A stretch of DNA of 64,000 nt from Candidatus Xianfuyuplasma coldseepsis (GTDB lineage Bacteria > Bacillota_I > Bacilli_A > Izemoplasmatales > Izemoplasmataceae): positions 1,206,698 through 1,270,697 of the forward strand of contig NZ_CP048914.1 of NCBI RefSeq assembly GCF_014023125.1, in the 5' to 3' direction. Both the position numbers and the translations under genes were made by a program. Position 1 is the first letter of the stretch, and every line of letters begins with the position of its first letter. Positions 1 to 64,000 of the stretch are shown piece after piece. Below the pieces are notes generated by a model. That model did no database searches and had not been told where the DNA came from. It saw nothing but the letters and a program-made list of their open reading frames with translations.

Positions 1-16
1 TGACAAACTGTTTCAT
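1..16 (-). CDS. start of a downstream permease half (partial, runs off the window)
   Basis: An ATG on the minus strand at position 16 overlaps the TGA stop of the preceding permease gene (ATGA overlap). Only five codons (M K Q F V) are visible. Half-size permeases of this type often occur as two adjacent genes, so this is probably the second half. The overlap is the only direct evidence. Confidence 0.4.
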
Positions 17-498
17 GCGTACACCACCAATACTATGAGAACGACAATGATTGCACCAACGAAACTAATCAAGTTGCGGTATACTGCAGCTTTCTTATTG
101 AAGTACTTGCTTTCAACAGCAAAGTAGACAAGACCGACACTCATGACCGTCACTAAAAATCCTGCAACTTGTGGATAAGCTGCACCATTTTCTAATAGTT
201 CTACTCCAAGTGGGTAAGCCACAAATGGAGACATGAACGTAATACTACCAACAACCATACCAATAACATAGCCTAGAAAACCACTATCTTCTCCCAGGAT
301 GCTAGAAATGAACGATGGGGTAATCAGTGCTAGTAGGATTCCAATGAATAAGAATAACGGCAAAATAAGAGGCATTAACTTCCGAAAGCTTTTCCAAGCT
401 TTCAGTAGTCCTTTTTTGGTTTTTTGTGTGTCTTTTATATATGACACAATAAGTAAGATAATTGCAAGTGCATAGATGATATATGAGGATACACCCAT
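13..498 (-). CDS. half-size permease, UPF0718/ArsP-like
   Basis: This 161-residue hydrophobic protein has about four membrane segments, near residues 5-20, 42-62, 72-95 and 110-128, plus a C-terminal one near 140-160. The pattern of a basic segment before LMPLILPLFLFIG and a GxxxG-rich loop resembles the predicted permeases of the DUF318/UPF0718 group, which are usually about 300 residues; here the protein is half that length. AAGGAG lies about 8 nt before the ATG. The next gene begins inside its stop codon, so the two are probably translated together and assemble as a two-part permease. The substrate is unknown; relatives have been linked to metalloid export. Confidence 0.6.
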   Translation of the reverse strand: MGVSSYIIYALAIILLIVSYIKDTQKTKKGLLKAWKSFRKLMPLILPLFLFIGILLALITPSFISSILGEDSGFLGYVIGMVVGSITFMSPFVAYPLGVELLENGAAYPQVAGFLVTVMSVGLVYFAVESKYFNKKAAVYRNLISFVGAIIVVLIVLVVYA

Positions 499-654
499 AA
501 CCGATCAACTCCTTCTTCAAGTATTGTAAATGAATCTATCGCTCAATACAACTACATTGCACCCTTTTGCCAGAACTCCCCATAATAGCTAATAATGTAT
601 AAATGGTTGTTGAAGTGGCATGTTGTTTAAAATGTTAAATTGCATCACTTATAC

Positions 655-684
655 TTGACATTCAATATAGTTTAACGTTATAAT
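655..684 (+). promoter_or_regulatory. promoter of the winged-helix regulator at 733
   Basis: TTGACA (655-660) and TATAAT (679-684) are 18 nt apart. The -10 box lies between two copies of AACGTT (674-679 and 691-696), and TTCAAT/ATTGAA (661-666, 687-692) form an inverted pair around it. The same layout is seen before the paralogous regulator at 38271, which suggests autoregulation. Confidence 0.6.
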
Positions 685-732
685 AAATTGAACGTTGATA
701 TACATTCAATAAACAAGATGGAAGATGATAAT

Positions 733-1299
733 ATGAAAGGCACAATATATTTAACTACCGATCAACAGCTAAAGATCGTCTATGATCCGTATCGGATGCG
801 CATTATTGAAACATATTTTAAAACTCAAGAACCGCAAACCGCCACTCAAATCGCGGACATTATTGGAGAACCACCGGGTAAAGTTCATTACCATGTAAAC
901 AAATTACATGAAATAGATGTTCTCCAAATTGAAAAAACGAAAAGTATTAATGGTATTCAAGCCAAATATTATGGATTGAAGTATGAACATATACTTGTAG
1001 ATCCAGAACTGCGAAAAGGACAGTATTTTCGAGAAATACGTGGTATGTCTCGAGCAACAAACTTTCGGATTCACGTAGAGCACTTTTCAGAAGACATAGT
1101 AAAAGCACATGAATTTACCTTTTCGGGTAGTGAATATCACCCCGGTTATGTATATTCCAATCATACAAAATTATATATGACAAAAGAGCAACAACGAGAT
1201 TTTATGAAAGAGATGAACCAATTGATTCAACAATATACTACTCCAGATGATTCAGTGGGTGTATATACAACACTATTTGGCTTGGCAAGAGTAGAATAA
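733..1299 (+). CDS. winged-helix (ArsR/HTH_20-like) transcriptional regulator
   Basis: This 188-residue protein has an N-terminal winged helix (about residues 10-90) with the recognition segment GEPPGKVHYHVNKL. It is followed by a C-terminal domain of about 100 residues that I do not recognise and that may bind a ligand. The start at 733 was preferred because GGAAG lies upstream; an in-frame ATG at 688 falls within the promoter region. A clear paralog lies at 38271 with the same recognition helix, GEPPSKINYHIKKL. Both genes have a -10 box embedded in repeated motifs. The target genes are unknown; the neighbour downstream is a surface lipoprotein. Confidence 0.75.
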   Translation: MKGTIYLTTDQQLKIVYDPYRMRIIETYFKTQEPQTATQIADIIGEPPGKVHYHVNKLHEIDVLQIEKTKSINGIQAKYYGLKYEHILVDPELRKGQYFREIRGMSRATNFRIHVEHFSEDIVKAHEFTFSGSEYHPGYVYSNHTKLYMTKEQQRDFMKEMNQLIQQYTTPDDSVGVYTTLFGLARVE

Positions 1300-1371
1300 C
1301 GAGAAACGACATCGATGACTACACCGAAAGTAACAAAGTCTGGTCTACTACACAATACTATTACAAACAAG

Positions 1372-1402
1372 AAGCTAGCACTTTGCTAGCTTTTTGTTTT
1401 TT
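1372..1402 (+). terminator. terminator after the regulator
   Basis: AAGCTAGCA-CTT-TGCTAGCTT is a 9-bp perfect stem followed by a T-rich tract. It lies only 25 nt before the start of the next lipoprotein gene with no clear promoter between, so it could act as an attenuator for that gene. Confidence 0.75.
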
Positions 1403-1426
1403 ATGGAAATGGATAAGGAGAAGATT

Positions 1427-3709
1427 ATGAAAAAAGCGGCATTACTATTCGCACTATGGTTGATTGTACTAATTTCAGGATGTGAAACCGAACTCACAAT
1501 TGAATTTGAAACCAATGGGGGTCCTGTAATTGATTCAATTACTTTACTCGAGGGAACGTCACCAACACTTCCGGACGACCCAACCAAAGAAGGGTATATC
1601 TTTGTTGGGTGGTATGTAGATGATACCTTTGAGGAAGCATTTGATGATACAACAACTGTATCGACGAATCTCACCTTGTATGCAAAATGGGAAATGCCAT
1701 TACGAACACTAACATTTCTTGATTTTGATAATAGTGTCCTCAACACGTTCACTTATGAAACAGGGGATGACTTATCAGCGCTTAGTGCACCTACTGTGGA
1801 ACGAGAAGGATATGAGTTTACAGGTTGGGATGTCATCGTACCGGATACGATGCCAGCTGGCGATTTAACAATCATTGCTCAATATCAGGTCCGGCAATAC
1901 ACCATCGAATTCCACGATATCGATGGAAATGTTATATCGAGTGATCAAATCGACTTTGGACAAGATTTAACCATTTATGAGGTACCTGCTATACCCGAGC
2001 GTGATGGCTATGCAAGTATTTCCTGGACTAGTATGTTGCCTAACACGATGCCTTCACAAAACATCGTGCTTGAACCAGTCTATGAAATGCTTACATATAC
2101 TCTTTTGTTTGAGGATTATGACAATACCATTATTCAAACAAATCAAGTTCCATATCAAGCAGACTTGCAAACCTATTATGGGGATTTGCATCCTTCAAGA
2201 GAAGGATATGAATTCATTGGATGGGACATCAGTATATCTCAAACGATGCCGCTGGAAGATTTGGTTGTTACCGCGGTCTATCAAATCCTATCATTTACTC
2301 TCGAATTTCAAGATCATGATGGAACAGTCTTGTCGAGTCAATTGGTCGAATACGGAACCGATTTAACCTTATTTAATCTACCAGATATACCCGAGCGTGA
2401 AGGGTATTCAACTGTTGGATGGAATGGCACATTACCAGATATCATGCCTGCAAATTCAATAATCATGACAGCACAATACGACATTGAAATGTATACGATT
2501 CAGTTCCTTGATGTTGATGGTACTGTGATGCTGGAAATTATAGAAGAGTATAGCACAGACTTAAGTGAAGTAGTTATCGACGATCCGACAAAAGAAGGAC
2601 TCACATTTTTAGGATGGTATCTTGACGATCTCTTCATCAAAGAATGTGAATTTGATTCCATGTTAAGACAGGACATTACCTTGTATTCAAAATGGGAAAC
2701 GCTGTTTCAAACTAGTATTAACTCATTTGTTAATAACGTAGAATTTAATGGATCGATATTGATCTATAAAGATAATGAAACGCTATTAAGTGAAGGCTAT
2801 GGTTGGGCTAACACCGTCGAAAAAATCGAAAACACTCCAGAAACAACATTCTTAATTGGCTCAATCACAAAACAATTCACTGCCGTTGCCATTATGATGT
2901 TATATGAAGATGGATTGTTAACTGTCGATGATACAATCGATATGTATATTCCCGACTTTCCGAATGGAGATATCATCACAATTCACCATTTACTTACACA
3001 TACTTCTGGACTCGAAAACTATCTCATTCATATACCACGAGATGAAGAGTACTTAACCTCATATCACTCCCCTTTAAGTTTAATCAATATTATTCGTTCG
3101 TATCCCTTAGCATTCACTCCCGGAGAAGAGTTTGAGTACAGCAATACAAACTATCTGATACTGGGGTACATAATTGAAGTCATAACTGAAATAACGTATC
3201 AAGAGTTTATGCAACAAAATATATTTGATCCATTGGGAATGGAGAATACTGGGTTCTCTACGCTAGACCCTGAATCTACAGAAGCCCTGGGATATGATCG
3301 AATACTCTATGGTAGAGGCGTCGCAGTAGATCGTCGTCACAATTCCATATCCTACTCTTCAGGTTCAATGGCTTCGACAACTGGAGATTTACTACTATGG
3401 CATCATGCATTGATGAATTATACCCTGATTACAGAAGAAACTACCAACCTAATCTACACACCATATACGGATCCGACCTATAATACAGAAGGATATGGTT
3501 ATGGCTGGCACATTCTCTCAACAGATGGTACAGTAAAGCTGTTCCACAGCGGTGATTCTCAACGTTTTATTACGTATTTTTATAGAAATACTGGAGCCGA
3601 CTTAGCTATCGTAATTATCAGCAATGAATACGATACTAATATGGAAGAGATACTGTGGCATATATTCGAAAAATTGACGGAGTTTGGGTATTCCGATTAT
3701 GTCGTGTAG
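1427..3709 (+). CDS. surface lipoprotein: InlB/MucBP-type repeats fused to a serine beta-lactamase-like domain
   Basis: This 760-residue protein starts with a lipoprotein signal peptide (lipobox LISGC, Cys at about residue 18). Residues 20-90 and about 355-425 match the Listeria-Bacteroides repeat (GYIFVGWY, LTLYAKWE). Between them are four related repeats ending in MPxxxLxxxAxY. The last 330 residues form a class C beta-lactamase/D-aminopeptidase-type fold with SxxK (SITK), YxN (YSNTNY) and HxG (FHSGD) motifs. Such anchored enzymes usually act on peptidoglycan or D-amino-acid peptides, although some are esterases. The substrate cannot be read from the sequence. AAGGAG precedes the chosen ATG. 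Confidence 0.85.
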   Translation: MKKAALLFALWLIVLISGCETELTIEFETNGGPVIDSITLLEGTSPTLPDDPTKEGYIFVGWYVDDTFEEAFDDTTTVSTNLTLYAKWEMPLRTLTFLDFDNSVLNTFTYETGDDLSALSAPTVEREGYEFTGWDVIVPDTMPAGDLTIIAQYQVRQYTIEFHDIDGNVISSDQIDFGQDLTIYEVPAIPERDGYASISWTSMLPNTMPSQNIVLEPVYEMLTYTLLFEDYDNTIIQTNQVPYQADLQTYYGDLHPSREGYEFIGWDISISQTMPLEDLVVTAVYQILSFTLEFQDHDGTVLSSQLVEYGTDLTLFNLPDIPEREGYSTVGWNGTLPDIMPANSIIMTAQYDIEMYTIQFLDVDGTVMLEIIEEYSTDLSEVVIDDPTKEGLTFLGWYLDDLFIKECEFDSMLRQDITLYSKWETLFQTSINSFVNNVEFNGSILIYKDNETLLSEGYGWANTVEKIENTPETTFLIGSITKQFTAVAIMMLYEDGLLTVDDTIDMYIPDFPNGDIITIHHLLTHTSGLENYLIHIPRDEEYLTSYHSPLSLINIIRSYPLAFTPGEEFEYSNTNYLILGYIIEVITEITYQEFMQQNIFDPLGMENTGFSTLDPESTEALGYDRILYGRGVAVDRRHNSISYSSGSMASTTGDLLLWHHALMNYTLITEETTNLIYTPYTDPTYNTEGYGYGWHILSTDGTVKLFHSGDSQRFITYFYRNTGADLAIVIISNEYDTNMEEILWHIFEKLTEFGYSDYVV

Positions 3710-4030
3710 TATCATGACATAACATCCCATGATATTGGCTAGACTACAAGAATATCAGTAAATCAAAACACGTAAAAACACTCTATCCTTTTTAAAACTT
3801 AAAGTGATTGTGTAACTCATAGACAATCACTTTTGGTTTACCGAGGACAATCTGGGCAGTGATGGAGTTCAAACAAAAGAGAGAAATATATTATATCCAT
3901 ATTTTTTACAAAGCCCTATTGGGCTTACGCTATATATACTAAGCCACTAAGAAGTGTGATTGACATTCTTTACATTGCAATATAGAATATATACAGATAT
4001 AAAAAATATTGGGAAGGAAGTATATTAGCT
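3710..4030. other. intergenic region with two hairpins
   Basis: No gene is seen here. AAAGTGATTGT (3801-3811) pairs with ACAATCACTTT (3823-3833) followed by T residues and is a likely terminator for the preceding gene. AAGCCC-TATT-GGGCTT near 3911-3924 is a second, shorter hairpin. The AT-rich stretch 3960-4015 probably holds the promoter of the next lipoprotein. Confidence 0.5.
3801..3836 (+). terminator. terminator after the beta-lactamase-like lipoprotein
   Basis: An 11-bp perfect stem with an 11-nt loop and a T-rich 3' end, about 90 nt after the stop codon. Confidence 0.65.
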
Positions 4031-6511
4031 ATGAAACGATGTGCTTTAGGGATTTTTTTAGTTGCGATTATGTTTTTTCTTTCAGGATGTGACAATACTG
4101 CACCTATTATTACAGGAGAAGATTCGATTGAAATTTCTGTTGACTCAACCATCACAGACTGGACACAATATGTGTCGGCATTAGACGATCGAAGTGGTGA
4201 GATAACAATTACTACTGATATGATTGATATCACAGATGTTGATTTGGCTGCAGTAGGTACCTACGAAGTACATTACACAGTAACTGATGATAATGGAAAT
4301 GAAGGACAATACACACTGACGGTTGTAGTAGTAGATGATGTCAATCCAAGCATCACACTCAATGGGGATGATGTGGTATATGTCGAATACGGAGAATCAT
4401 ATGCGGAACTGGGTGCCACTTGCTTGGATAACTACGACGCCACTTGTACGGTAACCATTGCTGGTGATACCGTCGAATCGATGATTCTTGGTAGTTATGA
4501 AATTACGTATAATGCAATGGACTCTGAAAATAACGCAGCTACCGAAGTAACGAGAACTGTGGTTGTACAAGACACAACTGCTCCTGTCATTACATTAAAT
4601 GGTGATGATGTGGTATATGTCGAATATGGAGAATTATATGAGGAACTAAGTGCCACGTGCTTGGATAACTATGACGCCACTTGTACGGTAAGTATTGCTG
4701 GTGACACCGTCGAATCTTCAATTCTTGGTAGTTATGAAATTACATATAATGCAATGGACTCGGAAAACAACGCAGCTATAGAAGTAACGAGAACTGTGGT
4801 TGTACAAGATACAACTGCTCCTGTCATTACATTAAATGGTGATGATGTGGTATATGTCGAATATGGTGAAACATATGACGAACTGGGTGCCACGTGCTTG
4901 GATAACTATGACGCCACGTGTACGGTAAGTATTGCTGGTGACACCGTCGAATCAACGATTCTTGGTAGTTATGAAATCACGTATAATGCAATGGACTCGG
5001 AAGACAACACAGCCATAGAAGTAACGAGAACGGTGGTTGTACAAGACACAACTGCTCCTGTCATTACATTAAATGGTGATGATGTGATTTATTCCATTTT
5101 AGGCGAGTTGTTTACGGATCCCGGTGCAGAGGTGTTCGATGCATACGATCAAGATGTTACACTAACCGTGTACGGCAGTGTAGATATAGACACAGTAGGA
5201 GAATATTTCATCACATACTATTCTATTGATAGTGAAGGTAATGAAGCGAGTGTACAAAGACAAGTCATTATCTATGAAGACATATCCGATGAAATATATG
5301 AAAGCACCGATTTGAGTATTGAACCATTTGTATCAACTGGAAATAGCGTGTCGTTCAATATACGAAATGACGGCGAACTTTATAGTGAGGCAACAATCCA
5401 CATCCGTGTGATTGGTGAAGATGATACAGTATATTTTACCACTGTTTATTCAAACTATATTGGTGGAAATCCAATGTATACTGCGAATAATTTACCTTCA
5501 GAATCCACCTATACGATTGAAATTACAATGTCATATGAAACGATCATCGATGTATATAATTGGACACTAGATACGGTCGACCTGGAGACGACCTCAGAGT
5601 TCAATGTATATGATTTCGATAGTTATGTATGCTCTGCAGGTGGTTTTGCTGCATCTTGTCATGTGAATTGGGAAGGTGAAATAACCTTTGATGCCAATGA
5701 ATCGTTTACCTTTAGACTATACGATGAAAATGGCTATGTAGACGAATTTACTCCATACGTCATCGAAAATGTTGAGATTTTTGTTGACATTATGAACTTA
5801 GACTTTTTATCTAGTTATACAGTTGAACTTGTATATCACAATGTCGATGGAGATACAACAGAATCGACCGTCATCGCAAAAATGTATTTCACGACTATTA
5901 TGCCCAATTATATTGATGCGCTGATTGAAAACCGCAACGGATTAATCATTTCCAACATCTTGGACACGTCGGTTAACTTCAACATGTTTGTATATAGCAA
6001 TTATGGTTTCGTTGTCGATGAGAACAACTTTCTTGATTACACGCTGTATGATGGCGATACCGTAGTGGAAACTGGTCGATTAGATACGTTTGGATGGAGT
6101 CCGTTTGTCTTAGAAGGATTAACACCAGAAACTGAATATTTACTAGTTCTTCGTCAACACTTTGTTCAAGGTGAAGAACCGTTCGTCGATGTCCGTCGGG
6201 AGTATAGGTTTACCACATTGCCGACGTCATCAGTAACCATCAATCTCAATCACACCATCACACAGACGGGAATTGATGTCAACCTGACGTTTATCAATGA
6301 GCTCAATTTGGACATCACCGAAGTCGATGTTGATGTCGCCTTCAATCCACTATTTCCGGAAACAATAGTGTATGAAACTACATTGGTGGATGATTACAGT
6401 TTTACCGTTATGGGATTCACTAATAATATTATGTACGTAAGAGTCATCGTCACTTTTACAGAAAACGATGTATCAGTAACTCATACACAAATCTTTGAAA
6501 TCTTCTTGTAG
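4031..6511 (+). CDS. surface lipoprotein with tandem Ig-like (DUF5011/HYR-type) repeats
   Basis: This 826-residue secreted protein has a lipobox (FLSGC). The first Ig-like module (about residues 25-105) is followed by three nearly identical 79-residue modules and a diverged fourth (to about residue 420). Each module has the APVITLNGDDVVYVEYGE start and the GSYEITYNAMDSE core typical of bacterial DUF5011/HYR-like domains. Two Cys in each repeat (ATCLDNYDATC) could form a disulfide. The remaining 400 residues are beta-rich, fibronectin-like and unrecognised. It is probably an adhesin or spacer-type surface protein. No enzymatic motif is visible. Confidence 0.8.
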   Translation: MKRCALGIFLVAIMFFLSGCDNTAPIITGEDSIEISVDSTITDWTQYVSALDDRSGEITITTDMIDITDVDLAAVGTYEVHYTVTDDNGNEGQYTLTVVVVDDVNPSITLNGDDVVYVEYGESYAELGATCLDNYDATCTVTIAGDTVESMILGSYEITYNAMDSENNAATEVTRTVVVQDTTAPVITLNGDDVVYVEYGELYEELSATCLDNYDATCTVSIAGDTVESSILGSYEITYNAMDSENNAAIEVTRTVVVQDTTAPVITLNGDDVVYVEYGETYDELGATCLDNYDATCTVSIAGDTVESTILGSYEITYNAMDSEDNTAIEVTRTVVVQDTTAPVITLNGDDVIYSILGELFTDPGAEVFDAYDQDVTLTVYGSVDIDTVGEYFITYYSIDSEGNEASVQRQVIIYEDISDEIYESTDLSIEPFVSTGNSVSFNIRNDGELYSEATIHIRVIGEDDTVYFTTVYSNYIGGNPMYTANNLPSESTYTIEITMSYETIIDVYNWTLDTVDLETTSEFNVYDFDSYVCSAGGFAASCHVNWEGEITFDANESFTFRLYDENGYVDEFTPYVIENVEIFVDIMNLDFLSSYTVELVYHNVDGDTTESTVIAKMYFTTIMPNYIDALIENRNGLIISNILDTSVNFNMFVYSNYGFVVDENNFLDYTLYDGDTVVETGRLDTFGWSPFVLEGLTPETEYLLVLRQHFVQGEEPFVDVRREYRFTTLPTSSVTINLNHTITQTGIDVNLTFINELNLDITEVDVDVAFNPLFPETIVYETTLVDDYSFTVMGFTNNIMYVRVIVTFTENDVSVTHTQIFEIFL
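4337..5047 (+). repeat. three tandem 237-bp repeats inside the Ig-like lipoprotein gene
   Basis: The unit repeats with an exact period of 237 bp (79 codons); the shared block ACAACTGCTCCTGTCATTAC begins at 4574, 4811 and 5048. The near-identity at DNA level suggests recent duplication or gene conversion and makes copy-number change by slippage or recombination likely. Confidence 0.9.
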
Positions 6512-6603
6512 CTCAATCTGTTGATTGACAAGACTGAAGTAAGATTTATGTAATTTGTAAAACAATTTCAACGCAACCAAAAGTTGCTTGTAAATGAGTA
6601 GAA

Positions 6604-6644
6604 AATCCTATATTGTAGAACTAGATATTAATAAATATAGGATT
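6604..6644 (+). promoter_or_regulatory. inverted repeat just upstream of the CPBP protease RBS
   Basis: AATCCTATATT (6604-6614) and AATATAGGATT (6634-6644) form an 11-bp perfect stem with a 19-nt loop. The second arm ends at the ATGGAG segment that carries the ribosome binding site of the gene at 6657. It could be an operator or a leader hairpin affecting translation. Confidence 0.5.
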
Positions 6645-6656
6645 ATGGAGAATACT

Positions 6657-7496
6657 ATGAGTAAAACAAAACAATTAATTGTATACTTTGCGGTAACATT
6701 TGGATTTTCATGGTTGGTGTGGAGTCCATTTATATTGGCTGGTTTCGGTTTATATCCCATGTCTGAAACATTGAGCTCTTTGATGATGCTGGCAGTGATT
6801 ATTGGTGCATTTGGACCACTTGTTGGTGCAGTTGTTGTCCAGTATAAAATCGGCCGATGGCCACAAGTGAAATCATTTCTTAAACATTGTTTACGCTTTA
6901 GAACAAAACCACTCTATTACATTCTAGCAATCGTGATCCCCTTTGGGGTAACGGTGATTGCTCACTATATTACAACAGGTTTTGGAATCTCCAATCTTCC
7001 AACTACCTTAATGCCCGAAGAACTTACTATTTCACCAGTAGTATTAGTACTACCCTATGCATTATTAATGTTAGTTCTCGGTGGTGGCCAAGAAGAGTTT
7101 GGTTGGCGCGGATTTGCCCAAGACAAACTTCAAGATAAATTCGGAATCCTTCTAGGAAGTTCCTTTCTCGGTCTGATGTGGGGACTATGGCATGCTCCAC
7201 TATGGATAATGCCCGGTGAAGGACATGAAAATTATTCCTTTATCGCCTTTGTTTTATTTACTATTATCTTCTCAATCATGATTAGTATATTATACAACAT
7301 TAGTGACAAGAAAATGGTGATCCCTTGGGTGATGCATGCGGCCAGCAATACATCAGTTCCGTTATTCCCGATTCTCTTCTTAGAAGATGTAGATCAACCA
7401 GGATATTGGATCTGGGTTGCGGTAAACTTTGTCGCAACAACCATCCTTGTATTATGGTATTACAAAAGGAAACAATTAACCCCAAAAACAGCCTAA
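6657..7496 (+). CDS. CPBP-family intramembrane metalloprotease
   Basis: This 279-residue protein has about eight membrane segments and the CPBP (Abi) hallmark EEFGWRGF near residues 146-153, with a second motif WHAPLW about 30 residues later and a final His/Asn motif (MHAASNTS). The first Glu pair, the Arg and the later His residues match the proposed metal-binding catalytic set of Rce1/CPBP proteases. The start at 6657 uses GGAG 7 nt upstream. An 11-bp inverted repeat ends directly before that site. Substrates of bacterial CPBP proteins are mostly unknown; some act in bacteriocin immunity or membrane protein processing. Confidence 0.8.
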   Translation: MSKTKQLIVYFAVTFGFSWLVWSPFILAGFGLYPMSETLSSLMMLAVIIGAFGPLVGAVVVQYKIGRWPQVKSFLKHCLRFRTKPLYYILAIVIPFGVTVIAHYITTGFGISNLPTTLMPEELTISPVVLVLPYALLMLVLGGGQEEFGWRGFAQDKLQDKFGILLGSSFLGLMWGLWHAPLWIMPGEGHENYSFIAFVLFTIIFSIMISILYNISDKKMVIPWVMHAASNTSVPLFPILFLEDVDQPGYWIWVAVNFVATTILVLWYYKRKQLTPKTA

Positions 7497-7519
7497 CAAT
7501 AACTATAGAGTAGAATATA

Positions 7520-7549
7520 ACCACTGCGCAAAGTAGTGGTTTTGTTTTT
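7520..7549 (+). terminator. terminator after the CPBP protease
   Basis: ACCACT pairs with AGTGGT across a 9-nt loop, followed by TTTGTTTTTA. Confidence 0.65.
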
Positions 7550-7644
7550 ATTATCTATGATTCGAGGAAGATTCTTTCTCGTTTTGTGTCATTATTGTAG
7601 ACCCAGCATTATAGTAGTGACTACTCGTATTAATGTATGATATT

Positions 7645-7677
7645 AAAAATCAAACCAACAAGTGGTTTGATTTTTTT
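7645..7677. terminator. strong bidirectional terminator
   Basis: AAATCAAACCA and TGGTTTGATTT form an 11-bp perfect stem flanked by A and T runs. It lies between the convergent CPBP and MFS genes and can serve both. Confidence 0.75.
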
Positions 7678-7790
7678 AGTATCATGAAACGACATACACC
7701 TCTATTTTTTTATTCACTATTTAGATAAGATATGCTTCGAAAGGAATCATTATCGAGACAAGCTTTGTGTCTTTTGTTTCCATTCTCACG

Positions 7791-9113
7791 TTAATCTTGG
7801 ATTAGTTCAACATGATTATGTCCTTGATCTAGGGAATCAAACAAATGGGTGATTTTATCGTTGGTGATGAAACCGATGGTAGGAACTAGCAATAAGACCG
7901 AGCAAACCATTGCTAAAACGGAAACACTTGTGTAACTCACAATAACACCACCAAGGAAAATAGCAATGGGGACAGCTCCACCACTAATGGAACTGATAAC
8001 ACCAAAAACACGTCCTCTGTATTCTTGATCAATGGCTTTGATTAACGCGGTGTTGAGGGGAACATTTGTTGCCATCATGAACGTTGCCATTCCGATGTTA
8101 CCAATAATCATAAGAATATAAAAAATAGGATAATTAATGAGGCTCTGCGTTAATAATGTAATGATTATCGTCATAAAAATAAAACTACTTGATAACAGCA
8201 CAAGATTTTGTCGAATGACTTTCTTAATACTTCGAAACACCATACTACCAACAACGACGCCTGATATCATCATAGAGACTCCAAATGTAATATTTACCCA
8301 TGCGATATCCCATTCACTTCGTGTTAGTTCGGTGCGGAAGAAGTAGGGTATTCCAACACTGAATAGTGGTGAAAAAGCAAAATTTAGAAACAAGCTAAAG
8401 ACCATCATTGTGAGTAAACCAGTTTTTGTTCTCAAATAGGATAAACCAATTTTGAATCCTGCGAGGACCGATTCATGTTTGTCAATAATGACATCTTCTT
8501 TATACAATGCCTTAATAAACATTTCACTAAATCCAGATATGATAAATGAAAGTCCGTTTAACAATAGTGCTGTATGAAAATCAAACAACCCATATGCAGC
8601 GGCACCGAGTAAAACACCAACGATCATTGTTGAACTTTGAATAATGCTATTCGCTCCTTGTGCTGTTTGGACTTTTTCCAACCCGACAATCTCCGGAGTT
8701 ATCGAGGAAATTGCGGGACCAAAAAATGCACTAACTACACCTGAAATAACAGTGATGCCAAGTAGTATAATCATCGCGGTATCATTGGGTACACCAATGA
8801 AGAAAACATAGCCAACAACAACAAACATAATTCCCCGTAAATAATCGGTTAAATAAATAATTTTCACTTTGTTCCAGCGGTCTACGAGTACCCCAGCGAT
8901 AGGTGTTAAGGCAACACGGATAATTGCACCTAGTGCCATAAACGTTCCCAGCATCATCCCGGATGGGACACCTAGTATTTCACCACCGCTTTTAATCGCC
9001 AAATCTTGAACGTACAGACCAGCAACAAATCCGAAAAGGACATTTCCAAGTTCTGATACGAAGTTTCCTAAAAATAGTAATGTGAAGTTCTTGTTTCTGA
9101 ATAATTCTTTCAT
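7791..9113 (-). CDS. MFS transporter, drug-efflux type
   Basis: This 440-residue protein has about 12 membrane segments and the MFS loop 2-3 signature GVLVDRWNKVKI near residues 75-90. The overall pattern (FRNKNFTLLFLGNFVSELG start) is that of the MFS_3 efflux subgroup found in Firmicutes. It is the last gene of a padR-small ORF-MFS operon; its ATG overlaps the stop of the 35-codon ORF. PadR regulators commonly control efflux genes of this type, so induction by a toxic compound is likely. The substrate is unknown. Confidence 0.85.
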   Translation of the reverse strand: MKELFRNKNFTLLFLGNFVSELGNVLFGFVAGLYVQDLAIKSGGEILGVPSGMMLGTFMALGAIIRVALTPIAGVLVDRWNKVKIIYLTDYLRGIMFVVVGYVFFIGVPNDTAMIILLGITVISGVVSAFFGPAISSITPEIVGLEKVQTAQGANSIIQSSTMIVGVLLGAAAYGLFDFHTALLLNGLSFIISGFSEMFIKALYKEDVIIDKHESVLAGFKIGLSYLRTKTGLLTMMVFSLFLNFAFSPLFSVGIPYFFRTELTRSEWDIAWVNITFGVSMMISGVVVGSMVFRSIKKVIRQNLVLLSSSFIFMTIIITLLTQSLINYPIFYILMIIGNIGMATFMMATNVPLNTALIKAIDQEYRGRVFGVISSISGGAVPIAIFLGGVIVSYTSVSVLAMVCSVLLLVPTIGFITNDKITHLFDSLDQGHNHVELIQD

Positions 9114-9217
9114 AGTTCCACCAACTTGTGTACTTTCTCTGTAAGTTTTTTGTAATGGTTATAAGGTTTAAGAATTGCTTTCGTTGCAGAAATTGCTTCT
9201 AATGTAATACTATCCAT
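9110..9217 (-). CDS. 35-residue ORF coupled between padR and the MFS gene
   Basis: The ORF starts inside the last codons of padR (its ATG overlaps the padR end, which stops at 9210) and its TGA overlaps the ATG of the MFS gene (ATGA). The product, starting MDSITLEAIS and ending KVHKLVEL, is a possible amphipathic helix with no membrane segment. The two overlaps are the main evidence that it is translated. It may act as a small protein, or its translation may simply couple padR to the transporter. It is not a family I recognise. Confidence 0.5.
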   Translation of the reverse strand: MDSITLEAISATKAILKPYNHYKKLTEKVHKLVEL

Positions 9218-9545
9218 TTAAAACATCACTAATGTTAATAATGATTTCTTTATAGTCCAGATACATTTGGACATATTTCTTTCTTCCACGTGGCATGATT
9301 TGGTAGTATTTTCGTGGATTCTCTCGTCCCTTTTTGGATCTGCTCCAGTAACTTTTGATTAGTTCTTGGTTCTCCAAACGATGCATTAAAGGATACAGGG
9401 TTCCTTCTTTAAGCTCAAGAGAGTTATTTGTTCTAGTATTCACTTCTTGAATTAAAGAATAACCATAATGATCTTTTTCACACAATAATTTAAGGATTAC
9501 AAGTTCCAATAATCCTTTCTTAAACTGTTGTTTAAATTTCGTCAT
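9210..9545 (-). CDS. PadR-family transcriptional regulator
   Basis: This 111-residue protein matches PadR: KGLLELVILKLL at the N-terminus, YGYSLIQEV, and the wing motif LKEGTLYPLMHRLE. It ends with a short dimerisation helix, as in the small (PadR-s1) subgroup. The start at 9545 has GGCGGTGG upstream; the longer frame upstream overlaps the promoter. It heads the operon with the MFS transporter and probably represses it by binding the palindromes near its own start site. Confidence 0.9.
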   Translation of the reverse strand: MTKFKQQFKKGLLELVILKLLCEKDHYGYSLIQEVNTRTNNSLELKEGTLYPLMHRLENQELIKSYWSRSKKGRENPRKYYQIMPRGRKKYVQMYLDYKEIIINISDVLNG

Positions 9546-9574
9546 AAAACCACCGCCATTATTAATATGCTTTG

Positions 9575-9628
9575 CAAAGTACTTTGTTATACAAGGTATA
9601 TTGTAATTTACAACCATTCTTTTGTCAA
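9575..9628 (-). promoter_or_regulatory. padR operon promoter and likely PadR operator
   Basis: On the minus strand TTGACA (9628-9623) and TACAAT (9605-9600) are 17 nt apart. Directly downstream lie two palindromes, TATACAAGGTATA (9588-9600) and CAAAGTACTTTG (9575-9586), covering the predicted transcription start. This is a good position for autorepression by PadR. Confidence 0.65.
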
Positions 9629-9781
9629 TCATTTCTTCTGTTATAGTCTAAGGTTTATTCAAATACAACAATCAAACACTATTCATACGTATTGTAACTG
9701 TCAATATACATCATTTCACACTTGGCCAGTTTATCCCTCGCAACATAAGCCTGGACAAGCGTGATTTTCTGATACCACAAA

Positions 9782-9816
9782 ACACCCTTGCACAATGCTT
9801 GTGCAAGGGTGTTTAT
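9782..9816. terminator. terminator (14-bp stem), serves the minus-strand CPBP gene
   Basis: ACACCCTTGCACAA-TGC-TTGTGCAAGGGTGT is a 14-bp perfect stem; on the minus strand it is followed by a T-containing tract. It lies about 40 nt after the stop codon of the gene at 9851. Confidence 0.7.
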
Positions 9817-9850
9817 CGTTGTACGTTATCAAAAGGTTCTGAAACCTAGG

Positions 9851-10510
9851 TTATTGTAAGAATAAGTAAAATCCAATGGAGAACATTGCTAAGTCGGCAA
9901 AGATATGAACAATGCAGGAATTGATTAAACTTTTTCCAAAGCGATTAATAAAAATTAAGAATGCCCCAACTAGCATTAGACCAAATAACAACAAAATAAA
10001 GATTAATGGTTCAAAGTACGCAGATACAATTCCGATGTGAAATGCTGCGAACAAGAAACTAGAGACGAGATAGGCCATAATTTCATTAGTCTTGCGAAGA
10101 TTCATATAGACAAAACCACGGAAGAAGAACTCTTCCAATATGACATTGAACGTCGTCATGTATAAACTGACCCAAATGATGTTTTGGAGCGTAACATCAA
10201 TCGCTAATAACGCTTCGGTGATTGACGAAGGATCAGAAAAGAAGTAAATGATGGTATATCCACCAATCGCACCAAAGAAAACCACAAGTCCAGCGAGAAT
10301 ACTAGGTCGAACATCTTTGAATGATACCTTGGAGAATGTCAGGTCGTTTAAAATAGACGATTGTGAATAACGCAATAAGAAAAAAGGAACCACGATCATG
10401 AATGGGATCCGTACAAGCTGTTTGGTGAGATAGGTGAACTCAACCACTGTTTCAAGATACAACAATAAACCAATTAATACAACGCCGTATATCGCTTGGG
10501 TTTTATTCAT
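9851..10510 (-). CDS. CPBP-family intramembrane metalloprotease
   Basis: This 219-residue protein has about seven membrane segments. The CPBP motif EEFFFRGF lies near residue 125-132, followed by FAAFHIG and NSCIVHIFADL, which supply the later His and Asn/His residues. It is shorter than the CPBP protein at 6657 and only distantly related to it. GGAG is located before the ATG. The gene is divergent from the YwaF-like gene at 10615. The substrate is unknown. Confidence 0.8.
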   Translation of the reverse strand: MNKTQAIYGVVLIGLLLYLETVVEFTYLTKQLVRIPFMIVVPFFLLRYSQSSILNDLTFSKVSFKDVRPSILAGLVVFFGAIGGYTIIYFFSDPSSITEALLAIDVTLQNIIWVSLYMTTFNVILEEFFFRGFVYMNLRKTNEIMAYLVSSFLFAAFHIGIVSAYFEPLIFILLLFGLMLVGAFLIFINRFGKSLINSCIVHIFADLAMFSIGFYLFLQ

Positions 10511-10553
10511 GATGATCTCCTTAATTGAGATGACCTTATTATATCATAATGTA

Positions 10554-10582
10554 TTGTATTGTGTAAGGGATTCGAGTATACT
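10554..10582 (+). promoter_or_regulatory. promoter of the YwaF-like gene
   Basis: TTGTAT (10554-10559) and TATACT (10577-10582) are 17 nt apart, 32 nt before the start codon. Confidence 0.5.
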
Positions 10583-10614
10583 GTATCTAGCTTGATTGAG
10601 ATGAAGGTGGATGC

Positions 10615-11346
10615 ATGAGTTTTGAACGATTTTGGAGTCATGAACTAAATTACGACATGGCCCTAGACATATTTACCTGGCAACATGTTCTATTGATTAC
10701 ACTTGGTGTTCTAAGTGTTGTTTTGACATTGCATTATGCCCCCAAAATTAAAGCCTCAAATAAAGAGCCTATCTTTAAGAAAATCATGGTAGGTATCCTC
10801 ATCTTCTTAGAACTGATCTATCACATTCATTACTGGAGTTATGGTCTATTCAGTGTACCGTTACATGTGTGTAGTTTTGGGGCGATGTTCAGTATCGCTC
10901 TACTGCTTACTAATCGTAAAAGCATCTTTGATTTTGTCTTTTTCATCGGCGTTTTTGGTGGTCTTGCCGCGTTGTTTGTTCCCAACTCATTGGGATACAC
11001 CTACTACAATATGCGATACTATCATTACATCTTGATTCACATGATGATCGTCATCGTTCCAGTTTATTACTACAAAGCATACAATTACCGTGTGACACTG
11101 AAAAGTGTCTACAAACCGATAATCATGCTTCTCGTCTTGTCACCACTAATCATTTACACCAACGTCACCTTTGATCGCAACTACATGTTTGTTGGAGAGA
11201 AACCACGGGTTTTGGCAAGTGTCTTACCCGATTGGCCGTATTATGTGGGCGTCTTGTTTGTGATGATGTTTGTATCATTTCACATCCTGTACTATGTATC
11301 AAATCATTTGTCAATCAAACGAATTCGACAACTACTTCATGTGTAA
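10615..11346 (+). CDS. YwaF/TIGR02206-type integral membrane protein
   Basis: This 243-residue protein has six to seven membrane segments, with conserved features of the YwaF family: a WQH start, HIHYW in TM3, LPLH/VPLHVCSFG before TM4, and a C-terminal DWPYY motif. AAGGTGG precedes the ATG. The function of the family is not established. A diverged paralog is at 39655-40359. The gene ends at a terminator that has been split from its convergent neighbour by the 322-bp element. Confidence 0.75.
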   Translation: MSFERFWSHELNYDMALDIFTWQHVLLITLGVLSVVLTLHYAPKIKASNKEPIFKKIMVGILIFLELIYHIHYWSYGLFSVPLHVCSFGAMFSIALLLTNRKSIFDFVFFIGVFGGLAALFVPNSLGYTYYNMRYYHYILIHMMIVIVPVYYYKAYNYRVTLKSVYKPIIMLLVLSPLIIYTNVTFDRNYMFVGEKPRVLASVLPDWPYYVGVLFVMMFVSFHILYYVSNHLSIKRIRQLLHV

Positions 11347-11368
11347 GTTAATTCAAAATTAAAATAAT

Positions 11369-11390
11369 AAAGCCCTCGATGGGCTTTTTT
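11369..11390. terminator. terminator abutting the first 322-bp element
   Basis: AAAGCCC-TCGAT-GGGCTTT followed by T. In the empty site this hairpin would have served both the YwaF-like gene and the convergent GGDEF/HD-GYP gene. The element is inserted directly after its T tract, at TTTAT. Confidence 0.75.
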
Positions 11391-11392
11391 AT

Positions 11393-11714
11393 CGTTTCAT
11401 ATATAGAAGACTCCTTCTTCAAGCAAATTTTCGAAAATTTGGTAAGTGGGAGATGAATATATATCATTTCTGGTGCAGAAATGCTTTGCATTTTCGAAAA
11501 TATTGCGTTTTCTGCATTTTGCCACTTCTACAACAATATGATAGTATGCAAGTAGGTAAATAGTAGAAGGGAGTAAAAACAGAAAACAAAAGAATAGATA
11601 TTACATAGAGGATGGGACAACCTTGATAGCTCGATTGATTTGCGCGCGATAGTGCGCATTACCCGAGAAGCCCCTACTTCAACAATACCTATTGTAAGTA
11701 GTGGGAGTGTTCAC
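11393..11714 (+). mobile_element. 322-bp IS200/IS605-like non-autonomous element, copy 1
   Basis: All 322 bases are identical to copy 2 at 21293-21614. The left side carries an 18-bp palindrome (CAAATTTTCGAAAATTTG) within a larger imperfect hairpin. The right end is GAAGCCCC-TACTT...AAGTA-GTGGGAGTGTTCAC, a hairpin typical of tnpB-linked IS200/IS605 right ends. It is preceded by TTTAT (11388-11392), a plausible target/TAM motif, and has no target duplication or terminal inverted repeats. No transposase ORF is present. Removing it joins TTTAT to TTATCTAG and restores an AAA-TAA end for the minus-strand gene at 11711. The repeat itself is certain; the family assignment is inference. Confidence 0.7.
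11519..11547 (+). promoter_or_regulatory. possible internal promoter of the element
   Basis: TTGCCA (11519-11524) and TAGTAT (11542-11547) are 17 nt apart. The predicted start near 11554 would give an RNA of about 160 nt reaching the right end of the element and then flanking DNA. The same sequence is present in copy 2 (21419-21447). Confidence 0.35.
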
Positions 11715-11734
11715 TTATCTAGATTATCGGAATC
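11554..11734 (+). ncRNA. putative omega/reRNA-like transcript, copy 1
   Basis: The right 160 nt of the element contain a small hairpin (GCGC-GATAGT-GCGC near 11644), the segment CATTACCCGAGAAGCCCC and the terminal hairpin. This is the arrangement expected of TnpB guide RNAs, in which the scaffold is the transposon right end and the guide is the adjacent flank (here starting TTATCTAGATTATCGG). No tnpB is in the window, so a partner protein would have to act in trans. The 3' end is an estimate. Confidence 0.35.
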
Positions 11735-14110
11735 AGGTCGCACTTCAGTAACAGCATTAATGTGTTCAACAAATACATTGACGACGTCTGGATCAAACTG
11801 GGTTCCCCGATTATTTTTCAGTTCTTGTATCGCTTCTTGTTTGGTGAAACTACGACGATAGGAACGATACGATACCATTGCATCGTAGGCATCGACGACG
11901 GAAATAATCCGGGATTCAATTGGGATTTCATCGCCTTTTAGTCCATGGGGATACCCTCCCCCATTATAGAACTCATGATGGGATAATACATATTCAGCAA
12001 TCTCTCTGAAGTCCTTAGTAGAACTTAAAATACGAAAGCCGATTTCCGTATGGTTCTTAATCTCTAAGTATTCTAATTCAGTTAGGGGGCCCTCTTTTTT
12101 TAAGATGCGATCAGGAACAATGATTTTACCAATATCATGAAGTAATCCGGCCATCTTAATTTTTCCGACTTGATTGGTGTTGAAGCCCATTTTTTGTGCA
12201 AGAACTTCGGTCATCAAAGAAACGTTGGTACAATGATCTTTGGAGTACTGATCTTTTTCAAACAGCGTATTTAATATCGTTTCAATCGCATTGGTTCTCA
12301 TCGATGGGACATCCATCAATTTCATCCGATACATCTCATCTTCCGCAATCTTAAATTCTTCATAAAATGGTAATCTGTCAGATGTTCGAATATGCACGCC
12401 ATACGAAAGGGATAATTGTACAGAACTAACATGTACTTCAGCACATTGGCGTTCAATATTCTCGAATAAAGTATAGACGTACTCTGAAGTGGTGTTTGTC
12501 GTAACGACAACGAACTCATCGCCACCAATTCGAAATAGAGTACTAGACTTCTCTAAGTTTCGTTCTATCAGCTCCACGGTTTTAATTAACATCTCGTCTC
12601 CGGCAAGATGTCCAAACGCGTCATTAATCAGTTTTAATCCGTTCAAATCAATAACGACAATACCAAGGGGATAGAATGGATTGGTATCAACTTGTTTGAT
12701 ATAGTCCTCAAAATGTCTCCGGTTGTATGCACCAGTCAAGTCGTCGTGGTTGTTTAAATGTTCGATTTCCTTGAATGCTTTGGTGCGTTCCATTGTCTGT
12801 GTTAAGATTTTTGAAATGGATTTAATCAGTGTGATGTCGTCTTCTAGAGTTTCACGGTTTGTTGTTGTCATATTATAGCCCATGAAACCATAGAATCTCC
12901 CATTAACAAAAAGGGGTTCATTGATGTAAGCATAAATACCAATCGTAAGAAAATTCTCTTTTTCATGCTCGTTTTCAATCGTAGAGGTATCCGCAGAATA
13001 GTGCGTCATTCCTTTATTGAATTTGTTGAGGAGACTATCAACAACAAAGAACTCATACTCGAAGTCATCGTCCACCAACTGACTGGAATGATTGAACCAT
13101 GCGTTTGTCAGTTTAAAGACTTTACGATCTTCAATGTGTTTATAGATAAAGGTATGATCGACTTCTAGCGTGCTCCCAAGAAGCGTTAGAACATCGTTAA
13201 TGAAGTTGTCATTTCGGATTGCTACACTACAAATTTCGGTAATTTCCCTGGTTAGTTTTTCGTACTTTAGTAGCTTGCTGAGTTGATCCGATTGATGTAA
13301 GATTTCTTGATACAACGTTTCACTCGGTGCAATAATCGTTGATTTCAGTAAAATATATGTAATGATAAAGAATGCCAATATTTTAAAATGATGGCCAACG
13401 ACAAAGGCAATATCTGTGGTTATTGTATATTGAGTAAAGAAAAACTCAGAAAAAATTTGAAACAATAAAAAGAATAGAAACAAAATCATCATGTTGTTGT
13501 TGGTAATTAATTTGTATCGCACTAACAAGTATCCACCAACGACAAACAATAAGATGATCAGGTACTCATTAATGACTTTGGTTGTTGTTAAACCTTGCCC
13601 AATCACATACATTTGTGGAAAATACCCTTGGAGGATGAAGAGGATTCCAAGCGTCGTAATAAATACATAAGCGAAAATTACACCAACGTAATTCACTCGT
13701 TTAATAAACCTTGTTAAAAGAATGGCAAATACGATCGAAGCACCTTGTAAAACACGGGCGAATATCCAAAATGATAGCGTTAGATTTAACGCTTCATCAG
13801 CGCTGGAAAACAGATGGATTCCCGGGTAGGATAGGATATGAAACACATCGATAACACTAACAAAAAATAGCGATATACAAATCACCATAATCAATGTATT
13901 TGATTGTACAAATTTCCACATACTAATAAGAATGACAATGATAATTAAACCAGTGAGTACTGTAATTAACTCCATGATGGTATGATAAAGGACATCATCT
14001 CCTACAGAGATTTGATGTAATAAAATGAACAACAAAGGAGTTGTCACAACGAAGATAACAACTGGTTTCCACCTAACGTCTTTAAGGAGTGATTGAATCC
14101 GCTGAATCAT
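11711..14110 (-). CDS. membrane GAF-GGDEF-HD-GYP c-di-GMP enzyme (MASE3-like sensor)
   Basis: This 799-residue protein has an N-terminal membrane region of about eight segments (residues 15-265) resembling MASE3 (VFHILSYPGI). A GAF-like domain follows (about 290-440), then GGDEF (about 465-620) with an intact RIGGDEF active site, then HD-GYP (about 635-785) with LLHDIGKI and HHE...GGGYP. It could both make and degrade c-di-GMP. Its last codon (AAG) and stop (TGA) are supplied by the element inserted at 11714; without the element the gene would end AAA TAA, so the protein is unchanged. Confidence 0.9.
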   Translation of the reverse strand: MIQRIQSLLKDVRWKPVVIFVVTTPLLFILLHQISVGDDVLYHTIMELITVLTGLIIIVILISMWKFVQSNTLIMVICISLFFVSVIDVFHILSYPGIHLFSSADEALNLTLSFWIFARVLQGASIVFAILLTRFIKRVNYVGVIFAYVFITTLGILFILQGYFPQMYVIGQGLTTTKVINEYLIILLFVVGGYLLVRYKLITNNNMMILFLFFLLFQIFSEFFFTQYTITTDIAFVVGHHFKILAFFIITYILLKSTIIAPSETLYQEILHQSDQLSKLLKYEKLTREITEICSVAIRNDNFINDVLTLLGSTLEVDHTFIYKHIEDRKVFKLTNAWFNHSSQLVDDDFEYEFFVVDSLLNKFNKGMTHYSADTSTIENEHEKENFLTIGIYAYINEPLFVNGRFYGFMGYNMTTTNRETLEDDITLIKSISKILTQTMERTKAFKEIEHLNNHDDLTGAYNRRHFEDYIKQVDTNPFYPLGIVVIDLNGLKLINDAFGHLAGDEMLIKTVELIERNLEKSSTLFRIGGDEFVVVTTNTTSEYVYTLFENIERQCAEVHVSSVQLSLSYGVHIRTSDRLPFYEEFKIAEDEMYRMKLMDVPSMRTNAIETILNTLFEKDQYSKDHCTNVSLMTEVLAQKMGFNTNQVGKIKMAGLLHDIGKIIVPDRILKKEGPLTELEYLEIKNHTEIGFRILSSTKDFREIAEYVLSHHEFYNGGGYPHGLKGDEIPIESRIISVVDAYDAMVSYRSYRRSFTKQEAIQELKNNRGTQFDPDVVNVFVEHINAVTEVRPDSDNLDK

Positions 14111-14413
14111 AAAAAATCACCTGTAGAGTTATTTTATGTTCTTTATTCTGTATGAATAATACTTATAGTTCATTCTATCACATTATATAATTTGTATACA
14201 ACCTTATACTATATAAAGGTTAGTAAGTCTGTGATACCATTCTATAAAGTAGCTCTATACTAATTACGTATAGAAGTGCTTTTTATTTTTCTACTAAATG
14301 GTTCCAACTAAAGGACAATATAAAAATTTTTAAATTTTTTTCGAATGTATGCAATATTTTCTGGTGGTTCTGCATTAGTATAGTGAAAACCACAAATAGA
14401 AAGGAATTTGAAA
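14111..14413. other. divergent intergenic region with a hairpin
   Basis: This AT-rich region lies between the divergent c-di-GMP gene and the RsgI-like lipoprotein. CTATAC-TAATTAC-GTATAG (about 14256-14274) followed by T-rich sequence near 14279-14292 forms a terminator-like hairpin reading toward the lipoprotein, so it could act as an attenuator. I cannot assign promoters with confidence. Confidence 0.4.
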
Positions 14414-15625
14414 ATGAAAAAATTATCTACATTAGTATTAACAGCTCTTGTACTCGTTACACTAGCTGCATGTTCTACCGGGAGTGCATCTGCCGCATCG
14501 ACAATTGCGATTGATGTCAATCCAAGTATTGTATTAGAGTTGGATGACAATGATAATGTCATCAATGTAATATTAAATAATGAAGACGCCGCGACCATTA
14601 TTGGTGATATGGATCTTGTCGGTGTCGATTATAACGTCGCGTTAAACGCGATTGTTGGATCAATGGTTGCCAATGGATTTATCAGTGAACTGCAGAACTC
14701 TGTATTACTCTCTGTATCCAGTGATGATGAGCAACATGAAGTCAATTTACTGGCTGAACTTGCACAAACCATCAACAATTACTTGAGCGGTAGTGCAATT
14801 GAAGGATCAATCATCACGCAATCCCTAGATTTTGATGATGATGCCGAAGCATTGGCTGAGTTATTAGACATTTCTGAAGCAAAAGCAGAACTGATTTTAG
14901 AAATTGTTGAACTGGATCCTCGTGTAGTTGTCGAAGAACTAGCACTGTTATCCATTAATGACTTAAATCTATTATTGGAAGCCAAAGACTATCAATTAGA
15001 TGGTGTCGATAAAGTTGGTACAGCGAGTGAACTTAGCTTAATTACGGCTGAAGAAGCTTATCAAGCAGCAGTTCTTCATTTTGAACTTGATGAAGCGACA
15101 ATCGTTGAATTTGAAGTCGAGTTGGAAACCGAAGATGGAATCATCGTATACGAAGTGGAACTAGAAACCGACAACGAAGAATACGAAGTGTATATTCATG
15201 CTGAAGAAGGAACAGTTTATGTTGAAATGGATGACGATGATGACGACGATGACGATGTCTTCCCTGAAGACGCATTATCTGAAGAAGCGATGATGCAACT
15301 GGTTGCGACCGAACTCAATGTGGATTTGAGTATGGTTACGGAACTTGAAATGGAAGCTGAAATGGACAATGGAGTAGCCTATTACGAAATCGAGTTTATG
15401 TATGAAGGGCAGGAGTTTGAATTAGAAGTCGATGCGGTAAATGGTACGTTCTACTATCAAGAAATTGAAACCGATGAAGACGATGATGATGAAGAAGAAT
15501 ACGACGAGTATGATGATGAATCAGACGATGTCGAAGACACGGAAGAAGATTCTTTGGATGATACGGAAGATGAAACAGTAGAAGAAGAAACCACTGAAAC
15601 CGAAGACACAACCACGGAATCCTAA
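14414..15625 (+). CDS. lipoprotein with RsgI-like extracytoplasmic domain and PepSY domains
   Basis: This 403-residue protein has a lipoprotein signal (lipobox LAAC, Cys20). Residues 30-110 match the middle domain of RsgI-type anti-sigma factors, including the DVNPS segment (Asn36-Pro37), the site equivalent to RsgI autocleavage. After a helical region (about 110-210), two PepSY-like domains follow (about 212-270 and 290-345), separated by a run of Asp. The tail is very acidic. Residues 30-280 are closely similar to the extracytoplasmic part of the anti-sigma factor at 16309. It lacks a cytoplasmic sigma-binding segment. AAGGAA is located before the ATG. It may be a decoy or partner of the sigma system, or its main target. 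Confidence 0.8.
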   Translation: MKKLSTLVLTALVLVTLAACSTGSASAASTIAIDVNPSIVLELDDNDNVINVILNNEDAATIIGDMDLVGVDYNVALNAIVGSMVANGFISELQNSVLLSVSSDDEQHEVNLLAELAQTINNYLSGSAIEGSIITQSLDFDDDAEALAELLDISEAKAELILEIVELDPRVVVEELALLSINDLNLLLEAKDYQLDGVDKVGTASELSLITAEEAYQAAVLHFELDEATIVEFEVELETEDGIIVYEVELETDNEEYEVYIHAEEGTVYVEMDDDDDDDDDVFPEDALSEEAMMQLVATELNVDLSMVTELEMEAEMDNGVAYYEIEFMYEGQEFELEVDAVNGTFYYQEIETDEDDDDEEEYDEYDDESDDVEDTEEDSLDDTEDETVEEETTETEDTTTES

Positions 15626-15642
15626 CGATTATATCCTCCAAT

Positions 15643-15669
15643 GAAGCCGATCACCCCCTGATCGGCTTC
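15643..15669 (+). terminator. GC-rich hairpin after the RsgI-like lipoprotein
   Basis: GAAGCCGATCA-CCCCC-TGATCGGCTTC is an 11-bp perfect stem but lacks a T tract, so it may be a weak terminator or a processing/stability element. Confidence 0.5.
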
Positions 15670-15693
15670 GATGATTCAATGTAGTATATTGGC

Positions 15694-15723
15694 ATAAAAC
15701 ATCATACAATGATATACTATGGT
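15694..15723 (+). promoter_or_regulatory. possible promoter of the sigma/anti-sigma operon
   Basis: TTGGCA and TATACT are about 18 nt apart in this stretch, upstream of the sigma gene. The match is to the housekeeping consensus, so basal expression would not require the ECF factor itself. Confidence 0.4.
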
Positions 15724-15755
15724 GGAGATTGAACCGTGACTAAGTGAGGTACAAT

Positions 15756-16319
15756 ATGAATTCAAAATACAGCAAAAAAGACCTCAAAATAAGCGATAAA
15801 CTAATCCAACGAGTTGCCCAGTATGATGCCATTGCGTTTGAAGAATTATATGAACAAGCAAGTGGTGCAGTCTTTGGTCTTGCAATGTCGATTCTAGGGA
15901 ATTATGATGATGCTAGCGATGTTGTTCAAAGCACGTTTATAAGCATTTATGAACATGCAAAAGACTATCGACCGAATAAAAAGGCAATGGCTTGGATTTT
16001 TACCATTGCCCGTAATCACGCCTATTCAATCTTACGTCAACAAAAGAAACACCAACACGTAAATTTGGATGATGTCTATGACATCGGAGAAGAATCCACC
16101 GTCGAAGACGATGTATACAAGGAAAACCTTGTGACGAAATTATTGCACATATTAAATGAAGATGATCGACAGATTGTTGTCATGCATGCGATGTCCAACA
16201 TGAAACATAAAGACATCGCAAAAACCCTAAATCTACCTTTGTCAACGGTATTATCAAAATATCGAAGAGCCCTCAAAAAACTACAACAACATCTGGAGGT
16301 GAATGACGATGAAACGTAA
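15756..16319 (+). CDS. ECF-type sigma-70 family RNA polymerase sigma factor
   Basis: This 187-residue protein has region 2 (about residues 25-95: FEELYEQASGAVFGLAMSIL, DDASDVVQSTFISIYEHA, MAWIFTIARNHAYSILR) and region 4 (about 125-180: DDRQIVVMHAMSNMKHKDIA, LPLSTVLSKYRRALKKL). The start at 15756 has GTGAGGT upstream. Its end overlaps the start of the membrane anti-sigma gene, the usual coupling of sigma and anti-sigma. Signals seen by the RsgI-like partner on the outside would release it. Its regulon probably includes the RsgI-like lipoprotein, but this cannot be shown here. Confidence 0.9.
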   Translation: MNSKYSKKDLKISDKLIQRVAQYDAIAFEELYEQASGAVFGLAMSILGNYDDASDVVQSTFISIYEHAKDYRPNKKAMAWIFTIARNHAYSILRQQKKHQHVNLDDVYDIGEESTVEDDVYKENLVTKLLHILNEDDRQIVVMHAMSNMKHKDIAKTLNLPLSTVLSKYRRALKKLQQHLEVNDDET

Positions 16320-17544
16320 CGATATTGAACGACAACTATACGAAGAATTTAATAAGCAAAAACCCGACTTATTTCAACAAATATTAGAAGAATGTCCGAA
16401 GATGGAATATCCTCAACAAAAGGCATCCTTCTTTGAACAATTGAAACAAGCACTGTTTTCACGTGGATTCCGATACGCCTTTACCTCCCTTGCCGTACTT
16501 GTTATTTTACTAATGGTTGTCTTTGGATCGAATCCGGCGACACCACAAGCGTACTCAATTCTTGCGATTGAAGCCAACCCTAGTTTGGTGTTGGAACTCA
16601 ATGAGGATAGTACAATATTATCGGTTACCGCTGAGAATCTAGATGCCCAGACCATTTTAGGGGATATGGATCTCGTTGGTGTCGATTCCAATGTTGCAAT
16701 CAATGCGATTATCGGTTCGATGTTAATCAATGGCTACATCAACGATAGTTCCAATTCAATTCTATTATCCATCCAGTGTATTGATGAATCGAAAGAAGAA
16801 GAGTTAATTACGACCTACACGGAGATGGTTCGCAACTTGCTTTCGGGAAGTGCGATTGAGGGATCCATTATATCCCAACGCCTACGTTTTAGCGAAGATG
16901 CTCTAGCTTTATCAGAACAACTTGACATCTCTGAAGCCAAAGCCGAGTTATTACTAGAAATCGCTGAAGTCGATCCTCGTAGTTCTTTAGAAGACTTGGC
17001 TAAGTTGTCGATCAATGATTTAAATTTATTGTTAGAAGCTAAAAACTATGCTCTCGATAATATCCATCACAGTGGTTCTGCAAGTACATTAAGTGTTTTA
17101 ACGATGGAACAAGCATATGACATCGCATTATCACACTATGGATTAGATTCTACTACAATAGTCGAATACGAAATCGAACTGGAACAAGAAGATGGCATGT
17201 TACTGTATGAAATCGAGCTGGAAACCATCTCATCCGACTATGAACTTATCATCAATGCCAAAGATGGAACAATTCTGACCTCAAGCGATAATGAAGAACC
17301 CGTCATTGATGATACGATTCTATCTACAATTGACATTCAAACAATTCTTGGTGAGAAATTAAATCTTAATCCCTCGCTTATGCAAGAGTTTGAAATTGAA
17401 TTGGAATCAGAGAATACAATTGTCTTTTATGACATATCCTTTGAATATGGAGAGAATGAGTACGAACTTGAAGTCGATGCAAGAACCGGAGAAATTTACT
17501 CCAATTCACAAGATGAATCAGGCTATGATTACGATGATGACTAG
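16309..17544 (+). CDS. RsgI-like membrane anti-sigma factor with PepSY domains
   Basis: This 411-residue protein has a cytoplasmic N-terminal segment (1-55), one membrane span (56-73), then an RsgI-like middle domain (about 82-165) with EANPS (Asn90-Pro91), a helical region, and two PepSY-like domains (about 262-320 and 335-405). GGAGGTG lies 7 nt before the ATG at 16309; the ATG at 16303 is too close to it. The gene overlaps the sigma gene by 11 bp. In RsgI proteins the Asn-Pro bond is an autocleavage site that primes regulated proteolysis, so the conserved pair suggests the same mechanism. The cytoplasmic part is not a recognisable zinc anti-sigma domain. Confidence 0.8.
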   Translation: MKRNDIERQLYEEFNKQKPDLFQQILEECPKMEYPQQKASFFEQLKQALFSRGFRYAFTSLAVLVILLMVVFGSNPATPQAYSILAIEANPSLVLELNEDSTILSVTAENLDAQTILGDMDLVGVDSNVAINAIIGSMLINGYINDSSNSILLSIQCIDESKEEELITTYTEMVRNLLSGSAIEGSIISQRLRFSEDALALSEQLDISEAKAELLLEIAEVDPRSSLEDLAKLSINDLNLLLEAKNYALDNIHHSGSASTLSVLTMEQAYDIALSHYGLDSTTIVEYEIELEQEDGMLLYEIELETISSDYELIINAKDGTILTSSDNEEPVIDDTILSTIDIQTILGEKLNLNPSLMQEFEIELESENTIVFYDISFEYGENEYELEVDARTGEIYSNSQDESGYDYDDD

Positions 17545-17577
17545 CGTTTCTTACAGTGTTTTAAAATGAGTATATAT

Positions 17578-17618
17578 AAAAAGAAGTAGAGCCGCAACAT
17601 ACAGCTCTACTTCTTTTT
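17578..17618. terminator. strong convergent terminator
   Basis: AAAAAGAAGTAGAGC and GCTCTACTTCTTTTT form a 15-bp perfect stem between the anti-sigma gene and the minus-strand gene at 17644. Confidence 0.85.
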
Positions 17619-17643
17619 ATTGAGAAAATTATTGGTTCAAGGA

Positions 17644-18009
17644 CTACCATATCCACGCATAGTAGATAATCGTACTATTGATTATAAAACTAATGATAAG
17701 CAAAAACTGATCAAATGGTTTATAAGTGAAAAAACCTAATAAATTAAATATAAAAAACACAGAACTCATAACAACACTAATCCATTTTGTATAAGGATAT
17801 GAAACAAACAACGATAGAAGAATCATAACAATAGGTATAACCATAATTAGTGCGGATAGTATCCACATTCTTCCAGGAACCTCTTTGCCATCAATTTCTC
17901 CGGGGACAAATTCACCCGCAAAAATCCGCAAAACATCTCCCAAAAGATACGTCAACATTAGTGCTCCCCATAAAATAGCTAAGACAAACTGCTCCACTAG
18001 TATTTCCAT
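17644..18009 (-). CDS. small integral membrane protein, DUF6326-like
   Basis: This 121-residue protein has four membrane segments (about residues 5-27, 47-68, 75-95, 100-118). The first loop (YLLGDVLRIFAGEFVPGE) resembles the DUF6326 group of small bacterial membrane proteins, whose function is unknown. AAAGGTGG lies just before the ATG at 18009. It has no operon partner; the neighbours are the anti-sigma gene (convergent) and a c-di-GMP gene upstream on the same strand. Confidence 0.6.
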   Translation of the reverse strand: MEILVEQFVLAILWGALMLTYLLGDVLRIFAGEFVPGEIDGKEVPGRMWILSALIMVIPIVMILLSLFVSYPYTKWISVVMSSVFFIFNLLGFFTYKPFDQFLLIISFIINSTIIYYAWIW

Positions 18010-18156
18010 AAGTACCACCTTTCGGGTTCGTAGTTGGTAGGTCGATGAAATTGAATAAGATAGTGGTGTTAAACCATTGTATTATTGACATAGATAACAA
18101 CCATAAACGGTTGATTGATTTACGGGGGGATAGTGAGTTCTTATACTAAAGGGGGT

Positions 18157-19410
18157 TTAATCTTGACTTGAAATGTTTCCTTGGATAGTTGTAAATATAT
18201 CAACGAGTTCCGGATCAAATTGAAGCCCTTTATTGCGAATGATTTCCTCCAAAGCTTCCTCTTTGGAGATGGCTTTGCGGTATATCCGATCGTTTGTCAT
18301 GGCATCAAACGCATCAGCAATAGCAAGTATTCGTGATTGGATTGGGATATCTTTTTTAGCAATTCCACGAGGATAGCCTTGTCCATCCCATCGCTCATGA
18401 TGAGTAAAAATATAATTCGCGATGGATTGTAGTTGTGCGGTGGATTTTGCAATGCGATATCCAATTGCTGAATGTTGTTTAATTTTCGCATATTCTAGTG
18501 GAGTAAGAGAACCGGATTTACGTAGAATATGATCTTCGATACCAACCTTTCCGATGTCATGTAACAACGCAAATAAGATCATTTCATCTATTGCGGCACG
18601 GTCCATATGTAGAGCGATGGCCATTTGTTCACAGAGTTCGGAGATGCGTTGTGCATGGAGTTCGGTTTCATCGCTGTGTTCATATAGTGTCGAAAGCAAT
18701 GAAGTAATCAACGCGTTACTCGCTGATGTCGATTGAAGGAGTTTATTTTTTAAGAGCATTTCTTCAGCATGTGTTAGTGCTTCGTATATCGAGCTGTATT
18801 CACTTTTTGTAGCAATACCGGTGGAAAGCGTTACATTAATGCGGTATTTTGTAGTGCTCTCCATCGCTGTTTTAATCTTGTCCAATTGGTTGTTGATTTT
18901 GGTCAAATCACGTCCATCAAATACAATACAGAATTCATCTCCACCAATGCGGTAAGTGCTGGAAGGATAGGATATATTTTTTAGTTGTGCAGCGTATGTT
19001 TGAATGACTTCATCACCAATGGTTGAGCCGTATGCTTCATTGATTAACCGTAAACCATTGATATCGGTGACCACCAGAGTATATTCATGTTGTGTATTAT
19101 TGTAGGTATCTAAATCCTCACTAAACACCGTGCGATTATACAATGTTGTAAGTGCATCGTGACGTGACATCGCGCGATAACTAAGTTGGGCCTCTTTTAA
19201 TAGAACGATTTCGTGATGGACCAAGAAATAGATGATGATGGCAGAAATAATGATGAAGAATGTACCTTTGATCGTACTGTAGACTTGATACGGTTCTACA
19301 TCACTAAAGATGGTTAACAACAGTAAGTCCGATAAAAAAATCCAGGCAGAACTAAAGATGAAATAAATAAGTGCGACGCGGAATGCGGATCGAAATTTAA
19401 GATTTTGGAT
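18157..19410 (-). CDS. membrane GGDEF-HD-GYP protein; probable non-ATG start
   Basis: It has GGDEF (about residues 85-240 of the extended protein, RIGGDEF intact) and HD-GYP (about 250-410, LLHDIGKVG and HHERWDGQGYP). The first usable TTG (19320) would cut off half of the membrane region. The frame stays open upstream and encodes a convincing first membrane span (FRVALIYFIFSSAWIFLSD) typical of this sensor type, but has no ATG, GTG or TTG before 19320. AGGTGA (19420-19415) stands just before ATT (19413) and ATC (19410), which are the only likely starts. A single-base error in the sequence is the main alternative. Confidence 0.8.
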   Translation of the reverse strand: MQNLKFRSAFRVALIYFIFSSAWIFLSDLLLLTIFSDVEPYQVYSTIKGTFFIIISAIIIYFLVHHEIVLLKEAQLSYRAMSRHDALTTLYNRTVFSEDLDTYNNTQHEYTLVVTDINGLRLINEAYGSTIGDEVIQTYAAQLKNISYPSSTYRIGGDEFCIVFDGRDLTKINNQLDKIKTAMESTTKYRINVTLSTGIATKSEYSSIYEALTHAEEMLLKNKLLQSTSASNALITSLLSTLYEHSDETELHAQRISELCEQMAIALHMDRAAIDEMILFALLHDIGKVGIEDHILRKSGSLTPLEYAKIKQHSAIGYRIAKSTAQLQSIANYIFTHHERWDGQGYPRGIAKKDIPIQSRILAIADAFDAMTNDRIYRKAISKEEALEEIIRNKGLQFDPELVDIFTTIQGNISSQD

Positions 19411-19556
19411 AATATCACCTGATTTCTCATTATAATTTAATTATATCACACGAAAGTTTTGTACACTATAGTAACACTATAATATGGAAATATATTAATT
19501 GTTTCGTGATGAATAGATGAAATGATATAATAGGTAAGATAAGGAAGAGTGATTTG

Positions 19557-20972
19557 ATGGAGAAGAGTTGGAAAATATCGTTATTAGTTAGTTTCATTGT
19601 GTTGATTGGTTCAATCATTACATCTTTTATCACGTTCCAATCCTATAGCAATATTCTAAAGAGTAGTACTAGAAGCATCTCAGAGCTGTCGGCAATGAAT
19701 GTGTATAGTGAAATCAATAACGAACTCACCAAACCGATTTATGTTTCACTGACAATGTCAGAAGATACGTTTGTCAAAGAGTGGTTAACTCGTGAAGACA
19801 CGATGACAGAAGATGAAATAACCGACTACTTAATGGGTTTACACAATCGTTATGGATATAGCTCGGTCTTCTTAGTGTCGACGCAAACCCAGAAATATTA
19901 TCATTATAATGGCGTTCAGAAAGTGGTATCACAGAGTGATCCACACGATGTCTGGTATTATGATTTTCTCGATCAAGATAATGAGTATGATATCGATGTT
20001 GACAGTGATGAAGTTACCGGAGATCTTACGATTTTTATCAACGTCAAAATGGTCGACGAAGACGATCAGGTTACGGCCGTAGTTGGTGTTGGTCTGGAAA
20101 TGGATTATATCACAGAACTTCTCCAAGATTTTGAAGATAATTATGAGTTAACCGTATATCTTACAGATTTAGAAGGATTGGTTCAATCCAGTACAACCAT
20201 CAACAATATTGAGCAGCTGAATTTGTTTGATGAACTGGGAAGTGAACTAAAGAATGATATCACATCGAACCAAGAAGAACTCGTAACCGTTAGCAAAAAC
20301 AATGGAGCAATGTATGTAAATTCTCGCTACATTGATGAACTCCATTGGTACTTAGTCGTCACCAAAGATACAAATGTGTTAGCCCATTTTTTCCTCGATT
20401 ATTTATATGCATCAATCATTATGATTGTTATCGTATTGATGATTGTCGTTAATATTGTTCGATTATCCGCAAATTTATATCAGAATAGGGTCTTTACTAT
20501 CGCCAAAACCGACTATTTAACGTTGTTGTTAAATCGGCGTGGTTTTGACAAAGAAATGCAGGAGTTTGATTCGTCCGTCGCAGAAGCCATGATATTCACA
20601 ATCGATATTGATCGGTTTAAATCGATTAACGATCGTTTTGGTCATGCCGTTGGTGATGTTGTTCTTCGTCGCGTTGCGAATATCATCAATAACGAAGTAC
20701 AACAATATGGAAAACTATCTCGATGGGGTGGCGATGAGTTCACTGGATTCATGATTGGAAAACGCTCGGTAGTAGTGGATATATTGTTTCATGTTCTTGA
20801 ACTTATTAATAACGATGACATGCTCCAAGAAAAAGGAGTATCCATTTCCATTGGATATACCTACTCCGATTTTACAGATAGTTTGGATACTGTCCTAGAA
20901 CGAGCAGACAAGTATCTTTACAAGGCCAAAGAACTCGGTGGCAATCAGATCATCGGAGATGAGGATTTATAG
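19557..20972 (+). CDS. diguanylate cyclase with dCache-like extracellular sensor
   Basis: This 471-residue protein has a membrane span at about 8-28, an extracellular double-Cache-like domain (about 35-275), a second span (about 280-300) and a GGDEF domain (about 320-470) with RWGGDEF. The Cache region includes the typical YY/W-rich ligand-binding segment (KYYHYNG, DPHDVWYYDF). It should make c-di-GMP in response to an external small molecule. AAGGAAGAG is located before the ATG. The disrupted gene at 20983 begins 10 nt after its stop, so the two were probably an operon. Confidence 0.9.
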   Translation: MEKSWKISLLVSFIVLIGSIITSFITFQSYSNILKSSTRSISELSAMNVYSEINNELTKPIYVSLTMSEDTFVKEWLTREDTMTEDEITDYLMGLHNRYGYSSVFLVSTQTQKYYHYNGVQKVVSQSDPHDVWYYDFLDQDNEYDIDVDSDEVTGDLTIFINVKMVDEDDQVTAVVGVGLEMDYITELLQDFEDNYELTVYLTDLEGLVQSSTTINNIEQLNLFDELGSELKNDITSNQEELVTVSKNNGAMYVNSRYIDELHWYLVVTKDTNVLAHFFLDYLYASIIMIVIVLMIVVNIVRLSANLYQNRVFTIAKTDYLTLLLNRRGFDKEMQEFDSSVAEAMIFTIDIDRFKSINDRFGHAVGDVVLRRVANIINNEVQQYGKLSRWGGDEFTGFMIGKRSVVVDILFHVLELINNDDMLQEKGVSISIGYTYSDFTDSLDTVLERADKYLYKAKELGGNQIIGDEDL

Positions 20973-21292
20973 GAGGATATATATGGATCATATTGTCTAT
21001 TTGGATTACAAATCTGAAGAACTGAATCATTTAATAGATGGTACAAAAGACATTATTTTGCGTGGGGCAACTGGGCGTAAGCTCCCTTATGGACGTGTCG
21101 CAATTGATGATACATTGTATTTTGTCAATAACAATGGTGAAGGATTGATAAAAGCGAAAGCAGTTGTACAAGAGGTGTACTTTTCGGACAAACTTACTAC
21201 TGACGAATCAAACGCAATGGTTGATGGGATTAGCCATCGTATCAAATTAAACAACAAAGCTTTGGTTCGATTCAGAGGTAAGAGATATTTAT

Positions 21293-21614
21293 CGTTTCAT
21301 ATATAGAAGACTCCTTCTTCAAGCAAATTTTCGAAAATTTGGTAAGTGGGAGATGAATATATATCATTTCTGGTGCAGAAATGCTTTGCATTTTCGAAAA
21401 TATTGCGTTTTCTGCATTTTGCCACTTCTACAACAATATGATAGTATGCAAGTAGGTAAATAGTAGAAGGGAGTAAAAACAGAAAACAAAAGAATAGATA
21501 TTACATAGAGGATGGGACAACCTTGATAGCTCGATTGATTTGCGCGCGATAGTGCGCATTACCCGAGAAGCCCCTACTTCAACAATACCTATTGTAAGTA
21601 GTGGGAGTGTTCAC
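21293..21614 (+). mobile_element. 322-bp IS200/IS605-like non-autonomous element, copy 2
   Basis: Identical in all bases to copy 1 (11393-11714) and in the same orientation. It is preceded by the same TTTAT (21288-21292) but the flanks otherwise differ, which fixes the ends. It interrupts the gene at 20983. The identity indicates recent movement. Features are as for copy 1: left palindrome, right-end hairpin ending GTGTTCAC, no coding capacity. Confidence 0.7.
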
Positions 21615-21634
21615 CAATAATCACAATAAAAGAC
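21454..21634 (+). ncRNA. putative omega/reRNA-like transcript, copy 2
   Basis: Same scaffold as copy 1, with the possible internal promoter at 21419-21447. The adjacent flank that would act as guide starts CAATAATCACAATAAA, which with the preceding TTTAT matches the empty form of this locus. The 3' end is an estimate. Confidence 0.35.
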
Positions 21635-21730
21635 GTTCAACAAGTACATGCTTTTTCGTTTGACAAAAGTGCATTCTCTAATATGGATGATTGGCTTCCA
21701 GTAAGATCGATTGATGATGTGAAATGATAG

Positions 21731-21749
21731 AGCCCTTAGGGGCTTTTTT
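21731..21749 (+). terminator. terminator after the disrupted gene
   Basis: AGCCC-TTAG-GGGCT followed by TTTTT, a few bases after the restored stop codon. It supports the idea that the distal gene fragment was the true 3' end of the operon. Confidence 0.75.
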
Positions 21750-21790
21750 GTTTGCACGCATCTTCTGTATAGTTAATTTCTTTTTTTCTA

Positions 21791-21840
21791 TTGACAATTG
21801 GAAAACCATGAGTGTATACTGTGTATGTACGATATACACA
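21791..21840 (+). promoter_or_regulatory. ABC operon promoter with probable GntR operator
   Basis: TTGACA (21791-21796) and TATACT (21815-21820) are 18 nt apart. TGTGTAT (21820-21826) and ATACACA (21834-21840) form a 7-bp inverted repeat at the predicted start site, a good site for the YtrA-type GntR regulator encoded as the third gene of the operon. Confidence 0.65.
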
Positions 21841-21854
21841 GAAGGAGAACCCAT

Positions 21855-22703
21855 ATGAACAGTCTAGAAATTTCCAATCTACGAAAAGAATATAAAACCT
21901 TTACCTTGAATAATGTTAGTTTTTCCATTCCCAAAGGATACATCATGGGATTCATCGGTGAAAATGGGGCCGGGAAAACGACCACAATTAAATCAATGTT
22001 GAATCTTGTGAAGCGGGACGGTGGGGATGTCACCATCTTAGGAAAAGATATCGATATCCATGAAATGGAGATTAAATCGAGCATTGGGTATGTATCGGGT
22101 GAATTATTCTATCCCAAGAAAACCTTGAATCAAGTAACCAATGTCTACAAACGGTTCTATCCGAATTGGGACGAAGCACTCTATCAATCCTACCTTGACA
22201 CGTTCCATTTAGACCCCAGTAAAAAGATTGATGAGTTGTCCAAAGGGATGCAATTAAAATATGCGATATCCCTTGCCTTATCCCACCACGCGGAACTATT
22301 GATCTTGGATGAACCCACCAGTGGACTTGATCCCGTTGCCCGGGATAACTTATTAGAAGTCTTCCAAAGCATTGTTGAAAATGAAGAAACGAGTATTCTC
22401 TTTTCCACCCATATTACAAGTGATCTCGATAAATGTGCCGATTATATTACCTTTATCAAAAATGGATCAATCATTGATTCTTGTACCAAGGATGATATGA
22501 TTGACAAATATCGATTTGTTGGCGGAACAAAAGAAGAACTGCAACAAATCAAAGATCGCTTAATATCCTACCGTGAAAACGCCTTTGGCTTTAACGGATT
22601 AATCAAAACAAAAGACGTCGCAACAACCGACACTTGTAAAATTGGACAACCAAGCCTGGATGATATTATGATTTTCCATGCAAATGAGGGGGGACAATTA
22701 TGA
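21855..22703 (+). CDS. ABC transporter ATP-binding protein (YtrB-like)
   Basis: This 282-residue protein has Walker A GENGAGKTTT, signature LSKGMQL and Walker B LLILDEPTSGLDP with the D-loop and a switch His (STHI). AAGGAG is located before the ATG at 21855. It overlaps the permease gene by 4 bp, which in turn overlaps the GntR gene by 4 bp. This arrangement (ATPase, small ABC-2 permease, GntR/YtrA) is a known Firmicutes module for envelope-stress or peptide resistance. Confidence 0.9.
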   Translation: MNSLEISNLRKEYKTFTLNNVSFSIPKGYIMGFIGENGAGKTTTIKSMLNLVKRDGGDVTILGKDIDIHEMEIKSSIGYVSGELFYPKKTLNQVTNVYKRFYPNWDEALYQSYLDTFHLDPSKKIDELSKGMQLKYAISLALSHHAELLILDEPTSGLDPVARDNLLEVFQSIVENEETSILFSTHITSDLDKCADYITFIKNGSIIDSCTKDDMIDKYRFVGGTKEELQQIKDRLISYRENAFGFNGLIKTKDVATTDTCKIGQPSLDDIMIFHANEGGQL

Positions 22704-23338
22704 AACCACTTATCTACAAAGAATTAACCTTATCAATTCATAAATTCTTTTTCCTATTACCGTTATTACTTGCGGCATTAATGTTGATCCCAAACTGGAT
22801 TTTCATGTTAGTATTTATGTATTTCTTTTGGATTTCCATCCCGCAAATCTATTCGGCATACCTCGCCAACGGTGATTATAACTTCACCTCAGTATTACCA
22901 ATTAAACGCGATGACATTGTAACCTCCAAAGCCTATGCACTATTTATCTTAGAAGGCGTCCATATTGCCTTTGCCGTGATCTTTGGAATCCTCCACAATA
23001 TCCTGTATGGCCAGTTCAATCTATTTATGGATATCAATCTTGCCTTTTTTGGGGTTGTTATTCTCTTATACGGATTGTTTAATGTCATCTTTCTACCGGC
23101 CTATTTTAAAACCGCACACCACTTTGGGTTACCAACCATCTATGCGGTTGTTGCTACCCTTGTCTATGGTTTTATCTTTGAATACGGTGCGATTAAGTTC
23201 CAATGGATGCGCGATGTTTTTGAAGGTACCCTTGCATCTCAAATCACTCCCTTCCTAATCACTACTGTCCTCGGTGTTGTAATTAGTATTTTCGCAATCA
23301 AACGTTCCCAACATAACTTCGCGGACATTGATTTATGA
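22700..23338 (+). CDS. ABC-2 type permease
   Basis: This 212-residue protein has six membrane segments and resembles the ABC2_membrane_5 permeases that pair with YtrB-like ATPases. Its ATG overlaps the ATPase stop codon and its own stop overlaps the regulator start. The exported substrate is unknown; related systems respond to cell-envelope-active peptides. Confidence 0.8.
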   Translation: MKPLIYKELTLSIHKFFFLLPLLLAALMLIPNWIFMLVFMYFFWISIPQIYSAYLANGDYNFTSVLPIKRDDIVTSKAYALFILEGVHIAFAVIFGILHNILYGQFNLFMDINLAFFGVVILLYGLFNVIFLPAYFKTAHHFGLPTIYAVVATLVYGFIFEYGAIKFQWMRDVFEGTLASQITPFLITTVLGVVISIFAIKRSQHNFADIDL

Positions 23339-23718
23339 AAAACATCATTGTTCGGAATACCTCACAAACACCGATTTACCAACAGCTCTACGAACAAATA
23401 TCTTCCCAAATTATCAATGGTGATATCGCCGGAGATGAAGTCCTTCCATCAATGCGTACCATTGCAAAAGAATTACGCGTTAGCATTATAACCATTAAAA
23501 AGACATGGGAACTACTGGAACAAGGTGGCTTTATCTACACGGTAAAAGGAAAAGGATCTTACGTGAAAGAAAACTCGCAACAAAAACTGAAAGAAAAAAA
23601 GATTGACGCCGTCAAATCATTACTCCAAGACTCGCTTGTGACATGTAAAGAATACGGTCTTAGTACCACAGAGTTGATCGCTATCGTTACAACAATGTAT
23701 GATAACATTGATGATTAG
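23335..23718 (+). CDS. GntR-family (YtrA subfamily) regulator
   Basis: This 127-residue protein has the short form of GntR: a winged helix (about residues 10-75) with PIYQQLYEQISSQIINGDI and LPSMRTIAKELRVSIITIKKTWELLEQGG, followed by a short C-terminal helical region of about 45 residues, as in YtrA proteins. It is the last gene of the ABC operon and probably represses it through the inverted repeat at 21820-21840. Confidence 0.9.
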   Translation: MKNIIVRNTSQTPIYQQLYEQISSQIINGDIAGDEVLPSMRTIAKELRVSIITIKKTWELLEQGGFIYTVKGKGSYVKENSQQKLKEKKIDAVKSLLQDSLVTCKEYGLSTTELIAIVTTMYDNIDD

Positions 23719-23741
23719 AATAGATATTCTTCCTATTACAT

Positions 23742-23770
23742 AAAGCACTATCCGCCCGATAGTGCTTTTC
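23742..23770 (+). terminator. terminator of the ABC/GntR operon
   Basis: AAAGCACTAT-CCGCCCG-ATAGTGCTTT followed by T-rich sequence, 23 nt after the stop. Confidence 0.75.
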
Positions 23771-23809
23771 GTTTGCTATAATAAAGGTAGATAACACAAG
23801 GAGGAACGT

Positions 23810-24178
23810 ATGGAACTAGGTGCATTTTCAATTAGTTTAACCGTTAAGGATTTACAAGTATCGTATGAATTTTATCGGAAACTAGGGTTTACCAAACTTG
23901 GTGGCGATATCGAGTACAACTATCTAATACTCAAAAACGGTGATGCCGTGATTGGACTATTCCAAGGGATGTTTGAGAAGAACATATTAACCTTTAATCC
24001 GGGATGGAATACCAATGCCGAAGAAGTAAATCCATTTACGGATGTTCGCCAAATTGAACAGGAACTTCAATCAAAAGGAATCCAATTAATCGAAACAACA
24101 ACGACTACGGAAGGTATAGGACATATTACTTTAGTGGACCCCGATGGCAACCCGATCTTGATTGATCAACATCGGTAA
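23810..24178 (+). CDS. VOC (glyoxalase/bleomycin-resistance) family protein
   Basis: This 122-residue protein has the VOC fold pattern: [21 protein letters not shown] at the N-terminus and [18 protein letters not shown] at the C-terminus. AAGGAGG lies before the ATG, with TATAAT a short way upstream. VOC proteins bind divalent metals or small hydrophobic compounds; the substrate cannot be determined. The next VOC gene begins 12 nt later, so the two form an operon. Confidence 0.75.
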
Positions 24179-24190
24179 AGGAGAGATTTC

Positions 24191-24589
24191 ATGAGTCGTG
24201 TATTCCCATTTATTAGCGTCGATGGTGCCAAAGACGCCATCGAATTATACAAACAAGCATTCAACGCTGAAGTTGTTGGTGAGATAACCACCTATGAAGA
24301 GTTTTTCCCCGATCATCCCGATAAGGACAATATCGCGCATGCGGCATTATCGATTGGTGGTAGTCCTCTATTTATCGGGGACGCCAAAGATCAACCCTAT
24401 AAAGATCAAGTACGAGTGACTGTCAACGTTGAACTCCCGACGATAGAGAGCGTTCAGAAGTCGTTCTCTGTTTTACAGAAAGAAGCTCGTGAAGTATTTT
24501 ATGAACCCTGTGATGTCGGTTGGAGTGAACTAGGCTACTCGTTACGAGATCAATATGGTATTTTGTGGATGGTGTATTATCGAAAATAA
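24191..24589 (+). CDS. VOC/PhnB-like protein
   Basis: This 132-residue protein starts FPFISVDGAKDAIELYKQAF, typical of the PhnB-like (3-demethylubiquinone methyltransferase-like) group of VOC proteins, and ends with RDQYGILWMV. It is 12 nt from the preceding VOC gene. The function is not established for this group. Confidence 0.75.
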   Translation: MSRVFPFISVDGAKDAIELYKQAFNAEVVGEITTYEEFFPDHPDKDNIAHAALSIGGSPLFIGDAKDQPYKDQVRVTVNVELPTIESVQKSFSVLQKEAREVFYEPCDVGWSELGYSLRDQYGILWMVYYRK

Positions 24590-24593
24590 GACA

Positions 24594-24624
24594 AAAGAGT
24601 TGATTCAATATCAACTCTTTTTTT
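24594..24624 (+). terminator. terminator of the VOC operon
   Basis: AAAGAGTTGAT and ATCAACTCTTT form an 11-bp stem followed by TTTTT. Confidence 0.8.
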
Positions 24625-24695
24625 GTACTCGTAATCAATGTAAAGTGTGTTATAATTAACATAAATTAAGCAATGCAAAGGGAGGGATGAATCCT

Positions 24696-25595
24696 ATGAA
24701 AAAATGGATATTTGCACTTGTGACGATTCTTGCCTTTTTATTGCAAACAAGTGATATTTCAATGGCGATGTGGGTCGATCCGGTGACAGTGTTTTTTACC
24801 GATTGTGACTATTCAACGCCGGTAGATATTCATGTTGATGTATTGGTTCAAAGTGATGTTGCAACGGACACCGTACTACCCAGTTATTCTTCCGAATATT
24901 CGAACTATGAGTCTTTTACATTCCTGAACGATGGTGATTACATCTCGTATCGGGCGTACATTGACAATAACATTTGGACCGATGAGACGTGCGAGTATGA
25001 TGTCTTGTTTGATGTTGAGTCCTACGATGATTTTTATGTTGTTGTGTTTCAATCTGATGGAACGGTTTTAGCGCAAGAATTCTACACCTATGAAGAGACC
25101 GCTGAAGTGTATCTAGATGATGAGTATTTTTACTTTGAATACAGCATATCCACTAGTGAATTAACGCTTGTGTCAGAGCCGATTCATGGCGAAGGCTATG
25201 GTGGATGGGAAGTATTGCTTTATTTTATGATAGGGATTATGATTCTCGCAGGAATCGGTATCCTACTATTTATGTATTACTTGATTTCTTATGTGCTTCG
25301 TAAACACGTTATCCGCGAACAACGAAAAGGATTCTATTACCTAACGTATGGACCACAAGTCGTTGTGCTACTCCTAATCGCACGATCCGTTACGCATAGT
25401 TCAGGTGAAGATACGGTTGTGATGTGGATGCTGTTGACGCTAGGATTTGATTTGATCGCGTTGATTGGAACATTCATCTTGCGTGATAAAGTGGTTCAAA
25501 AAATACCTGTAAAACCGATTCTGTTACTCCATGGTGCATTAATTATTTTTGATCTGATGGCATGGGGAATATTGATTGGATTCATGTTTGATTAA
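24696..25595 (+). CDS. hypothetical membrane protein with an acidic ectodomain
   Basis: This 299-residue protein has a signal peptide or first span (about 4-25), an extracellular domain (about 26-165) rich in Asp, Glu and Tyr with two Cys, then four membrane segments (about 172-195, 215-230, 240-260, 272-295). The start at 24696 was chosen because GGGAGG lies 9-10 nt before it and directly abuts the ATG at 24687. I do not recognise the family. It stands alone between terminated genes. Confidence 0.65.
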   Translation: MKKWIFALVTILAFLLQTSDISMAMWVDPVTVFFTDCDYSTPVDIHVDVLVQSDVATDTVLPSYSSEYSNYESFTFLNDGDYISYRAYIDNNIWTDETCEYDVLFDVESYDDFYVVVFQSDGTVLAQEFYTYEETAEVYLDDEYFYFEYSISTSELTLVSEPIHGEGYGGWEVLLYFMIGIMILAGIGILLFMYYLISYVLRKHVIREQRKGFYYLTYGPQVVVLLLIARSVTHSSGEDTVVMWMLLTLGFDLIALIGTFILRDKVVQKIPVKPILLLHGALIIFDLMAWGILIGFMFD

Positions 25596-25744
25596 AGAAA
25601 ATTTATTTCGAGGGGCTCACCTGCGTGATTCCCTCGTAAAAATTGAAAAAGCGAAAAAAGTGAGTTCAGTACTTTGGCTTACCTACGCTGACACGGGATT
25701 TTAGTTTAAATTACAAACTAAATAAAAAAACTTCGTTAAATTCC

Positions 25745-25773
25745 TTGACATGCCTATTGAAATAGTCTATTAT
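25745..25773 (+). promoter_or_regulatory. rplM-rpsI promoter
   Basis: TTGACA (25745-25750) and TATTAT (25768-25773) are 17 nt apart, a near-consensus promoter for the ribosomal protein operon. Confidence 0.75.
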
Positions 25774-25778
25774 ATAGT

Positions 25779-25835
25779 CCGGTACATTAAAGAAACACCC
25801 ACGCCCAGAAGTATAAATATGGGAGGTAAACACGC
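25779..25835 (+). promoter_or_regulatory. probable L13 leader RNA
   Basis: The short leader contains CACCCACGCCCA and, 12 nt later, TGGGAGG; CCCA (25804-25807) can pair with TGGG (25820-25823) next to the ribosome binding site. This resembles the L13 leader seen before rplM in Firmicutes, through which L13 is thought to regulate its own operon. The match is from memory of the motif, not from a covariance model. Confidence 0.45.
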
Positions 25836-26270
25836 ATGAAAACATTCATGGCTAATAACGAGACAATTGAACGCAAATGGTATGTGATTGACGCTACCGG
25901 GAAACGCTTAGGTCGTTTAGCGACAGAAGTGGCTTCTGTGATTCGCGGAAAACACAAACCAACCTTTACTCCACATGTAGACTGTGGTGATTACGTGATC
26001 GTCATCAACGCAGAACACATCGAGTTAACAGGTAACAAATGGGACCAAAAGAAATACTACAGACATTCAAGATATCCTGGACACCTAAAAGAAACCACTG
26101 CAAAAGTAATGAATCAAACGCATCCAGAGCGCTTGATTGAATTTGCTGTAAAAGGAATGCTTCCAAAAGGAAGATTAGGTCGTCAAATGTACAAAAAATT
26201 ATTCGTCTATGCCGGAAACGAACACCCACATCAAGCACAACAACCTGAAGTGTTTCCGTACAAAGGTTAA
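25836..26270 (+). CDS. rplM: 50S ribosomal protein L13
   Basis: This 144-residue protein shows standard L13 features: [15 protein letters not shown] near the start, [10 protein letters not shown] and [15 protein letters not shown]. It is full length for the family. It is followed by rpsI after 13 nt, the universal bacterial rplM-rpsI order. Confidence 0.97.
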
Positions 26271-26283
26271 GGAGGACTAAACC

Positions 26284-26679
26284 ATGGCAAAATCAGTTAT
26301 GTATCGTGGAACCGGACGTCGTAAACGTTCTGTTGCCCGCGTTATCTTACGCCCAGGTACTGGGAAGTTCTTAATCAATGGTCGCCCATTCGACGAATAT
26401 ATTCCAAGTGCTGCAACACGTTTAGACGTGGAACAACCACTTACCAAAACAAACAACTTAAAAACATTTGATATCGAAGTGAATGTATACGGAGGCGGAC
26501 TCAGTGGCCAAGCTGGTGCGATCCGTCACGGTATTACAAGAGCATTATTAGAAGTCTCCAAAGACTATCGTCCTATTTTAAAAGCTGCTGGTTTAATAAC
26601 CCGTGACCCACGTGTCAAAGAACGGAAAAAACCAGGTCTCAAAAAAGCTCGTCGTGCACCACAATTTAGTAAACGTTAA
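26284..26679 (+). CDS. rpsI: 30S ribosomal protein S9
   Basis: This 131-residue protein has [12 protein letters not shown] at the N-terminus and the conserved basic tail [12 protein letters not shown], which reaches into the ribosomal P site in known structures. GGAGG precedes the ATG. It is the second gene of the rplM-rpsI operon. Confidence 0.97.
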
Positions 26680-26696
26680 TTCGTTACGACAAACAA

Positions 26697-26725
26697 AAAC
26701 CACAATGTCAAATTGTGGTTTTTTT
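26697..26725 (+). terminator. rplM-rpsI terminator
   Basis: AAACCACAAT-GTCAA-ATTGTGGTTT followed by TTTTT. Confidence 0.85.
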
Positions 26726-26806
26726 AATAGTCTCTGAAAAACAAACACAAAGGATTCATTTGTGTGATAAAATTAGGATAAGTGAAACATAAGGAGGATG
26801 AGGACT

Positions 26807-27595
26807 GTGATTCCATTACTAATCAGTATTACCGACGTCAAAGAAGCACCATGGCTCTATATCATTGGGGCGTTTGTAACGATCTTTATTATCAGTGGTT
26901 CGCTGTTTTTCGCGTATCATGCGTATCAACGTAGTAAAGAGTTAAACATGGATTCGTCGCTGATTAAGAAGACAATTGTATCATCGATTAGCTTTAGTGT
27001 TTTACCATCGATTGGAATCTTTATCGGAGTCATTACAATGAGTGGATTTTTAGGAATCCCACTACCATGGATTCGGTTGTCTGTGTTAGGGGCCCTTCAC
27101 TATGAGTTAATGGCTGCGGATTTAGCCGTAGAAGGTGTTAATGCGTTGAATCTTACCGTTGAAAATTTCGTGACGATTGCCTTTACGATGACGATTGCGA
27201 TAATTTGGGGAAGTTTATTTACGTTATTTCTCTTTAAGAAGTATCAAGCTAAAGTCGTCGACAAAGCAACGACAAAAGAAGGACGGAGTTTTGGTCCACT
27301 CTTGTTTCAAGGGGTCTTTATCGGATTGATATCCGCTTATTTTGGCGATGCCTTTTCGCGTATCTTCGGGTACAATGCGAGAGCGATTGTCGATGGGGTA
27401 TACAGTGATGAGATTGTCACAAAGACAACGGTTGTTCCCTTAATTGTCTTTGTCGTGAGCTTTGCAACTATGGCAGGACTCGATTATCTAGTTACAACGA
27501 AAAAAATGAAATGGTTAGAGAACTTCCAACTCTCCTTTAGTATGTTGATTGGGATGAGCGTTGCCGTTCTTCTCGGAATGGGAGGGATCTACTAA
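26807..27595 (+). CDS. DUF5058-like integral membrane protein
   Basis: This 262-residue protein has about six to seven membrane segments; the pattern APWLYIIGAFVTIFIISGSLFFAY and PWIRLSVLGALHYELMAAD is that of the DUF5058 family. AGGAGG directly abuts the ATG at 26798, so the GTG at 26807 (9 nt spacing) is the more likely start. The stop overlaps the start of the second membrane gene (TAATG), and an M20 peptidase follows. The arrangement suggests a two-subunit transporter or channel working with a peptidase, perhaps for peptide or amino-acid conjugates; this is inference. Confidence 0.65.
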   Translation: MIPLLISITDVKEAPWLYIIGAFVTIFIISGSLFFAYHAYQRSKELNMDSSLIKKTIVSSISFSVLPSIGIFIGVITMSGFLGIPLPWIRLSVLGALHYELMAADLAVEGVNALNLTVENFVTIAFTMTIAIIWGSLFTLFLFKKYQAKVVDKATTKEGRSFGPLLFQGVFIGLISAYFGDAFSRIFGYNARAIVDGVYSDEIVTKTTVVPLIVFVVSFATMAGLDYLVTTKKMKWLENFQLSFSMLIGMSVAVLLGMGGIY

Positions 27596-28248
27596 TGACC
27601 TATCGTAATAAAATGCACCTTTATGGACGGATCTTTATCGTTCTTGGATTAGTTGTGATGTTATTACCACCGAGTTTGATTTGGATTATTACCGGTATTA
27701 GTCCCAACTGGGGACAGTTTACTACTGGAGTAATCGCCCTTAGTGTGATTTATCTTCCAGGTGGATTGATTGAAATGATGACCTATTCACCACTCCTGGG
27801 AACCAGCGCAACGTATTTGGCGTTTGTGACAGGGAACCTAATCAATCTAAAAGTACCGTGTGTTATGAATGCACGAGAAATCTGTAAGACGGAGATTAAC
27901 ACTCCGGAGAATGAAGTGGTTAGTACGGTAAGTGTCGCCTTTTCATCGATTACAACCGTGGTGATATTATCACTTGGTGTGATCTTGTTGTTACCACTAA
28001 AACCACTACTCCAATCGGAAATCTTAGCACCTGCTTTTACCTGGGTTATCAGTGCCTTGTTTGGGGCGTTAGGATATAAATATTTTAAAGGCAACTGGAA
28101 ACTTGTCATTGCGCCGATGGTTGTCGTCATTCTTCTCAGTATGATTGCCCCCACGTTTGTCAATGGCCAAGTGATTATCATTATCTTGATTGCTGCCCTT
28201 GTCACAGTTGCTGTAGCGAAGTACTTATTTGATAAAGAGAAGATATAG
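27595..28248 (+). CDS. integral membrane partner of the DUF5058-like protein
   Basis: This 217-residue protein has about six membrane segments. A central soluble loop carries NLKVPCVMNAREICKTE with two Cys. The start overlaps the previous stop by one base, implying translational coupling. I do not recognise a characterised family. The M20 peptidase gene follows after 11 nt. Confidence 0.6.
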   Translation: MTYRNKMHLYGRIFIVLGLVVMLLPPSLIWIITGISPNWGQFTTGVIALSVIYLPGGLIEMMTYSPLLGTSATYLAFVTGNLINLKVPCVMNAREICKTEINTPENEVVSTVSVAFSSITTVVILSLGVILLLPLKPLLQSEILAPAFTWVISALFGALGYKYFKGNWKLVIAPMVVVILLSMIAPTFVNGQVIIIILIAALVTVAVAKYLFDKEKI

Positions 28249-28259
28249 GAGGGATTTGT

Positions 28260-29708
28260 ATGATTGGGTTATATATATTACTAGGTGTAGTAGGACTTAT
28301 ATTAGTATTACTACTTGTTGCGTTGATTCGATCCTTTGTTATTAAAGATAAGAATTTAAATATATCACCAATAGAGGTTGACAAGACATTAAGTGAACAA
28401 TATGCCAACGAATTCCAAAAAATGATTCAAGTGAAGACTTTGTCCTACGATCCAAAAACGAAAGACGTTACGGCATTTGAAGCGTTTCATAAGGTCTTAC
28501 AAGAGTTGTTTCCAAATGTATATAATACAATGGAACAGACTGTATTTGAAGGACATTCAATTCTCTTTAAATGGACTGGAAAATCAAGCGATAAACCGAT
28601 TGTTTTAATGGCTCACCAAGACGTTGTTCCGGCATCCAACTCGGGATGGGATTATCCCCCGTTTAGTGGACATCTAACGGAGGATTTGATCTATGGTCGT
28701 GGGACATTGGATACCAAGTCGACATTATATGGTATCTTCAAAGCCATTGATGAGTTAATTGGACAAGGATTTACACCAGAACACGATATTTATATCTCAA
28801 GTTCTACGGATGAGGAAACCAGTGGATTTGGAGCTCATAAGAGTGTCGAGAAATTGCAAGAGTTTGGTGTCAAACCGTATCTTGTCCTAGATGAAGGTGG
28901 TGCGATTGTCCGTGGTAGTTTACCATCGGTTCAAAAACCCATTGCATTAATCGGAGTCCTTGAAAAAGGGTATGCGAATATTAAGTTCACCGCCAAAAGC
29001 GCAGGGGGACACTCCAGTTATCCGCCGAAGAATTCACCGATTGCACGCTTGAGTGCGTTTGTCCAAGATGTCGAGAATCACTTTCCTTTGAAGACAAAAA
29101 TGATTCCCGAAGTAGCCGCTATTTTCAGTGAAGCGGCACCGGCGATGAAGGGACCCTATCGTTTCTTGTTTGGAAATCTGTGGTTGTTTAAACCATTATT
29201 GACATGGTTATTACCGAAGATTAATCCATTTGGACGAGCGTTGTTATCGACGACAATTGCGTTTACAATGCAGGAAGGGAGTGATGCGGAGAATGTCATT
29301 CCTGCGGAAGCTTCCGTTACCGCCAACTTACGGATTCACCCGATACAAAATATTGATTCATCGTTTAATGTATTACAAAAAATTGCAAAGAAATACGACA
29401 TTGAAGCCGAACTCTTAGAAGCACGGGAAGCATCCCCAATCTCCTCGACTTCAAACGATGCTTATCGTTACATTGTGAAGATGATTATGAAGAATTATCC
29501 CGATGTCTTGGTGAGTCCTTACGTTATGCTTGGTGGTACCGATTGTCGATACTTTAGTGAGATTACCGAATCAGCACTACGCTTCAGTCCAGTTCGTATG
29601 GATAATAAGGATTTAAAGAAAATTCACGGAATCAATGAAGCGATACCAAAAACCTGTCTAACAGAAGCGGTGTTGTTCTATAAAGATATCATTATAAATC
29701 ATCAATAA
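28260..29708 (+). CDS. membrane-anchored M20-family metallopeptidase
   Basis: This 482-residue protein has an N-terminal membrane anchor (about residues 2-26), then the M20 catalytic domain with metal and catalytic motifs MAHQDVVPA, GRGTLDTK and DEETSGFGAH, and a late His in KKIHGINEA. The dimerisation domain is inserted (about 230-350). Length and the N-terminal anchor resemble carboxypeptidase S/PM20D1-type enzymes that cleave or condense N-acyl amino acids. AGGAGG precedes the ATG. It closes an operon with two membrane proteins that may carry its substrate or product. Confidence 0.85.
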   Translation: MIGLYILLGVVGLILVLLLVALIRSFVIKDKNLNISPIEVDKTLSEQYANEFQKMIQVKTLSYDPKTKDVTAFEAFHKVLQELFPNVYNTMEQTVFEGHSILFKWTGKSSDKPIVLMAHQDVVPASNSGWDYPPFSGHLTEDLIYGRGTLDTKSTLYGIFKAIDELIGQGFTPEHDIYISSSTDEETSGFGAHKSVEKLQEFGVKPYLVLDEGGAIVRGSLPSVQKPIALIGVLEKGYANIKFTAKSAGGHSSYPPKNSPIARLSAFVQDVENHFPLKTKMIPEVAAIFSEAAPAMKGPYRFLFGNLWLFKPLLTWLLPKINPFGRALLSTTIAFTMQEGSDAENVIPAEASVTANLRIHPIQNIDSSFNVLQKIAKKYDIEAELLEAREASPISSTSNDAYRYIVKMIMKNYPDVLVSPYVMLGGTDCRYFSEITESALRFSPVRMDNKDLKKIHGINEAIPKTCLTEAVLFYKDIIINHQ

Positions 29709-29737
29709 ACAGTACTGAAGTGATTGATTTTTGAAGA

Positions 29738-29766
29738 ACCATAGTTAGGAAACTATGGTTTTTTTA
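29738..29766 (+). terminator. terminator after the M20 peptidase
   Basis: ACCATAGTT-AGGA-AACTATGGT followed by TTTTTT. Confidence 0.85.
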
Positions 29767-29811
29767 GTGGTTTTTTTAGAGCTCATAACGCAGTGCATTT
29801 CACGATATAAA

Positions 29812-29872
29812 TTGTGTTCAAGTAGTTTGTATGCTAAAATCTTTATAGGAATGTACATTAAAAAATGTACAT
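29812..29872 (+). promoter_or_regulatory. promoter and palindromic operator of the HD-GYP/GGDEF pair
   Basis: TTGTGT (29812-29817) and TAAAAT (29835-29840) are 17 nt apart. ATGTACATT-AAAA-AATGTACAT (29851-29872) is a 9-bp perfect inverted repeat just downstream, well placed for a repressor. Confidence 0.5.
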
Positions 29873-29908
29873 AATGATAAACATCTGGATTTAAAAGAGG
29901 GTGGGAAG

Positions 29909-31924
29909 ATGTTTGATCATTTATCTATTAAACAACGTAATGGAATCATTTTTATTGCTACATTCTTAATGATTCTGTTAGGATTGTCGTATACGCAGTT
30001 TCATGGGGCAGGAGCGTTTTTCTATCCTGCAGCCGGACTGTATACGATGTTTTTCTATATCTATCGCAAGCAAGTTTTACCAGGAATAATTAGTGCCGTT
30101 GTCTTAGGTAACTTGGCATTTCGTATACTTTATGTCGATGAAGCACTGTATATTACATTTTTCTTAGCATTGTTGTTTACAGTTGCCAATCTTGCAGAAG
30201 TATTTGTGTTTTCGTGGTTGATGGATCGATCGAATTTACCACTGGAAAAGGAATTAAAAGCGAATGATTTAGGTCTGTTTTTATTGATTATTGTGGCAAC
30301 GGGAATGATAGGAGCTTTGTTTGGAGTCACATCTTTGAGCTTGTTCTATGGATTTGAGCACTTTCTTGATAGCTACCCATATTGGGCGAGTGGAAGTATC
30401 TTTGGCATCTTGATTTTTGGTAGTTTGATTCTAAACTCACATCTTCATGATGATTCGTTCCATCAAGGGACAAAGCGAACACTTCAAGCTGGGATTTTTC
30501 TTGTAGTTTTTGGATTGATAACAGTCTTTGTATTTGCTGAGATTGGTCATGATTTTGCGAAGTTTGAGAATTTCCAAATCTTTATCATTCTCATGTATAT
30601 TATTGCCTCATTCAAGTTTTCCTACCGCATGATATTTGTCATTAACATCATCTTAATGGTGATTCTTAATATTGTTGCAGTTTCGTTCCAAACCGGGATT
30701 GGATATACAATCGAAGCTGTTGAAGTTAGCTTGTTTATCATGATTGTATCGATTATTGCCAGTATCGTGCGGATTATATTATTGGAACGCCAGGAAAATT
30801 TAGACTTAATGAAACAGGCGAACACCAATTTAGAACAGTTGATTGTTTCTACAAACAATCTCCTCAATGTCGAAAACACTCTTCCTGAAGAAGTGGAACA
30901 ATTTGAACGAAATTACTTGGAACGGATGTTTTTAATTGCTTGTACATTGTATCCGAACTTTGATCGTGCATCCTGTAATATTAAGAATGAGGACTATGTC
31001 GAGTTTATTGCTGCTAAAGGCTATGATATTGATTACTTAAATCAAATGGAGTTCTTAAGTAAAGGATTCGTCTGGTCGTTTGATACACCTAAACTGATAC
31101 GAGACACCGATTATGATATCGTGTTTGAAAACAATCAAAAAGTCGATGACTTTGTTGAACGATATGGACGTTTAAAAGAATCGATTCGCTTCACTGTATT
31201 CCGAAGTAAAACCGAATATGCTGGAATGAGTTTTGATATTTATCATGATTCTGATAAATCGTTTAAACAAGACGATCTTGAGAATTTCGCATCGTTTCAA
31301 CGACTGATGAATAGCTATTTTTCCATTGGTAGTTTATTGAAAAATCAAAATCAAATGAAAGATGATATCGTATTAAGTTTGGTTCGTACATTGGAACTCT
31401 ATGACCGTTATACCGGTGGACACAGTGAACACGTTGCTACACTTTGTGCCAACATCGCTAAAGAACTACGTTTAGCGGAAAGAGATATTCGTAACTTGTA
31501 TTGGGCTGGGATTGTTCATGATATCGGTAAGGTTGGGGTGTCCTCTGACGTATTAAATAAGAAAGGCCGACTAACCAAAGACGAATACGAATTGATCAAA
31601 GAACACCCCGTTTATGGGTATAAAATTATATCACAGTCCGAAGGACTAAGTGACATCGCACGAATCGTTCGTCATCACCATGAGTGGTGGAATGGCAAGG
31701 GCTATCCCGACGGATTACAAGGCGATCAAATACCATTCTTGTCACAGATTTTACATATCTGTGACGCGGTTGATGCGATGGCGCACAATCGAGTCTATCA
31801 ACCAAAACTGTCCAATGAAGAAATCATTCAACAACTCCGTGAGGGTGAAGGACAACAGTTTAGTCCTCGTGTGACGAATGTGATGATTCAGTACATTCAA
31901 TCTGGACGTCCGATTAGTAAATGA
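29909..31924 (+). CDS. MASE1-like membrane HD-GYP phosphodiesterase
   Basis: This 671-residue protein has an N-terminal membrane region of about eight to nine spans (residues 12-295) resembling MASE1 (FFYPAAGLYTMFF), then a GAF-like region (about 310-470) and a C-terminal HD-GYP domain (about 490-660) with GHSEHV, VHDIGKVG and HHHEWWNGKGYPDGL. The HD-GYP motif set is complete, so c-di-GMP hydrolysis is expected. No GGDEF is present. GAGGGTGGGA precedes the ATG. A diguanylate cyclase gene follows after 53 nt, an opposing pair in one operon. Confidence 0.85.
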   Translation: MFDHLSIKQRNGIIFIATFLMILLGLSYTQFHGAGAFFYPAAGLYTMFFYIYRKQVLPGIISAVVLGNLAFRILYVDEALYITFFLALLFTVANLAEVFVFSWLMDRSNLPLEKELKANDLGLFLLIIVATGMIGALFGVTSLSLFYGFEHFLDSYPYWASGSIFGILIFGSLILNSHLHDDSFHQGTKRTLQAGIFLVVFGLITVFVFAEIGHDFAKFENFQIFIILMYIIASFKFSYRMIFVINIILMVILNIVAVSFQTGIGYTIEAVEVSLFIMIVSIIASIVRIILLERQENLDLMKQANTNLEQLIVSTNNLLNVENTLPEEVEQFERNYLERMFLIACTLYPNFDRASCNIKNEDYVEFIAAKGYDIDYLNQMEFLSKGFVWSFDTPKLIRDTDYDIVFENNQKVDDFVERYGRLKESIRFTVFRSKTEYAGMSFDIYHDSDKSFKQDDLENFASFQRLMNSYFSIGSLLKNQNQMKDDIVLSLVRTLELYDRYTGGHSEHVATLCANIAKELRLAERDIRNLYWAGIVHDIGKVGVSSDVLNKKGRLTKDEYELIKEHPVYGYKIISQSEGLSDIARIVRHHHEWWNGKGYPDGLQGDQIPFLSQILHICDAVDAMAHNRVYQPKLSNEEIIQQLREGEGQQFSPRVTNVMIQYIQSGRPISK

Positions 31925-31977
31925 TCAAACACAATAATAGTACCTGATCATGAAATTATAATTGAAGGAGTTTGCAA

Positions 31978-32898
31978 ATGAAATTTAAGTACTTCAACAA
32001 GGCGTTAAAGACCATTGAACAAGAGTTCCAACTTGATGGCATTAAGGATGTTGTATTACACCGTGAAGACAAATGCATTTGCTACAGTGTTATTGATGAA
32101 CTCGATGATCTTGTACTTCATCTTATTGTGGGGTCCTTTACGCTATTCGGATATCAAGAACAAGAATCCCTTCGTTTATCGCAGTTACTCGCGGATATGG
32201 ATTTGGACAATATGTTTGCCAAAGTACGGGGACGTCAGGAGTATTATGATGGTATTGCATCAAACCTTCTGGATGTTTCCACACCAAGCAATATCACATT
32301 TCCAATCAAAAACAACAACGAGCGTATTTGGTTACGCCTCATGACCGATCAAATTGATGTGCAGCAGAAATTGATCGCTCTTCATTTCACAATCGTGACC
32401 CCGTTTATCACCATCGAAGAAGATGTCTTCTATAAAACCCACCATGATTCATTAACAGGGTTATTCAATAAATACACCTTTGATTATCATTATGGCGAAC
32501 GGTACCGTAATGAACAATTTCACGTCATGTTTTTAGATCTGGATGATTTTAAAATCATTAATGATCAATTAGGTCACCGGGAAGGCGATCGATTTTTACA
32601 ACAATTTGCGGCCATATTACAACTCCATGAAGATGATCACTCACGGTTTTACCGCCTTGGAGGAGACGAATTTGTTGGGTTGTTATTTGATTCAGAGGAA
32701 ACCATCCGAAGAATGGCTGAAGATATATTGAAACAAACACAAGCTTTATCCCAAGAATTTGAGAATATTCATACAACCGTATCCATCGGTGTTATCCAAG
32801 CAACAGTTAGAGAAGATGTTGCGCGTAAAGCCGATCGATTGATGTATCAAGCGAAGCACAATGGGAAAAATCAATACCTCTATAAAATGGAAGAGTAA
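31978..32898 (+). CDS. soluble diguanylate cyclase (GGDEF)
   Basis: This 306-residue protein has no membrane segment. The N-terminal half (1-145) is an unrecognised sensory, possibly PAS-like, region; the C-terminal GGDEF domain (about 150-306) has DSLTGLFNKYTF and RLGGDEF intact. AAGGAG lies 7 nt before the ATG. It follows the HD-GYP gene, so synthesis and breakdown of c-di-GMP could be balanced from one transcript. Confidence 0.85.
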   Translation: MKFKYFNKALKTIEQEFQLDGIKDVVLHREDKCICYSVIDELDDLVLHLIVGSFTLFGYQEQESLRLSQLLADMDLDNMFAKVRGRQEYYDGIASNLLDVSTPSNITFPIKNNNERIWLRLMTDQIDVQQKLIALHFTIVTPFITIEEDVFYKTHHDSLTGLFNKYTFDYHYGERYRNEQFHVMFLDLDDFKIINDQLGHREGDRFLQQFAAILQLHEDDHSRFYRLGGDEFVGLLFDSEETIRRMAEDILKQTQALSQEFENIHTTVSIGVIQATVREDVARKADRLMYQAKHNGKNQYLYKMEE

Positions 32899-32903
32899 AT
32901 CGA

Positions 32904-32936
32904 CACACACCGTTTATAAACCGGTGTGTGTTTTCT
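32904..32936 (+). terminator. terminator after the GGDEF gene
   Basis: CACACACC and GGTGTGTG arms around a 10-nt palindromic loop, followed by TTTTC. Confidence 0.8.
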
Positions 32937-33007
32937 TGTTTGTAATTGATTTTACAGAGGTGGTGTGAGATAATATTAGTTGACTTTATATAAGGGAGGA
33001 CATGACT

Positions 33008-36000
33008 ATGAAGAAAATAATGACTTTAGCAATGATACTTTTGAGCGTTGCTTTTTTTAGTGCCTGTGATTTGTTAAATCCAGACACACCAGAAGAGGAT
33101 ACCTCGCCTCCGGTGATCGCACTAACCGGTGGTGTATCAACGTTAGAAGTAGGGGGAACATTTACCGAACCGACTTGTACGGTTACGGATAATGTAGATA
33201 CCGATTTAACCTGTACGAAAACCGGTGAAGTACTAGTCGATACAGTTGGTGAATATACACTAACGTATACGGCAGTGGATAGTGCTGGGAATGAGGCAAC
33301 ACCGCGAACGTTCACCGTTACCGTTACAGCAGAAGTGATTGAGGATACCGAAGCACCCACAATCACAGTAACCGGTGGAACTACGATGATATTTGCTGGT
33401 GAAGAATTTACAGAGCCCGTTTGTGGCGTCACTGACAATATGGATGCGAGCGTAGAGTGTGTTGTAACAGGAACCGTAGATAGTAACACGGCAGGAGAAT
33501 ACACACTTACCTATAATGCAACAGATAATGCCGGTAATGTCGCAGCAACGAAAACTTTTACCGTGAGAGTTATTGACATGTCCGGATCAATCTATCGCCA
33601 ATACTACAATCAAGTTATTGCGTTGGATGGTGCGGTTAATAATCTATCCGATGATCAAAAACGGCTTGTTATCAATTTAGTGAATAGCAATGATTTTATT
33701 GATTTTTTTGGAACCATTGTCGGTGAGTATCAACTTTTAGACGAAGAGATTGATTTAACCGAAGATGAAATTGCCACGTTCATCGATATCTTTGATGATC
33801 TCGTAAATAGCTTAATTGACTATAATTATTTTATGATGCAAGAGTTTTTTGTGGATGATGGGACATTTGTCTATCTTGATGATACGAAAGAAGTAATTTT
33901 ACGATATGTCGGTAGTGATGATGAAGTCGTCATTCCCGATACCGTCGTCACGATTGGATATGGGGCGTTTGCCCGAACAGATATCACGTCGGTAACATTT
34001 TCCAATAGCGTACGACAAATCAGTATCGGTGCCTTTTCCGATACCGAGTTGACAACCATTACCATCCCGGAAACAATTGAATCGATTGGATGGTCATCGT
34101 TTGAGGCAACACCCATTGAATCGATTACGATCGAAGGGGATGCATCTCGCTTTGATGACGTATGGATCCTAACAGGACTATCCTTTGAATTGCATCCTAG
34201 TTATGTTGTACATGAGGTGTATGGGTTCTTAGAAAGTACGGGAACGATCGTTCAGTATTTTGGCAATGCCACGGACCTTGTCATCCCTGAAACCATAAAT
34301 GATATAACGGTTACCGAAATTATGGCGGCAACATTCCGATATGGTGAGATTGTCAACCTGACGATTCCCGCAAGTATTACGACGATTGGGTACGATGCAT
34401 TCAGTCGTAACAACTTCGAATCCATCACCATTTTAGGTGATGAATCCCGGTTTGACGACGTCTGGTTGGAAATTGGCTTCCCGATGGAATTGGCAAGCTT
34501 TATTGTAGAAACAGATGATGGATTTATCTTTAATAAAACAAGCCAAGAAATTATCGTGTATGTTGGTGGTGATACTACCGTTGTCATTCCTTCTGAGATT
34601 GATGGTGTCGCCGTTACTAGCATTGGACAATATGCGTTCTATGACGTATATGGAACGATATCACTTACGATTCCGGAATCGATTACAACCATCGCCCGTC
34701 GATCTTTTGCGTCCTACAGCATTGAAGCAATTACGATATTAGGAGATAGCACACGATTTGATGATGAATGGTTGGATATTGGATTCCCAATTGAACTTGC
34801 CGGATTTGTTACCGTCACTCCCGACGGATTTACCTTTAATACCAATACCGGAGAATTATATTTATATACTGGTGATGCAACAACACTCACAATTCCATCG
34901 CAAATTGATGGCGTTGATGTTGTGATTATTGCCAGCGGTGCATTTGAGAAGAATCGAACCTTAACCAGTGTCACCATTCCCGACACTGTAACGATTATTG
35001 AAGAACGGGCGTTTGCGTCCACCAAAGGTGTTTTAACCCAAGTGTACTTAGGAAGTAATGTTGAAATCATTGGAGATGAAGCCTTTAAAGGTCATGGGAT
35101 TACAACGTTAACAATCCCAGCAAGCGTTACTGATATTGGTGATGAAGCATTCCAAACAACGAATATCATTGGCGAGTCCATCACAACACTTACCATTCTT
35201 GGTGATGAGACGCGTTTTGATGATGAATGGGAAACCATTGGCTTCCCGATGAACCTAGCTACATTTATCGTTACCACTGCGGATGGCTACGTATTCAACA
35301 CGAATACTCAAACCATCATCGAGTATACGGGTACAGCAACCACACTTAGCATTCCGAGTACGATTGATGGAGTAACGGTCATTGGTCTAGGATATGAAGT
35401 ATTTATGGAAGTTGGATTAACCAGTGTGTCTCTTCCAGATACTTTGGAAGTGATCGGTGCCGCAGCCTTTGTCTTTAATAATCTAGCGGACATCACCATT
35501 CCTGCGTCGGTAACGGACATAGAGAGTTATGCGTTCTACGGCAACCCTATTGAGAGCATTACCATCTTAGGTGATGATAGTCGCTTTGATGATGTGTGGG
35601 AAAATGTTGGCTTCCCGATGAACCTAGCTACATTTATCGTTACCTCCGCGGATGGTTACGTCTTCAATACGAATACGCAAACCATCATCGACTATGAAGG
35701 TAGCGCAACAATCATTGATATACCATCACAAATTGATGGTATCGACGTACTGATTATTGGTGAAGAAGTATTTGAAGGACGGACGAATCTGACATCTGTG
35801 ACGATACCAGACACCGTTATTGAGATTAAAGACGAAGCATTTGCGGGAACCAGGGGTGCTTTAACCGAACTCCATCTTGGAAGTGGTGTTGAAGTGATTC
35901 GCTATCGAGCATTTGATGATCACGGTTTGACATCATTGACAATCCCTGAAAGTGTTGAAACGATATACTACGGCGCATTTGAACCCTATTATACTGTTGC

Positions 36001-38074
36001 AGATTCCTTTACAACAATCACCATTCTTGGCGATACATCTCGCTTTGATGAAGATTGGTTGGAGATTGGTTTTCCCATTGAATTAGCAAACTTCATCATC
36101 ACCACCGAAGACGGATTTGTTATTAATACCATAAACGGATGGCTCATGGGCTATACCGGTACAAGTTCAAGTATCGTCATTCCATCGGTCGTTAACGATG
36201 TAGATATATGGTATATTGACGAATACGTGTTTGCCAATCAAAACATCGACACTATCACGATTCCCGAATCCATCTTGTACATTGGCTACGGGGCATTTGC
36301 TGATAATCCAATCACCTCCATTACCATTTTAGGGGATCAAAATCGATTTAATGACAATTGGCGACACATCGGCTTCCCGATGGAACTTGCTCCATTCATT
36401 GTCACAACAGAAGATGGTTTTGTATTCCATACAGAATATCATGCGATTATCGATTATGTCGGTACTGCAACAACCATTATCATTCCCGATGTAATCAATG
36501 ATACAACCGTGTTGATGATTGAGAACTCTGCGTTTACCTCAAGAGGATTGACGAGCGTAACGATTCCCGAAAGTGTTGTCGAAATCGAATACGGTGCCTT
36601 TGCGGACAATCCATTAACCAGCATCACCATTTTAGGAGATTCAACGCGCTTTGATCACATCTGGGAGTACATTGGTTTCCCGATAGAACTAGCCGCGTTC
36701 TTGGTCACAACTCCAGAAGGGTTTGTCTTCAATACGAGCACAGAAACGATTGTCGGATATACCGGAACCGCAACAACGCTCACAATCCCAGCTGAAATTG
36801 AAGGAGTTCCAGTAACCGCGATTGGCTATAGTGCTTTTGAAGGGAACCGCACATTAACATCCGTCACCATTCCCGACAGCGTCCATGAAATTTTGTTCCG
36901 GGCTTTCGCATCCACCAAGGGTGTATTGACGGAAGTCATTCTAGGGAACAACGTCGAAGTAATTGATGATATGGCCTTCAAAGGTCATGGAATTACAACT
37001 TTAGTTATTCCGGAAAGTGTCCAATATATCGGATATGAAGCCTTCCATACCACCAATGAAATCGGGGTATCCTTAACCAGTATTACCATCTTAGGTGATG
37101 CTTCCCGATTTAATGATATGTGGGAAGAAATTGGCTTCCCAATGGAACTCGCAACGTTCATAATCACAACCCCTGAAGGCATTGTGTTTGATACCACCGC
37201 AAACGATATTATCGACTACGTTGGAGAATCCAGTGTCCTAGTCATTCCAAGTGAAATTAACGGTGTAGTCATTACCTACATTGGGGAACTAATTTTTGCG
37301 TATAAAGGACTTACCGATATAACGATTCCAGAAACTGTGACCATTATTGATTATATGGCCTTTACTGGAAATTCACTTGAAAGTATTACTATTCTAGGGG
37401 ATACGAGTCGCTTTGATGAGATGTGGATGCATATTGGCTTTCCGATTGAATTAGCACCGTTTATCCATATTACAGATGACGGAATTGTATTTCATAAAAC
37501 ACTCCAAGCCATCATCGACTACACCGGAAACGCTACGGAGATTGTAATTCCTGCATCCATTGATGGAATAGCAGTCTTGAGTATTGAAGACCATGTCTTT
37601 GCATATAACGCTATTACCAGTGTCACAATCCCAGAGACCGTTATCGAAATTGGTATGAACGCCTTTGCGAATAACCCACTCACCTCAATTACAATTCTCG
37701 GTGATGAGACTCGCTTTGATGATGTCTGGGAAAACATAGGGTTCCCACCAGATCTCTCACGAATCGATTATCAAGTCGTACAACTGGGTGATGTTATCAT
37801 CACATCCATCAGTGAAAGTGGTGAAAACGATTATTATCAAATCGAACTCACCGAAACCACAACCATTCGTGTATACACCGAATCATCGAATGATACCTAT
37901 GGGTATTTGTATGATGCAAATTTTCTTGATCTAATTCATAACGATGATGCCGGAGAAGGAACCAACTTTGAATTTTCCTATACATTAGAACCTGGTATCT
38001 ACTATATACGTGTACGCGCCTATAGCGAGTTTGCCACATTCGATTACGAGTTGCATATTGAGTCAGATCAGTAA
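33008..38074 (+). CDS. giant surface lipoprotein with Ig-like domains, BspA-type LRR modules and a PPC-like domain
   Basis: This 1,688-residue protein has a lipoprotein signal (FFSAC). Two DUF5011-like Ig modules (about 30-190) contain Cys pairs. A helical linker follows, then about 290-1590 is filled with LRR_5/BspA-type repeats (VTIPDSVxxIxxxAFA) arranged in about eleven higher-order modules. Each module ends with TILGDxxRFDDxW and IGFPxELAxF, followed by a strand pair and IPxxIDGV. The last 100 residues resemble a bacterial pre-peptidase C-terminal (PPC) domain (ESGENDYYQIEL, GIYYIRVRAY). The start at 33008 is favoured because AGGGAGG abuts the earlier ATG. A role in adhesion is likely. 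Confidence 0.85.
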   Translation: MKKIMTLAMILLSVAFFSACDLLNPDTPEEDTSPPVIALTGGVSTLEVGGTFTEPTCTVTDNVDTDLTCTKTGEVLVDTVGEYTLTYTAVDSAGNEATPRTFTVTVTAEVIEDTEAPTITVTGGTTMIFAGEEFTEPVCGVTDNMDASVECVVTGTVDSNTAGEYTLTYNATDNAGNVAATKTFTVRVIDMSGSIYRQYYNQVIALDGAVNNLSDDQKRLVINLVNSNDFIDFFGTIVGEYQLLDEEIDLTEDEIATFIDIFDDLVNSLIDYNYFMMQEFFVDDGTFVYLDDTKEVILRYVGSDDEVVIPDTVVTIGYGAFARTDITSVTFSNSVRQISIGAFSDTELTTITIPETIESIGWSSFEATPIESITIEGDASRFDDVWILTGLSFELHPSYVVHEVYGFLESTGTIVQYFGNATDLVIPETINDITVTEIMAATFRYGEIVNLTIPASITTIGYDAFSRNNFESITILGDESRFDDVWLEIGFPMELASFIVETDDGFIFNKTSQEIIVYVGGDTTVVIPSEIDGVAVTSIGQYAFYDVYGTISLTIPESITTIARRSFASYSIEAITILGDSTRFDDEWLDIGFPIELAGFVTVTPDGFTFNTNTGELYLYTGDATTLTIPSQIDGVDVVIIASGAFEKNRTLTSVTIPDTVTIIEERAFASTKGVLTQVYLGSNVEIIGDEAFKGHGITTLTIPASVTDIGDEAFQTTNIIGESITTLTILGDETRFDDEWETIGFPMNLATFIVTTADGYVFNTNTQTIIEYTGTATTLSIPSTIDGVTVIGLGYEVFMEVGLTSVSLPDTLEVIGAAAFVFNNLADITIPASVTDIESYAFYGNPIESITILGDDSRFDDVWENVGFPMNLATFIVTSADGYVFNTNTQTIIDYEGSATIIDIPSQIDGIDVLIIGEEVFEGRTNLTSVTIPDTVIEIKDEAFAGTRGALTELHLGSGVEVIRYRAFDDHGLTSLTIPESVETIYYGAFEPYYTVADSFTTITILGDTSRFDEDWLEIGFPIELANFIITTEDGFVINTINGWLMGYTGTSSSIVIPSVVNDVDIWYIDEYVFANQNIDTITIPESILYIGYGAFADNPITSITILGDQNRFNDNWRHIGFPMELAPFIVTTEDGFVFHTEYHAIIDYVGTATTIIIPDVINDTTVLMIENSAFTSRGLTSVTIPESVVEIEYGAFADNPLTSITILGDSTRFDHIWEYIGFPIELAAFLVTTPEGFVFNTSTETIVGYTGTATTLTIPAEIEGVPVTAIGYSAFEGNRTLTSVTIPDSVHEILFRAFASTKGVLTEVILGNNVEVIDDMAFKGHGITTLVIPESVQYIGYEAFHTTNEIGVSLTSITILGDASRFNDMWEEIGFPMELATFIITTPEGIVFDTTANDIIDYVGESSVLVIPSEINGVVITYIGELIFAYKGLTDITIPETVTIIDYMAFTGNSLESITILGDTSRFDEMWMHIGFPIELAPFIHITDDGIVFHKTLQAIIDYTGNATEIVIPASIDGIAVLSIEDHVFAYNAITSVTIPETVIEIGMNAFANNPLTSITILGDETRFDDVWENIGFPPDLSRIDYQVVQLGDVIITSISESGENDYYQIELTETTTIRVYTESSNDTYGYLYDANFLDLIHNDDAGEGTNFEFSYTLEPGIYYIRVRAYSEFATFDYELHIESDQ

Positions 38075-38090
38075 TTTAAAATATCGATAC

Positions 38091-38121
38091 AAAAGACATA
38101 CTATAAAGTATGTCTTTTTTT
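38091..38121 (+). terminator. terminator after the giant lipoprotein
   Basis: AAAAGACATACT-ATAA-AGTATGTCTTTT followed by TTT. Confidence 0.85.
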
Positions 38122-38190
38122 GTTCGACTATCATAAAAACGTTAAATATGAAACAAATAATGTGAATATGTCTCATAAAATATAAAAAAC

Positions 38191-38235
38191 TTGCGTACAA
38201 CTAATTTGTACGTTACAATAAGTTGTACGGTGAAG
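38191..38235 (+). promoter_or_regulatory. promoter with palindromic operator before the second winged-helix regulator
   Basis: TTGCGT (38191-38196) and TACAAT (38214-38219) are 17 nt apart. Between them lies GTACAA-CTAAT-TTGTAC (38195-38211), a perfect inverted repeat. A further TTGTAC follows the -10 box, as the direct repeats do before the paralog at 733. Confidence 0.65.
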
Positions 38236-38270
38236 ATGTACACAAAAATCATTACTTGGAGAGTGATACA

Positions 38271-38858
38271 ATGAACAGAAAAGTACTACATACCGATAAA
38301 GAAGTTCGAATTGCTTTTGATCCCTACCGAATAAAGATACTACGACTGTTTATCCTTCATAAAGGAGAGGCGATGACGGCGAAACAAGTGGCAGATCATC
38401 TTGGGGAACCACCTTCGAAAATCAATTATCACATCAAGAAGTTAGAAAGCATTGACATCCTCCAATTGGATCATACCGAGAATATTAATGGCATTCTTGC
38501 CAAGTATTACGTCTTACCCTATGATACAGTAGCGATGAAGTCCGAGGAAATCTCACCACTCATCCGCAAACAGGCGTTACAATCCATTCAAGAATCGAAT
38601 TTTCAAATTTGCTTAAAACGATTCTTAAACGAAATCCCCCAAGCGAAAATCGTTTGCCAACAACAAACGGATGATAATGATTTCTACTTTGGTACCGAAT
38701 ATTTTTCGATTTTCATTAACGACGATCAATTCAACGACTTAGCCCGAAAAGTAGTTGACGTACTACGACCATATATGGAATCAAAAGACAACCTCAACGA
38801 ATACAAAGTGTTTATGTCATCACTGAAAATTAGCGATTCGTCAAAACAAGAGAAGTAA
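38271..38858 (+). CDS. winged-helix (ArsR/HTH_20-like) transcriptional regulator, paralog of 733
   Basis: This 195-residue protein has an N-terminal winged helix with FDPYRIKILRLF, AKQVADHLGEPPSKINYHIKKL and SIDILQL, followed by a C-terminal domain of about 110 residues that I do not recognise. TTGGAGAG is located before the ATG at 38271. It is the closest relative in this window of the regulator at 733, in both protein and promoter design. It precedes two small genes, which it may control together with itself. Confidence 0.75.
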   Translation: MNRKVLHTDKEVRIAFDPYRIKILRLFILHKGEAMTAKQVADHLGEPPSKINYHIKKLESIDILQLDHTENINGILAKYYVLPYDTVAMKSEEISPLIRKQALQSIQESNFQICLKRFLNEIPQAKIVCQQQTDDNDFYFGTEYFSIFINDDQFNDLARKVVDVLRPYMESKDNLNEYKVFMSSLKISDSSKQEK

Positions 38859-38893
38859 ACCATTGAGGTTGGACCATACTACATAATAATTAC

Positions 38894-38928
38894 CTGGAGC
38901 ACCGTCCAACGGATGCTCCAGTTTTGTT
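38894..38928 (+). terminator. terminator after the regulator
   Basis: CTGGAGCA and TGCTCCAG form an 8-bp stem, followed by TTTTGTTTT. The next gene starts 20 nt later, so it may act as an attenuator. Confidence 0.7.
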
Positions 38929-38947
38929 TTGAAAAGGAGGAAATCAT

Positions 38948-39253
38948 ATGAATATTGCCGGAAAAGACATGATTCATCAAATCCAAACGTATGTACATCA
39001 AGGTGCACTTAAAGAAGCCTATAAATTTGCACTAGAACATGATTGTATCGAGGAAGAATACCAACAACAAATCACGTGTTTCAGATACTTACTAGGTTGT
39101 ATAAATGGAGAAACAGGGCAAAACAATCAATTTTCATTCACATCAACTCCAAATATTCAACCACAGGGATTCGAATCAATCAAGCATCAAATGGATATCA
39201 AGTGTCAAGGTAAAATGTTTGAACATCTACGACAATTATGTAAAGAATACTAG
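38948..39253 (+). CDS. small hypothetical cytoplasmic protein
   Basis: This 101-residue protein has a strong ribosome binding site (AAAAGGAGG). It is mostly helical and has four Cys (residues 33, 44, 51, 85) and no membrane span. I do not recognise it. It lies directly downstream of the regulator terminator and 45 nt before a small secreted protein, so the two may be co-transcribed. Confidence 0.55.
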   Translation: MNIAGKDMIHQIQTYVHQGALKEAYKFALEHDCIEEEYQQQITCFRYLLGCINGETGQNNQFSFTSTPNIQPQGFESIKHQMDIKCQGKMFEHLRQLCKEY

Positions 39254-39298
39254 TCGATAAATAGTTGAGTAGTTGATAGGAGAAAAAGGAGAGAAAAA

Positions 39299-39637
39299 AT
39301 GAAATCAATGACCATGAAAAAAGTTTTAATGATAACCCTATTCATTATGATCATGATAGGTTATTCGCAATATCAAGATAATCAAGTATTTGCCAATACA
39401 ACAATAAGTATCGAAGACCACTTAATAGAGAGTGATGATTCCAAAGATGCAGTTGTCGCAATCCCTGTTAAATTTGAAGAGGATGAGTATTCAGGTGGAG
39501 AAGTATTTACACTAGTTCATACAACATCAAAAGGAGAAGGATTATGTATCGAATATACCGAGATGAGTATCATCAACGATGTAATCAATACCAATATTAT
39601 TGGATCTTCAGAATATTATTTTGCAAGAAATAAATAA
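39299..39637 (+). CDS. small secreted hypothetical protein
   Basis: This 112-residue protein has a signal peptide (KKVLMITLFIMIMIG then a possible cleavage site at VFANT). The mature part is about 80 residues, acidic and beta-like, and resembles no family I know. AAAGGAGAG is located before the ATG. It ends in a convergent terminator. Confidence 0.55.
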   Translation: MKSMTMKKVLMITLFIMIMIGYSQYQDNQVFANTTISIEDHLIESDDSKDAVVAIPVKFEEDEYSGGEVFTLVHTTSKGEGLCIEYTEMSIINDVINTNIIGSSEYYFARNK

Positions 39638-39666
39638 AGCATGATTCACCAGAATCATGCTTTTTT
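39636..39666. terminator. convergent terminator
   Basis: AAAGCATGATTC-ACCA-GAATCATGCTTT followed by TTT; serves the small secreted gene and the YwaF-like gene on the other strand. Confidence 0.85.
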
Positions 39667-40359
39667 ATTAGGTTTTTCTTGTAATACTATTGGTAGATAC
39701 ATCGCATGCATCAATAATGCAGCAAGTGGTACAAAAACGAGTAAGTACACGACTTGATTGATGTCTACTAAAAAGTTCATAAAATCTGCGGGAGCATGGA
39801 ATAAGAACAGTTCATCCGATCCACCGTAACGGTAGTACGCATATCCCGAAATGAAACTATAGATGGCTAAGATTACCATCGATAGGTGTAAATCTTTTGC
39901 ATTCGGTGTATACCCTAATACGCGATATCCGTATACGGCCAACCATCCGATGGTTGCATGGGCCCCAAAGTAGGTCCACCCACTCCAACGATCCAGTCCC
40001 CATAACGTATCAAAGAAGAGGAAGGTTAGTAACGTACCAAAGGCATAGAAGTAAAAAATCTTATATGCTTTTTCGTTTGAAAAGGCAATCGCGAAGGTGA
40101 GACCATATAGCGATATGGCACAAAGTGGTAATCGGAACAAGGATCCATTTAACATTCGTCCTTCAAACACACGCCACTCGAACAAGACAACTAAAAATAT
40201 CAAACCATAGCGAAACCATTTTTCTTTGGAACTAGATCCAATCTTTGGTCCGAGTATCCACAACACAACAAGTGATGCAATAAACACAAGTAAAATCATA
40301 ATATGAGTAAAACCAAACCAGGGTATTGTTTGGCCAATCTCATTGCTGAAGAAATCCAT
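39655..40359 (-). CDS. YwaF/TIGR02206-type integral membrane protein
   Basis: This 234-residue protein has about seven membrane segments, with the same scheme as the protein at 10615: FGFTHIMILL, a W/E-rich third span (LFEWRVFEGR), LPLCAISLYG, and a central WTYFGAHATIGW. GAGGTGC lies before the ATG at 40359. The function of this family is not established. Confidence 0.65.
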   Translation of the reverse strand: MDFFSNEIGQTIPWFGFTHIMILLVFIASLVVLWILGPKIGSSSKEKWFRYGLIFLVVLFEWRVFEGRMLNGSLFRLPLCAISLYGLTFAIAFSNEKAYKIFYFYAFGTLLTFLFFDTLWGLDRWSGWTYFGAHATIGWLAVYGYRVLGYTPNAKDLHLSMVILAIYSFISGYAYYRYGGSDELFLFHAPADFMNFLVDINQVVYLLVFVPLAALLMHAMYLPIVLQEKPNKKA

Positions 40360-40506
40360 AATGCACCTCATATATTTTTTTCTTATTATATCACACAAAG
40401 CCAGGAAGTTCCATCATCAATTGTTATCAATTATACACCAAATAACTCGTTTGTTAAACGGTGATTTCATGGTATAATAAAGTATCATTTTAACTAGGAG
40501 GAACCT

Positions 40507-41448
40507 ATGGCAATTATCGGTTTGGATATCGGGGGAACGAAAATTCTCGGTGCCGTTTTTAATGATCAAGGGCAAATAATGGATAAGGAAAAACAACCAT
40601 CCAAAGCAGATGATGGATTCGAGCGATTTATGCAACAAGTCTATCATGTGATCGATGAACTCATCAATCGAAGTGATGAATCCATTCAAGGAATCGGGAT
40701 TGGTTTCCCAGGAACTATTGATCAGAATGGACACGTTATATTTGCACCAAACCTTCCCGTTGAACAATTTGATTTGGCGGGGCACCTTGCAGATCGATAT
40801 CATACGAAGGTCTTAGTCGGTAATGATGTCAATCTCGGGACGTATGGGGAGTACTGTGAACTGGATATTCCCTATAAAAACGTGATTGGACTCTTTCCGG
40901 GAACGGGTCTTGGTGGCGGGATTGTCATCAACGGAGAACTCTATATTGGCCAAGGTTCTGCAGGTGAACTGGGTCACATTGTTGTTCGTAAAAATGGTGT
41001 CAAATGCAGCTGTGGCAACAAAGGTTGTCTGGAAAGTTATGCCTCCAAAAAAGGCATTTTAGCCTACATTAAAAAAGAGATGAAGAAAGGTCGTAAGACC
41101 GTATTAAAAAAAGAAGCCAAAGCCGGTGTTGTCAAAAGTTCACAACTGCGTAAGGCTGTGGAAGACGGTGACGTGTTAACCATCGAAGCCATCGATCAAT
41201 TCAAAGCGTATCTAGGAATGGGTGTCGGGATTATCATGAACATCTTCAATCCCGATTTGGTCATCATCGGTGGTGGCATCGTTGAGAACTTCGGCAAAGA
41301 ATTAATGAAAGACATTCGCAAACACGCCAAAGCGTACACGTTACCAGGGATCTATGAAAATACGAAGTTAAGACACTCAAAACTAGGAGATGACACGGTT
41401 ATATATGGTGGATACCACCTGATAAAATCAGCGATGAGTACAAATTAA
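40507..41448 (+). CDS. ROK-family sugar kinase, glucokinase-like
   Basis: This 313-residue protein has the ATP-binding start GLDIGGTKILGAVF, the ROK signature around GTGLGGGIVINGELY, GELGHIVV, the zinc-binding motif CSCGNKGCLE, and catalytic Asp in VGNDVN. The length fits Firmicutes glucokinases. It probably phosphorylates glucose with ATP as the first step of glycolysis. TAGGAGG is located before the ATG. Confidence 0.88.
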   Translation: MAIIGLDIGGTKILGAVFNDQGQIMDKEKQPSKADDGFERFMQQVYHVIDELINRSDESIQGIGIGFPGTIDQNGHVIFAPNLPVEQFDLAGHLADRYHTKVLVGNDVNLGTYGEYCELDIPYKNVIGLFPGTGLGGGIVINGELYIGQGSAGELGHIVVRKNGVKCSCGNKGCLESYASKKGILAYIKKEMKKGRKTVLKKEAKAGVVKSSQLRKAVEDGDVLTIEAIDQFKAYLGMGVGIIMNIFNPDLVIIGGGIVENFGKELMKDIRKHAKAYTLPGIYENTKLRHSKLGDDTVIYGGYHLIKSAMSTN

Positions 41449-41466
41449 AAAGGGGAGAAACATGCT

Positions 41467-42243
41467 ATGAAAAAATGGATTATAATTGCAATACCAAGTG
41501 TATTTGCACTTGTTGCTTTTGTCTTTTTGCTTATAACAACACCATATAAAGTCTATTTTTACGACAGTCATGATGGACAACAGTATGAACTCGCAACCAT
41601 TTACCAAATTGGTGAGAAGATTACCATAAAAAACCGATGGTTCCGTGACTTTGAGCAACGCGAGAAATCGGGATTACTTGTTTTTGTAGGGGACGATCAA
41701 TATACCTACCGGGCATACACATTTTTAAACGTAAAAAATGATACCCGCTATGACGACTATATGGATGAATATCAGGAATTATACGAAGAGTATAACACCT
41801 TCACTTTCACACCACAGTGGTATGAGAAAGATTCCAATACGTCACTTGATATCGAGAAAACAGATCCGCTTGAACATGAACGACTAGAAGTTGCCGTTGG
41901 CGTAACAAGCGAACCGTATCGTATATATGGCAGTGGTGTTTACATCGTACCAAGTTATACAAGTGAAGGTGCATTAATCAACGATAGCGTATTGATGATA
42001 TTCGGTAGTGGTACCAGTTTAAACGACACGAGTACATACGATGAGGAACAGTTCATTACCCAAGAAATCTTGTACAGTATTTTTACCATTGATAATGGTG
42101 AAGAAACCCTTGAACTCATGGTACCCTATTTCATGGTTGGCGGACTGTTATTGCATCCAACCAATGATGCAGAGCACTTCACCTATTCCTATCACAATCA
42201 TGATGTAATCATGGAGGCTGTCAATTACATGATTGAAGAATAA
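41467..42243 (+). CDS. hypothetical membrane-anchored protein
   Basis: This 258-residue protein has one N-terminal membrane span (about residues 4-24) and an extracellular, Tyr/Glu/Asp-rich beta-type domain. No known motif is seen. GGGGAG lies upstream of the ATG, 18 nt after the ROK kinase, so it could be transcribed with it. It ends at a terminator. Confidence 0.6.
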   Translation: MKKWIIIAIPSVFALVAFVFLLITTPYKVYFYDSHDGQQYELATIYQIGEKITIKNRWFRDFEQREKSGLLVFVGDDQYTYRAYTFLNVKNDTRYDDYMDEYQELYEEYNTFTFTPQWYEKDSNTSLDIEKTDPLEHERLEVAVGVTSEPYRIYGSGVYIVPSYTSEGALINDSVLMIFGSGTSLNDTSTYDEEQFITQEILYSIFTIDNGEETLELMVPYFMVGGLLLHPTNDAEHFTYSYHNHDVIMEAVNYMIEE

Positions 42244-42254
42244 TAACAGAATTG

Positions 42255-42281
42255 ACACAGGACACCCATCCTGTGTTTTTT
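42255..42281 (+). terminator. terminator of the ROK kinase operon
   Basis: ACACAGGA and TCCTGTGT form an 8-bp stem followed by TTTTT. Confidence 0.75.
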
Positions 42282-42282
42282 G

Positions 42283-42311
42283 TTTACATTCGTATTGTTG
42301 ATTGCTATAAT
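42283..42311 (+). promoter_or_regulatory. rluF promoter
   Basis: TTTACA (42283-42288) and TATAAT (42306-42311) are 17 nt apart. Confidence 0.6.
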
Positions 42312-42339
42312 GAGAACGGATTAGAAGCGAGGAATCTCT

Positions 42340-43056
42340 ATGTCTACACGATTAAACAAATACTTAAGTGAAATTGGATATTGCAGTCGGCGAAAAGCCG
42401 ATTCTTTAATTGAACAAGGACTTGTTAAGGTGAATGGCGTCGTTGCAACATTAGGAGATCATGTCGACGAAGACGCGCTCATTCTCGTCAACGACGAACC
42501 CATCAATCAAGATAATGACTTTGTCTATATTGTCCTGAATAAACCACAAGGGATTACCTCAACAACCGACAAGAAGGATCCGACAAATGTGATCGATTAT
42601 ATTACGTTTCCCAAACGGATTTTCCCCATCGGTCGCCTGGATAAAGATAGTGAAGGATTATTGCTGTTAACGAATGACGGCGATATTGTCAATAAGATAT
42701 TACGTTCCGGAAACAACCATGAAAAAGAATACATCGTTAATGTTCATAAACCAATTACCAGAGAATTTATCACACAAATGCGTAACGGTGTTGAAATTCT
42801 GGGTACCATCACAAAGAAAGCAAACGTGAAACAAACGAACAAACAGACCTTTAAGATTACACTTACCGAAGGAATGAATCGCCAAATCCGACGGATGTGT
42901 AGTGCTCTTGGATACCGCGTTCGCTCGTTAAAACGGATTCGAATTATGAACATCACGGATTACGGTCTTGAAAAAGGATCGTGGCGTTATTTGACACCAC
43001 AGGAAATTCAAACGATTCATCGCTTAACAAAAGATTCGAAGAAGGTGGCTGAATGA
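42340..43056 (+). CDS. rluF: 23S rRNA pseudouridine synthase, RluF type
   Basis: This 238-residue protein has an S4 RNA-binding domain (RLNKYLSEIGYCSRRKADSLI) and the RsuA/RluB/RluF catalytic motif GRLDKDSEGLLLLTNDGD, in which the Asp of GRLD is catalytic. KILRSGNNHEKEYIVNV and RQIRRMCSALGY fit RluF better than RluB. Expected to modify a uridine in 23S rRNA. The stop overlaps the start of the small membrane gene downstream (ATGA). Confidence 0.85.
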   Translation: MSTRLNKYLSEIGYCSRRKADSLIEQGLVKVNGVVATLGDHVDEDALILVNDEPINQDNDFVYIVLNKPQGITSTTDKKDPTNVIDYITFPKRIFPIGRLDKDSEGLLLLTNDGDIVNKILRSGNNHEKEYIVNVHKPITREFITQMRNGVEILGTITKKANVKQTNKQTFKITLTEGMNRQIRRMCSALGYRVRSLKRIRIMNITDYGLEKGSWRYLTPQEIQTIHRLTKDSKKVAE

Positions 43057-43286
43057 ACTTTGGTGACTGGATGTATGTATTAATTGGAGGCTACCTCATT
43101 ATCATGGGGTTAACAGGAATCAACTTAACCTTGATTTGGATAACGTTTACGTTACGAATTAAATTCATTGATATGGAGTATATCTACGGTCGAACAGGTG
43201 CACGAGTGATCTTTATTCTCCTCGGTGCAGCACTCTTGGTCTTTCGATTTGTGCTCAGTAAATATCTATTCTCATTTGGACTATAA
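43053..43286 (+). CDS. small integral membrane protein
   Basis: This 77-residue protein has two membrane spans (about 5-30 and 50-70) joined by a charged loop (KFIDMEYIYGRTGAR). Its ATG overlaps the rluF stop, so it is translated by coupling. I do not recognise the family. An SDR gene follows after 11 nt. Confidence 0.6.
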   Translation: MNFGDWMYVLIGGYLIIMGLTGINLTLIWITFTLRIKFIDMEYIYGRTGARVIFILLGAALLVFRFVLSKYLFSFGL

Positions 43287-43297
43287 GAGGTGATAAC

Positions 43298-44044
43298 ATG
43301 CATGTATTTATAACAGGAGGAACCCGTGGTATTGGCCACGGATTAGTTCGTGAATTTTTGAAACAAGGACATCAAGTTTCCTATACAGGTACTTCTCAAA
43401 CAAGCATTGAAGCATCACAACAAAATCTTCAAAGACCTTTCCAAGCATTTATATGTGATGTCCGTGAGAAAACCCAAATCGTCTTGGCAAAAGAACAAGC
43501 CATCGCCTCCTTTGGACCAATCGATATCTGGATCAATAACGCCGGTGTCGATCAAGATCACAAAGTCGTTTCGGAATTATCGGATGTTGAGATTAAACGC
43601 GTGATTGACATCAACGTCACGGGGATGATGCTTGGTACCAGTGTTGCCTTAGAACATATGATTAAGAAGCAACAAGGAATTGTCTATAACATGGAAGGTT
43701 TGGGTAGTAACAATATGAAGATTCCCAAAACGTTGATTTATGGCAGTTCAAAACGATTACTTACGTATTTCTCACAAGGATGTAACAAAGAACTGAAAAC
43801 GTATAAAGAAGTATTTGTGGGGACAATGCAACCGGGAATGGTCTTCACTGAATTATTGCTTCGCAATATAGGTGATGGACAAAGAATTGCCCGAATATTG
43901 GGAAGTACAGTAGAAGAAGTCACACCGTTTCTTGTCAAACATGCACTGAAAAAGAAGCAACGAATTTCCTATCTAACAACCCGTAGAATTGTGTGGCGCT
44001 TTCTAACTCGTTCATGGCGTCCCCAACCATTACCAAAAAAATAA
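43298..44044 (+). CDS. short-chain dehydrogenase/reductase
   Basis: This 248-residue protein has the Rossmann motif TGGTRGIGHG, the structural motif NNAG, and the catalytic YxxxK (YGSSK). It is a classical SDR with an NAD(P) cofactor. The residue at the usual catalytic Ser position lies in NMEGLGS and is less clear. The substrate is unknown. It follows rluF and the small membrane gene in one transcript. Confidence 0.8.
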   Translation: MHVFITGGTRGIGHGLVREFLKQGHQVSYTGTSQTSIEASQQNLQRPFQAFICDVREKTQIVLAKEQAIASFGPIDIWINNAGVDQDHKVVSELSDVEIKRVIDINVTGMMLGTSVALEHMIKKQQGIVYNMEGLGSNNMKIPKTLIYGSSKRLLTYFSQGCNKELKTYKEVFVGTMQPGMVFTELLLRNIGDGQRIARILGSTVEEVTPFLVKHALKKKQRISYLTTRRIVWRFLTRSWRPQPLPKK

Positions 44045-44070
44045 CACCAATCTCATTGATTGGTGTTTTG
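44043..44070. terminator. convergent terminator
   Basis: AACACCAAT and ATTGGTGTT form a 9-bp stem between the SDR and the M20 amidohydrolase genes. Confidence 0.8.
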
Positions 44071-44071
44071 T

Positions 44072-45244
44072 TTATTTTAGAAATTCAAATGCTATATTGA
44101 CATGCATTGCCATACCGATTACGAATGATGATTCATCGACATCAAACTTGGGATTGTGATTATAATAAATGGTCTCTTGTTTCGGATCACGTCCACCTAA
44201 CCAGAAGTAGGAACCGGGTTTTTTCTGGAGATAGTAGGAAAAATCTTCACCGCCCATTGATGGTTCACTTGCCCACAGGGCATGGTCCTCGCCAACAACT
44301 TCTTTAGCGATATTCATAACGAAGTCACTCATCTTTGGATCATTAATTAGTGGGGGATAGGCTTCAATGATTTTCACATCCGCACGGCATCCATAACTGG
44401 ATGCAATTGATGTTGCGGTCGCTTCTAGTTTTTGAAAGATATCCATTCGTACATCGTTATTTAATGTTCGGATTGTACCGGTAAAGGTGACATCATCAGG
44501 TATGATATTAAAGGCCGATCCGCCATGGATTGTACAGACGGATATAACGGCACTCTCCAATGGGCTGATTTGACGAGATAAAATAGTTTGAATAGCTTGG
44601 ATAATGGCTGTAGCAGCAATGATAGGATCCTTCCCTGTATGGGGAGCACTCGCATGAGTACCTGTTCCTTTGACAGTGATTTGGAATTCATCGGGAGCCG
44701 CCATCGCTTCCCCTTTTTTGATAATGATATCCCCCCGTTTATCACGGGTTGTGATATGAAGACCAAAGACGCCGTCACAGTCGTCGATATGTCCGCCTTC
44801 TACAACATATATACCACCACCGGGCATTGGTCCTTCTTCGGCGGATTGAAAGATTAACTTAATCGTACCATTAAAGTCCTCGTTGTGATCGCTGAAGTAT
44901 TTGGCTGCACCGAGTAACATCGAGGTATGCGTATCGTGACCGCACGAATGCATTAAGCCATCGTTAAGGGATTTGTAAGGAACATCATTTTCTTCTTGCA
45001 TTTTTAACGCGTCAATGTCAGCTCGTAATCCAATGGTTTTTCCAGGTTTCTTTCCGTGGATTGAGGCAACCATCCCGGTTGTACCAATACCATCAATGAC
45101 ATCATATCCCCATTTGATGAGATAATCTTTAATTAGTTTTGAGGTGCGGAATTCTTGGAAACCTGGTTCGGGGTTCATGTGGATATCCCGTCGTGTCGTT
45201 ATCATAAATTCTTCATAGTCTTTAAAATGGTTGATTGGTAACAT
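44072..45244 (-). CDS. M20D-family amidohydrolase (N-acyl amino acid hydrolase type)
   Basis: This 390-residue protein has the M20D motifs GLRADIDALKMQE, HSCGHDTHTSMLLGAA (metal-binding Cys and His), QSAEEGPMPGG and a late MGGEDFSYYL. The start at 45244 has AAAGGAG upstream. The family includes hippurate hydrolases, N-acetyl-diaminopimelate deacetylase and IAA-amino acid hydrolases; the exact substrate cannot be fixed. It is a different branch from the anchored M20 enzyme at 28260. Confidence 0.88.
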   Translation of the reverse strand: MLPINHFKDYEEFMITTRRDIHMNPEPGFQEFRTSKLIKDYLIKWGYDVIDGIGTTGMVASIHGKKPGKTIGLRADIDALKMQEENDVPYKSLNDGLMHSCGHDTHTSMLLGAAKYFSDHNEDFNGTIKLIFQSAEEGPMPGGGIYVVEGGHIDDCDGVFGLHITTRDKRGDIIIKKGEAMAAPDEFQITVKGTGTHASAPHTGKDPIIAATAIIQAIQTILSRQISPLESAVISVCTIHGGSAFNIIPDDVTFTGTIRTLNNDVRMDIFQKLEATATSIASSYGCRADVKIIEAYPPLINDPKMSDFVMNIAKEVVGEDHALWASEPSMGGEDFSYYLQKKPGSYFWLGGRDPKQETIYYNHNPKFDVDESSFVIGMAMHVNIAFEFLK

Positions 45245-45332
45245 AAGTTTCTCCTTTATAGCGACATTAGATATTGTCAAATAGATAAAACGTAGTGTTC
45301 GTTTAAATTATATCATAGCCAGTGAATTAAAG

Positions 45333-45361
45333 TTGTATTTTTTAAGATAGTATACTATAAT
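45333..45361 (+). promoter_or_regulatory. gltX promoter
   Basis: TTGTAT (45333-45338) and TATAAT (45356-45361) are 17 nt apart, only 24 nt before the start codon. This leaves no room for a T-box leader. Confidence 0.7.
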
Positions 45362-45384
45362 TGTTACGGTCAGGAGATGATAGT

Positions 45385-46803
45385 ATGAGTGTACGCGTAC
45401 GCTATGCACCAAGTCCGACAGGACATTTACATATTGGAAATGCACGAACTGCTTTATTTAACTATTTGTTTGCGAGAAAACACGGTGGAAGCTTTGTCGT
45501 TCGGATTGAAGATACCGATACCGAACGCAATGTTGAAGGTGGTGTCGAATCGCAACTGAAATATTTGAAATGGCTTGGTGTCGATTGGGATGAATCTATT
45601 AATAAAGACGGGGGTTATGGCCCTTATCGTCAATTGGAACGCTTGGATATCTATCAACAATACGCCGATATGTTAGTTGAGCAAGGGCTTGCATATAAAT
45701 GTTATTGTACCCCTGAGGAATTAGAAGCTGAACGCGAAGAGATGAAAGCCCGTGGTGAAGATAAACTTCATTACTCCCGGAAATGTTTACATGCTCCCGA
45801 ACAAGACAAACCGTATGTATTACGTTTTAAAGTTCCAGAGAACGAAGAATATACCTTCCATGATATCGTCAAAGGAGAAGTCACCTTTAGGAGTGAAGAC
45901 ATTGGCGACTGGGTGATGATGAAAAACAATGGCATTCCAACGTATAATTTTGCCTGTGTTATTGATGATCATTTAATGGCAATTACGCATGTTTTACGTG
46001 GAGAAGATCATATCACCAACACGCCAAAGCAATTGATGGTTTATAAAGCACTCGGATGGAATGCACCAACCTTTGGACATATGACGTTAATTGTCAACGA
46101 TCAAAACAAAAAGTTATCAAAACGGGATTTTAGTATCTTACAATACATCGAACAATACCAAGAACTCGGTTATTTGCCCGATGCTTTATTCAACTTTATC
46201 TCGTTATTGGGATGGTCGCCCGAAGGTGAAGAAGAAATCTTAAGCCATGATGAGTTCATCGAGAAATTTGATGAAGCACGATTAAGCAAATCACCAGCAA
46301 AATTCGATAAAGAGAAGTTAACCTATATCAACAATCGGTATATCAAAGAACTCAGTATCGAAGAAACCGTAGAACTTTGTATGCCCCACTTGATTGCTGA
46401 AGGTATTTTGGATGGAAAAGATGAAGACTGGGTGTTTAGTCTAGTCAGTGTCTTTAAAGATCGGATGAGTTATGGAAAGCAAATTGTCGAACTCTATGAC
46501 GAATTCTTTGAACAAGAATTCACTCTCGATCAAGAAATGACAGCATTTTTAGCACAAGAAGGTGTCAACGAAACCTTGTTGGCATTTAAAGAGTTGCTAA
46601 TCGATGTGGACGAGTTTACCGCAGCAAACATTAAACCGTTAATCAAACAAACCGGTAAAATCAGTGGCGCTAAAGGAAAACTTTTATACATGCCACTTCG
46701 GATTGCAACAACAGCAAGTATGCACGGACCGGATTTGCCACAAGTTCTTGCCTTGCTTGGTAAAGAAACGGTTATTGAACGCTTAGAATCTGTTATTCAA
46801 TAA
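45385..46803 (+). CDS. gltX: glutamate--tRNA ligase
   Basis: This 472-residue class I synthetase has the HIGH-type motif [19 protein letters not shown] and the KMSKS-type motif KKLSKRD. A CxC...C zinc-type insert is visible ([11 protein letters not shown] to SRKCLH). The C-terminal anticodon-binding region ends with [26 protein letters not shown] precedes the ATG. It loads glutamate on tRNA-Glu and, if non-discriminating, also tRNA-Gln. The next gene downstream carries a copy of its C-terminal tail. Confidence 0.95.
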
Positions 46804-46829
46804 ACTGTGCTCGCTGCACAGTTTTTTTG
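46803..46829 (+). terminator. gltX terminator
   Basis: AACTGTGC and GCACAGTT arms followed by TTTTTT; the left arm starts at the stop codon. Confidence 0.8.
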
Positions 46830-46837
46830 AACTCTAT

Positions 46838-46865
46838 TTGGCAACTTTGATTTTTTCGATATAAT
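46838..46865 (+). promoter_or_regulatory. promoter of the ferredoxin-GltX-tail gene
   Basis: TTGGCA (46838-46843) and TATAAT (46860-46865) are 16 nt apart, so the gene is transcribed independently of gltX. Confidence 0.6.
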
Positions 46866-46883
46866 AGAAGTGGAGGTGGTACC

Positions 46884-47426
46884 ATGAAAATCCTCGTTTG
46901 TAAGAACAAACACTGTCGCAACAACCAAACCGAAGAAACCTATAAAGAATTGATGAACTATGTCGAAGACATCGAATTCATGCATTCATCATGCATGGAT
47001 TTGTGCGATTATGGACCCAATGTACTAAGCTTTCCAGACTGCACTTTTTACCAAGGTGTGACCAAGGATCGAGTCGAAGATTTGATTCATCAACAAGCCG
47101 ATGATTTACGTCACCCTAAAGAACGCTTGTATGATGAATCAATGGAGATCTATTACTCCGATCCGATGCATCGTCGTACGGTAAAGTTGTTTCGCTGGCA
47201 CCTCGATAAACTAGGTGATTTTGAGTGGCGAACTATCCGCGAGTCCATCTCCATTTTCAAAGATAAATACGATATTCGTGGCATGGCTCTAACCTTCCCT
47301 GTTAAGATGGCATTGATTGGAACAACAAGAGGTCCAGACCTTCCGAAAATGCTTCAATTCATGGGAAAAGAGCTCGCATTTCAGCGAATTGATCAGTATT
47401 TATCGGACAACAAATATCGGATATGA
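46884..47426 (+). CDS. [2Fe-2S] thioredoxin-like ferredoxin fused to a GltX C-terminal-type domain
   Basis: In this 180-residue protein, residues 1-75 match thioredoxin-like [2Fe-2S] ferredoxins: cysteines 6, 11, 37 and 41 (CKNKHC and CMDLCDYGPNVL) and the FYQGVTKDRVEDLI end. Residues about 98-176 match the last 78 residues of GltX, including ALTFPVKMALIGTTRGPDLP against [20 protein letters not shown] and LQFMGKELAFQRIDQYL. That tail is part of the anticodon-binding region, so a tRNA-related or GltX-binding role sensitive to redox or iron is possible. GGAGG is located before the ATG. Gene order next to gltX supports origin by duplication and fusion. Confidence 0.75.
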   Translation: MKILVCKNKHCRNNQTEETYKELMNYVEDIEFMHSSCMDLCDYGPNVLSFPDCTFYQGVTKDRVEDLIHQQADDLRHPKERLYDESMEIYYSDPMHRRTVKLFRWHLDKLGDFEWRTIRESISIFKDKYDIRGMALTFPVKMALIGTTRGPDLPKMLQFMGKELAFQRIDQYLSDNKYRI

Positions 47427-47459
47427 ACACTTTATCTCTTTAACGTAAAAAATATTTAT

Positions 47460-47488
47460 TTGCATTTCAAAATAAATTTGGGTATAAT
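47460..47488 (+). promoter_or_regulatory. csp promoter
   Basis: TTGCAT (47460-47465) and TATAAT (47483-47488) are 17 nt apart; a short leader of about 38 nt leads to the csp gene. Confidence 0.65.
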
Positions 47489-47532
47489 ATTCAATAAGAA
47501 ATAGAGAAAGAAAAGGAGATTTTTACATTTTT

Positions 47533-47730
47533 ATGACAGGAACAGTTAAATGGTTTAATTCAGAAAAAGGTTATGGATTCATTACGAACGAAGAAGGTCT
47601 TGACATTTTTGTTCATTTTACCGCGATTCAAGGTGAAGGATTCAAAACATTAGAAGAAGGTCAAGAAGTTGAATTCGAAGTAGTGGAAGGCGATAGAGGA
47701 CCACAAGCTTCAAACGTAACAAAACTTTAA
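47533..47730 (+). CDS. cspA: cold-shock domain protein
   Basis: This 65-residue protein is a complete cold-shock OB fold with the RNP1 motif KGYGFIT and RNP2 motif DIFVHF. It binds single-stranded RNA and DNA as an RNA chaperone. AAGGAG lies 12-13 nt before the ATG, a rather long spacing. The gene has its own promoter and terminator. Confidence 0.93.
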
Positions 47731-47740
47731 TGAATGACCG

Positions 47741-47768
47741 AAAACAGGAGAGAAATCTCCTGTTTTTA
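47741..47768 (+). terminator. csp terminator
   Basis: AAAACAGGAGA and TCTCCTGTTTT form an 11-bp stem followed by T. Confidence 0.85.
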
Positions 47769-47827
47769 ATTTGTTTTTTGTTCTAAATAATATATAATAA
47801 GTATGAACTAGAAATGAAGGTGTAATC

Positions 47828-49162
47828 ATGAAAATATTTAATTCTTTTACCAATCAATTAGAAGACTTTGTCCCCGTCCATCCGGGAAAAGTAAACATGT
47901 ATATCTGTGGACCAACCGTCTACAACTATATTCATATTGGAAATGCACGTCCGGTAATATTCTTCGATACCGTCAGACGCTATTTTGAACATCGGGATTT
48001 TGAGGTTACATTTGCTTCCAACTTTACCGATGTCGATGATAAGATTATCACCAAGGCCATCGAGTTGGAAACAACGGAACAAGAACTTGCCGAGAAGTTT
48101 ATAACCGCTTTTTTAAATGACGTCGAAAAAGTAGGGAGTATGACCGATTATATCAAACCACGCGTCACCGACTACATGGATAAAATCATTGTGTATATTC
48201 AAACCTTAATTGATAAGGGATACGCCTACAAAAGTGAAGGCGATGTCTATTTCCGGGTTGGTAAAATTGATGATTACGGACAACTGTCCAATCGCAACAT
48301 CGATGACTTAATCAGCGGTGCACGAATTGAAGTGAACGATAAAAAAGAGAATCCACTTGATTTCACCCTATGGAAAAAAACCGATGTTGGGATTACGTTT
48401 GATGCCCCCTTTGGAAGAGGGCGCCCAGGTTGGCACACTGAATGTGTCGCGATGATCGACAACATCTTTGGTGAAGAAATTGATATTCATGGTGGTGGGA
48501 GCGGACTCTTATTCCCCCATCATGAAAATGAAATCGCGCAAGCTGAAGCACTCCATGGCCACCATGTCGCAAAATACTGGATGCATAATGGATTATTAAA
48601 TTTTGGTGGCGGTAAAATGAGTAAATCCGACGGTAACGTCATTTTAGTCAAAGATTTAACCATCGATCCCAATGTGTTTCGTTTATTTACCCTATCAACC
48701 CATTACCGCAGTCCGATTAATTTTACCGACGATGTCTTAGATAATTACCAAACGGAGTGGGATAAAATTTACCGTGTGTACAAACAGTTGTACTTGAAAC
48801 TTGATTTGGCTGATCAACTCTATGGCAATGCCAAGATTGATCCGGATTTGCTATTGATATATAAAGACTTTCTAGCAGCTATGGATCAAGATTTTAATAC
48901 ACCCAATGCCATTACCGCACTCCAAGATTTAGTCAAAAAAACGAATCAATTACTCCGCACAAAAACCGATTTTGAAGTATTATTAAGTGCAAAAAAATTG
49001 TTTGATGATTTCTTTGATGTGTTTGGTTTAAAAACGGGATTACAACCACTTTCAAAAGACGATAAAGATTTGTACCACAAGTGGAATGAAGCACGTACCA
49101 ATAAGGATTTTGATACGGCTGATGAACTTCGTAATTTGCTGCAAGAAAAAGGAATCTTATAA
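47828..49162 (+). CDS. cysS: cysteine--tRNA ligase
   Basis: This 444-residue class I synthetase has CGPTVYNYIHIGNARP (zinc Cys and HIGH) and KMSKSDGN (KMSKS). Zinc ligands also occur at WHTECVAM and HHENE. The C-terminal domain is short, as in many Firmicutes. Its stop overlaps the ATG of mrnC by one base (TAATG). The cysS-mrnC order is common in Firmicutes. Confidence 0.95.
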   Translation: MKIFNSFTNQLEDFVPVHPGKVNMYICGPTVYNYIHIGNARPVIFFDTVRRYFEHRDFEVTFASNFTDVDDKIITKAIELETTEQELAEKFITAFLNDVEKVGSMTDYIKPRVTDYMDKIIVYIQTLIDKGYAYKSEGDVYFRVGKIDDYGQLSNRNIDDLISGARIEVNDKKENPLDFTLWKKTDVGITFDAPFGRGRPGWHTECVAMIDNIFGEEIDIHGGGSGLLFPHHENEIAQAEALHGHHVAKYWMHNGLLNFGGGKMSKSDGNVILVKDLTIDPNVFRLFTLSTHYRSPINFTDDVLDNYQTEWDKIYRVYKQLYLKLDLADQLYGNAKIDPDLLLIYKDFLAAMDQDFNTPNAITALQDLVKKTNQLLRTKTDFEVLLSAKKLFDDFFDVFGLKTGLQPLSKDDKDLYHKWNEARTNKDFDTADELRNLLQEKGIL

Positions 49163-49527
49163 TGTTGCAACACAGTGGCTTAACACTCGCTTATTTGGGC
49201 GATGCCCTATATGATTTGTTGGTTCGTGAACAGTTGATTGCCCAAGGGGAAACCAAAGTTGACGTATTACACAACCGGGCGATTCAATATACCAGTGCTA
49301 GTGGACAACATCAAGCGTATCGTTTGATTGAACCACATTTAACAGAGGAAGAACAAACGATATTTAAACGGGGTCGCAATGCAAAAACACAGCGGAAAGC
49401 AAAGAATCAGGACCTATCGGACTATCGTCAAGCCACAGGACTTGAAGCATTGTTTGGGTATCTCTATTTGGACAATCAAATTGAACGAATTGATGAGTTA
49501 ATGACGATGATTATGGAGGATCAGTAA
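49162..49527 (+). CDS. mrnC: Mini-ribonuclease III
   Basis: This 121-residue protein is an RNase III catalytic domain without the dsRNA-binding domain: LAYLGDALYDLLVRE with the catalytic Asp and TGLEALFGYLYL with the catalytic Glu. In Firmicutes it matures 23S rRNA. It overlaps cysS and the downstream GNAT gene by one base each, so the three are coupled. Confidence 0.92.
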   Translation: MLQHSGLTLAYLGDALYDLLVREQLIAQGETKVDVLHNRAIQYTSASGQHQAYRLIEPHLTEEEQTIFKRGRNAKTQRKAKNQDLSDYRQATGLEALFGYLYLDNQIERIDELMTMIMEDQ

Positions 49528-49991
49528 TGGATATTCGCTTGGTAGAACGAGATCGGTATAAACAAGAAATCGCTGCCCTTGTTCTACGGGATTTACCGGA
49601 ATGGTTTGGGATTGAGGAATCGACCAAAGAATACATTGAAACGGTTATCAAGTATCCATTTGTTGCAGCGTTTGATCACAATCTACCCATTGGATTTTAC
49701 TCAATTCGCAAGGAAAACGATAAGGTGCTCGATATGTATGTCCTTGGTGTATTAAAACAGTATCATGGCACTGGGGTTGGGACGAGATTGCAGGAATTTG
49801 TCAATCAATATGCGAACGATCATGGGTATGAGTATTTAATGGTACTAACCCTCGCTGAAAAGAAGCAAAACAAAGAATATTTGATGACAAGGAAGTTCTA
49901 TCTTAATCAAGGATTTATTGATTTCTACCAGAATGATGATATATTTGATTCACAGAATCCGTGTCAAATTATGATGAAGGCATTAAAATAA
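49527..49991 (+). CDS. GNAT-family N-acetyltransferase
   Basis: This 154-residue protein has the acetyl-CoA-binding motif A (VLGVLKQYHGTGVGTRLQEF) and a C-terminal FYLNQGFI strand. The substrate is unknown. The ATG overlaps the mrnC stop. Confidence 0.85.
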   Translation: MDIRLVERDRYKQEIAALVLRDLPEWFGIEESTKEYIETVIKYPFVAAFDHNLPIGFYSIRKENDKVLDMYVLGVLKQYHGTGVGTRLQEFVNQYANDHGYEYLMVLTLAEKKQNKEYLMTRKFYLNQGFIDFYQNDDIFDSQNPCQIMMKALK

Positions 49992-49992
49992 T

Positions 49993-50015
49993 AGGTGAGA
50001 AATCACCTTTTTTTC
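49993..50015 (+). terminator. terminator of the cysS-mrnC-GNAT operon
   Basis: AGGTGA-GAAA-TCACCT followed by TTTTT. Confidence 0.8.
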
Positions 50016-50078
50016 TTTGCATTAATTCGTGGGAAAGATTAGTGTAGATGGTATAATAAAGGAAAGGAGTGATGTGAT

Positions 50079-50822
50079 ATGCTTATCGCCGCAGGAATCA
50101 TTTTTACGTATTTTTTGATCTTTTTTATCGTTGCTACCATTATTAAGAACAATAGTATTGTCGATATCGGATGGGGTCTTGGTTATGTGGTAACGGTATG
50201 GATATTATATGCGATTTATCAACCCCAGTCGTGGCTTGTATTGGTACTAAATATTATGGTATCGCTATGGGGATTGCGTTTGTTTTACTATATCTTAAAA
50301 CGCAATGTATTTCAGGAAGAGGATTTCCGCTACAAAAACTGGCGTAAAGCCTGGGGTAAATACGTTATCCCTAGAGCTTTTGTTCAAGTGTTTATGTTAC
50401 AAGGGTTCTTCATGTATGTGATTGGGTCCTCTGCGTTTTATGCGAATGTCAATGATGTAACATGGAATCCCCTAAGCATTATTGGGATGGGCGTATTCCT
50501 TTTGGGGTACCTCTATGAAGTCGTTGGTGACGCACAATTAAAAGCGCATATAAAACATCACAAAGGAACGTTAATGACAACGGGCTTATGGAAATACACA
50601 AGACATCCCAACTACTTTGGAGAAAGCGTGTTGTGGTTTGGGATTTTTATGACCGCATGGCTTTCTGGCGTACCGTGGTTCTTTGTGATTGGTCCACTAA
50701 CGATAACGTTGATTCTGTATTTTATCAGTACACCATTACTTGAAGAACGGATGCAGAAAAAAGACGGATGGCAAGCGTATGTAGCAACAACCAATAAGTT
50801 CTTCCCAGGAATGAGAGATTAA
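50079..50822 (+). CDS. DUF1295 (steroid 5-alpha-reductase-like) membrane protein
   Basis: This 247-residue protein has about six membrane segments. The C-terminal motif TTGLWKYTRHPNYFGE and TPLLEERMQKK identify the DUF1295/ICMT-like family, which binds NADPH or SAM-type cofactors in its relatives. The substrate is unknown. AAAGGAG is located before the ATG, with TATAAT a short distance upstream. The photolyase gene starts 1 nt after the stop. Confidence 0.85.
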   Translation: MLIAAGIIFTYFLIFFIVATIIKNNSIVDIGWGLGYVVTVWILYAIYQPQSWLVLVLNIMVSLWGLRLFYYILKRNVFQEEDFRYKNWRKAWGKYVIPRAFVQVFMLQGFFMYVIGSSAFYANVNDVTWNPLSIIGMGVFLLGYLYEVVGDAQLKAHIKHHKGTLMTTGLWKYTRHPNYFGESVLWFGIFMTAWLSGVPWFFVIGPLTITLILYFISTPLLEERMQKKDGWQAYVATTNKFFPGMRD

Positions 50823-50823
50823 C

Positions 50824-52068
50824 ATGAACGTTGAGAGAGTAGAAGTATTGCGGGCATCGAACAATCACAACGATCGCATTGTGTACCTAATGACAAGTAG
50901 TTTTCGAGCTCACAACAATCATTCGTTGGAACATGCCTTAGAATATGTTCATGCGACCAATAAAGAACTTACCATTATTCTTTTTAAACAACCGGAGGAA
51001 AATCCGCGTAATCATGAATTCTTCTTGATGGGGATTCACAACTATCAAGAGGTATTTTCCCCAGTTAGTAGAACGATCCATTACTTTGAATCGTTTACGG
51101 ATGAGATGAAAGACATACTTTCATCCGCATATCATATTGTGAAAGATCGTGCCTATCTACTCGAAGATAAGGCGATCGAACAAAAGGTTATTGACATCGC
51201 ACAAACGAACGATGTTGGATTATCGCTCGTAGAAAGTGATGTATTTGTACCAGTCCGTGCAGCATCGAACAAAGAAGAATATGCTGCATCAACGATCCGT
51301 AAGAAAATCATGTCGAAGCTGGAAGATTTTAACGATCCGATTCAAACGACATTAACCTGGCTTCAAGGGGAAGAAGATGCTCTTGGTGTCTTAATGGATT
51401 TCATCAATGAAAAACTAGATCATTATGTCGATCGTAACGATCCTTCGAAGAACTATACATCTGGTTTATCACCCTATTTAAAATACGGCTTTATCTCACC
51501 ACTCACGATTCATAATGAAGTTGTTTACTTTGAAGGTGAGAGCACGGACAATTTTATTGAAGAACTGGTTGTTCGTCGAGAACTGGCATACAACTTCGTT
51601 TACTACAACGAACAGTACAATCAATTTGAAGGGATTACCTACCAATGGGCCTACGATACGATGGCAGAACACCTTCAAGATGATCGCAAGTACCTCTACA
51701 CCAAAGAAGACTACCTCAATTTTGCGACACACGATCCCTACTTTAATGCCGCCATGAAAGAAATGGTTGTTCTTGGAAAAATGCATGGGTATATGCGGAT
51801 GTACTGGGCAAAGAAAATTATTGAATGGTCGAAGACTTATAAAGAAGCGTACGACATTGCGATATCACTCAATAATTATTACTTCTTGGATGGGAATACC
51901 CCTAATGGCTACACAGGTGTTGCGTGGTGTTTTGGTAAACACGACCGTGCTTGGGCATCGCGTCCGATTTTTGGAAAATTACGGTATATGAATGCGAATG
52001 GATTGCGACGTAAGTTCAATATTGATGAGTACGTCGATACCATGGAAAGGTTGGTACAGAATGAATAA
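50824..52068 (+). CDS. phrB: class II CPD photolyase
   Basis: This 414-residue protein matches class II photolyases: LSPYLKYGFISP, the FAD-binding region WAKKIIEWSKTYKEAYDIA, NNYYFLDGNTPNGYTGVAWCFGKHDRAW split across residues 350-378, and FGKLRYMNANGLRRKF. It repairs UV-made cyclobutane pyrimidine dimers with light energy. It overlaps the DUF523/DUF1722 gene by 8 bp and follows a DUF1295 gene; all three probably form an operon. A light-exposed habitat at some stage is implied. Confidence 0.9.
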   Translation: MNVERVEVLRASNNHNDRIVYLMTSSFRAHNNHSLEHALEYVHATNKELTIILFKQPEENPRNHEFFLMGIHNYQEVFSPVSRTIHYFESFTDEMKDILSSAYHIVKDRAYLLEDKAIEQKVIDIAQTNDVGLSLVESDVFVPVRAASNKEEYAASTIRKKIMSKLEDFNDPIQTTLTWLQGEEDALGVLMDFINEKLDHYVDRNDPSKNYTSGLSPYLKYGFISPLTIHNEVVYFEGESTDNFIEELVVRRELAYNFVYYNEQYNQFEGITYQWAYDTMAEHLQDDRKYLYTKEDYLNFATHDPYFNAAMKEMVVLGKMHGYMRMYWAKKIIEWSKTYKEAYDIAISLNNYYFLDGNTPNGYTGVAWCFGKHDRAWASRPIFGKLRYMNANGLRRKFNIDEYVDTMERLVQNE

Positions 52069-53032
52069 TGTAAAACCAAATGTTTTTGTCAGTGCTTGTT
52101 TAGAATTTGAATCGTGTCGTTTTGATGGAACGATGATTAGTGATGATGTTGTACGACGAATGAAGGATGTTGTCAATTTTATTCGCGTTTGTCCGGAACT
52201 ATCGATTGGACTCACCGCACCGCGTGAGGCGGTTCGCCTTGTGAAACGCAAAGGAGAACATCAAAAACTACTGGGTAGTGTTCACGGGGTTGATTACACA
52301 GAAAAAATGGAGAACTTTACGTCCAAGTATTTGGAGAAATTACTATCGCGGGACATTGATGGATTCTTGTTAAAAGCAAAATCCCCTACCTGTGGTATTG
52401 GGGATGTCAAAGTCTATCAAGACATTGGTAAAGCACAGTTGGATAGTGCACGCCACGATGGGATGTTTGGTACGGCAATTAAAGAACGATTTCCCGATCA
52501 TCCGATTGAAACCGAGCGTCGTATCAGTAACTACAATATTCGTGAATCCTTCTTTACCCATGTGTTTACTATGGCTTCCTTCCGTGAAATGAAGCACGAT
52601 TTCTCGTATAAGAAATTCGTGGAGTTCCATACCAAGAACAAGTATTTATTCATGTCGTATAATCAAGCTATCTTAAAAGACTTAGGTCAAATTCTTGCCA
52701 ATCATGAGAAACTGTCTCATGAGGAAGTACTTCAGAAATACGAGACACAATTACGTAAATTACTGCATGGTGAATCCTCAAAAAAACGACGGATTAATAC
52801 GCTAACTCATATTTATGGATACTTCAAAAAGGATCTGACGACCGAAGAAAAAGAGTATTATTTCAATGCATTAGATGATTACATAGATTACCGGATACCG
52901 TATTCCAACGTATTGTATATCTTAAAAGGATTTGCGGTGCGGTTCCAAGAAGAGTATCTCTTACAACAAACAGTCTTTCAACCGTTTCCGAAAGAATTAT
53001 TGGTTGTTTTAGATAGTGGTAATAAAATATAA
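52061..53032 (+). CDS. DUF523-DUF1722 (YbgA-like) protein
   Basis: This 323-residue protein has an N-terminal DUF523 domain (about 1-150: [25 protein letters not shown]-like [16 protein letters not shown]) with conserved Cys, and a C-terminal DUF1722 (YbgA) domain (about 195-310: [27 protein letters not shown]). The start at 52061 overlaps the photolyase gene. ybgA also neighbours a photolyase gene in Escherichia coli, so a link to DNA repair or thiolated nucleoside metabolism is plausible, but the reaction is not known to me. Confidence 0.85.
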
Positions 53033-53056
53033 AAAAGCCAATATGGCTTTTTTTTA
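53031..53056 (+). terminator. terminator of the photolyase operon
   Basis: AAAAAAGCCA-ATA-TGGCTTTTTT. Confidence 0.8.
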
Positions 53057-53115
53057 TTAGACCAGCTTCGTTCTCATGGTATAATGTGAATGACATCGAT
53101 ATGAGGAGGGTCCCA

Positions 53116-56100
53116 ATGAAAAAACGACTAAGTCTAAAAGAAATCATGCAATACGGCTTACTGATCAGTGTGTTTGTGTTTTCCATTGTGTACCTAGTTA
53201 CCATTCAAGAGGAGTTACCATCAACGGACTATCACCATCAAATCCAATCTGAAATCACCGATCCTGAAACATTGAAGATTGGTGTTTTAGCAAATCAGAG
53301 TGATCCCATGGTACACGAACAATGGGATGATACAGCAACGTATCTGACTAGCGTGATTCCCGATCACACATTTGACATTGTACCCATTGCGTTTGATGAT
53401 GTTGAATCTCTTGTGGATAGTCAAGAAGTCGATTTTATCCTTGTCAATTCCTCGCTATATAGTGCACTTGAGGTCGAGTTTGGTGCACGCGCAATTGCGA
53501 CGATTGAACGCGAATACGATGGTAGTATCGTATCCTCATATGCGAGTGTAATTTTTACCGACAATAGCAACTCCAACATCAATAATTTTGATGATCTAAA
53601 AGGTATTCGTTTTGGTGCCGTTGATGAAACCTCATTTGGTGGATGGCAAATGACCCAAAAAGAATTGTTTATGGTCGGGATGTCAGCCAGTGATTTTGGT
53701 AGCATTACATATGTTGGAGAGCACCGTGATGTTGTATTGCAAGTGTTGCAAGGACAACTCGATGCTGGTACCGTTCGTACTGGTGTCATCGAAGACATGT
53801 CCGAAGAAGGACTAATCAATATTGATGATATTAAAGTGCTGGCACTAGAAGATTCGTCACGTCTATTCTTAACTTCTACACAACTTTATCCGGAATGGCC
53901 AATGGCAACATTACCACATATTTCCGATGACCTTGGAACCTTGGTTGCTGAAGCACTATTTCAGATAGAAGCAACTGACGATGCGGCAATTAGTGGGAAT
54001 ATTGCAGGATGGACCATCCCGGAAAACTATCAAGATGTCCATACAACATTGCGCTTACTTCGAATCAATCCCTACGAAGATTTTGGAACGGTAAGTTTTC
54101 ACAATAGCATCTATCAAAATAAAATATTCCTAATTATTATCGTGGTAGCTTTGTTTGCGATTGTATCGTTTACGTTGTGGATGATTCAAACAAGAGGACG
54201 ACTCGTTGAACTATCCAATCGCAGCATGGAGATGGAAAGAGTTGCTCGTGAAGCGAATGAAGCCAAGGGTGAGTTTTTAGCCAACATGTCCCATGAAATT
54301 CGAACGCCGATGAGTGCGGTAATCGGGTTGTCAACCTTGATTGATGGTACGGAGTTGACACCACGACAACGTGATTATAACAATCGTTTAAAGAGTTCTG
54401 CGGTGAATTTACTTGGCATCATCAACGATATTTTGGATTACTCGAAAATTGAAGCGAAACAAATGGTGATTGAAAACATTGAGTTTGATCTCAATGATGT
54501 TTTATATAATTTATCCAATGTTGTGACTTTGAAGGCAACACAGAAAAATATCGAGTTCTTATATGATATACAGTCTGATTTACCCAAAATGTTCTTAGGA
54601 GATCCACTCCGACTAGGACAAATCCTGATTAACATCGTAACCAATGCGATTAAGTTTACCGAAGTCGGTCATGTCATTGTCCGCATTCGTTCGAAGATGA
54701 TTGATGGGGAGTATCACTTGGAGTTTGTCATTAAAGATACAGGCATCGGGATGTCACGCGAACAAGTTCAAAAGATTATTCAACCCTTCACCCAAGCGGA
54801 TAGTTCGTTTACTAGACGCTATGGGGGAACCGGACTTGGACTCTCCATTACGAATCAATTGATTCACATCATGGGCGGGACGCTGCAAATCTCAAGTACG
54901 GTTAATGCTGGTAGTACTTTTAGTTTTGCCTTACCATTCCCACCAACTGAGACGAAACAAGAGAAGATTACAGTACCAGCCTATTTCAACGATATCAGTG
55001 TCTTAATTGTTGATGACAATACCGTTGCACTTGATGTACTAGAAGACATATGTTTATCCGTTGGTATTGCTGCTCGTAAAGCATCATCCGTTGCTCAAGT
55101 GGATCGTTTGTTAAACATGAAAAACTACCATCCCAATTTAATTATTATGGACTACACATTACCGAATGAAAATGGGATTGATGTCATTAAGAGATACCAA
55201 GAAGAAGGATTGCTTGAAGGTGCCCATATTGTGCTAATTATCTCCGTTCATAATCACGAGCAAATCATCCGAAAAGCCAACGACATAGGAATATACGACT
55301 TTATGGATAAACCAATTACGACATCGGTATTTGTCAATACGGTTGTTAGTATCTTTAATCAAGATGAAGCAAGAAGTAAAGTCGAACGAATCAATCCGAA
55401 TCGCGTCGATTTGGTACAACCAGGTACACATATCATTCTTGCTGAGGACAATCCAATTAATCAAAAGATTGTCAATGAGTTATTAACAAAACAAGGTTTT
55501 GAAGTAACCATTGCGAATAATGGACAAGAAGTCTTGGATCTGTTAAAAGAACGAATGCATGATTACAAATTGATTTTAATGGATATTCAAATGCCCGTTA
55601 TGAATGGCCGTGAGGCAACGCGATTAATCCGGAAATCATCCGCATCGTATCGGAACATTCCGATTGTTGCGATGACGGCGCATGCTCTCGATATTGAACG
55701 TCAAAAATCACTTGATGCAGGAATGAATGACTTTTTAACCAAGCCTGTTGAAATGAAAACTTTGTTCCAAGTTTTATCAAAATATATCGATATCATATCG
55801 GTTTCTGTGGATTCAAAAACCTCCGATGATTTACAACTGGATTTCCTCAATATTAAACAAGGTATGAAAAACACCTCCGAAGATGTAGCGTTCTACCTGG
55901 AAATTCTCTATACGTTCTTAACCGATTACAAAGATTTTACAAAAACTCTGGATGTATTAGTGAAAGCCGAAGAAGAAGAGGACATCGCAATTGAAATCCA
56001 TACGATTAAAGGCTTGGCTCAAACAATTGGTGCGGATACATTATTTAAAGATGCGAAAATCTTTGAAACGCAATTACGGAAAGGTGAATTTGATATTGAT

Positions 56101-56184
56101 GTCTATCACCGTTTTCTCAATTCATTCCAAGACATTATTACCAATCTTGAGGAATACTTTAAAAACAATCCGTTTAAAAAATAA
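53116..56184 (+). CDS. hybrid histidine kinase with PhnD-like sensor, two receivers and HPt
   Basis: This 1,022-residue protein has a membrane span (about 12-32) and an extracellular phosphonate-binding (PhnD)-like substrate-binding domain (about 50-310; [41 protein letters not shown]). A second span (about 340-360) leads to HisKA with His near 392 (MSHEIRTP), HATPase (about 505-620; GTGLGLSI), receiver 1 (Asp about 679), receiver 2 (Asp about 822, [10 protein letters not shown]) and an HPt domain with His near 962 (IHTIKG). It is a complete phosphorelay in one chain. TtrS-type sensors use similar ligand domains. The partner is likely one of the regulators downstream. Confidence 0.9.
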
Positions 56185-56205
56185 ACCCTAATCCTAGGGT
56201 TTATT
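56180..56205 (+). terminator. terminator after the hybrid kinase
   Basis: AATAAACCCTA and TAGGGTTTATT form an 11-bp stem; the T tract is weak. Confidence 0.6.
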
Positions 56206-56256
56206 CTATTGTTTAACTTCAATTCTTACATCTTTCTTAACTTTTTTGTTGTCCCG

Positions 56257-56285
56257 TTGACGGCATGAGGTATTTTTTGTACGAT
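56257..56285 (+). promoter_or_regulatory. promoter of the pseudo-receiver/HPt gene
   Basis: TTGACG (56257-56262) and TACGAT (56280-56285) are 17 nt apart. Confidence 0.5.
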
Positions 56286-56340
56286 AAAGTAAATACAACA
56301 AAGTTGTGTGACACAAATTTAATGAATGGTTGTGATTTCG

Positions 56341-57090
56341 ATGACACGACGCATGTGGAATATTTTAATTGTTGACGACAATACGATTAATCGTAAACTA
56401 TTACGTCACGCGTTTCAAAAGACGGATGTTGAAGTAACCGAAGCACGAACCGGAGAAGAAGCAATTGAACTTGTTCGGGATCAAGAATTTGACATGATTT
56501 TTATTAGTCTAAATATGACGGGAATGAATGGGTATGAAACAACAACAAGGATACGCTCGTTGTATCCAAGAAATATCCATATACCAATCATTGCTACAAC
56601 AACAAAAGAACCATCACGAATTATTGAGAAAGTTCAACGATATCACCTGAATGATATCGTTCGTAAACCAATTCAAAAGACCGATATTATAACATTGTTA
56701 AAAAAATACCTAAGTTTTACTAGTGAAGATGATATTTATAGTATTAAGAAAGCAAACATTATCAATATACAAGAGTTTGAAAAATTCTATCAGGATGAAG
56801 TATTACGGAAAGATATTTTAGAAACTATTATTGAAGAAAAAGATAAGGACTTACGCGATATTGAACGTGCGTTCTCCTCTAAAAACTGTGAAACAATCTA
56901 TCATAAAATTCATTATTTAAAAGGATCGTTTTCCTATATAAAAGCCGATAAAATTCTCCGCATTACACAAAGTATATTGGATTTCTGCAAAGAACAGATG
57001 ATTGATGAAGTTCTTGCATTAGAAGAACCCTTCACCGAAAACTATAAACAATTGCAACAAGAAATTGAAATGTATTTACAAACGATGTAA
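56341..57090 (+). CDS. pseudo-receiver fused to an HPt domain
   Basis: In this 249-residue protein, residues 5-130 are a receiver-type domain with the acidic pair (VDDN), the Thr/Ala switch region and the Lys (VRKPI), but the acceptor position holds Ser at about residue 56 (FISLNMTGMNG where active receivers have MD). Residues about 150-245 form an HPt-like helical bundle with IHYLKGSF, so the transfer His is present. It has no DNA-binding domain. It may pass phosphate between the hybrid kinase and another regulator, with the receiver as a protein-binding unit. The start is uncertain: no clear Shine-Dalgarno lies before 56326, 56341 or 56353. Confidence 0.8.
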   Translation: MTRRMWNILIVDDNTINRKLLRHAFQKTDVEVTEARTGEEAIELVRDQEFDMIFISLNMTGMNGYETTTRIRSLYPRNIHIPIIATTTKEPSRIIEKVQRYHLNDIVRKPIQKTDIITLLKKYLSFTSEDDIYSIKKANIINIQEFEKFYQDEVLRKDILETIIEEKDKDLRDIERAFSSKNCETIYHKIHYLKGSFSYIKADKILRITQSILDFCKEQMIDEVLALEEPFTENYKQLQQEIEMYLQTM

Positions 57091-57117
57091 GATTCCCTGT
57101 GAATCTTACATTTTTAT
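57087..57117 (+). terminator. terminator after the pseudo-receiver/HPt gene
   Basis: GTAAGATTC and GAATCTTAC form a 9-bp stem followed by ATTTTTATT; the left arm overlaps the stop codon. Confidence 0.75.
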
Positions 57118-57136
57118 TAAGCTTCGTTCATATGGG

Positions 57137-57199
57137 TTGAAATCCCTTCTCACCTACGCTAATATGATCACATAAGAACAGAATTATCAAGGTAGGTGA
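57137..57199 (+). promoter_or_regulatory. promoter and inverted repeat before the first TasA-like gene
   Basis: TTGAAA (57137-57142) and TAATAT (57160-57165) are 17 nt apart. TCACCTAC (57150-57157) and GTAGGTGA (57192-57199) are exact complements; the right arm covers the ribosome binding site. If this promoter is used, the left arm is not in the transcript and the repeat would act at DNA level, if at all. Confidence 0.45.
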
Positions 57200-57204
57200 A
57201 GCTA

Positions 57205-57783
57205 ATGAAACGGTTTAAAAAAGCCATTCAACACGTTTGTAACAAATCGTTAATAACCCTAATGTTATTAGCTTCTTTTTTGATGACAACGTCTACATTT
57301 GCCTACTTTGCCAGTGATACACAAGGATCAACAACAACGACCGTTGCAACGTTTCAAATTGGTGAATTCAATATCGGAACAATCAATTATTCGATAATCA
57401 ATAACTTAACAACAACGGGATACCTTGTCGATATGAACTCCGTATTATATGGATCATCCAACAGTGATGTACTGGATTTTGATTTAACTTGGAATCCTGC
57501 GGATATCCCAGCAAGCAATGATGAAGTGGAAATGAATATCTCCTATACGATGAATGTAATCTATAATAACAAAACAGCAGATCAAGCCACCATTGATCGA
57601 TTAATGAGTTTATTGACGATTACCGCAACACCTGCTAATCCATCTAGTATTGACGTTGCATCCGGTACAGCATCGTATACGTACACATTCTCAGTACAAC
57701 CAAATATTTCTCGTAATGATGAAGTATTCCTTAGCAAAATTGACTTAACAATTATCTACGATTTTACGATTCAAAGTATTTAA
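57205..57783 (+). CDS. TasA/camelysin-like secreted protein, SipW-type signal
   Basis: This 192-residue protein has a long basic N-terminus and a hydrophobic core (LITLMLLASFLMTTSTFAYF), then the typical start of mature TasA-like proteins: FAYFASDTQGSTTTTVATFQIGEF. The rest is a beta-rich single domain. Members of this family form extracellular fibres in Bacillus biofilms or act as camelysin proteases; they are processed by SipW-type signal peptidases, not found in this window. The start at 57205 was chosen over an upstream GTG because AGGTAGGTG lies 6-8 nt before it. It sits between two response-regulator-type genes. Confidence 0.75.
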   Translation: MKRFKKAIQHVCNKSLITLMLLASFLMTTSTFAYFASDTQGSTTTTVATFQIGEFNIGTINYSIINNLTTTGYLVDMNSVLYGSSNSDVLDFDLTWNPADIPASNDEVEMNISYTMNVIYNNKTADQATIDRLMSLLTITATPANPSSIDVASGTASYTYTFSVQPNISRNDEVFLSKIDLTIIYDFTIQSI

Positions 57784-57806
57784 CGTAATCATTCTAATCT
57801 AGGGTA

Positions 57807-57835
57807 TTACGAATACGCTTAATCTATGATATAAT
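57807..57835 (+). promoter_or_regulatory. promoter of the OmpR-type regulator
   Basis: TTACGA (57807-57812) and TATAAT (57830-57835) are 17 nt apart, 30 nt before the start codon. Confidence 0.55.
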
Positions 57836-57865
57836 CTATATATACGATTGTGATGAGGTGAGTCT

Positions 57866-58567
57866 ATGGAAAAAATTCTCGTTGTTGAAGACAACAAGGT
57901 AGTAAATGTCACTATCTCTAGAATGCTAGAAGCTGAGGGCTATTTAGTAACCAGTTGTTACAATGCCGAAGACGCACTACAAGAAGTAAGTCGTAAAAAA
58001 TACGATCTGATTATTCTTGATCTCCATTTACCACAAATGCATGGGTATGCATTTTTGCAAGTTCTACGTAAAAAATCGGATATACCTGTCATCATCAACA
58101 CCTCGCATTCTAGTGTCAAAGCTCGTGTCAAATTAATCAACGCTGGAGCAAGTGACTTTATTGAAAAGACATACACCCAAGAAGAGATTTTAGAAAGTAT
58201 TCGCATCATCTTAGATGATCGCAAGAAAAAACAAAAACAAAACAAAGTGGTCACATACAAAAATATTGAAATTGATTTCACTCACCGGACCATAAAAAAA
58301 GATGGCAAACTGGTTGAAACCACCAGTAAGGAATTTGATATATTGAAAGTTCTATACGATGATCCAGACCGAGCATTCTCTCGAAAGCAACTCTATCTTG
58401 TTGTGTGGGGTGAAGAATATTCGGAGAGTGTTGATAACACCATCAACGTTCATGTAAAACGCCTACGAAATAAAATTGAAGAAAACCCGAAAAAACCCGA
58501 AATCATTGAAACGGTTTATGCGTTTGGCTACCGATTAGGAAAACTATTTGCAAACGAAATCAAATAA
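57866..58567 (+). CDS. OmpR/PhoB-family response regulator
   Basis: This 233-residue protein has an N-terminal receiver (1-118) with VVEDN, acceptor Asp52 (IILDLHLPQMHG) and Lys in IEKTY. The C-terminal winged helix (about 130-225) carries TSKEFDILKVLYDD, FSRKQLYLVVWGEE, VDNTINVHVKRLRNKIE and TVYAFGYRLG. All key residues are present, so it is a phosphorylation-dependent DNA-binding regulator. There is no dedicated kinase gene next to it other than the hybrid kinase at 53116. It lies between the two TasA-like genes and could control them. Confidence 0.92.
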   Translation: MEKILVVEDNKVVNVTISRMLEAEGYLVTSCYNAEDALQEVSRKKYDLIILDLHLPQMHGYAFLQVLRKKSDIPVIINTSHSSVKARVKLINAGASDFIEKTYTQEEILESIRIILDDRKKKQKQNKVVTYKNIEIDFTHRTIKKDGKLVETTSKEFDILKVLYDDPDRAFSRKQLYLVVWGEEYSESVDNTINVHVKRLRNKIEENPKKPEIIETVYAFGYRLGKLFANEIK

Positions 58568-58576
58568 TTGAATTAG

Positions 58577-58606
58577 AAAAGAATTAGCGAAATGCTAATT
58601 CTTTTT
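58577..58606 (+). terminator. terminator after the OmpR-type regulator
   Basis: AAAAGAATTAGC-GAAAT-GCTAATTCTTTT followed by T. Confidence 0.85.
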
Positions 58607-58681
58607 ATATGCTTATTAAAGGCTATAAATAGGCATTAATAATTAGAAACTTAAATAAAAATTAAATGGCTACTACATCCG

Positions 58682-58819
58682 TTGACTTTCATTTATAGGT
58701 CTTGTATTATGAAATCAGCAAAGGACGAAAAATGTAAAAATCTTTGCCCTCAGCTTGAGAGACTATCAAGACGTATGTATAAAAAAATCAAATTAGAAAT
58801 CAAAAGGAGACATATCAAA
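58682..58819 (+). promoter_or_regulatory. promoter and structured leader of the second TasA-like gene
   Basis: TTGACT (58682-58687) and TATTAT (58705-58710) are 17 nt apart. The roughly 100-nt leader contains GCAAAG...CTTTGC and CTCA-GCT-TGAG stems, both before the AAAAGGAG ribosome binding site. I do not recognise a known riboswitch class. Confidence 0.5.
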
Positions 58820-59416
58820 ATGAAATTAAAAGTAAAAATTATTGCATCATTATTATTAGTATCTTTAGTTGTTAGCGCGGGTACATTCGCTTACTGGGCA
58901 AGTAATGTTTTAGGAACTGAAACCACTTCAACCGGAACCGTAACTGTTGGATCTGGAGACTCTGTATCAACGACATTTGATTTAACAAATGCACAAGACA
59001 GTTCAGGTTTATTAGTACCTGCTGGTCAATTAGCAAATAGCACTGCTGGAGCAGTGGGAGCAATCGATTTATCATGGGACGTACAATGGTTGGAAGATGA
59101 AGTTACTTCACAATTAGCTGGAACCAGTTCTGTTGCAGATATTACGGTTACTAGTGACGTTGTTATCACCTTAGGTGAAACCGTATTAGATAGTACCACT
59201 TACGCAAATATTTACGCCCTGATCAATGTTACACCTGATGCTGGAAATGCTACCCAATTAACATTGGATGCAGCTGCTGAAACATTTGCTTTCCAAATTA
59301 CAATGGATGAACCTGCAGATCAAGCTGAATATGATTTAATTTCTACTGCATCTGTTGCGATTACATTTACCTACACAATCGATAGCGCAGACATCGTTAC
59401 GACGGACGTAAACTAA
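58820..59416 (+). CDS. TasA/camelysin-like secreted protein, SipW-type signal
   Basis: This 198-residue protein has signal KIIASLLLVSLVVSAGTFAYW followed by ASNVLGTETTSTGTVTVGSG, the usual pattern for SipW-dependent TasA-like proteins. The mature domain is beta-rich, acidic, and lacks Cys. AAAAGGAG lies 8-10 nt before the ATG at 58820; a longer frame upstream overlaps the leader and is rejected. It is diverged from the protein at 57205 but of the same kind. A strong promoter and a structured leader suggest high, regulated expression. Confidence 0.75.
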   Translation: MKLKVKIIASLLLVSLVVSAGTFAYWASNVLGTETTSTGTVTVGSGDSVSTTFDLTNAQDSSGLLVPAGQLANSTAGAVGAIDLSWDVQWLEDEVTSQLAGTSSVADITVTSDVVITLGETVLDSTTYANIYALINVTPDAGNATQLTLDAAAETFAFQITMDEPADQAEYDLISTASVAITFTYTIDSADIVTTDVN

Positions 59417-59686
59417 GAAACGTAGATTTGTGAAGAGAGGTATTGCCCACCCTTTCCCTTTCTTCACTTGATCTGGGTGCATGGACCATGAGGGTTCGTG
59501 CATCGATATCAAGTTCCGAATCGAATCATCATAATTTTCTCATTATCCTCCCAACCCTTTTCCGCCATGAAGGCAAAAAAGAAGTACTTAACGGTACTTT
59601 TTTTATTTTTTCAAACATTTTGATTATTGCAAAAAAATTCGAAGAGGATTATTATAGTAATAGACCACTTGAAAAAGGAGATTATC
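59417..59686. other. non-coding 3' region with stacked hairpins
   Basis: No convincing gene is found. GTGAAGA (59430-59436) pairs with TCTTCAC (59461-59467), and ACTTGAT (59466-59472) with ATCAAGT (59508-59514) enclosing a partly complementary TGCATG/CGTGCA pair. The terminator follows at 59574-59606. The stretch could be a structured 3' UTR or a small RNA. Confidence 0.4.
59574..59606 (+). terminator. terminator after the second TasA-like region
   Basis: AAGTAC-TTAACG-GTACTT flanked by A and T runs. Confidence 0.7.
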
Positions 59687-60106
59687 ATGGGAAATAACTT
59701 TTTAGGCAAGTTGAGACAAGTGTTTGGAGCACGTGACTTTAACAAGGAAAACGATCAACTATTACACACAATAAGTGTCCAAGCTATGGATGCCCGTTAT
59801 GAGTTTGGAGATATGATTGGTGCAGCAAACGTCTTGCGGATGTTACTGGAAATGTATGGTGAACGGAAAAAGCAAAATCATCGTCAAAAAGGACGTAAGT
59901 TTATTGAATTTATTCTCAGTAGCAAACACCAAGATCTAAAAAATGTTGGTTATAAACATTGGCAAAACATCAATAAACTCATTCACTTGAATCAACCGAA
60001 AGTCTATCCGTATCATCAAAAGAACTTGGAACAAGCGATTGCTTTCTTTAAAAAGGAAGTCAAAGGAATACATCAAATCAATATTCAGTCGACAGAAGAG
60101 ATATAA
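59687..60106 (+). CDS. small hypothetical protein
   Basis: This 139-residue protein is helical and basic, with no membrane span. It opens MGNNFLGKLRQVFGARDFNKEN and ends with a Lys/His/Gln-rich tail. AAAAAGGAG is located before the ATG at 59687. No family is recognised. It stands alone between terminators. Confidence 0.6.
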   Translation: MGNNFLGKLRQVFGARDFNKENDQLLHTISVQAMDARYEFGDMIGAANVLRMLLEMYGERKKQNHRQKGRKFIEFILSSKHQDLKNVGYKHWQNINKLIHLNQPKVYPYHQKNLEQAIAFFKKEVKGIHQINIQSTEEI

Positions 60107-60142
60107 AAAAACTGCACAAAATCTTGTGCAGTTTATTTTTTT
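60104..60142. terminator. convergent terminator
   Basis: AAACTGCACAA-AATC-TTGTGCAGTTT, an 11-bp perfect stem shared by the genes at 59687 and 60141. Confidence 0.85.
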
Positions 60143-60872
60143 AATCGGTCCATGGTCTACTGAAATATTGAGTTACACCATTCCAATATGCTTCTTCAAG
60201 GGCTAATCGATGTCCGATGACATCAAACTCAATCGTATATCCACGTTCGGTGTAGAATGTCACAACCCCGTCATAATAATCCCATGTACCATCGTCATCA
60301 CCGGTAGAAGTTGAATTGCCACTATACCATTGATATTCGGATGTCCACGTACCATCGGCATTTAGATCGTAATTTTGATAGGCGATATTTGTTGGTAGAG
60401 TGCCATCTGAATACTCGTATGCATAGGACCCAACAAGCCAACTCGGATTGGTTCGTAGCTCCTCATCAACAACAGTATACTCGATACTATCAATAAAAAG
60501 ATCATCTTTGTATACGTCTACAGAATAATCACCCGGAAACCATCCCCCGCTTGGACTTGTTGCGGTAATTCGAAGAGTTTGTGGGCTGTCTGTAATTGTA
60601 ACGGAGTCCTCTTGAATAAGCACATCAATCCCATAGTACCATTCGACATCAATCACCGAATCTTTGGCATTATTTATCGTGGCATAGACATACATTGTAT
60701 TGGTATCGGTATCCATAGATGAAACGGATGCTGTCCCGTTTTCGATATTGGTAACAATTAGGTTTCCAATTATCGCTGCATCTTCAGGTAACTCATATTT
60801 TAACTTAATCGGATTACTGCAACTAGACAGCAAGAAAACTAATAAAATAGCAATAAGTTGATAAGATTTCAT
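60141..60872 (-). CDS. hypothetical lipoprotein
   Basis: This 243-residue protein has a lipoprotein signal (LLSSCSN, Cys at about residue 18). The mature part has two regions: a beta-rich N-terminal half (about 25-130, possibly Ig-like) and a C-terminal half (about 140-240) rich in Trp, Tyr and Asp with YDLNADGTW and GDDDGTWDYYDG, resembling small lipocalin-like or extracellular stress-type domains. No enzymatic motif. The start at 60872 follows a GGGGTG segment. Confidence 0.65.
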   Translation of the reverse strand: MKSYQLIAILLVFLLSSCSNPIKLKYELPEDAAIIGNLIVTNIENGTASVSSMDTDTNTMYVYATINNAKDSVIDVEWYYGIDVLIQEDSVTITDSPQTLRITATSPSGGWFPGDYSVDVYKDDLFIDSIEYTVVDEELRTNPSWLVGSYAYEYSDGTLPTNIAYQNYDLNADGTWTSEYQWYSGNSTSTGDDDGTWDYYDGVVTFYTERGYTIEFDVIGHRLALEEAYWNGVTQYFSRPWTD

Positions 60873-60940
60873 CAAAACACCCCTTATTTGTAATTGATTC
60901 TAGTATAGCAAATTCAATATGATTTGAAAATAGGAAACAA

Positions 60941-60970
60941 AAAAACCCGTTGAAATGTCAACGGGTTTTG
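60941..60970 (-). terminator. hppA terminator
   Basis: AAAACCCGTTGA-AATG-TCAACGGGTTTT, 12-bp stem followed on the minus strand by TTTT; starts 7 nt after the hppA stop. Confidence 0.85.
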
Positions 60971-60976
60971 ACTTAA

Positions 60977-63193
60977 TTAGATGATTCCCATACCAAATGC
61001 GGCAGCAAAGACTAAAGAAATCGTGGTCATTAATTTGATGAGAATATCAATTGAAGGTCCAGCAGTATCCTTGAATGGATCACCAACGGTATCGCCAGTA
61101 ACAGCAGCTTTGTGGGCTTCGCTACCTTTTCCACCGTATTCTCCAGTTTCGATTAATTTCTTTGCATTATCCCACGCACCACCGGCATTGGCCATGAAGA
61201 TGGCGAGCATGATTCCAGTTACAAGCGTACCAGCTAACATCGCCCCAAGAACTTCAGATCCAAAGATGAATCCAACGACAAGTGGAGTTGCAATCGCAAG
61301 TACAGCGGGTAAAATCATTTCACGAAGTGCAGCCTTGGTTGATATCGAGACACAGGTTGCATAATCAGGTGTTTCCGTGTATTCCAAGATTCCAGGCATT
61401 TCTTTGAATTGACGACGCACTTCATCAATCATTTTGTTTGCAGCTTTACCAACGGATTTAATGACGATGGATGAGAAGAAGAAGGCCAACATTGCACCAA
61501 CAATCAATCCTGCCATAACCTCAGGCTTTGCGATATCGATTTGGCGTAACATACCGAATCCGCCATTGCCATCTGGGATGACAACTTTACGTATAAATGC
61601 ACTGAATAATGCGATGGATGTCATCGCAGCAGAACCAATAGCGAATCCTTTTTCAATGGCTGCGGTTGTGTTTCCCACAGAGTCTAATTGATCGGTGATT
61701 GCTCGGACACTTTTGTCAAGTCCGCTCATTTCAGCAATTCCACCAGCATTGTCGGCAATCGGACCATATGCATCAACTGAAATCGTAATACCTGCAGTGG
61801 ATAACATTCCCACAGCAGCTAGTGCTACACCGAACAATCCGGCTAAGTAATACGATCCTAAAATTCCCCCAGCAAGAATTAATACGGGAATTAAGGTTGA
61901 TTCCATACCGGTAGAGATTCCTGCGATAATATTGGTTGCATGTCCAGTTGACGATTGTTTTGCAATCTCTTTGACATGTTTGTGTTCTGCAGCAGTGTAA
62001 AATTCAGATACTACTCCGATTAGTACGCCTACAAGCAATCCCATTACAATGGATACAAATGGTGCAAGCCCAAAGGCAAATCCACGGATGTTCATCACGA
62101 TATCTTGAAATTCATATAACTCGGTTCCTTCACGGAATAAATCAATGAATAAAACATTAATAACTAAGGTAAATACAACAAACATAATCGCCGCAGAATA
62201 GGTTCCTAGTTTTAATGTTTTAAAGGGGTTCTTACCTTCTTTTCCACGAACGAATAGGCTACCAATAATACTGGATAAGACACCAGCTGCAGCAACGGCG
62301 AGAACAAACAAAATTCCTTGAATTCGATTATCGACTACTGATGTTGTCGTAAAAATTAGTGCTGCCATTGTTGCTGCTCCAATAATACTGGATACATAGG
62401 ATTCAAGTAAATCACTACCCATCCCAGCAACGTCCCCGACATTGTCTCCAACATTATCAGCGATAACAGCAGGATTGCGTGGATCATCTTCGGGTATCCC
62501 TGCTTCAATTTTTCCCACTAAGTCGGCGGCTACATCTGCAGCTTTGGTATAAATACCTCCACCAACACGACCGAATAAAGCAATGGATGAAGCACCGAGG
62601 GAATATCCTGCAGCATAGGTAATAGCAACAAAGCTCGGTGTATTCATGAGCAATGCTAGAGCGATTACGAGTAATAATCCGAGTAATCCAAATCCAACAA
62701 CACTCATCCCCATAACGCTTCCACCTTTAAATGCAACATCAAGGGCGCGAACCATCCCACCATCTTTTGCAGCAGTAGTGGTTCTGGAGTTGGCGTTGGT
62801 TGCGGACATCATCCCAATTTGTCCGGCAATCAAACTAAAGAATGAACCGAGTAAAAATGCAAGTGTTGTAAAGACGGCATAGAATACGTCTGCATTGTCC
62901 ATGTCCAATGATCCAAAGTTTGAACCAGAGTTTGCCGTTAATCCGGAGATGGTATCATATCCTAGATAGAATCCGACAAGAATAATAATGGATGTAACAG
63001 TAATGAACACGTAGATTACCTTGTGTTCACTCTTTAAGAACGCTTTAGCACCTTCTTTGATGTAGGAACTGATTTCGCGAACCCGTTCTTCCCCTTCATC
63101 AAAGGTCAGGATTTTGCGGTACAAATAAAAAGCATACCCTAACGCACCAAGTGCAACGATAATGCCCAATGTTAAAATCAAAAATGTGTTCAT
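60977..63193 (-). CDS. hppA: K+-dependent membrane-bound pyrophosphatase (Na+ or H+ pump)
   Basis: This 738-residue protein has about 16 membrane spans and the pyrophosphate site motifs [20 protein letters not shown] and [20 protein letters not shown]. The sequence [10 protein letters not shown] has Ala where K+-independent enzymes have Lys, so it should be K+-dependent; that type includes most Na+ pumps, but the ion cannot be fixed here. It couples pyrophosphate hydrolysis to ion transport and recycles energy from biosynthesis. AGGAGG lies before the ATG at 63193. Confidence 0.95.
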
Positions 63194-63561
63194 ATTTTTC
63201 CTCCTAGTATACTTGATTTTATTATACGTGGTGTACAGATTTAAAGTCAAGGCACTTTTCATCATTCCGTATTTAAAAAATTTACACAAAAGAAATTGAA
63301 TAAATGAGCGCTTGATGTACTTTCATATACTTTATAATGCGTATGCGAATGAACGCAATTAACTGCAACTTGAAGCGTTTTTATTGCATCTTACGAAAAA
63401 AATGCGTAAAATTCTTGATTTTTCGCTTTAAAGTGATAAAGTATATAAATACCCCCACAAAATTGTGTTGTGAACGACACTTATATATTTGCAATCTTGA
63501 TTTTTTCCATAGAATAGTGTATTATTTAACAACAAACATACATATGGAGAGGGTAGAAGAG
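63194..63561. other. divergent promoter region between hppA and a repeat lipoprotein
   Basis: No gene is seen. For hppA (minus strand), TTGCGT (63358-63353) and TATAAA (63336-63331) are 16 nt apart. For the lipoprotein (plus strand), TTGATT (63497-63502) and TATTAT (63520-63525) are 17 nt apart. The segment between is AT-rich and contains repeated GCGTATGCG/ACGCAA-like words without a clear palindrome. Confidence 0.55.
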
Positions 63562-64000
63562 ATGAAGAAAATTTTACTAGTAATGCTTACTGCTTTGACG
63601 TTGTTACTAGCAGCATGTACACCAAAAGATGTGACTGTAACATTTGATAGCGATGGTGGATCCGCTGTAAGTGAACAAACGATTCCAAGTGGTACGGAGG
63701 TTACTGAGCCAACGGATCCGGCAAAAGAAGGATTCGATTTTGAGTATTGGTACCTCGATGATGAGAGTGCCGCTTATGCATTTGATTCAAGCATTGATGA
63801 AGATATTACGTTAACCGCTAAATGGCGGGAATTAGAAACCTACACAGTAACCTTTGATGCCGATGGTGGCGACACCGTAGATGCGCAAAGTGTTACGGAG
63901 GGAGAAACTGCAACAGAACCATCTGCAATTGAGAAAGATGGCTATAACTTTGTCTATTGGTATAGTACCGATAGCGAAACCGCATTTGACTTCTCAACCA
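63562..64000 (+). CDS. lipoprotein with Listeria-Bacteroides (InlB B-type) repeats, 3' truncated by the window
   Basis: GGAGAGGG precedes the ATG. The 146 visible residues start with a lipoprotein signal (LLLAACTPK) followed by two InlB B-type repeats: VTVTFDSDGGSAVSEQTI to ITLTAKWRE and YTVTFDADGGDTVDAQSV, each with the WYxD motif (YWYLDDE, YWYSTD). It resembles the N-terminus of the protein at 1427. The frame is open to the window end, so its C-terminal domain is unknown. Confidence 0.85.
   Translation, partial: MKKILLVMLTALTLLLAACTPKDVTVTFDSDGGSAVSEQTIPSGTEVTEPTDPAKEGFDFEYWYLDDESAAYAFDSSIDEDITLTAKWRELETYTVTFDADGGDTVDAQSVTEGETATEPSAIEKDGYNFVYWYSTDSETAFDFST

Follow-up and report, generated by a model that had tools for sequence, protein, structure and literature searches.

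Locus, copies and extent of the element

The genome of Xianfuyuplasma coldseepsis zrk13 (Izemoplasmatales) is represented by one contig of 1,958,905 bp (PMC8397711), of which a window of 64,000 nucleotides was analysed here. Two copies of a 322-bp element lie on the forward strand of this window at positions 11393..11714 (copy 1) and 21293..21614 (copy 2), and comparison of the two sequences revealed no differences, as a first-pass annotation of the window had claimed. The limits that it had drawn were likewise borne out: both copies start directly after the pentamer TTTAT (11388..11392 and 21288..21292, forward strand), which we take to be the insertion site and a putative TAM, both end GTGTTCAC, and their flanks are unrelated. 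The repeat stands alone and no larger repeat contains it. The element is short and rich in hairpins, and a long open frame is absent.

Across the genome there are four full copies, at C1:1218090, 1227990 and 1353962 on the forward strand and at 802458 on the reverse strand, the latter with one mismatch. Read in the orientation of the element, TTTAT directly precedes all four, and also precedes nearly all related elements compared, with a few having TTTAC. Three additional loci of the host genome match the right end only; two of these adjoin tnpB genes, and the remaining one is an element of 441 bp from which tnpB has been deleted. Searches of plasmid and phage collections returned no match to the 322-bp element.

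Ends shared with tnpB- and tnpA-bearing elements

Subterminal imperfect palindromes are present at both ends of the element and share homology with those of an element that carries tnpA. The left-end imperfect hairpin, CTCCTTCTT..AAGTGGGAG (11411..11452, forward strand), has homologues in the left ends of both tnpB and tnpA+tnpB elements, and the right-end hairpin, CCCCTACTT..AAGTAGTGGG (11671..11705, forward strand), corresponds to helix 4 of the covariation analysis described below. The annotation's identification of a tnpB-less IS200/IS605 element was thus upheld, in that tnpB elements of the host genome and tnpA+tnpB elements of relatives were found that share the left and right hairpins, the scaffold and the TTTAT site.

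Two tnpB genes, both intact (384 and 389 codons; OrfB_IS605, Cas12f1-like_TNB), lie 5' of right-end-like loci in the host genome, within tnpB-only elements located at C1:449 kb and C1:1599 kb. Both elements start after TTTAT and have a scaffold as well as the left-end hairpin, and both encoded proteins align to ISDra2 TnpB (8h1j), including the RuvC D/E/D triad, the acidic positions of the first protein being D188, E272 and D352 as read from the alignments. The TTTAT site, left-end hairpin and reRNA fold are therefore common to these elements and the 322-bp element, but they differ in that the former encode TnpB, in their right ends, which finish GGGAGCAGGTTCAC as opposed to GGGAGTGTTCAC in the 322-bp element, and in scaffold subtype. 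The exact scaffold subtype of the 322-type elements (GGAUGGGACAACC) was not found with any tnpB, the host TnpBs being of the GAGUAUGGGACAGAC subtype, and hence we infer the compatibility of the 322-type scaffold with the host TnpBs.

A complete element encoding both a Y1 TnpA and a TnpB, with ends matching those of the 322-bp element, was identified in a related genome (G013, L068). A Y1 tnpA gene was not found in the host genome with either PF01797 or the G013 TnpA protein (the latter search having no positive control there), and past mobilisation would therefore have used a transposase that was since lost or came from outside. The 322-bp element itself is also devoid of the Y1 tnpA gene that an autonomous IS200/IS605 element would carry. 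It instead has the characteristics of a PATE, being too short to encode a transposase and having near-terminal palindromes, IS605-type ends and no target duplication. It was probably mobilised in trans by a TnpA, with past transposition implied by the four near-identical copies.

Gene-less elements of this kind have precedents in the PATEs of Haloquadratum and the PATE-like element of Halanaerobium hydrogeniformans (PMC3119063, PMC7290912), which are likewise described as having near-terminal IS605-type palindromes, no target duplication and a presumed dependence on TnpA in trans. The Halanaerobium element (PMC7290912) additionally retains the 3' end of tnpB together with the right end, as is the case here.

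Insertion sites and an interrupted gene

Copy 2 interrupts a 140-codon gene, of which the 5' part lies at 20983..21292 and the 3' part at 21615..21727, both on the forward strand. When the flanks of this copy are joined, with no extra bases, an otherwise broken open frame of 168 codons is restored, running open to 21727. A 140-residue reading of the joined frame is matched over its full length by an uninterrupted homologue from another genus (G012:C2:147750-148169, 55% identity). On the basis of the restored frame and the intact homologue, copy 2 was inserted precisely into the gene without target duplication. Members of the IS200/IS605 family behave in this way, inserting 3' of a short, fixed target and leaving no target duplication. 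The 140-residue protein has no family match in Pfam; it is disrupted here and intact in only one other genome among the 90 searched in the order.

Regarding the other sites, the copy at C1:1353962 occupies a palindrome loop, and copy 1 (11393) is preceded by a terminator-like hairpin. A terminator-like stem followed by a T-run was seen before 10 of 34 insertion sites and 30 of 325 TTTAT sites in the window (Fisher p = 0.0017), a comparison that used an ad hoc stem rule, 34 sites drawn from several loci and a background from one genome only. Joined-flank searches for empty sites in three genus mates gave partial matches only, with no clean empty site.

The small size, abundant hairpins and lack of a long open frame would also suit an unrelated repeat dispersed between genes, REP/BIME-like or otherwise, whose hairpins arose by chance. 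This candidate was refuted by the homologous ends in tnpB and tnpA+tnpB elements, the fixed TTTAT and the insertion inside a gene.

Promoter and leader region

The annotation had also proposed an internal promoter, TTGCCA-N17-TAGTAT, which is present at 11519..11547 on the forward strand with an extended -10 TG and is directed toward the right end. The motif by itself is unremarkable (2 found against 1.6 expected), and it is the conservation of its positions in three relatives that lends the proposal weight: across the element and these relatives, the hexamer and TG columns have a pairwise identity of 79% versus 45% for the spacer, with TGNTATAAT occurring in two of the elements. The -10 of the 322-bp element is the weakest of the family, and the promoter is missing from two related elements of G016.

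Just 5' of the promoter lies a conserved box (11495..11518, forward strand), with pairwise identities of 79-96% among four 322-type elements versus 50-72% just upstream. The conservation of this 24-base box across genera about equals that of the scaffold, and the tnpB elements compared showed no such box; among the loci examined, its core 19-mer is confined to 322-type elements. Downstream of the promoter, GAAGGGAG (11567..11574, forward strand) is a probable relic of a tnpB ribosome-binding site, judging from its position and a comparison by eye with the tnpB leader of locus L070.

A reRNA scaffold overlaps the right end

A reRNA (omega RNA) scaffold was delineated at 11608..11714 on the forward strand, where it overlaps the right end. 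A covariance model, built from tnpB-less and tnpB-linked right ends, matches this segment over model positions 1-115 in the four copies and also beside the tnpB genes, and overall it matches 7/7 right ends of the host genome; right ends were found in 14/90 genomes of the order. The reRNA-like character claimed for this end is supported by both homology to tnpB-linked right ends and a covarying fold. The fold covaries when the tnpB-less elements are taken by themselves. Rfam did not recognise it, giving no match in the window at gathering score and nothing relevant at E values up to 1. The scaffold pattern had no exact match in viral contigs.

When the 13 distinct tnpB-less scaffolds were considered alone, 95.3% of cells were in standard pairs and double changes occurred in 11/28 pairs of the structure. 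Double-changed cells numbered 38 versus 12.7 +/- 2.7 in shuffles, a signal abolished by sliding the partners. The shuffles take no account of relatedness, and some of the variation may date from tnpB-bearing ancestors. Compensatory changes among tnpB-less elements were evident in helix 3, the hairpin GCGCGC-GATA-GTGCGC (11642..11657, forward strand). From the alignment and its ISDra2 counterpart, GGAC at 11615..11618 (forward strand) is proposed to form the 5' strand of a pseudoknot with GUUC at 11709-11712. In ISDra2 the pseudoknot pairs -105..-103 with -5..-3 (PMC10097598), and by sequence match a putative GRAC/GUUC pairing can be placed at these positions in nearly all elements.

The scaffold resembles the ISDra2 TnpB reRNA/omega RNA (PMC8612924, PMC10097598) in its nearly equal length, its overlap with the tnpB 3' end and right end, the proposed terminal UUC pseudoknot, the 5' pentamer as putative TAM and the predicted use of the flank as guide. 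The two differ in that the ISDra2 RNA derives from the tnpB-bearing element itself, at the site TTGAT, whilst the 322-bp element lacks tnpB and occupies TTTAT. The functional ISDra2 scaffold comprises 116 nt, with sequence upstream being dispensable (PMC10097598). Among 14 tnpB-less elements, grouped by eye into about five lineages, homology to the tnpB 3' end falls to background roughly 10 nt upstream of GGGACA, approximately 110 nt from the right end and so near the ISDra2 scaffold length. Between 322-type elements of different genera, scaffold identity is 80-95%, versus 50-73% in the LE-distal and leader segments that flank the promoter.

A family of gene-less elements

Elements alike over most of the 322-bp length were identified in G026 (83% identity) and in one other genus (G017, 77%; G016, 80%); none was found in the three genus mates. 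Other tnpB-less elements with a full scaffold span 174 to 506 bp, among them 441 bp in the host genome, 506 bp in G027, 317 and 174 bp in G015, 241 bp in G018 and 369 bp in G055. Many MAG contigs stop near the elements, and no ratio of tnpB-less to tnpB-bearing elements was drawn. Outside the order, the scaffold was weakly matched in a genome from a different family of the class (G138:C2:49530-49631, L198), with no tnpB in the 1.6 kb upstream.

G018 additionally harbours hairpin-only elements (L141-L145) of roughly 65 bp after TTTAT, in which the left half of the left end is fused to the right half of the right end. These are without a scaffold, yet near-identical copies occupy several different TTTAT sites. 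Further hairpin-only loci were noted at L140, L149, L151, L153 and L155.

These comparisons bear on whether the 322-bp element is simply an ordinary PATE, that is, a deletion derivative moved by TnpA in trans, in which the reRNA stretch is a passive leftover or a right-end requirement of transposition and has no guide function. Core-deletion IS605-type PATEs have been described (PMC3119063), one PATE-like element retains the last 58 nt of tnpB and the whole right end (PMC7290912), and copies that are near-identical, and hence young, could retain neutral sequence. A leftover would sit poorly, however, with a scaffold that covaries and is more conserved between genera than adjacent sequence, or with several lineages having cut the tnpB 3' sequence at nearly one place, and a transposition requirement is at odds with the mobility of the scaffold-free hairpin-only relatives. 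We consider this explanation unlikely, though deserving of some weight. Because the hairpin-only relatives of about 65 bp apparently moved without it, the scaffold has probably been retained for TnpB, as opposed to transposition.

In its last 40-45 bases, the 322-type element of G026 (G026:C34, L010/L079) has the right-end type seen in tnpB elements. This arrangement suggests an exchange of ends by recombination, and some scaffolds may have been kept through recombination with tnpB elements, of which the G026 right end would be an example.

A proposed guide RNA element served by TnpB in trans

By analogy with ISDra2 (PMC8612924), the predicted 16-nt guides would be provided by the flanking chromosome, being TTATCTAGATTATCGG (11715..11730) for copy 1 and CAATAATCACAATAAA (21615..21630) for copy 2, both on the forward strand. 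Our principal interpretation, to which we assign a probability of about two in three, is that the 322-bp element is a non-autonomous IS200/IS605 element of the PATE type that has kept both ends, a promoter and a complete reRNA scaffold, has lost the coding sequences of tnpA and tnpB, and would supply a guide to a host TnpB in trans. With ends, promoter and an intact scaffold but no genes, it has the appearance of a parasite that borrows both the transposase and the RNA-guided nuclease of its full-size relatives.

Insertion precisely after TTTAT, ends common to tnpB and tnpA+tnpB elements, a covarying scaffold and a conserved promoter position are observed. The remaining steps, namely TnpA acting in trans, an RNA that reaches the flank, loading of a TnpB encoded elsewhere and cleavage followed by restoration, are proposed. 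A Y1 TnpA supplied in trans would excise and insert the element as single-stranded DNA, and the internal promoter would then drive an RNA through the right end into approximately 16 nt of the flank. A TnpB whose gene lies elsewhere in the genome could load this RNA and cut TTTAT plus guide, which is the site copy lacking the element, and repair from the occupied copy would restore the element after the cut. Since the flank is the guide, every new insertion would hand the shared TnpB a new guide. A drive-like benefit, by which TnpB cuts empty sites such that occupied copies prevail, has been described for a tnpB-bearing IS200/605 element in plasmids (PMC11870625); here a comparable benefit is proposed for an element that would borrow its TnpB.

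The RNA could instead be a decoy or regulator that titrates the TnpB of autonomous elements without useful cleavage. The presence of four element copies against two tnpB genes, and of a promoter belonging to the element, would be compatible with titration, but each copy retains a flank guide that is contiguous with it, as well as an insertion matched to TTTAT, and cleavage needs nothing more; no sign of regulation supports the idea. We regard it as very improbable.

A broader form of our guide-supply interpretation is that selection favours a guide-only existence for transposons, as gene-less elements with a promoter and reRNA that parasitise both TnpB and TnpA, and that a stand-alone TnpB serves dispersed, trans-acting guides that defend insertions even without a detectable transposase. 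We advance this only tentatively, as somewhat doubtful at present. At least five guides would then be available to the host TnpBs, four from the 322-type copies and one from the 441-bp element.

Gene-less IS605 derivatives are already known, and we do not claim a first report; what is added, and is well supported, is a promoter and an apparently maintained guide-RNA scaffold. Guide RNA is not discussed in the available parts of the PATE reports (PMC3119063, PMC7290912), whereas the elements described here preserve, in more than one genus, a promoter and a 107-nt scaffold that covaries, in contrast to their hairpin-only relatives. If our interpretation is correct, guide RNA function without a nuclease gene would suffice for selection in a mobile element, and the proposed role of TnpB in retention would become testable on natural material, by comparing, within the same lineages, elements that have a scaffold with those that do not. 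There would then also be a natural case in which several guides, each encoded separately, serve a single Cas12 ancestor, and the CRISPR-Cas12 arrangement needs such a step.
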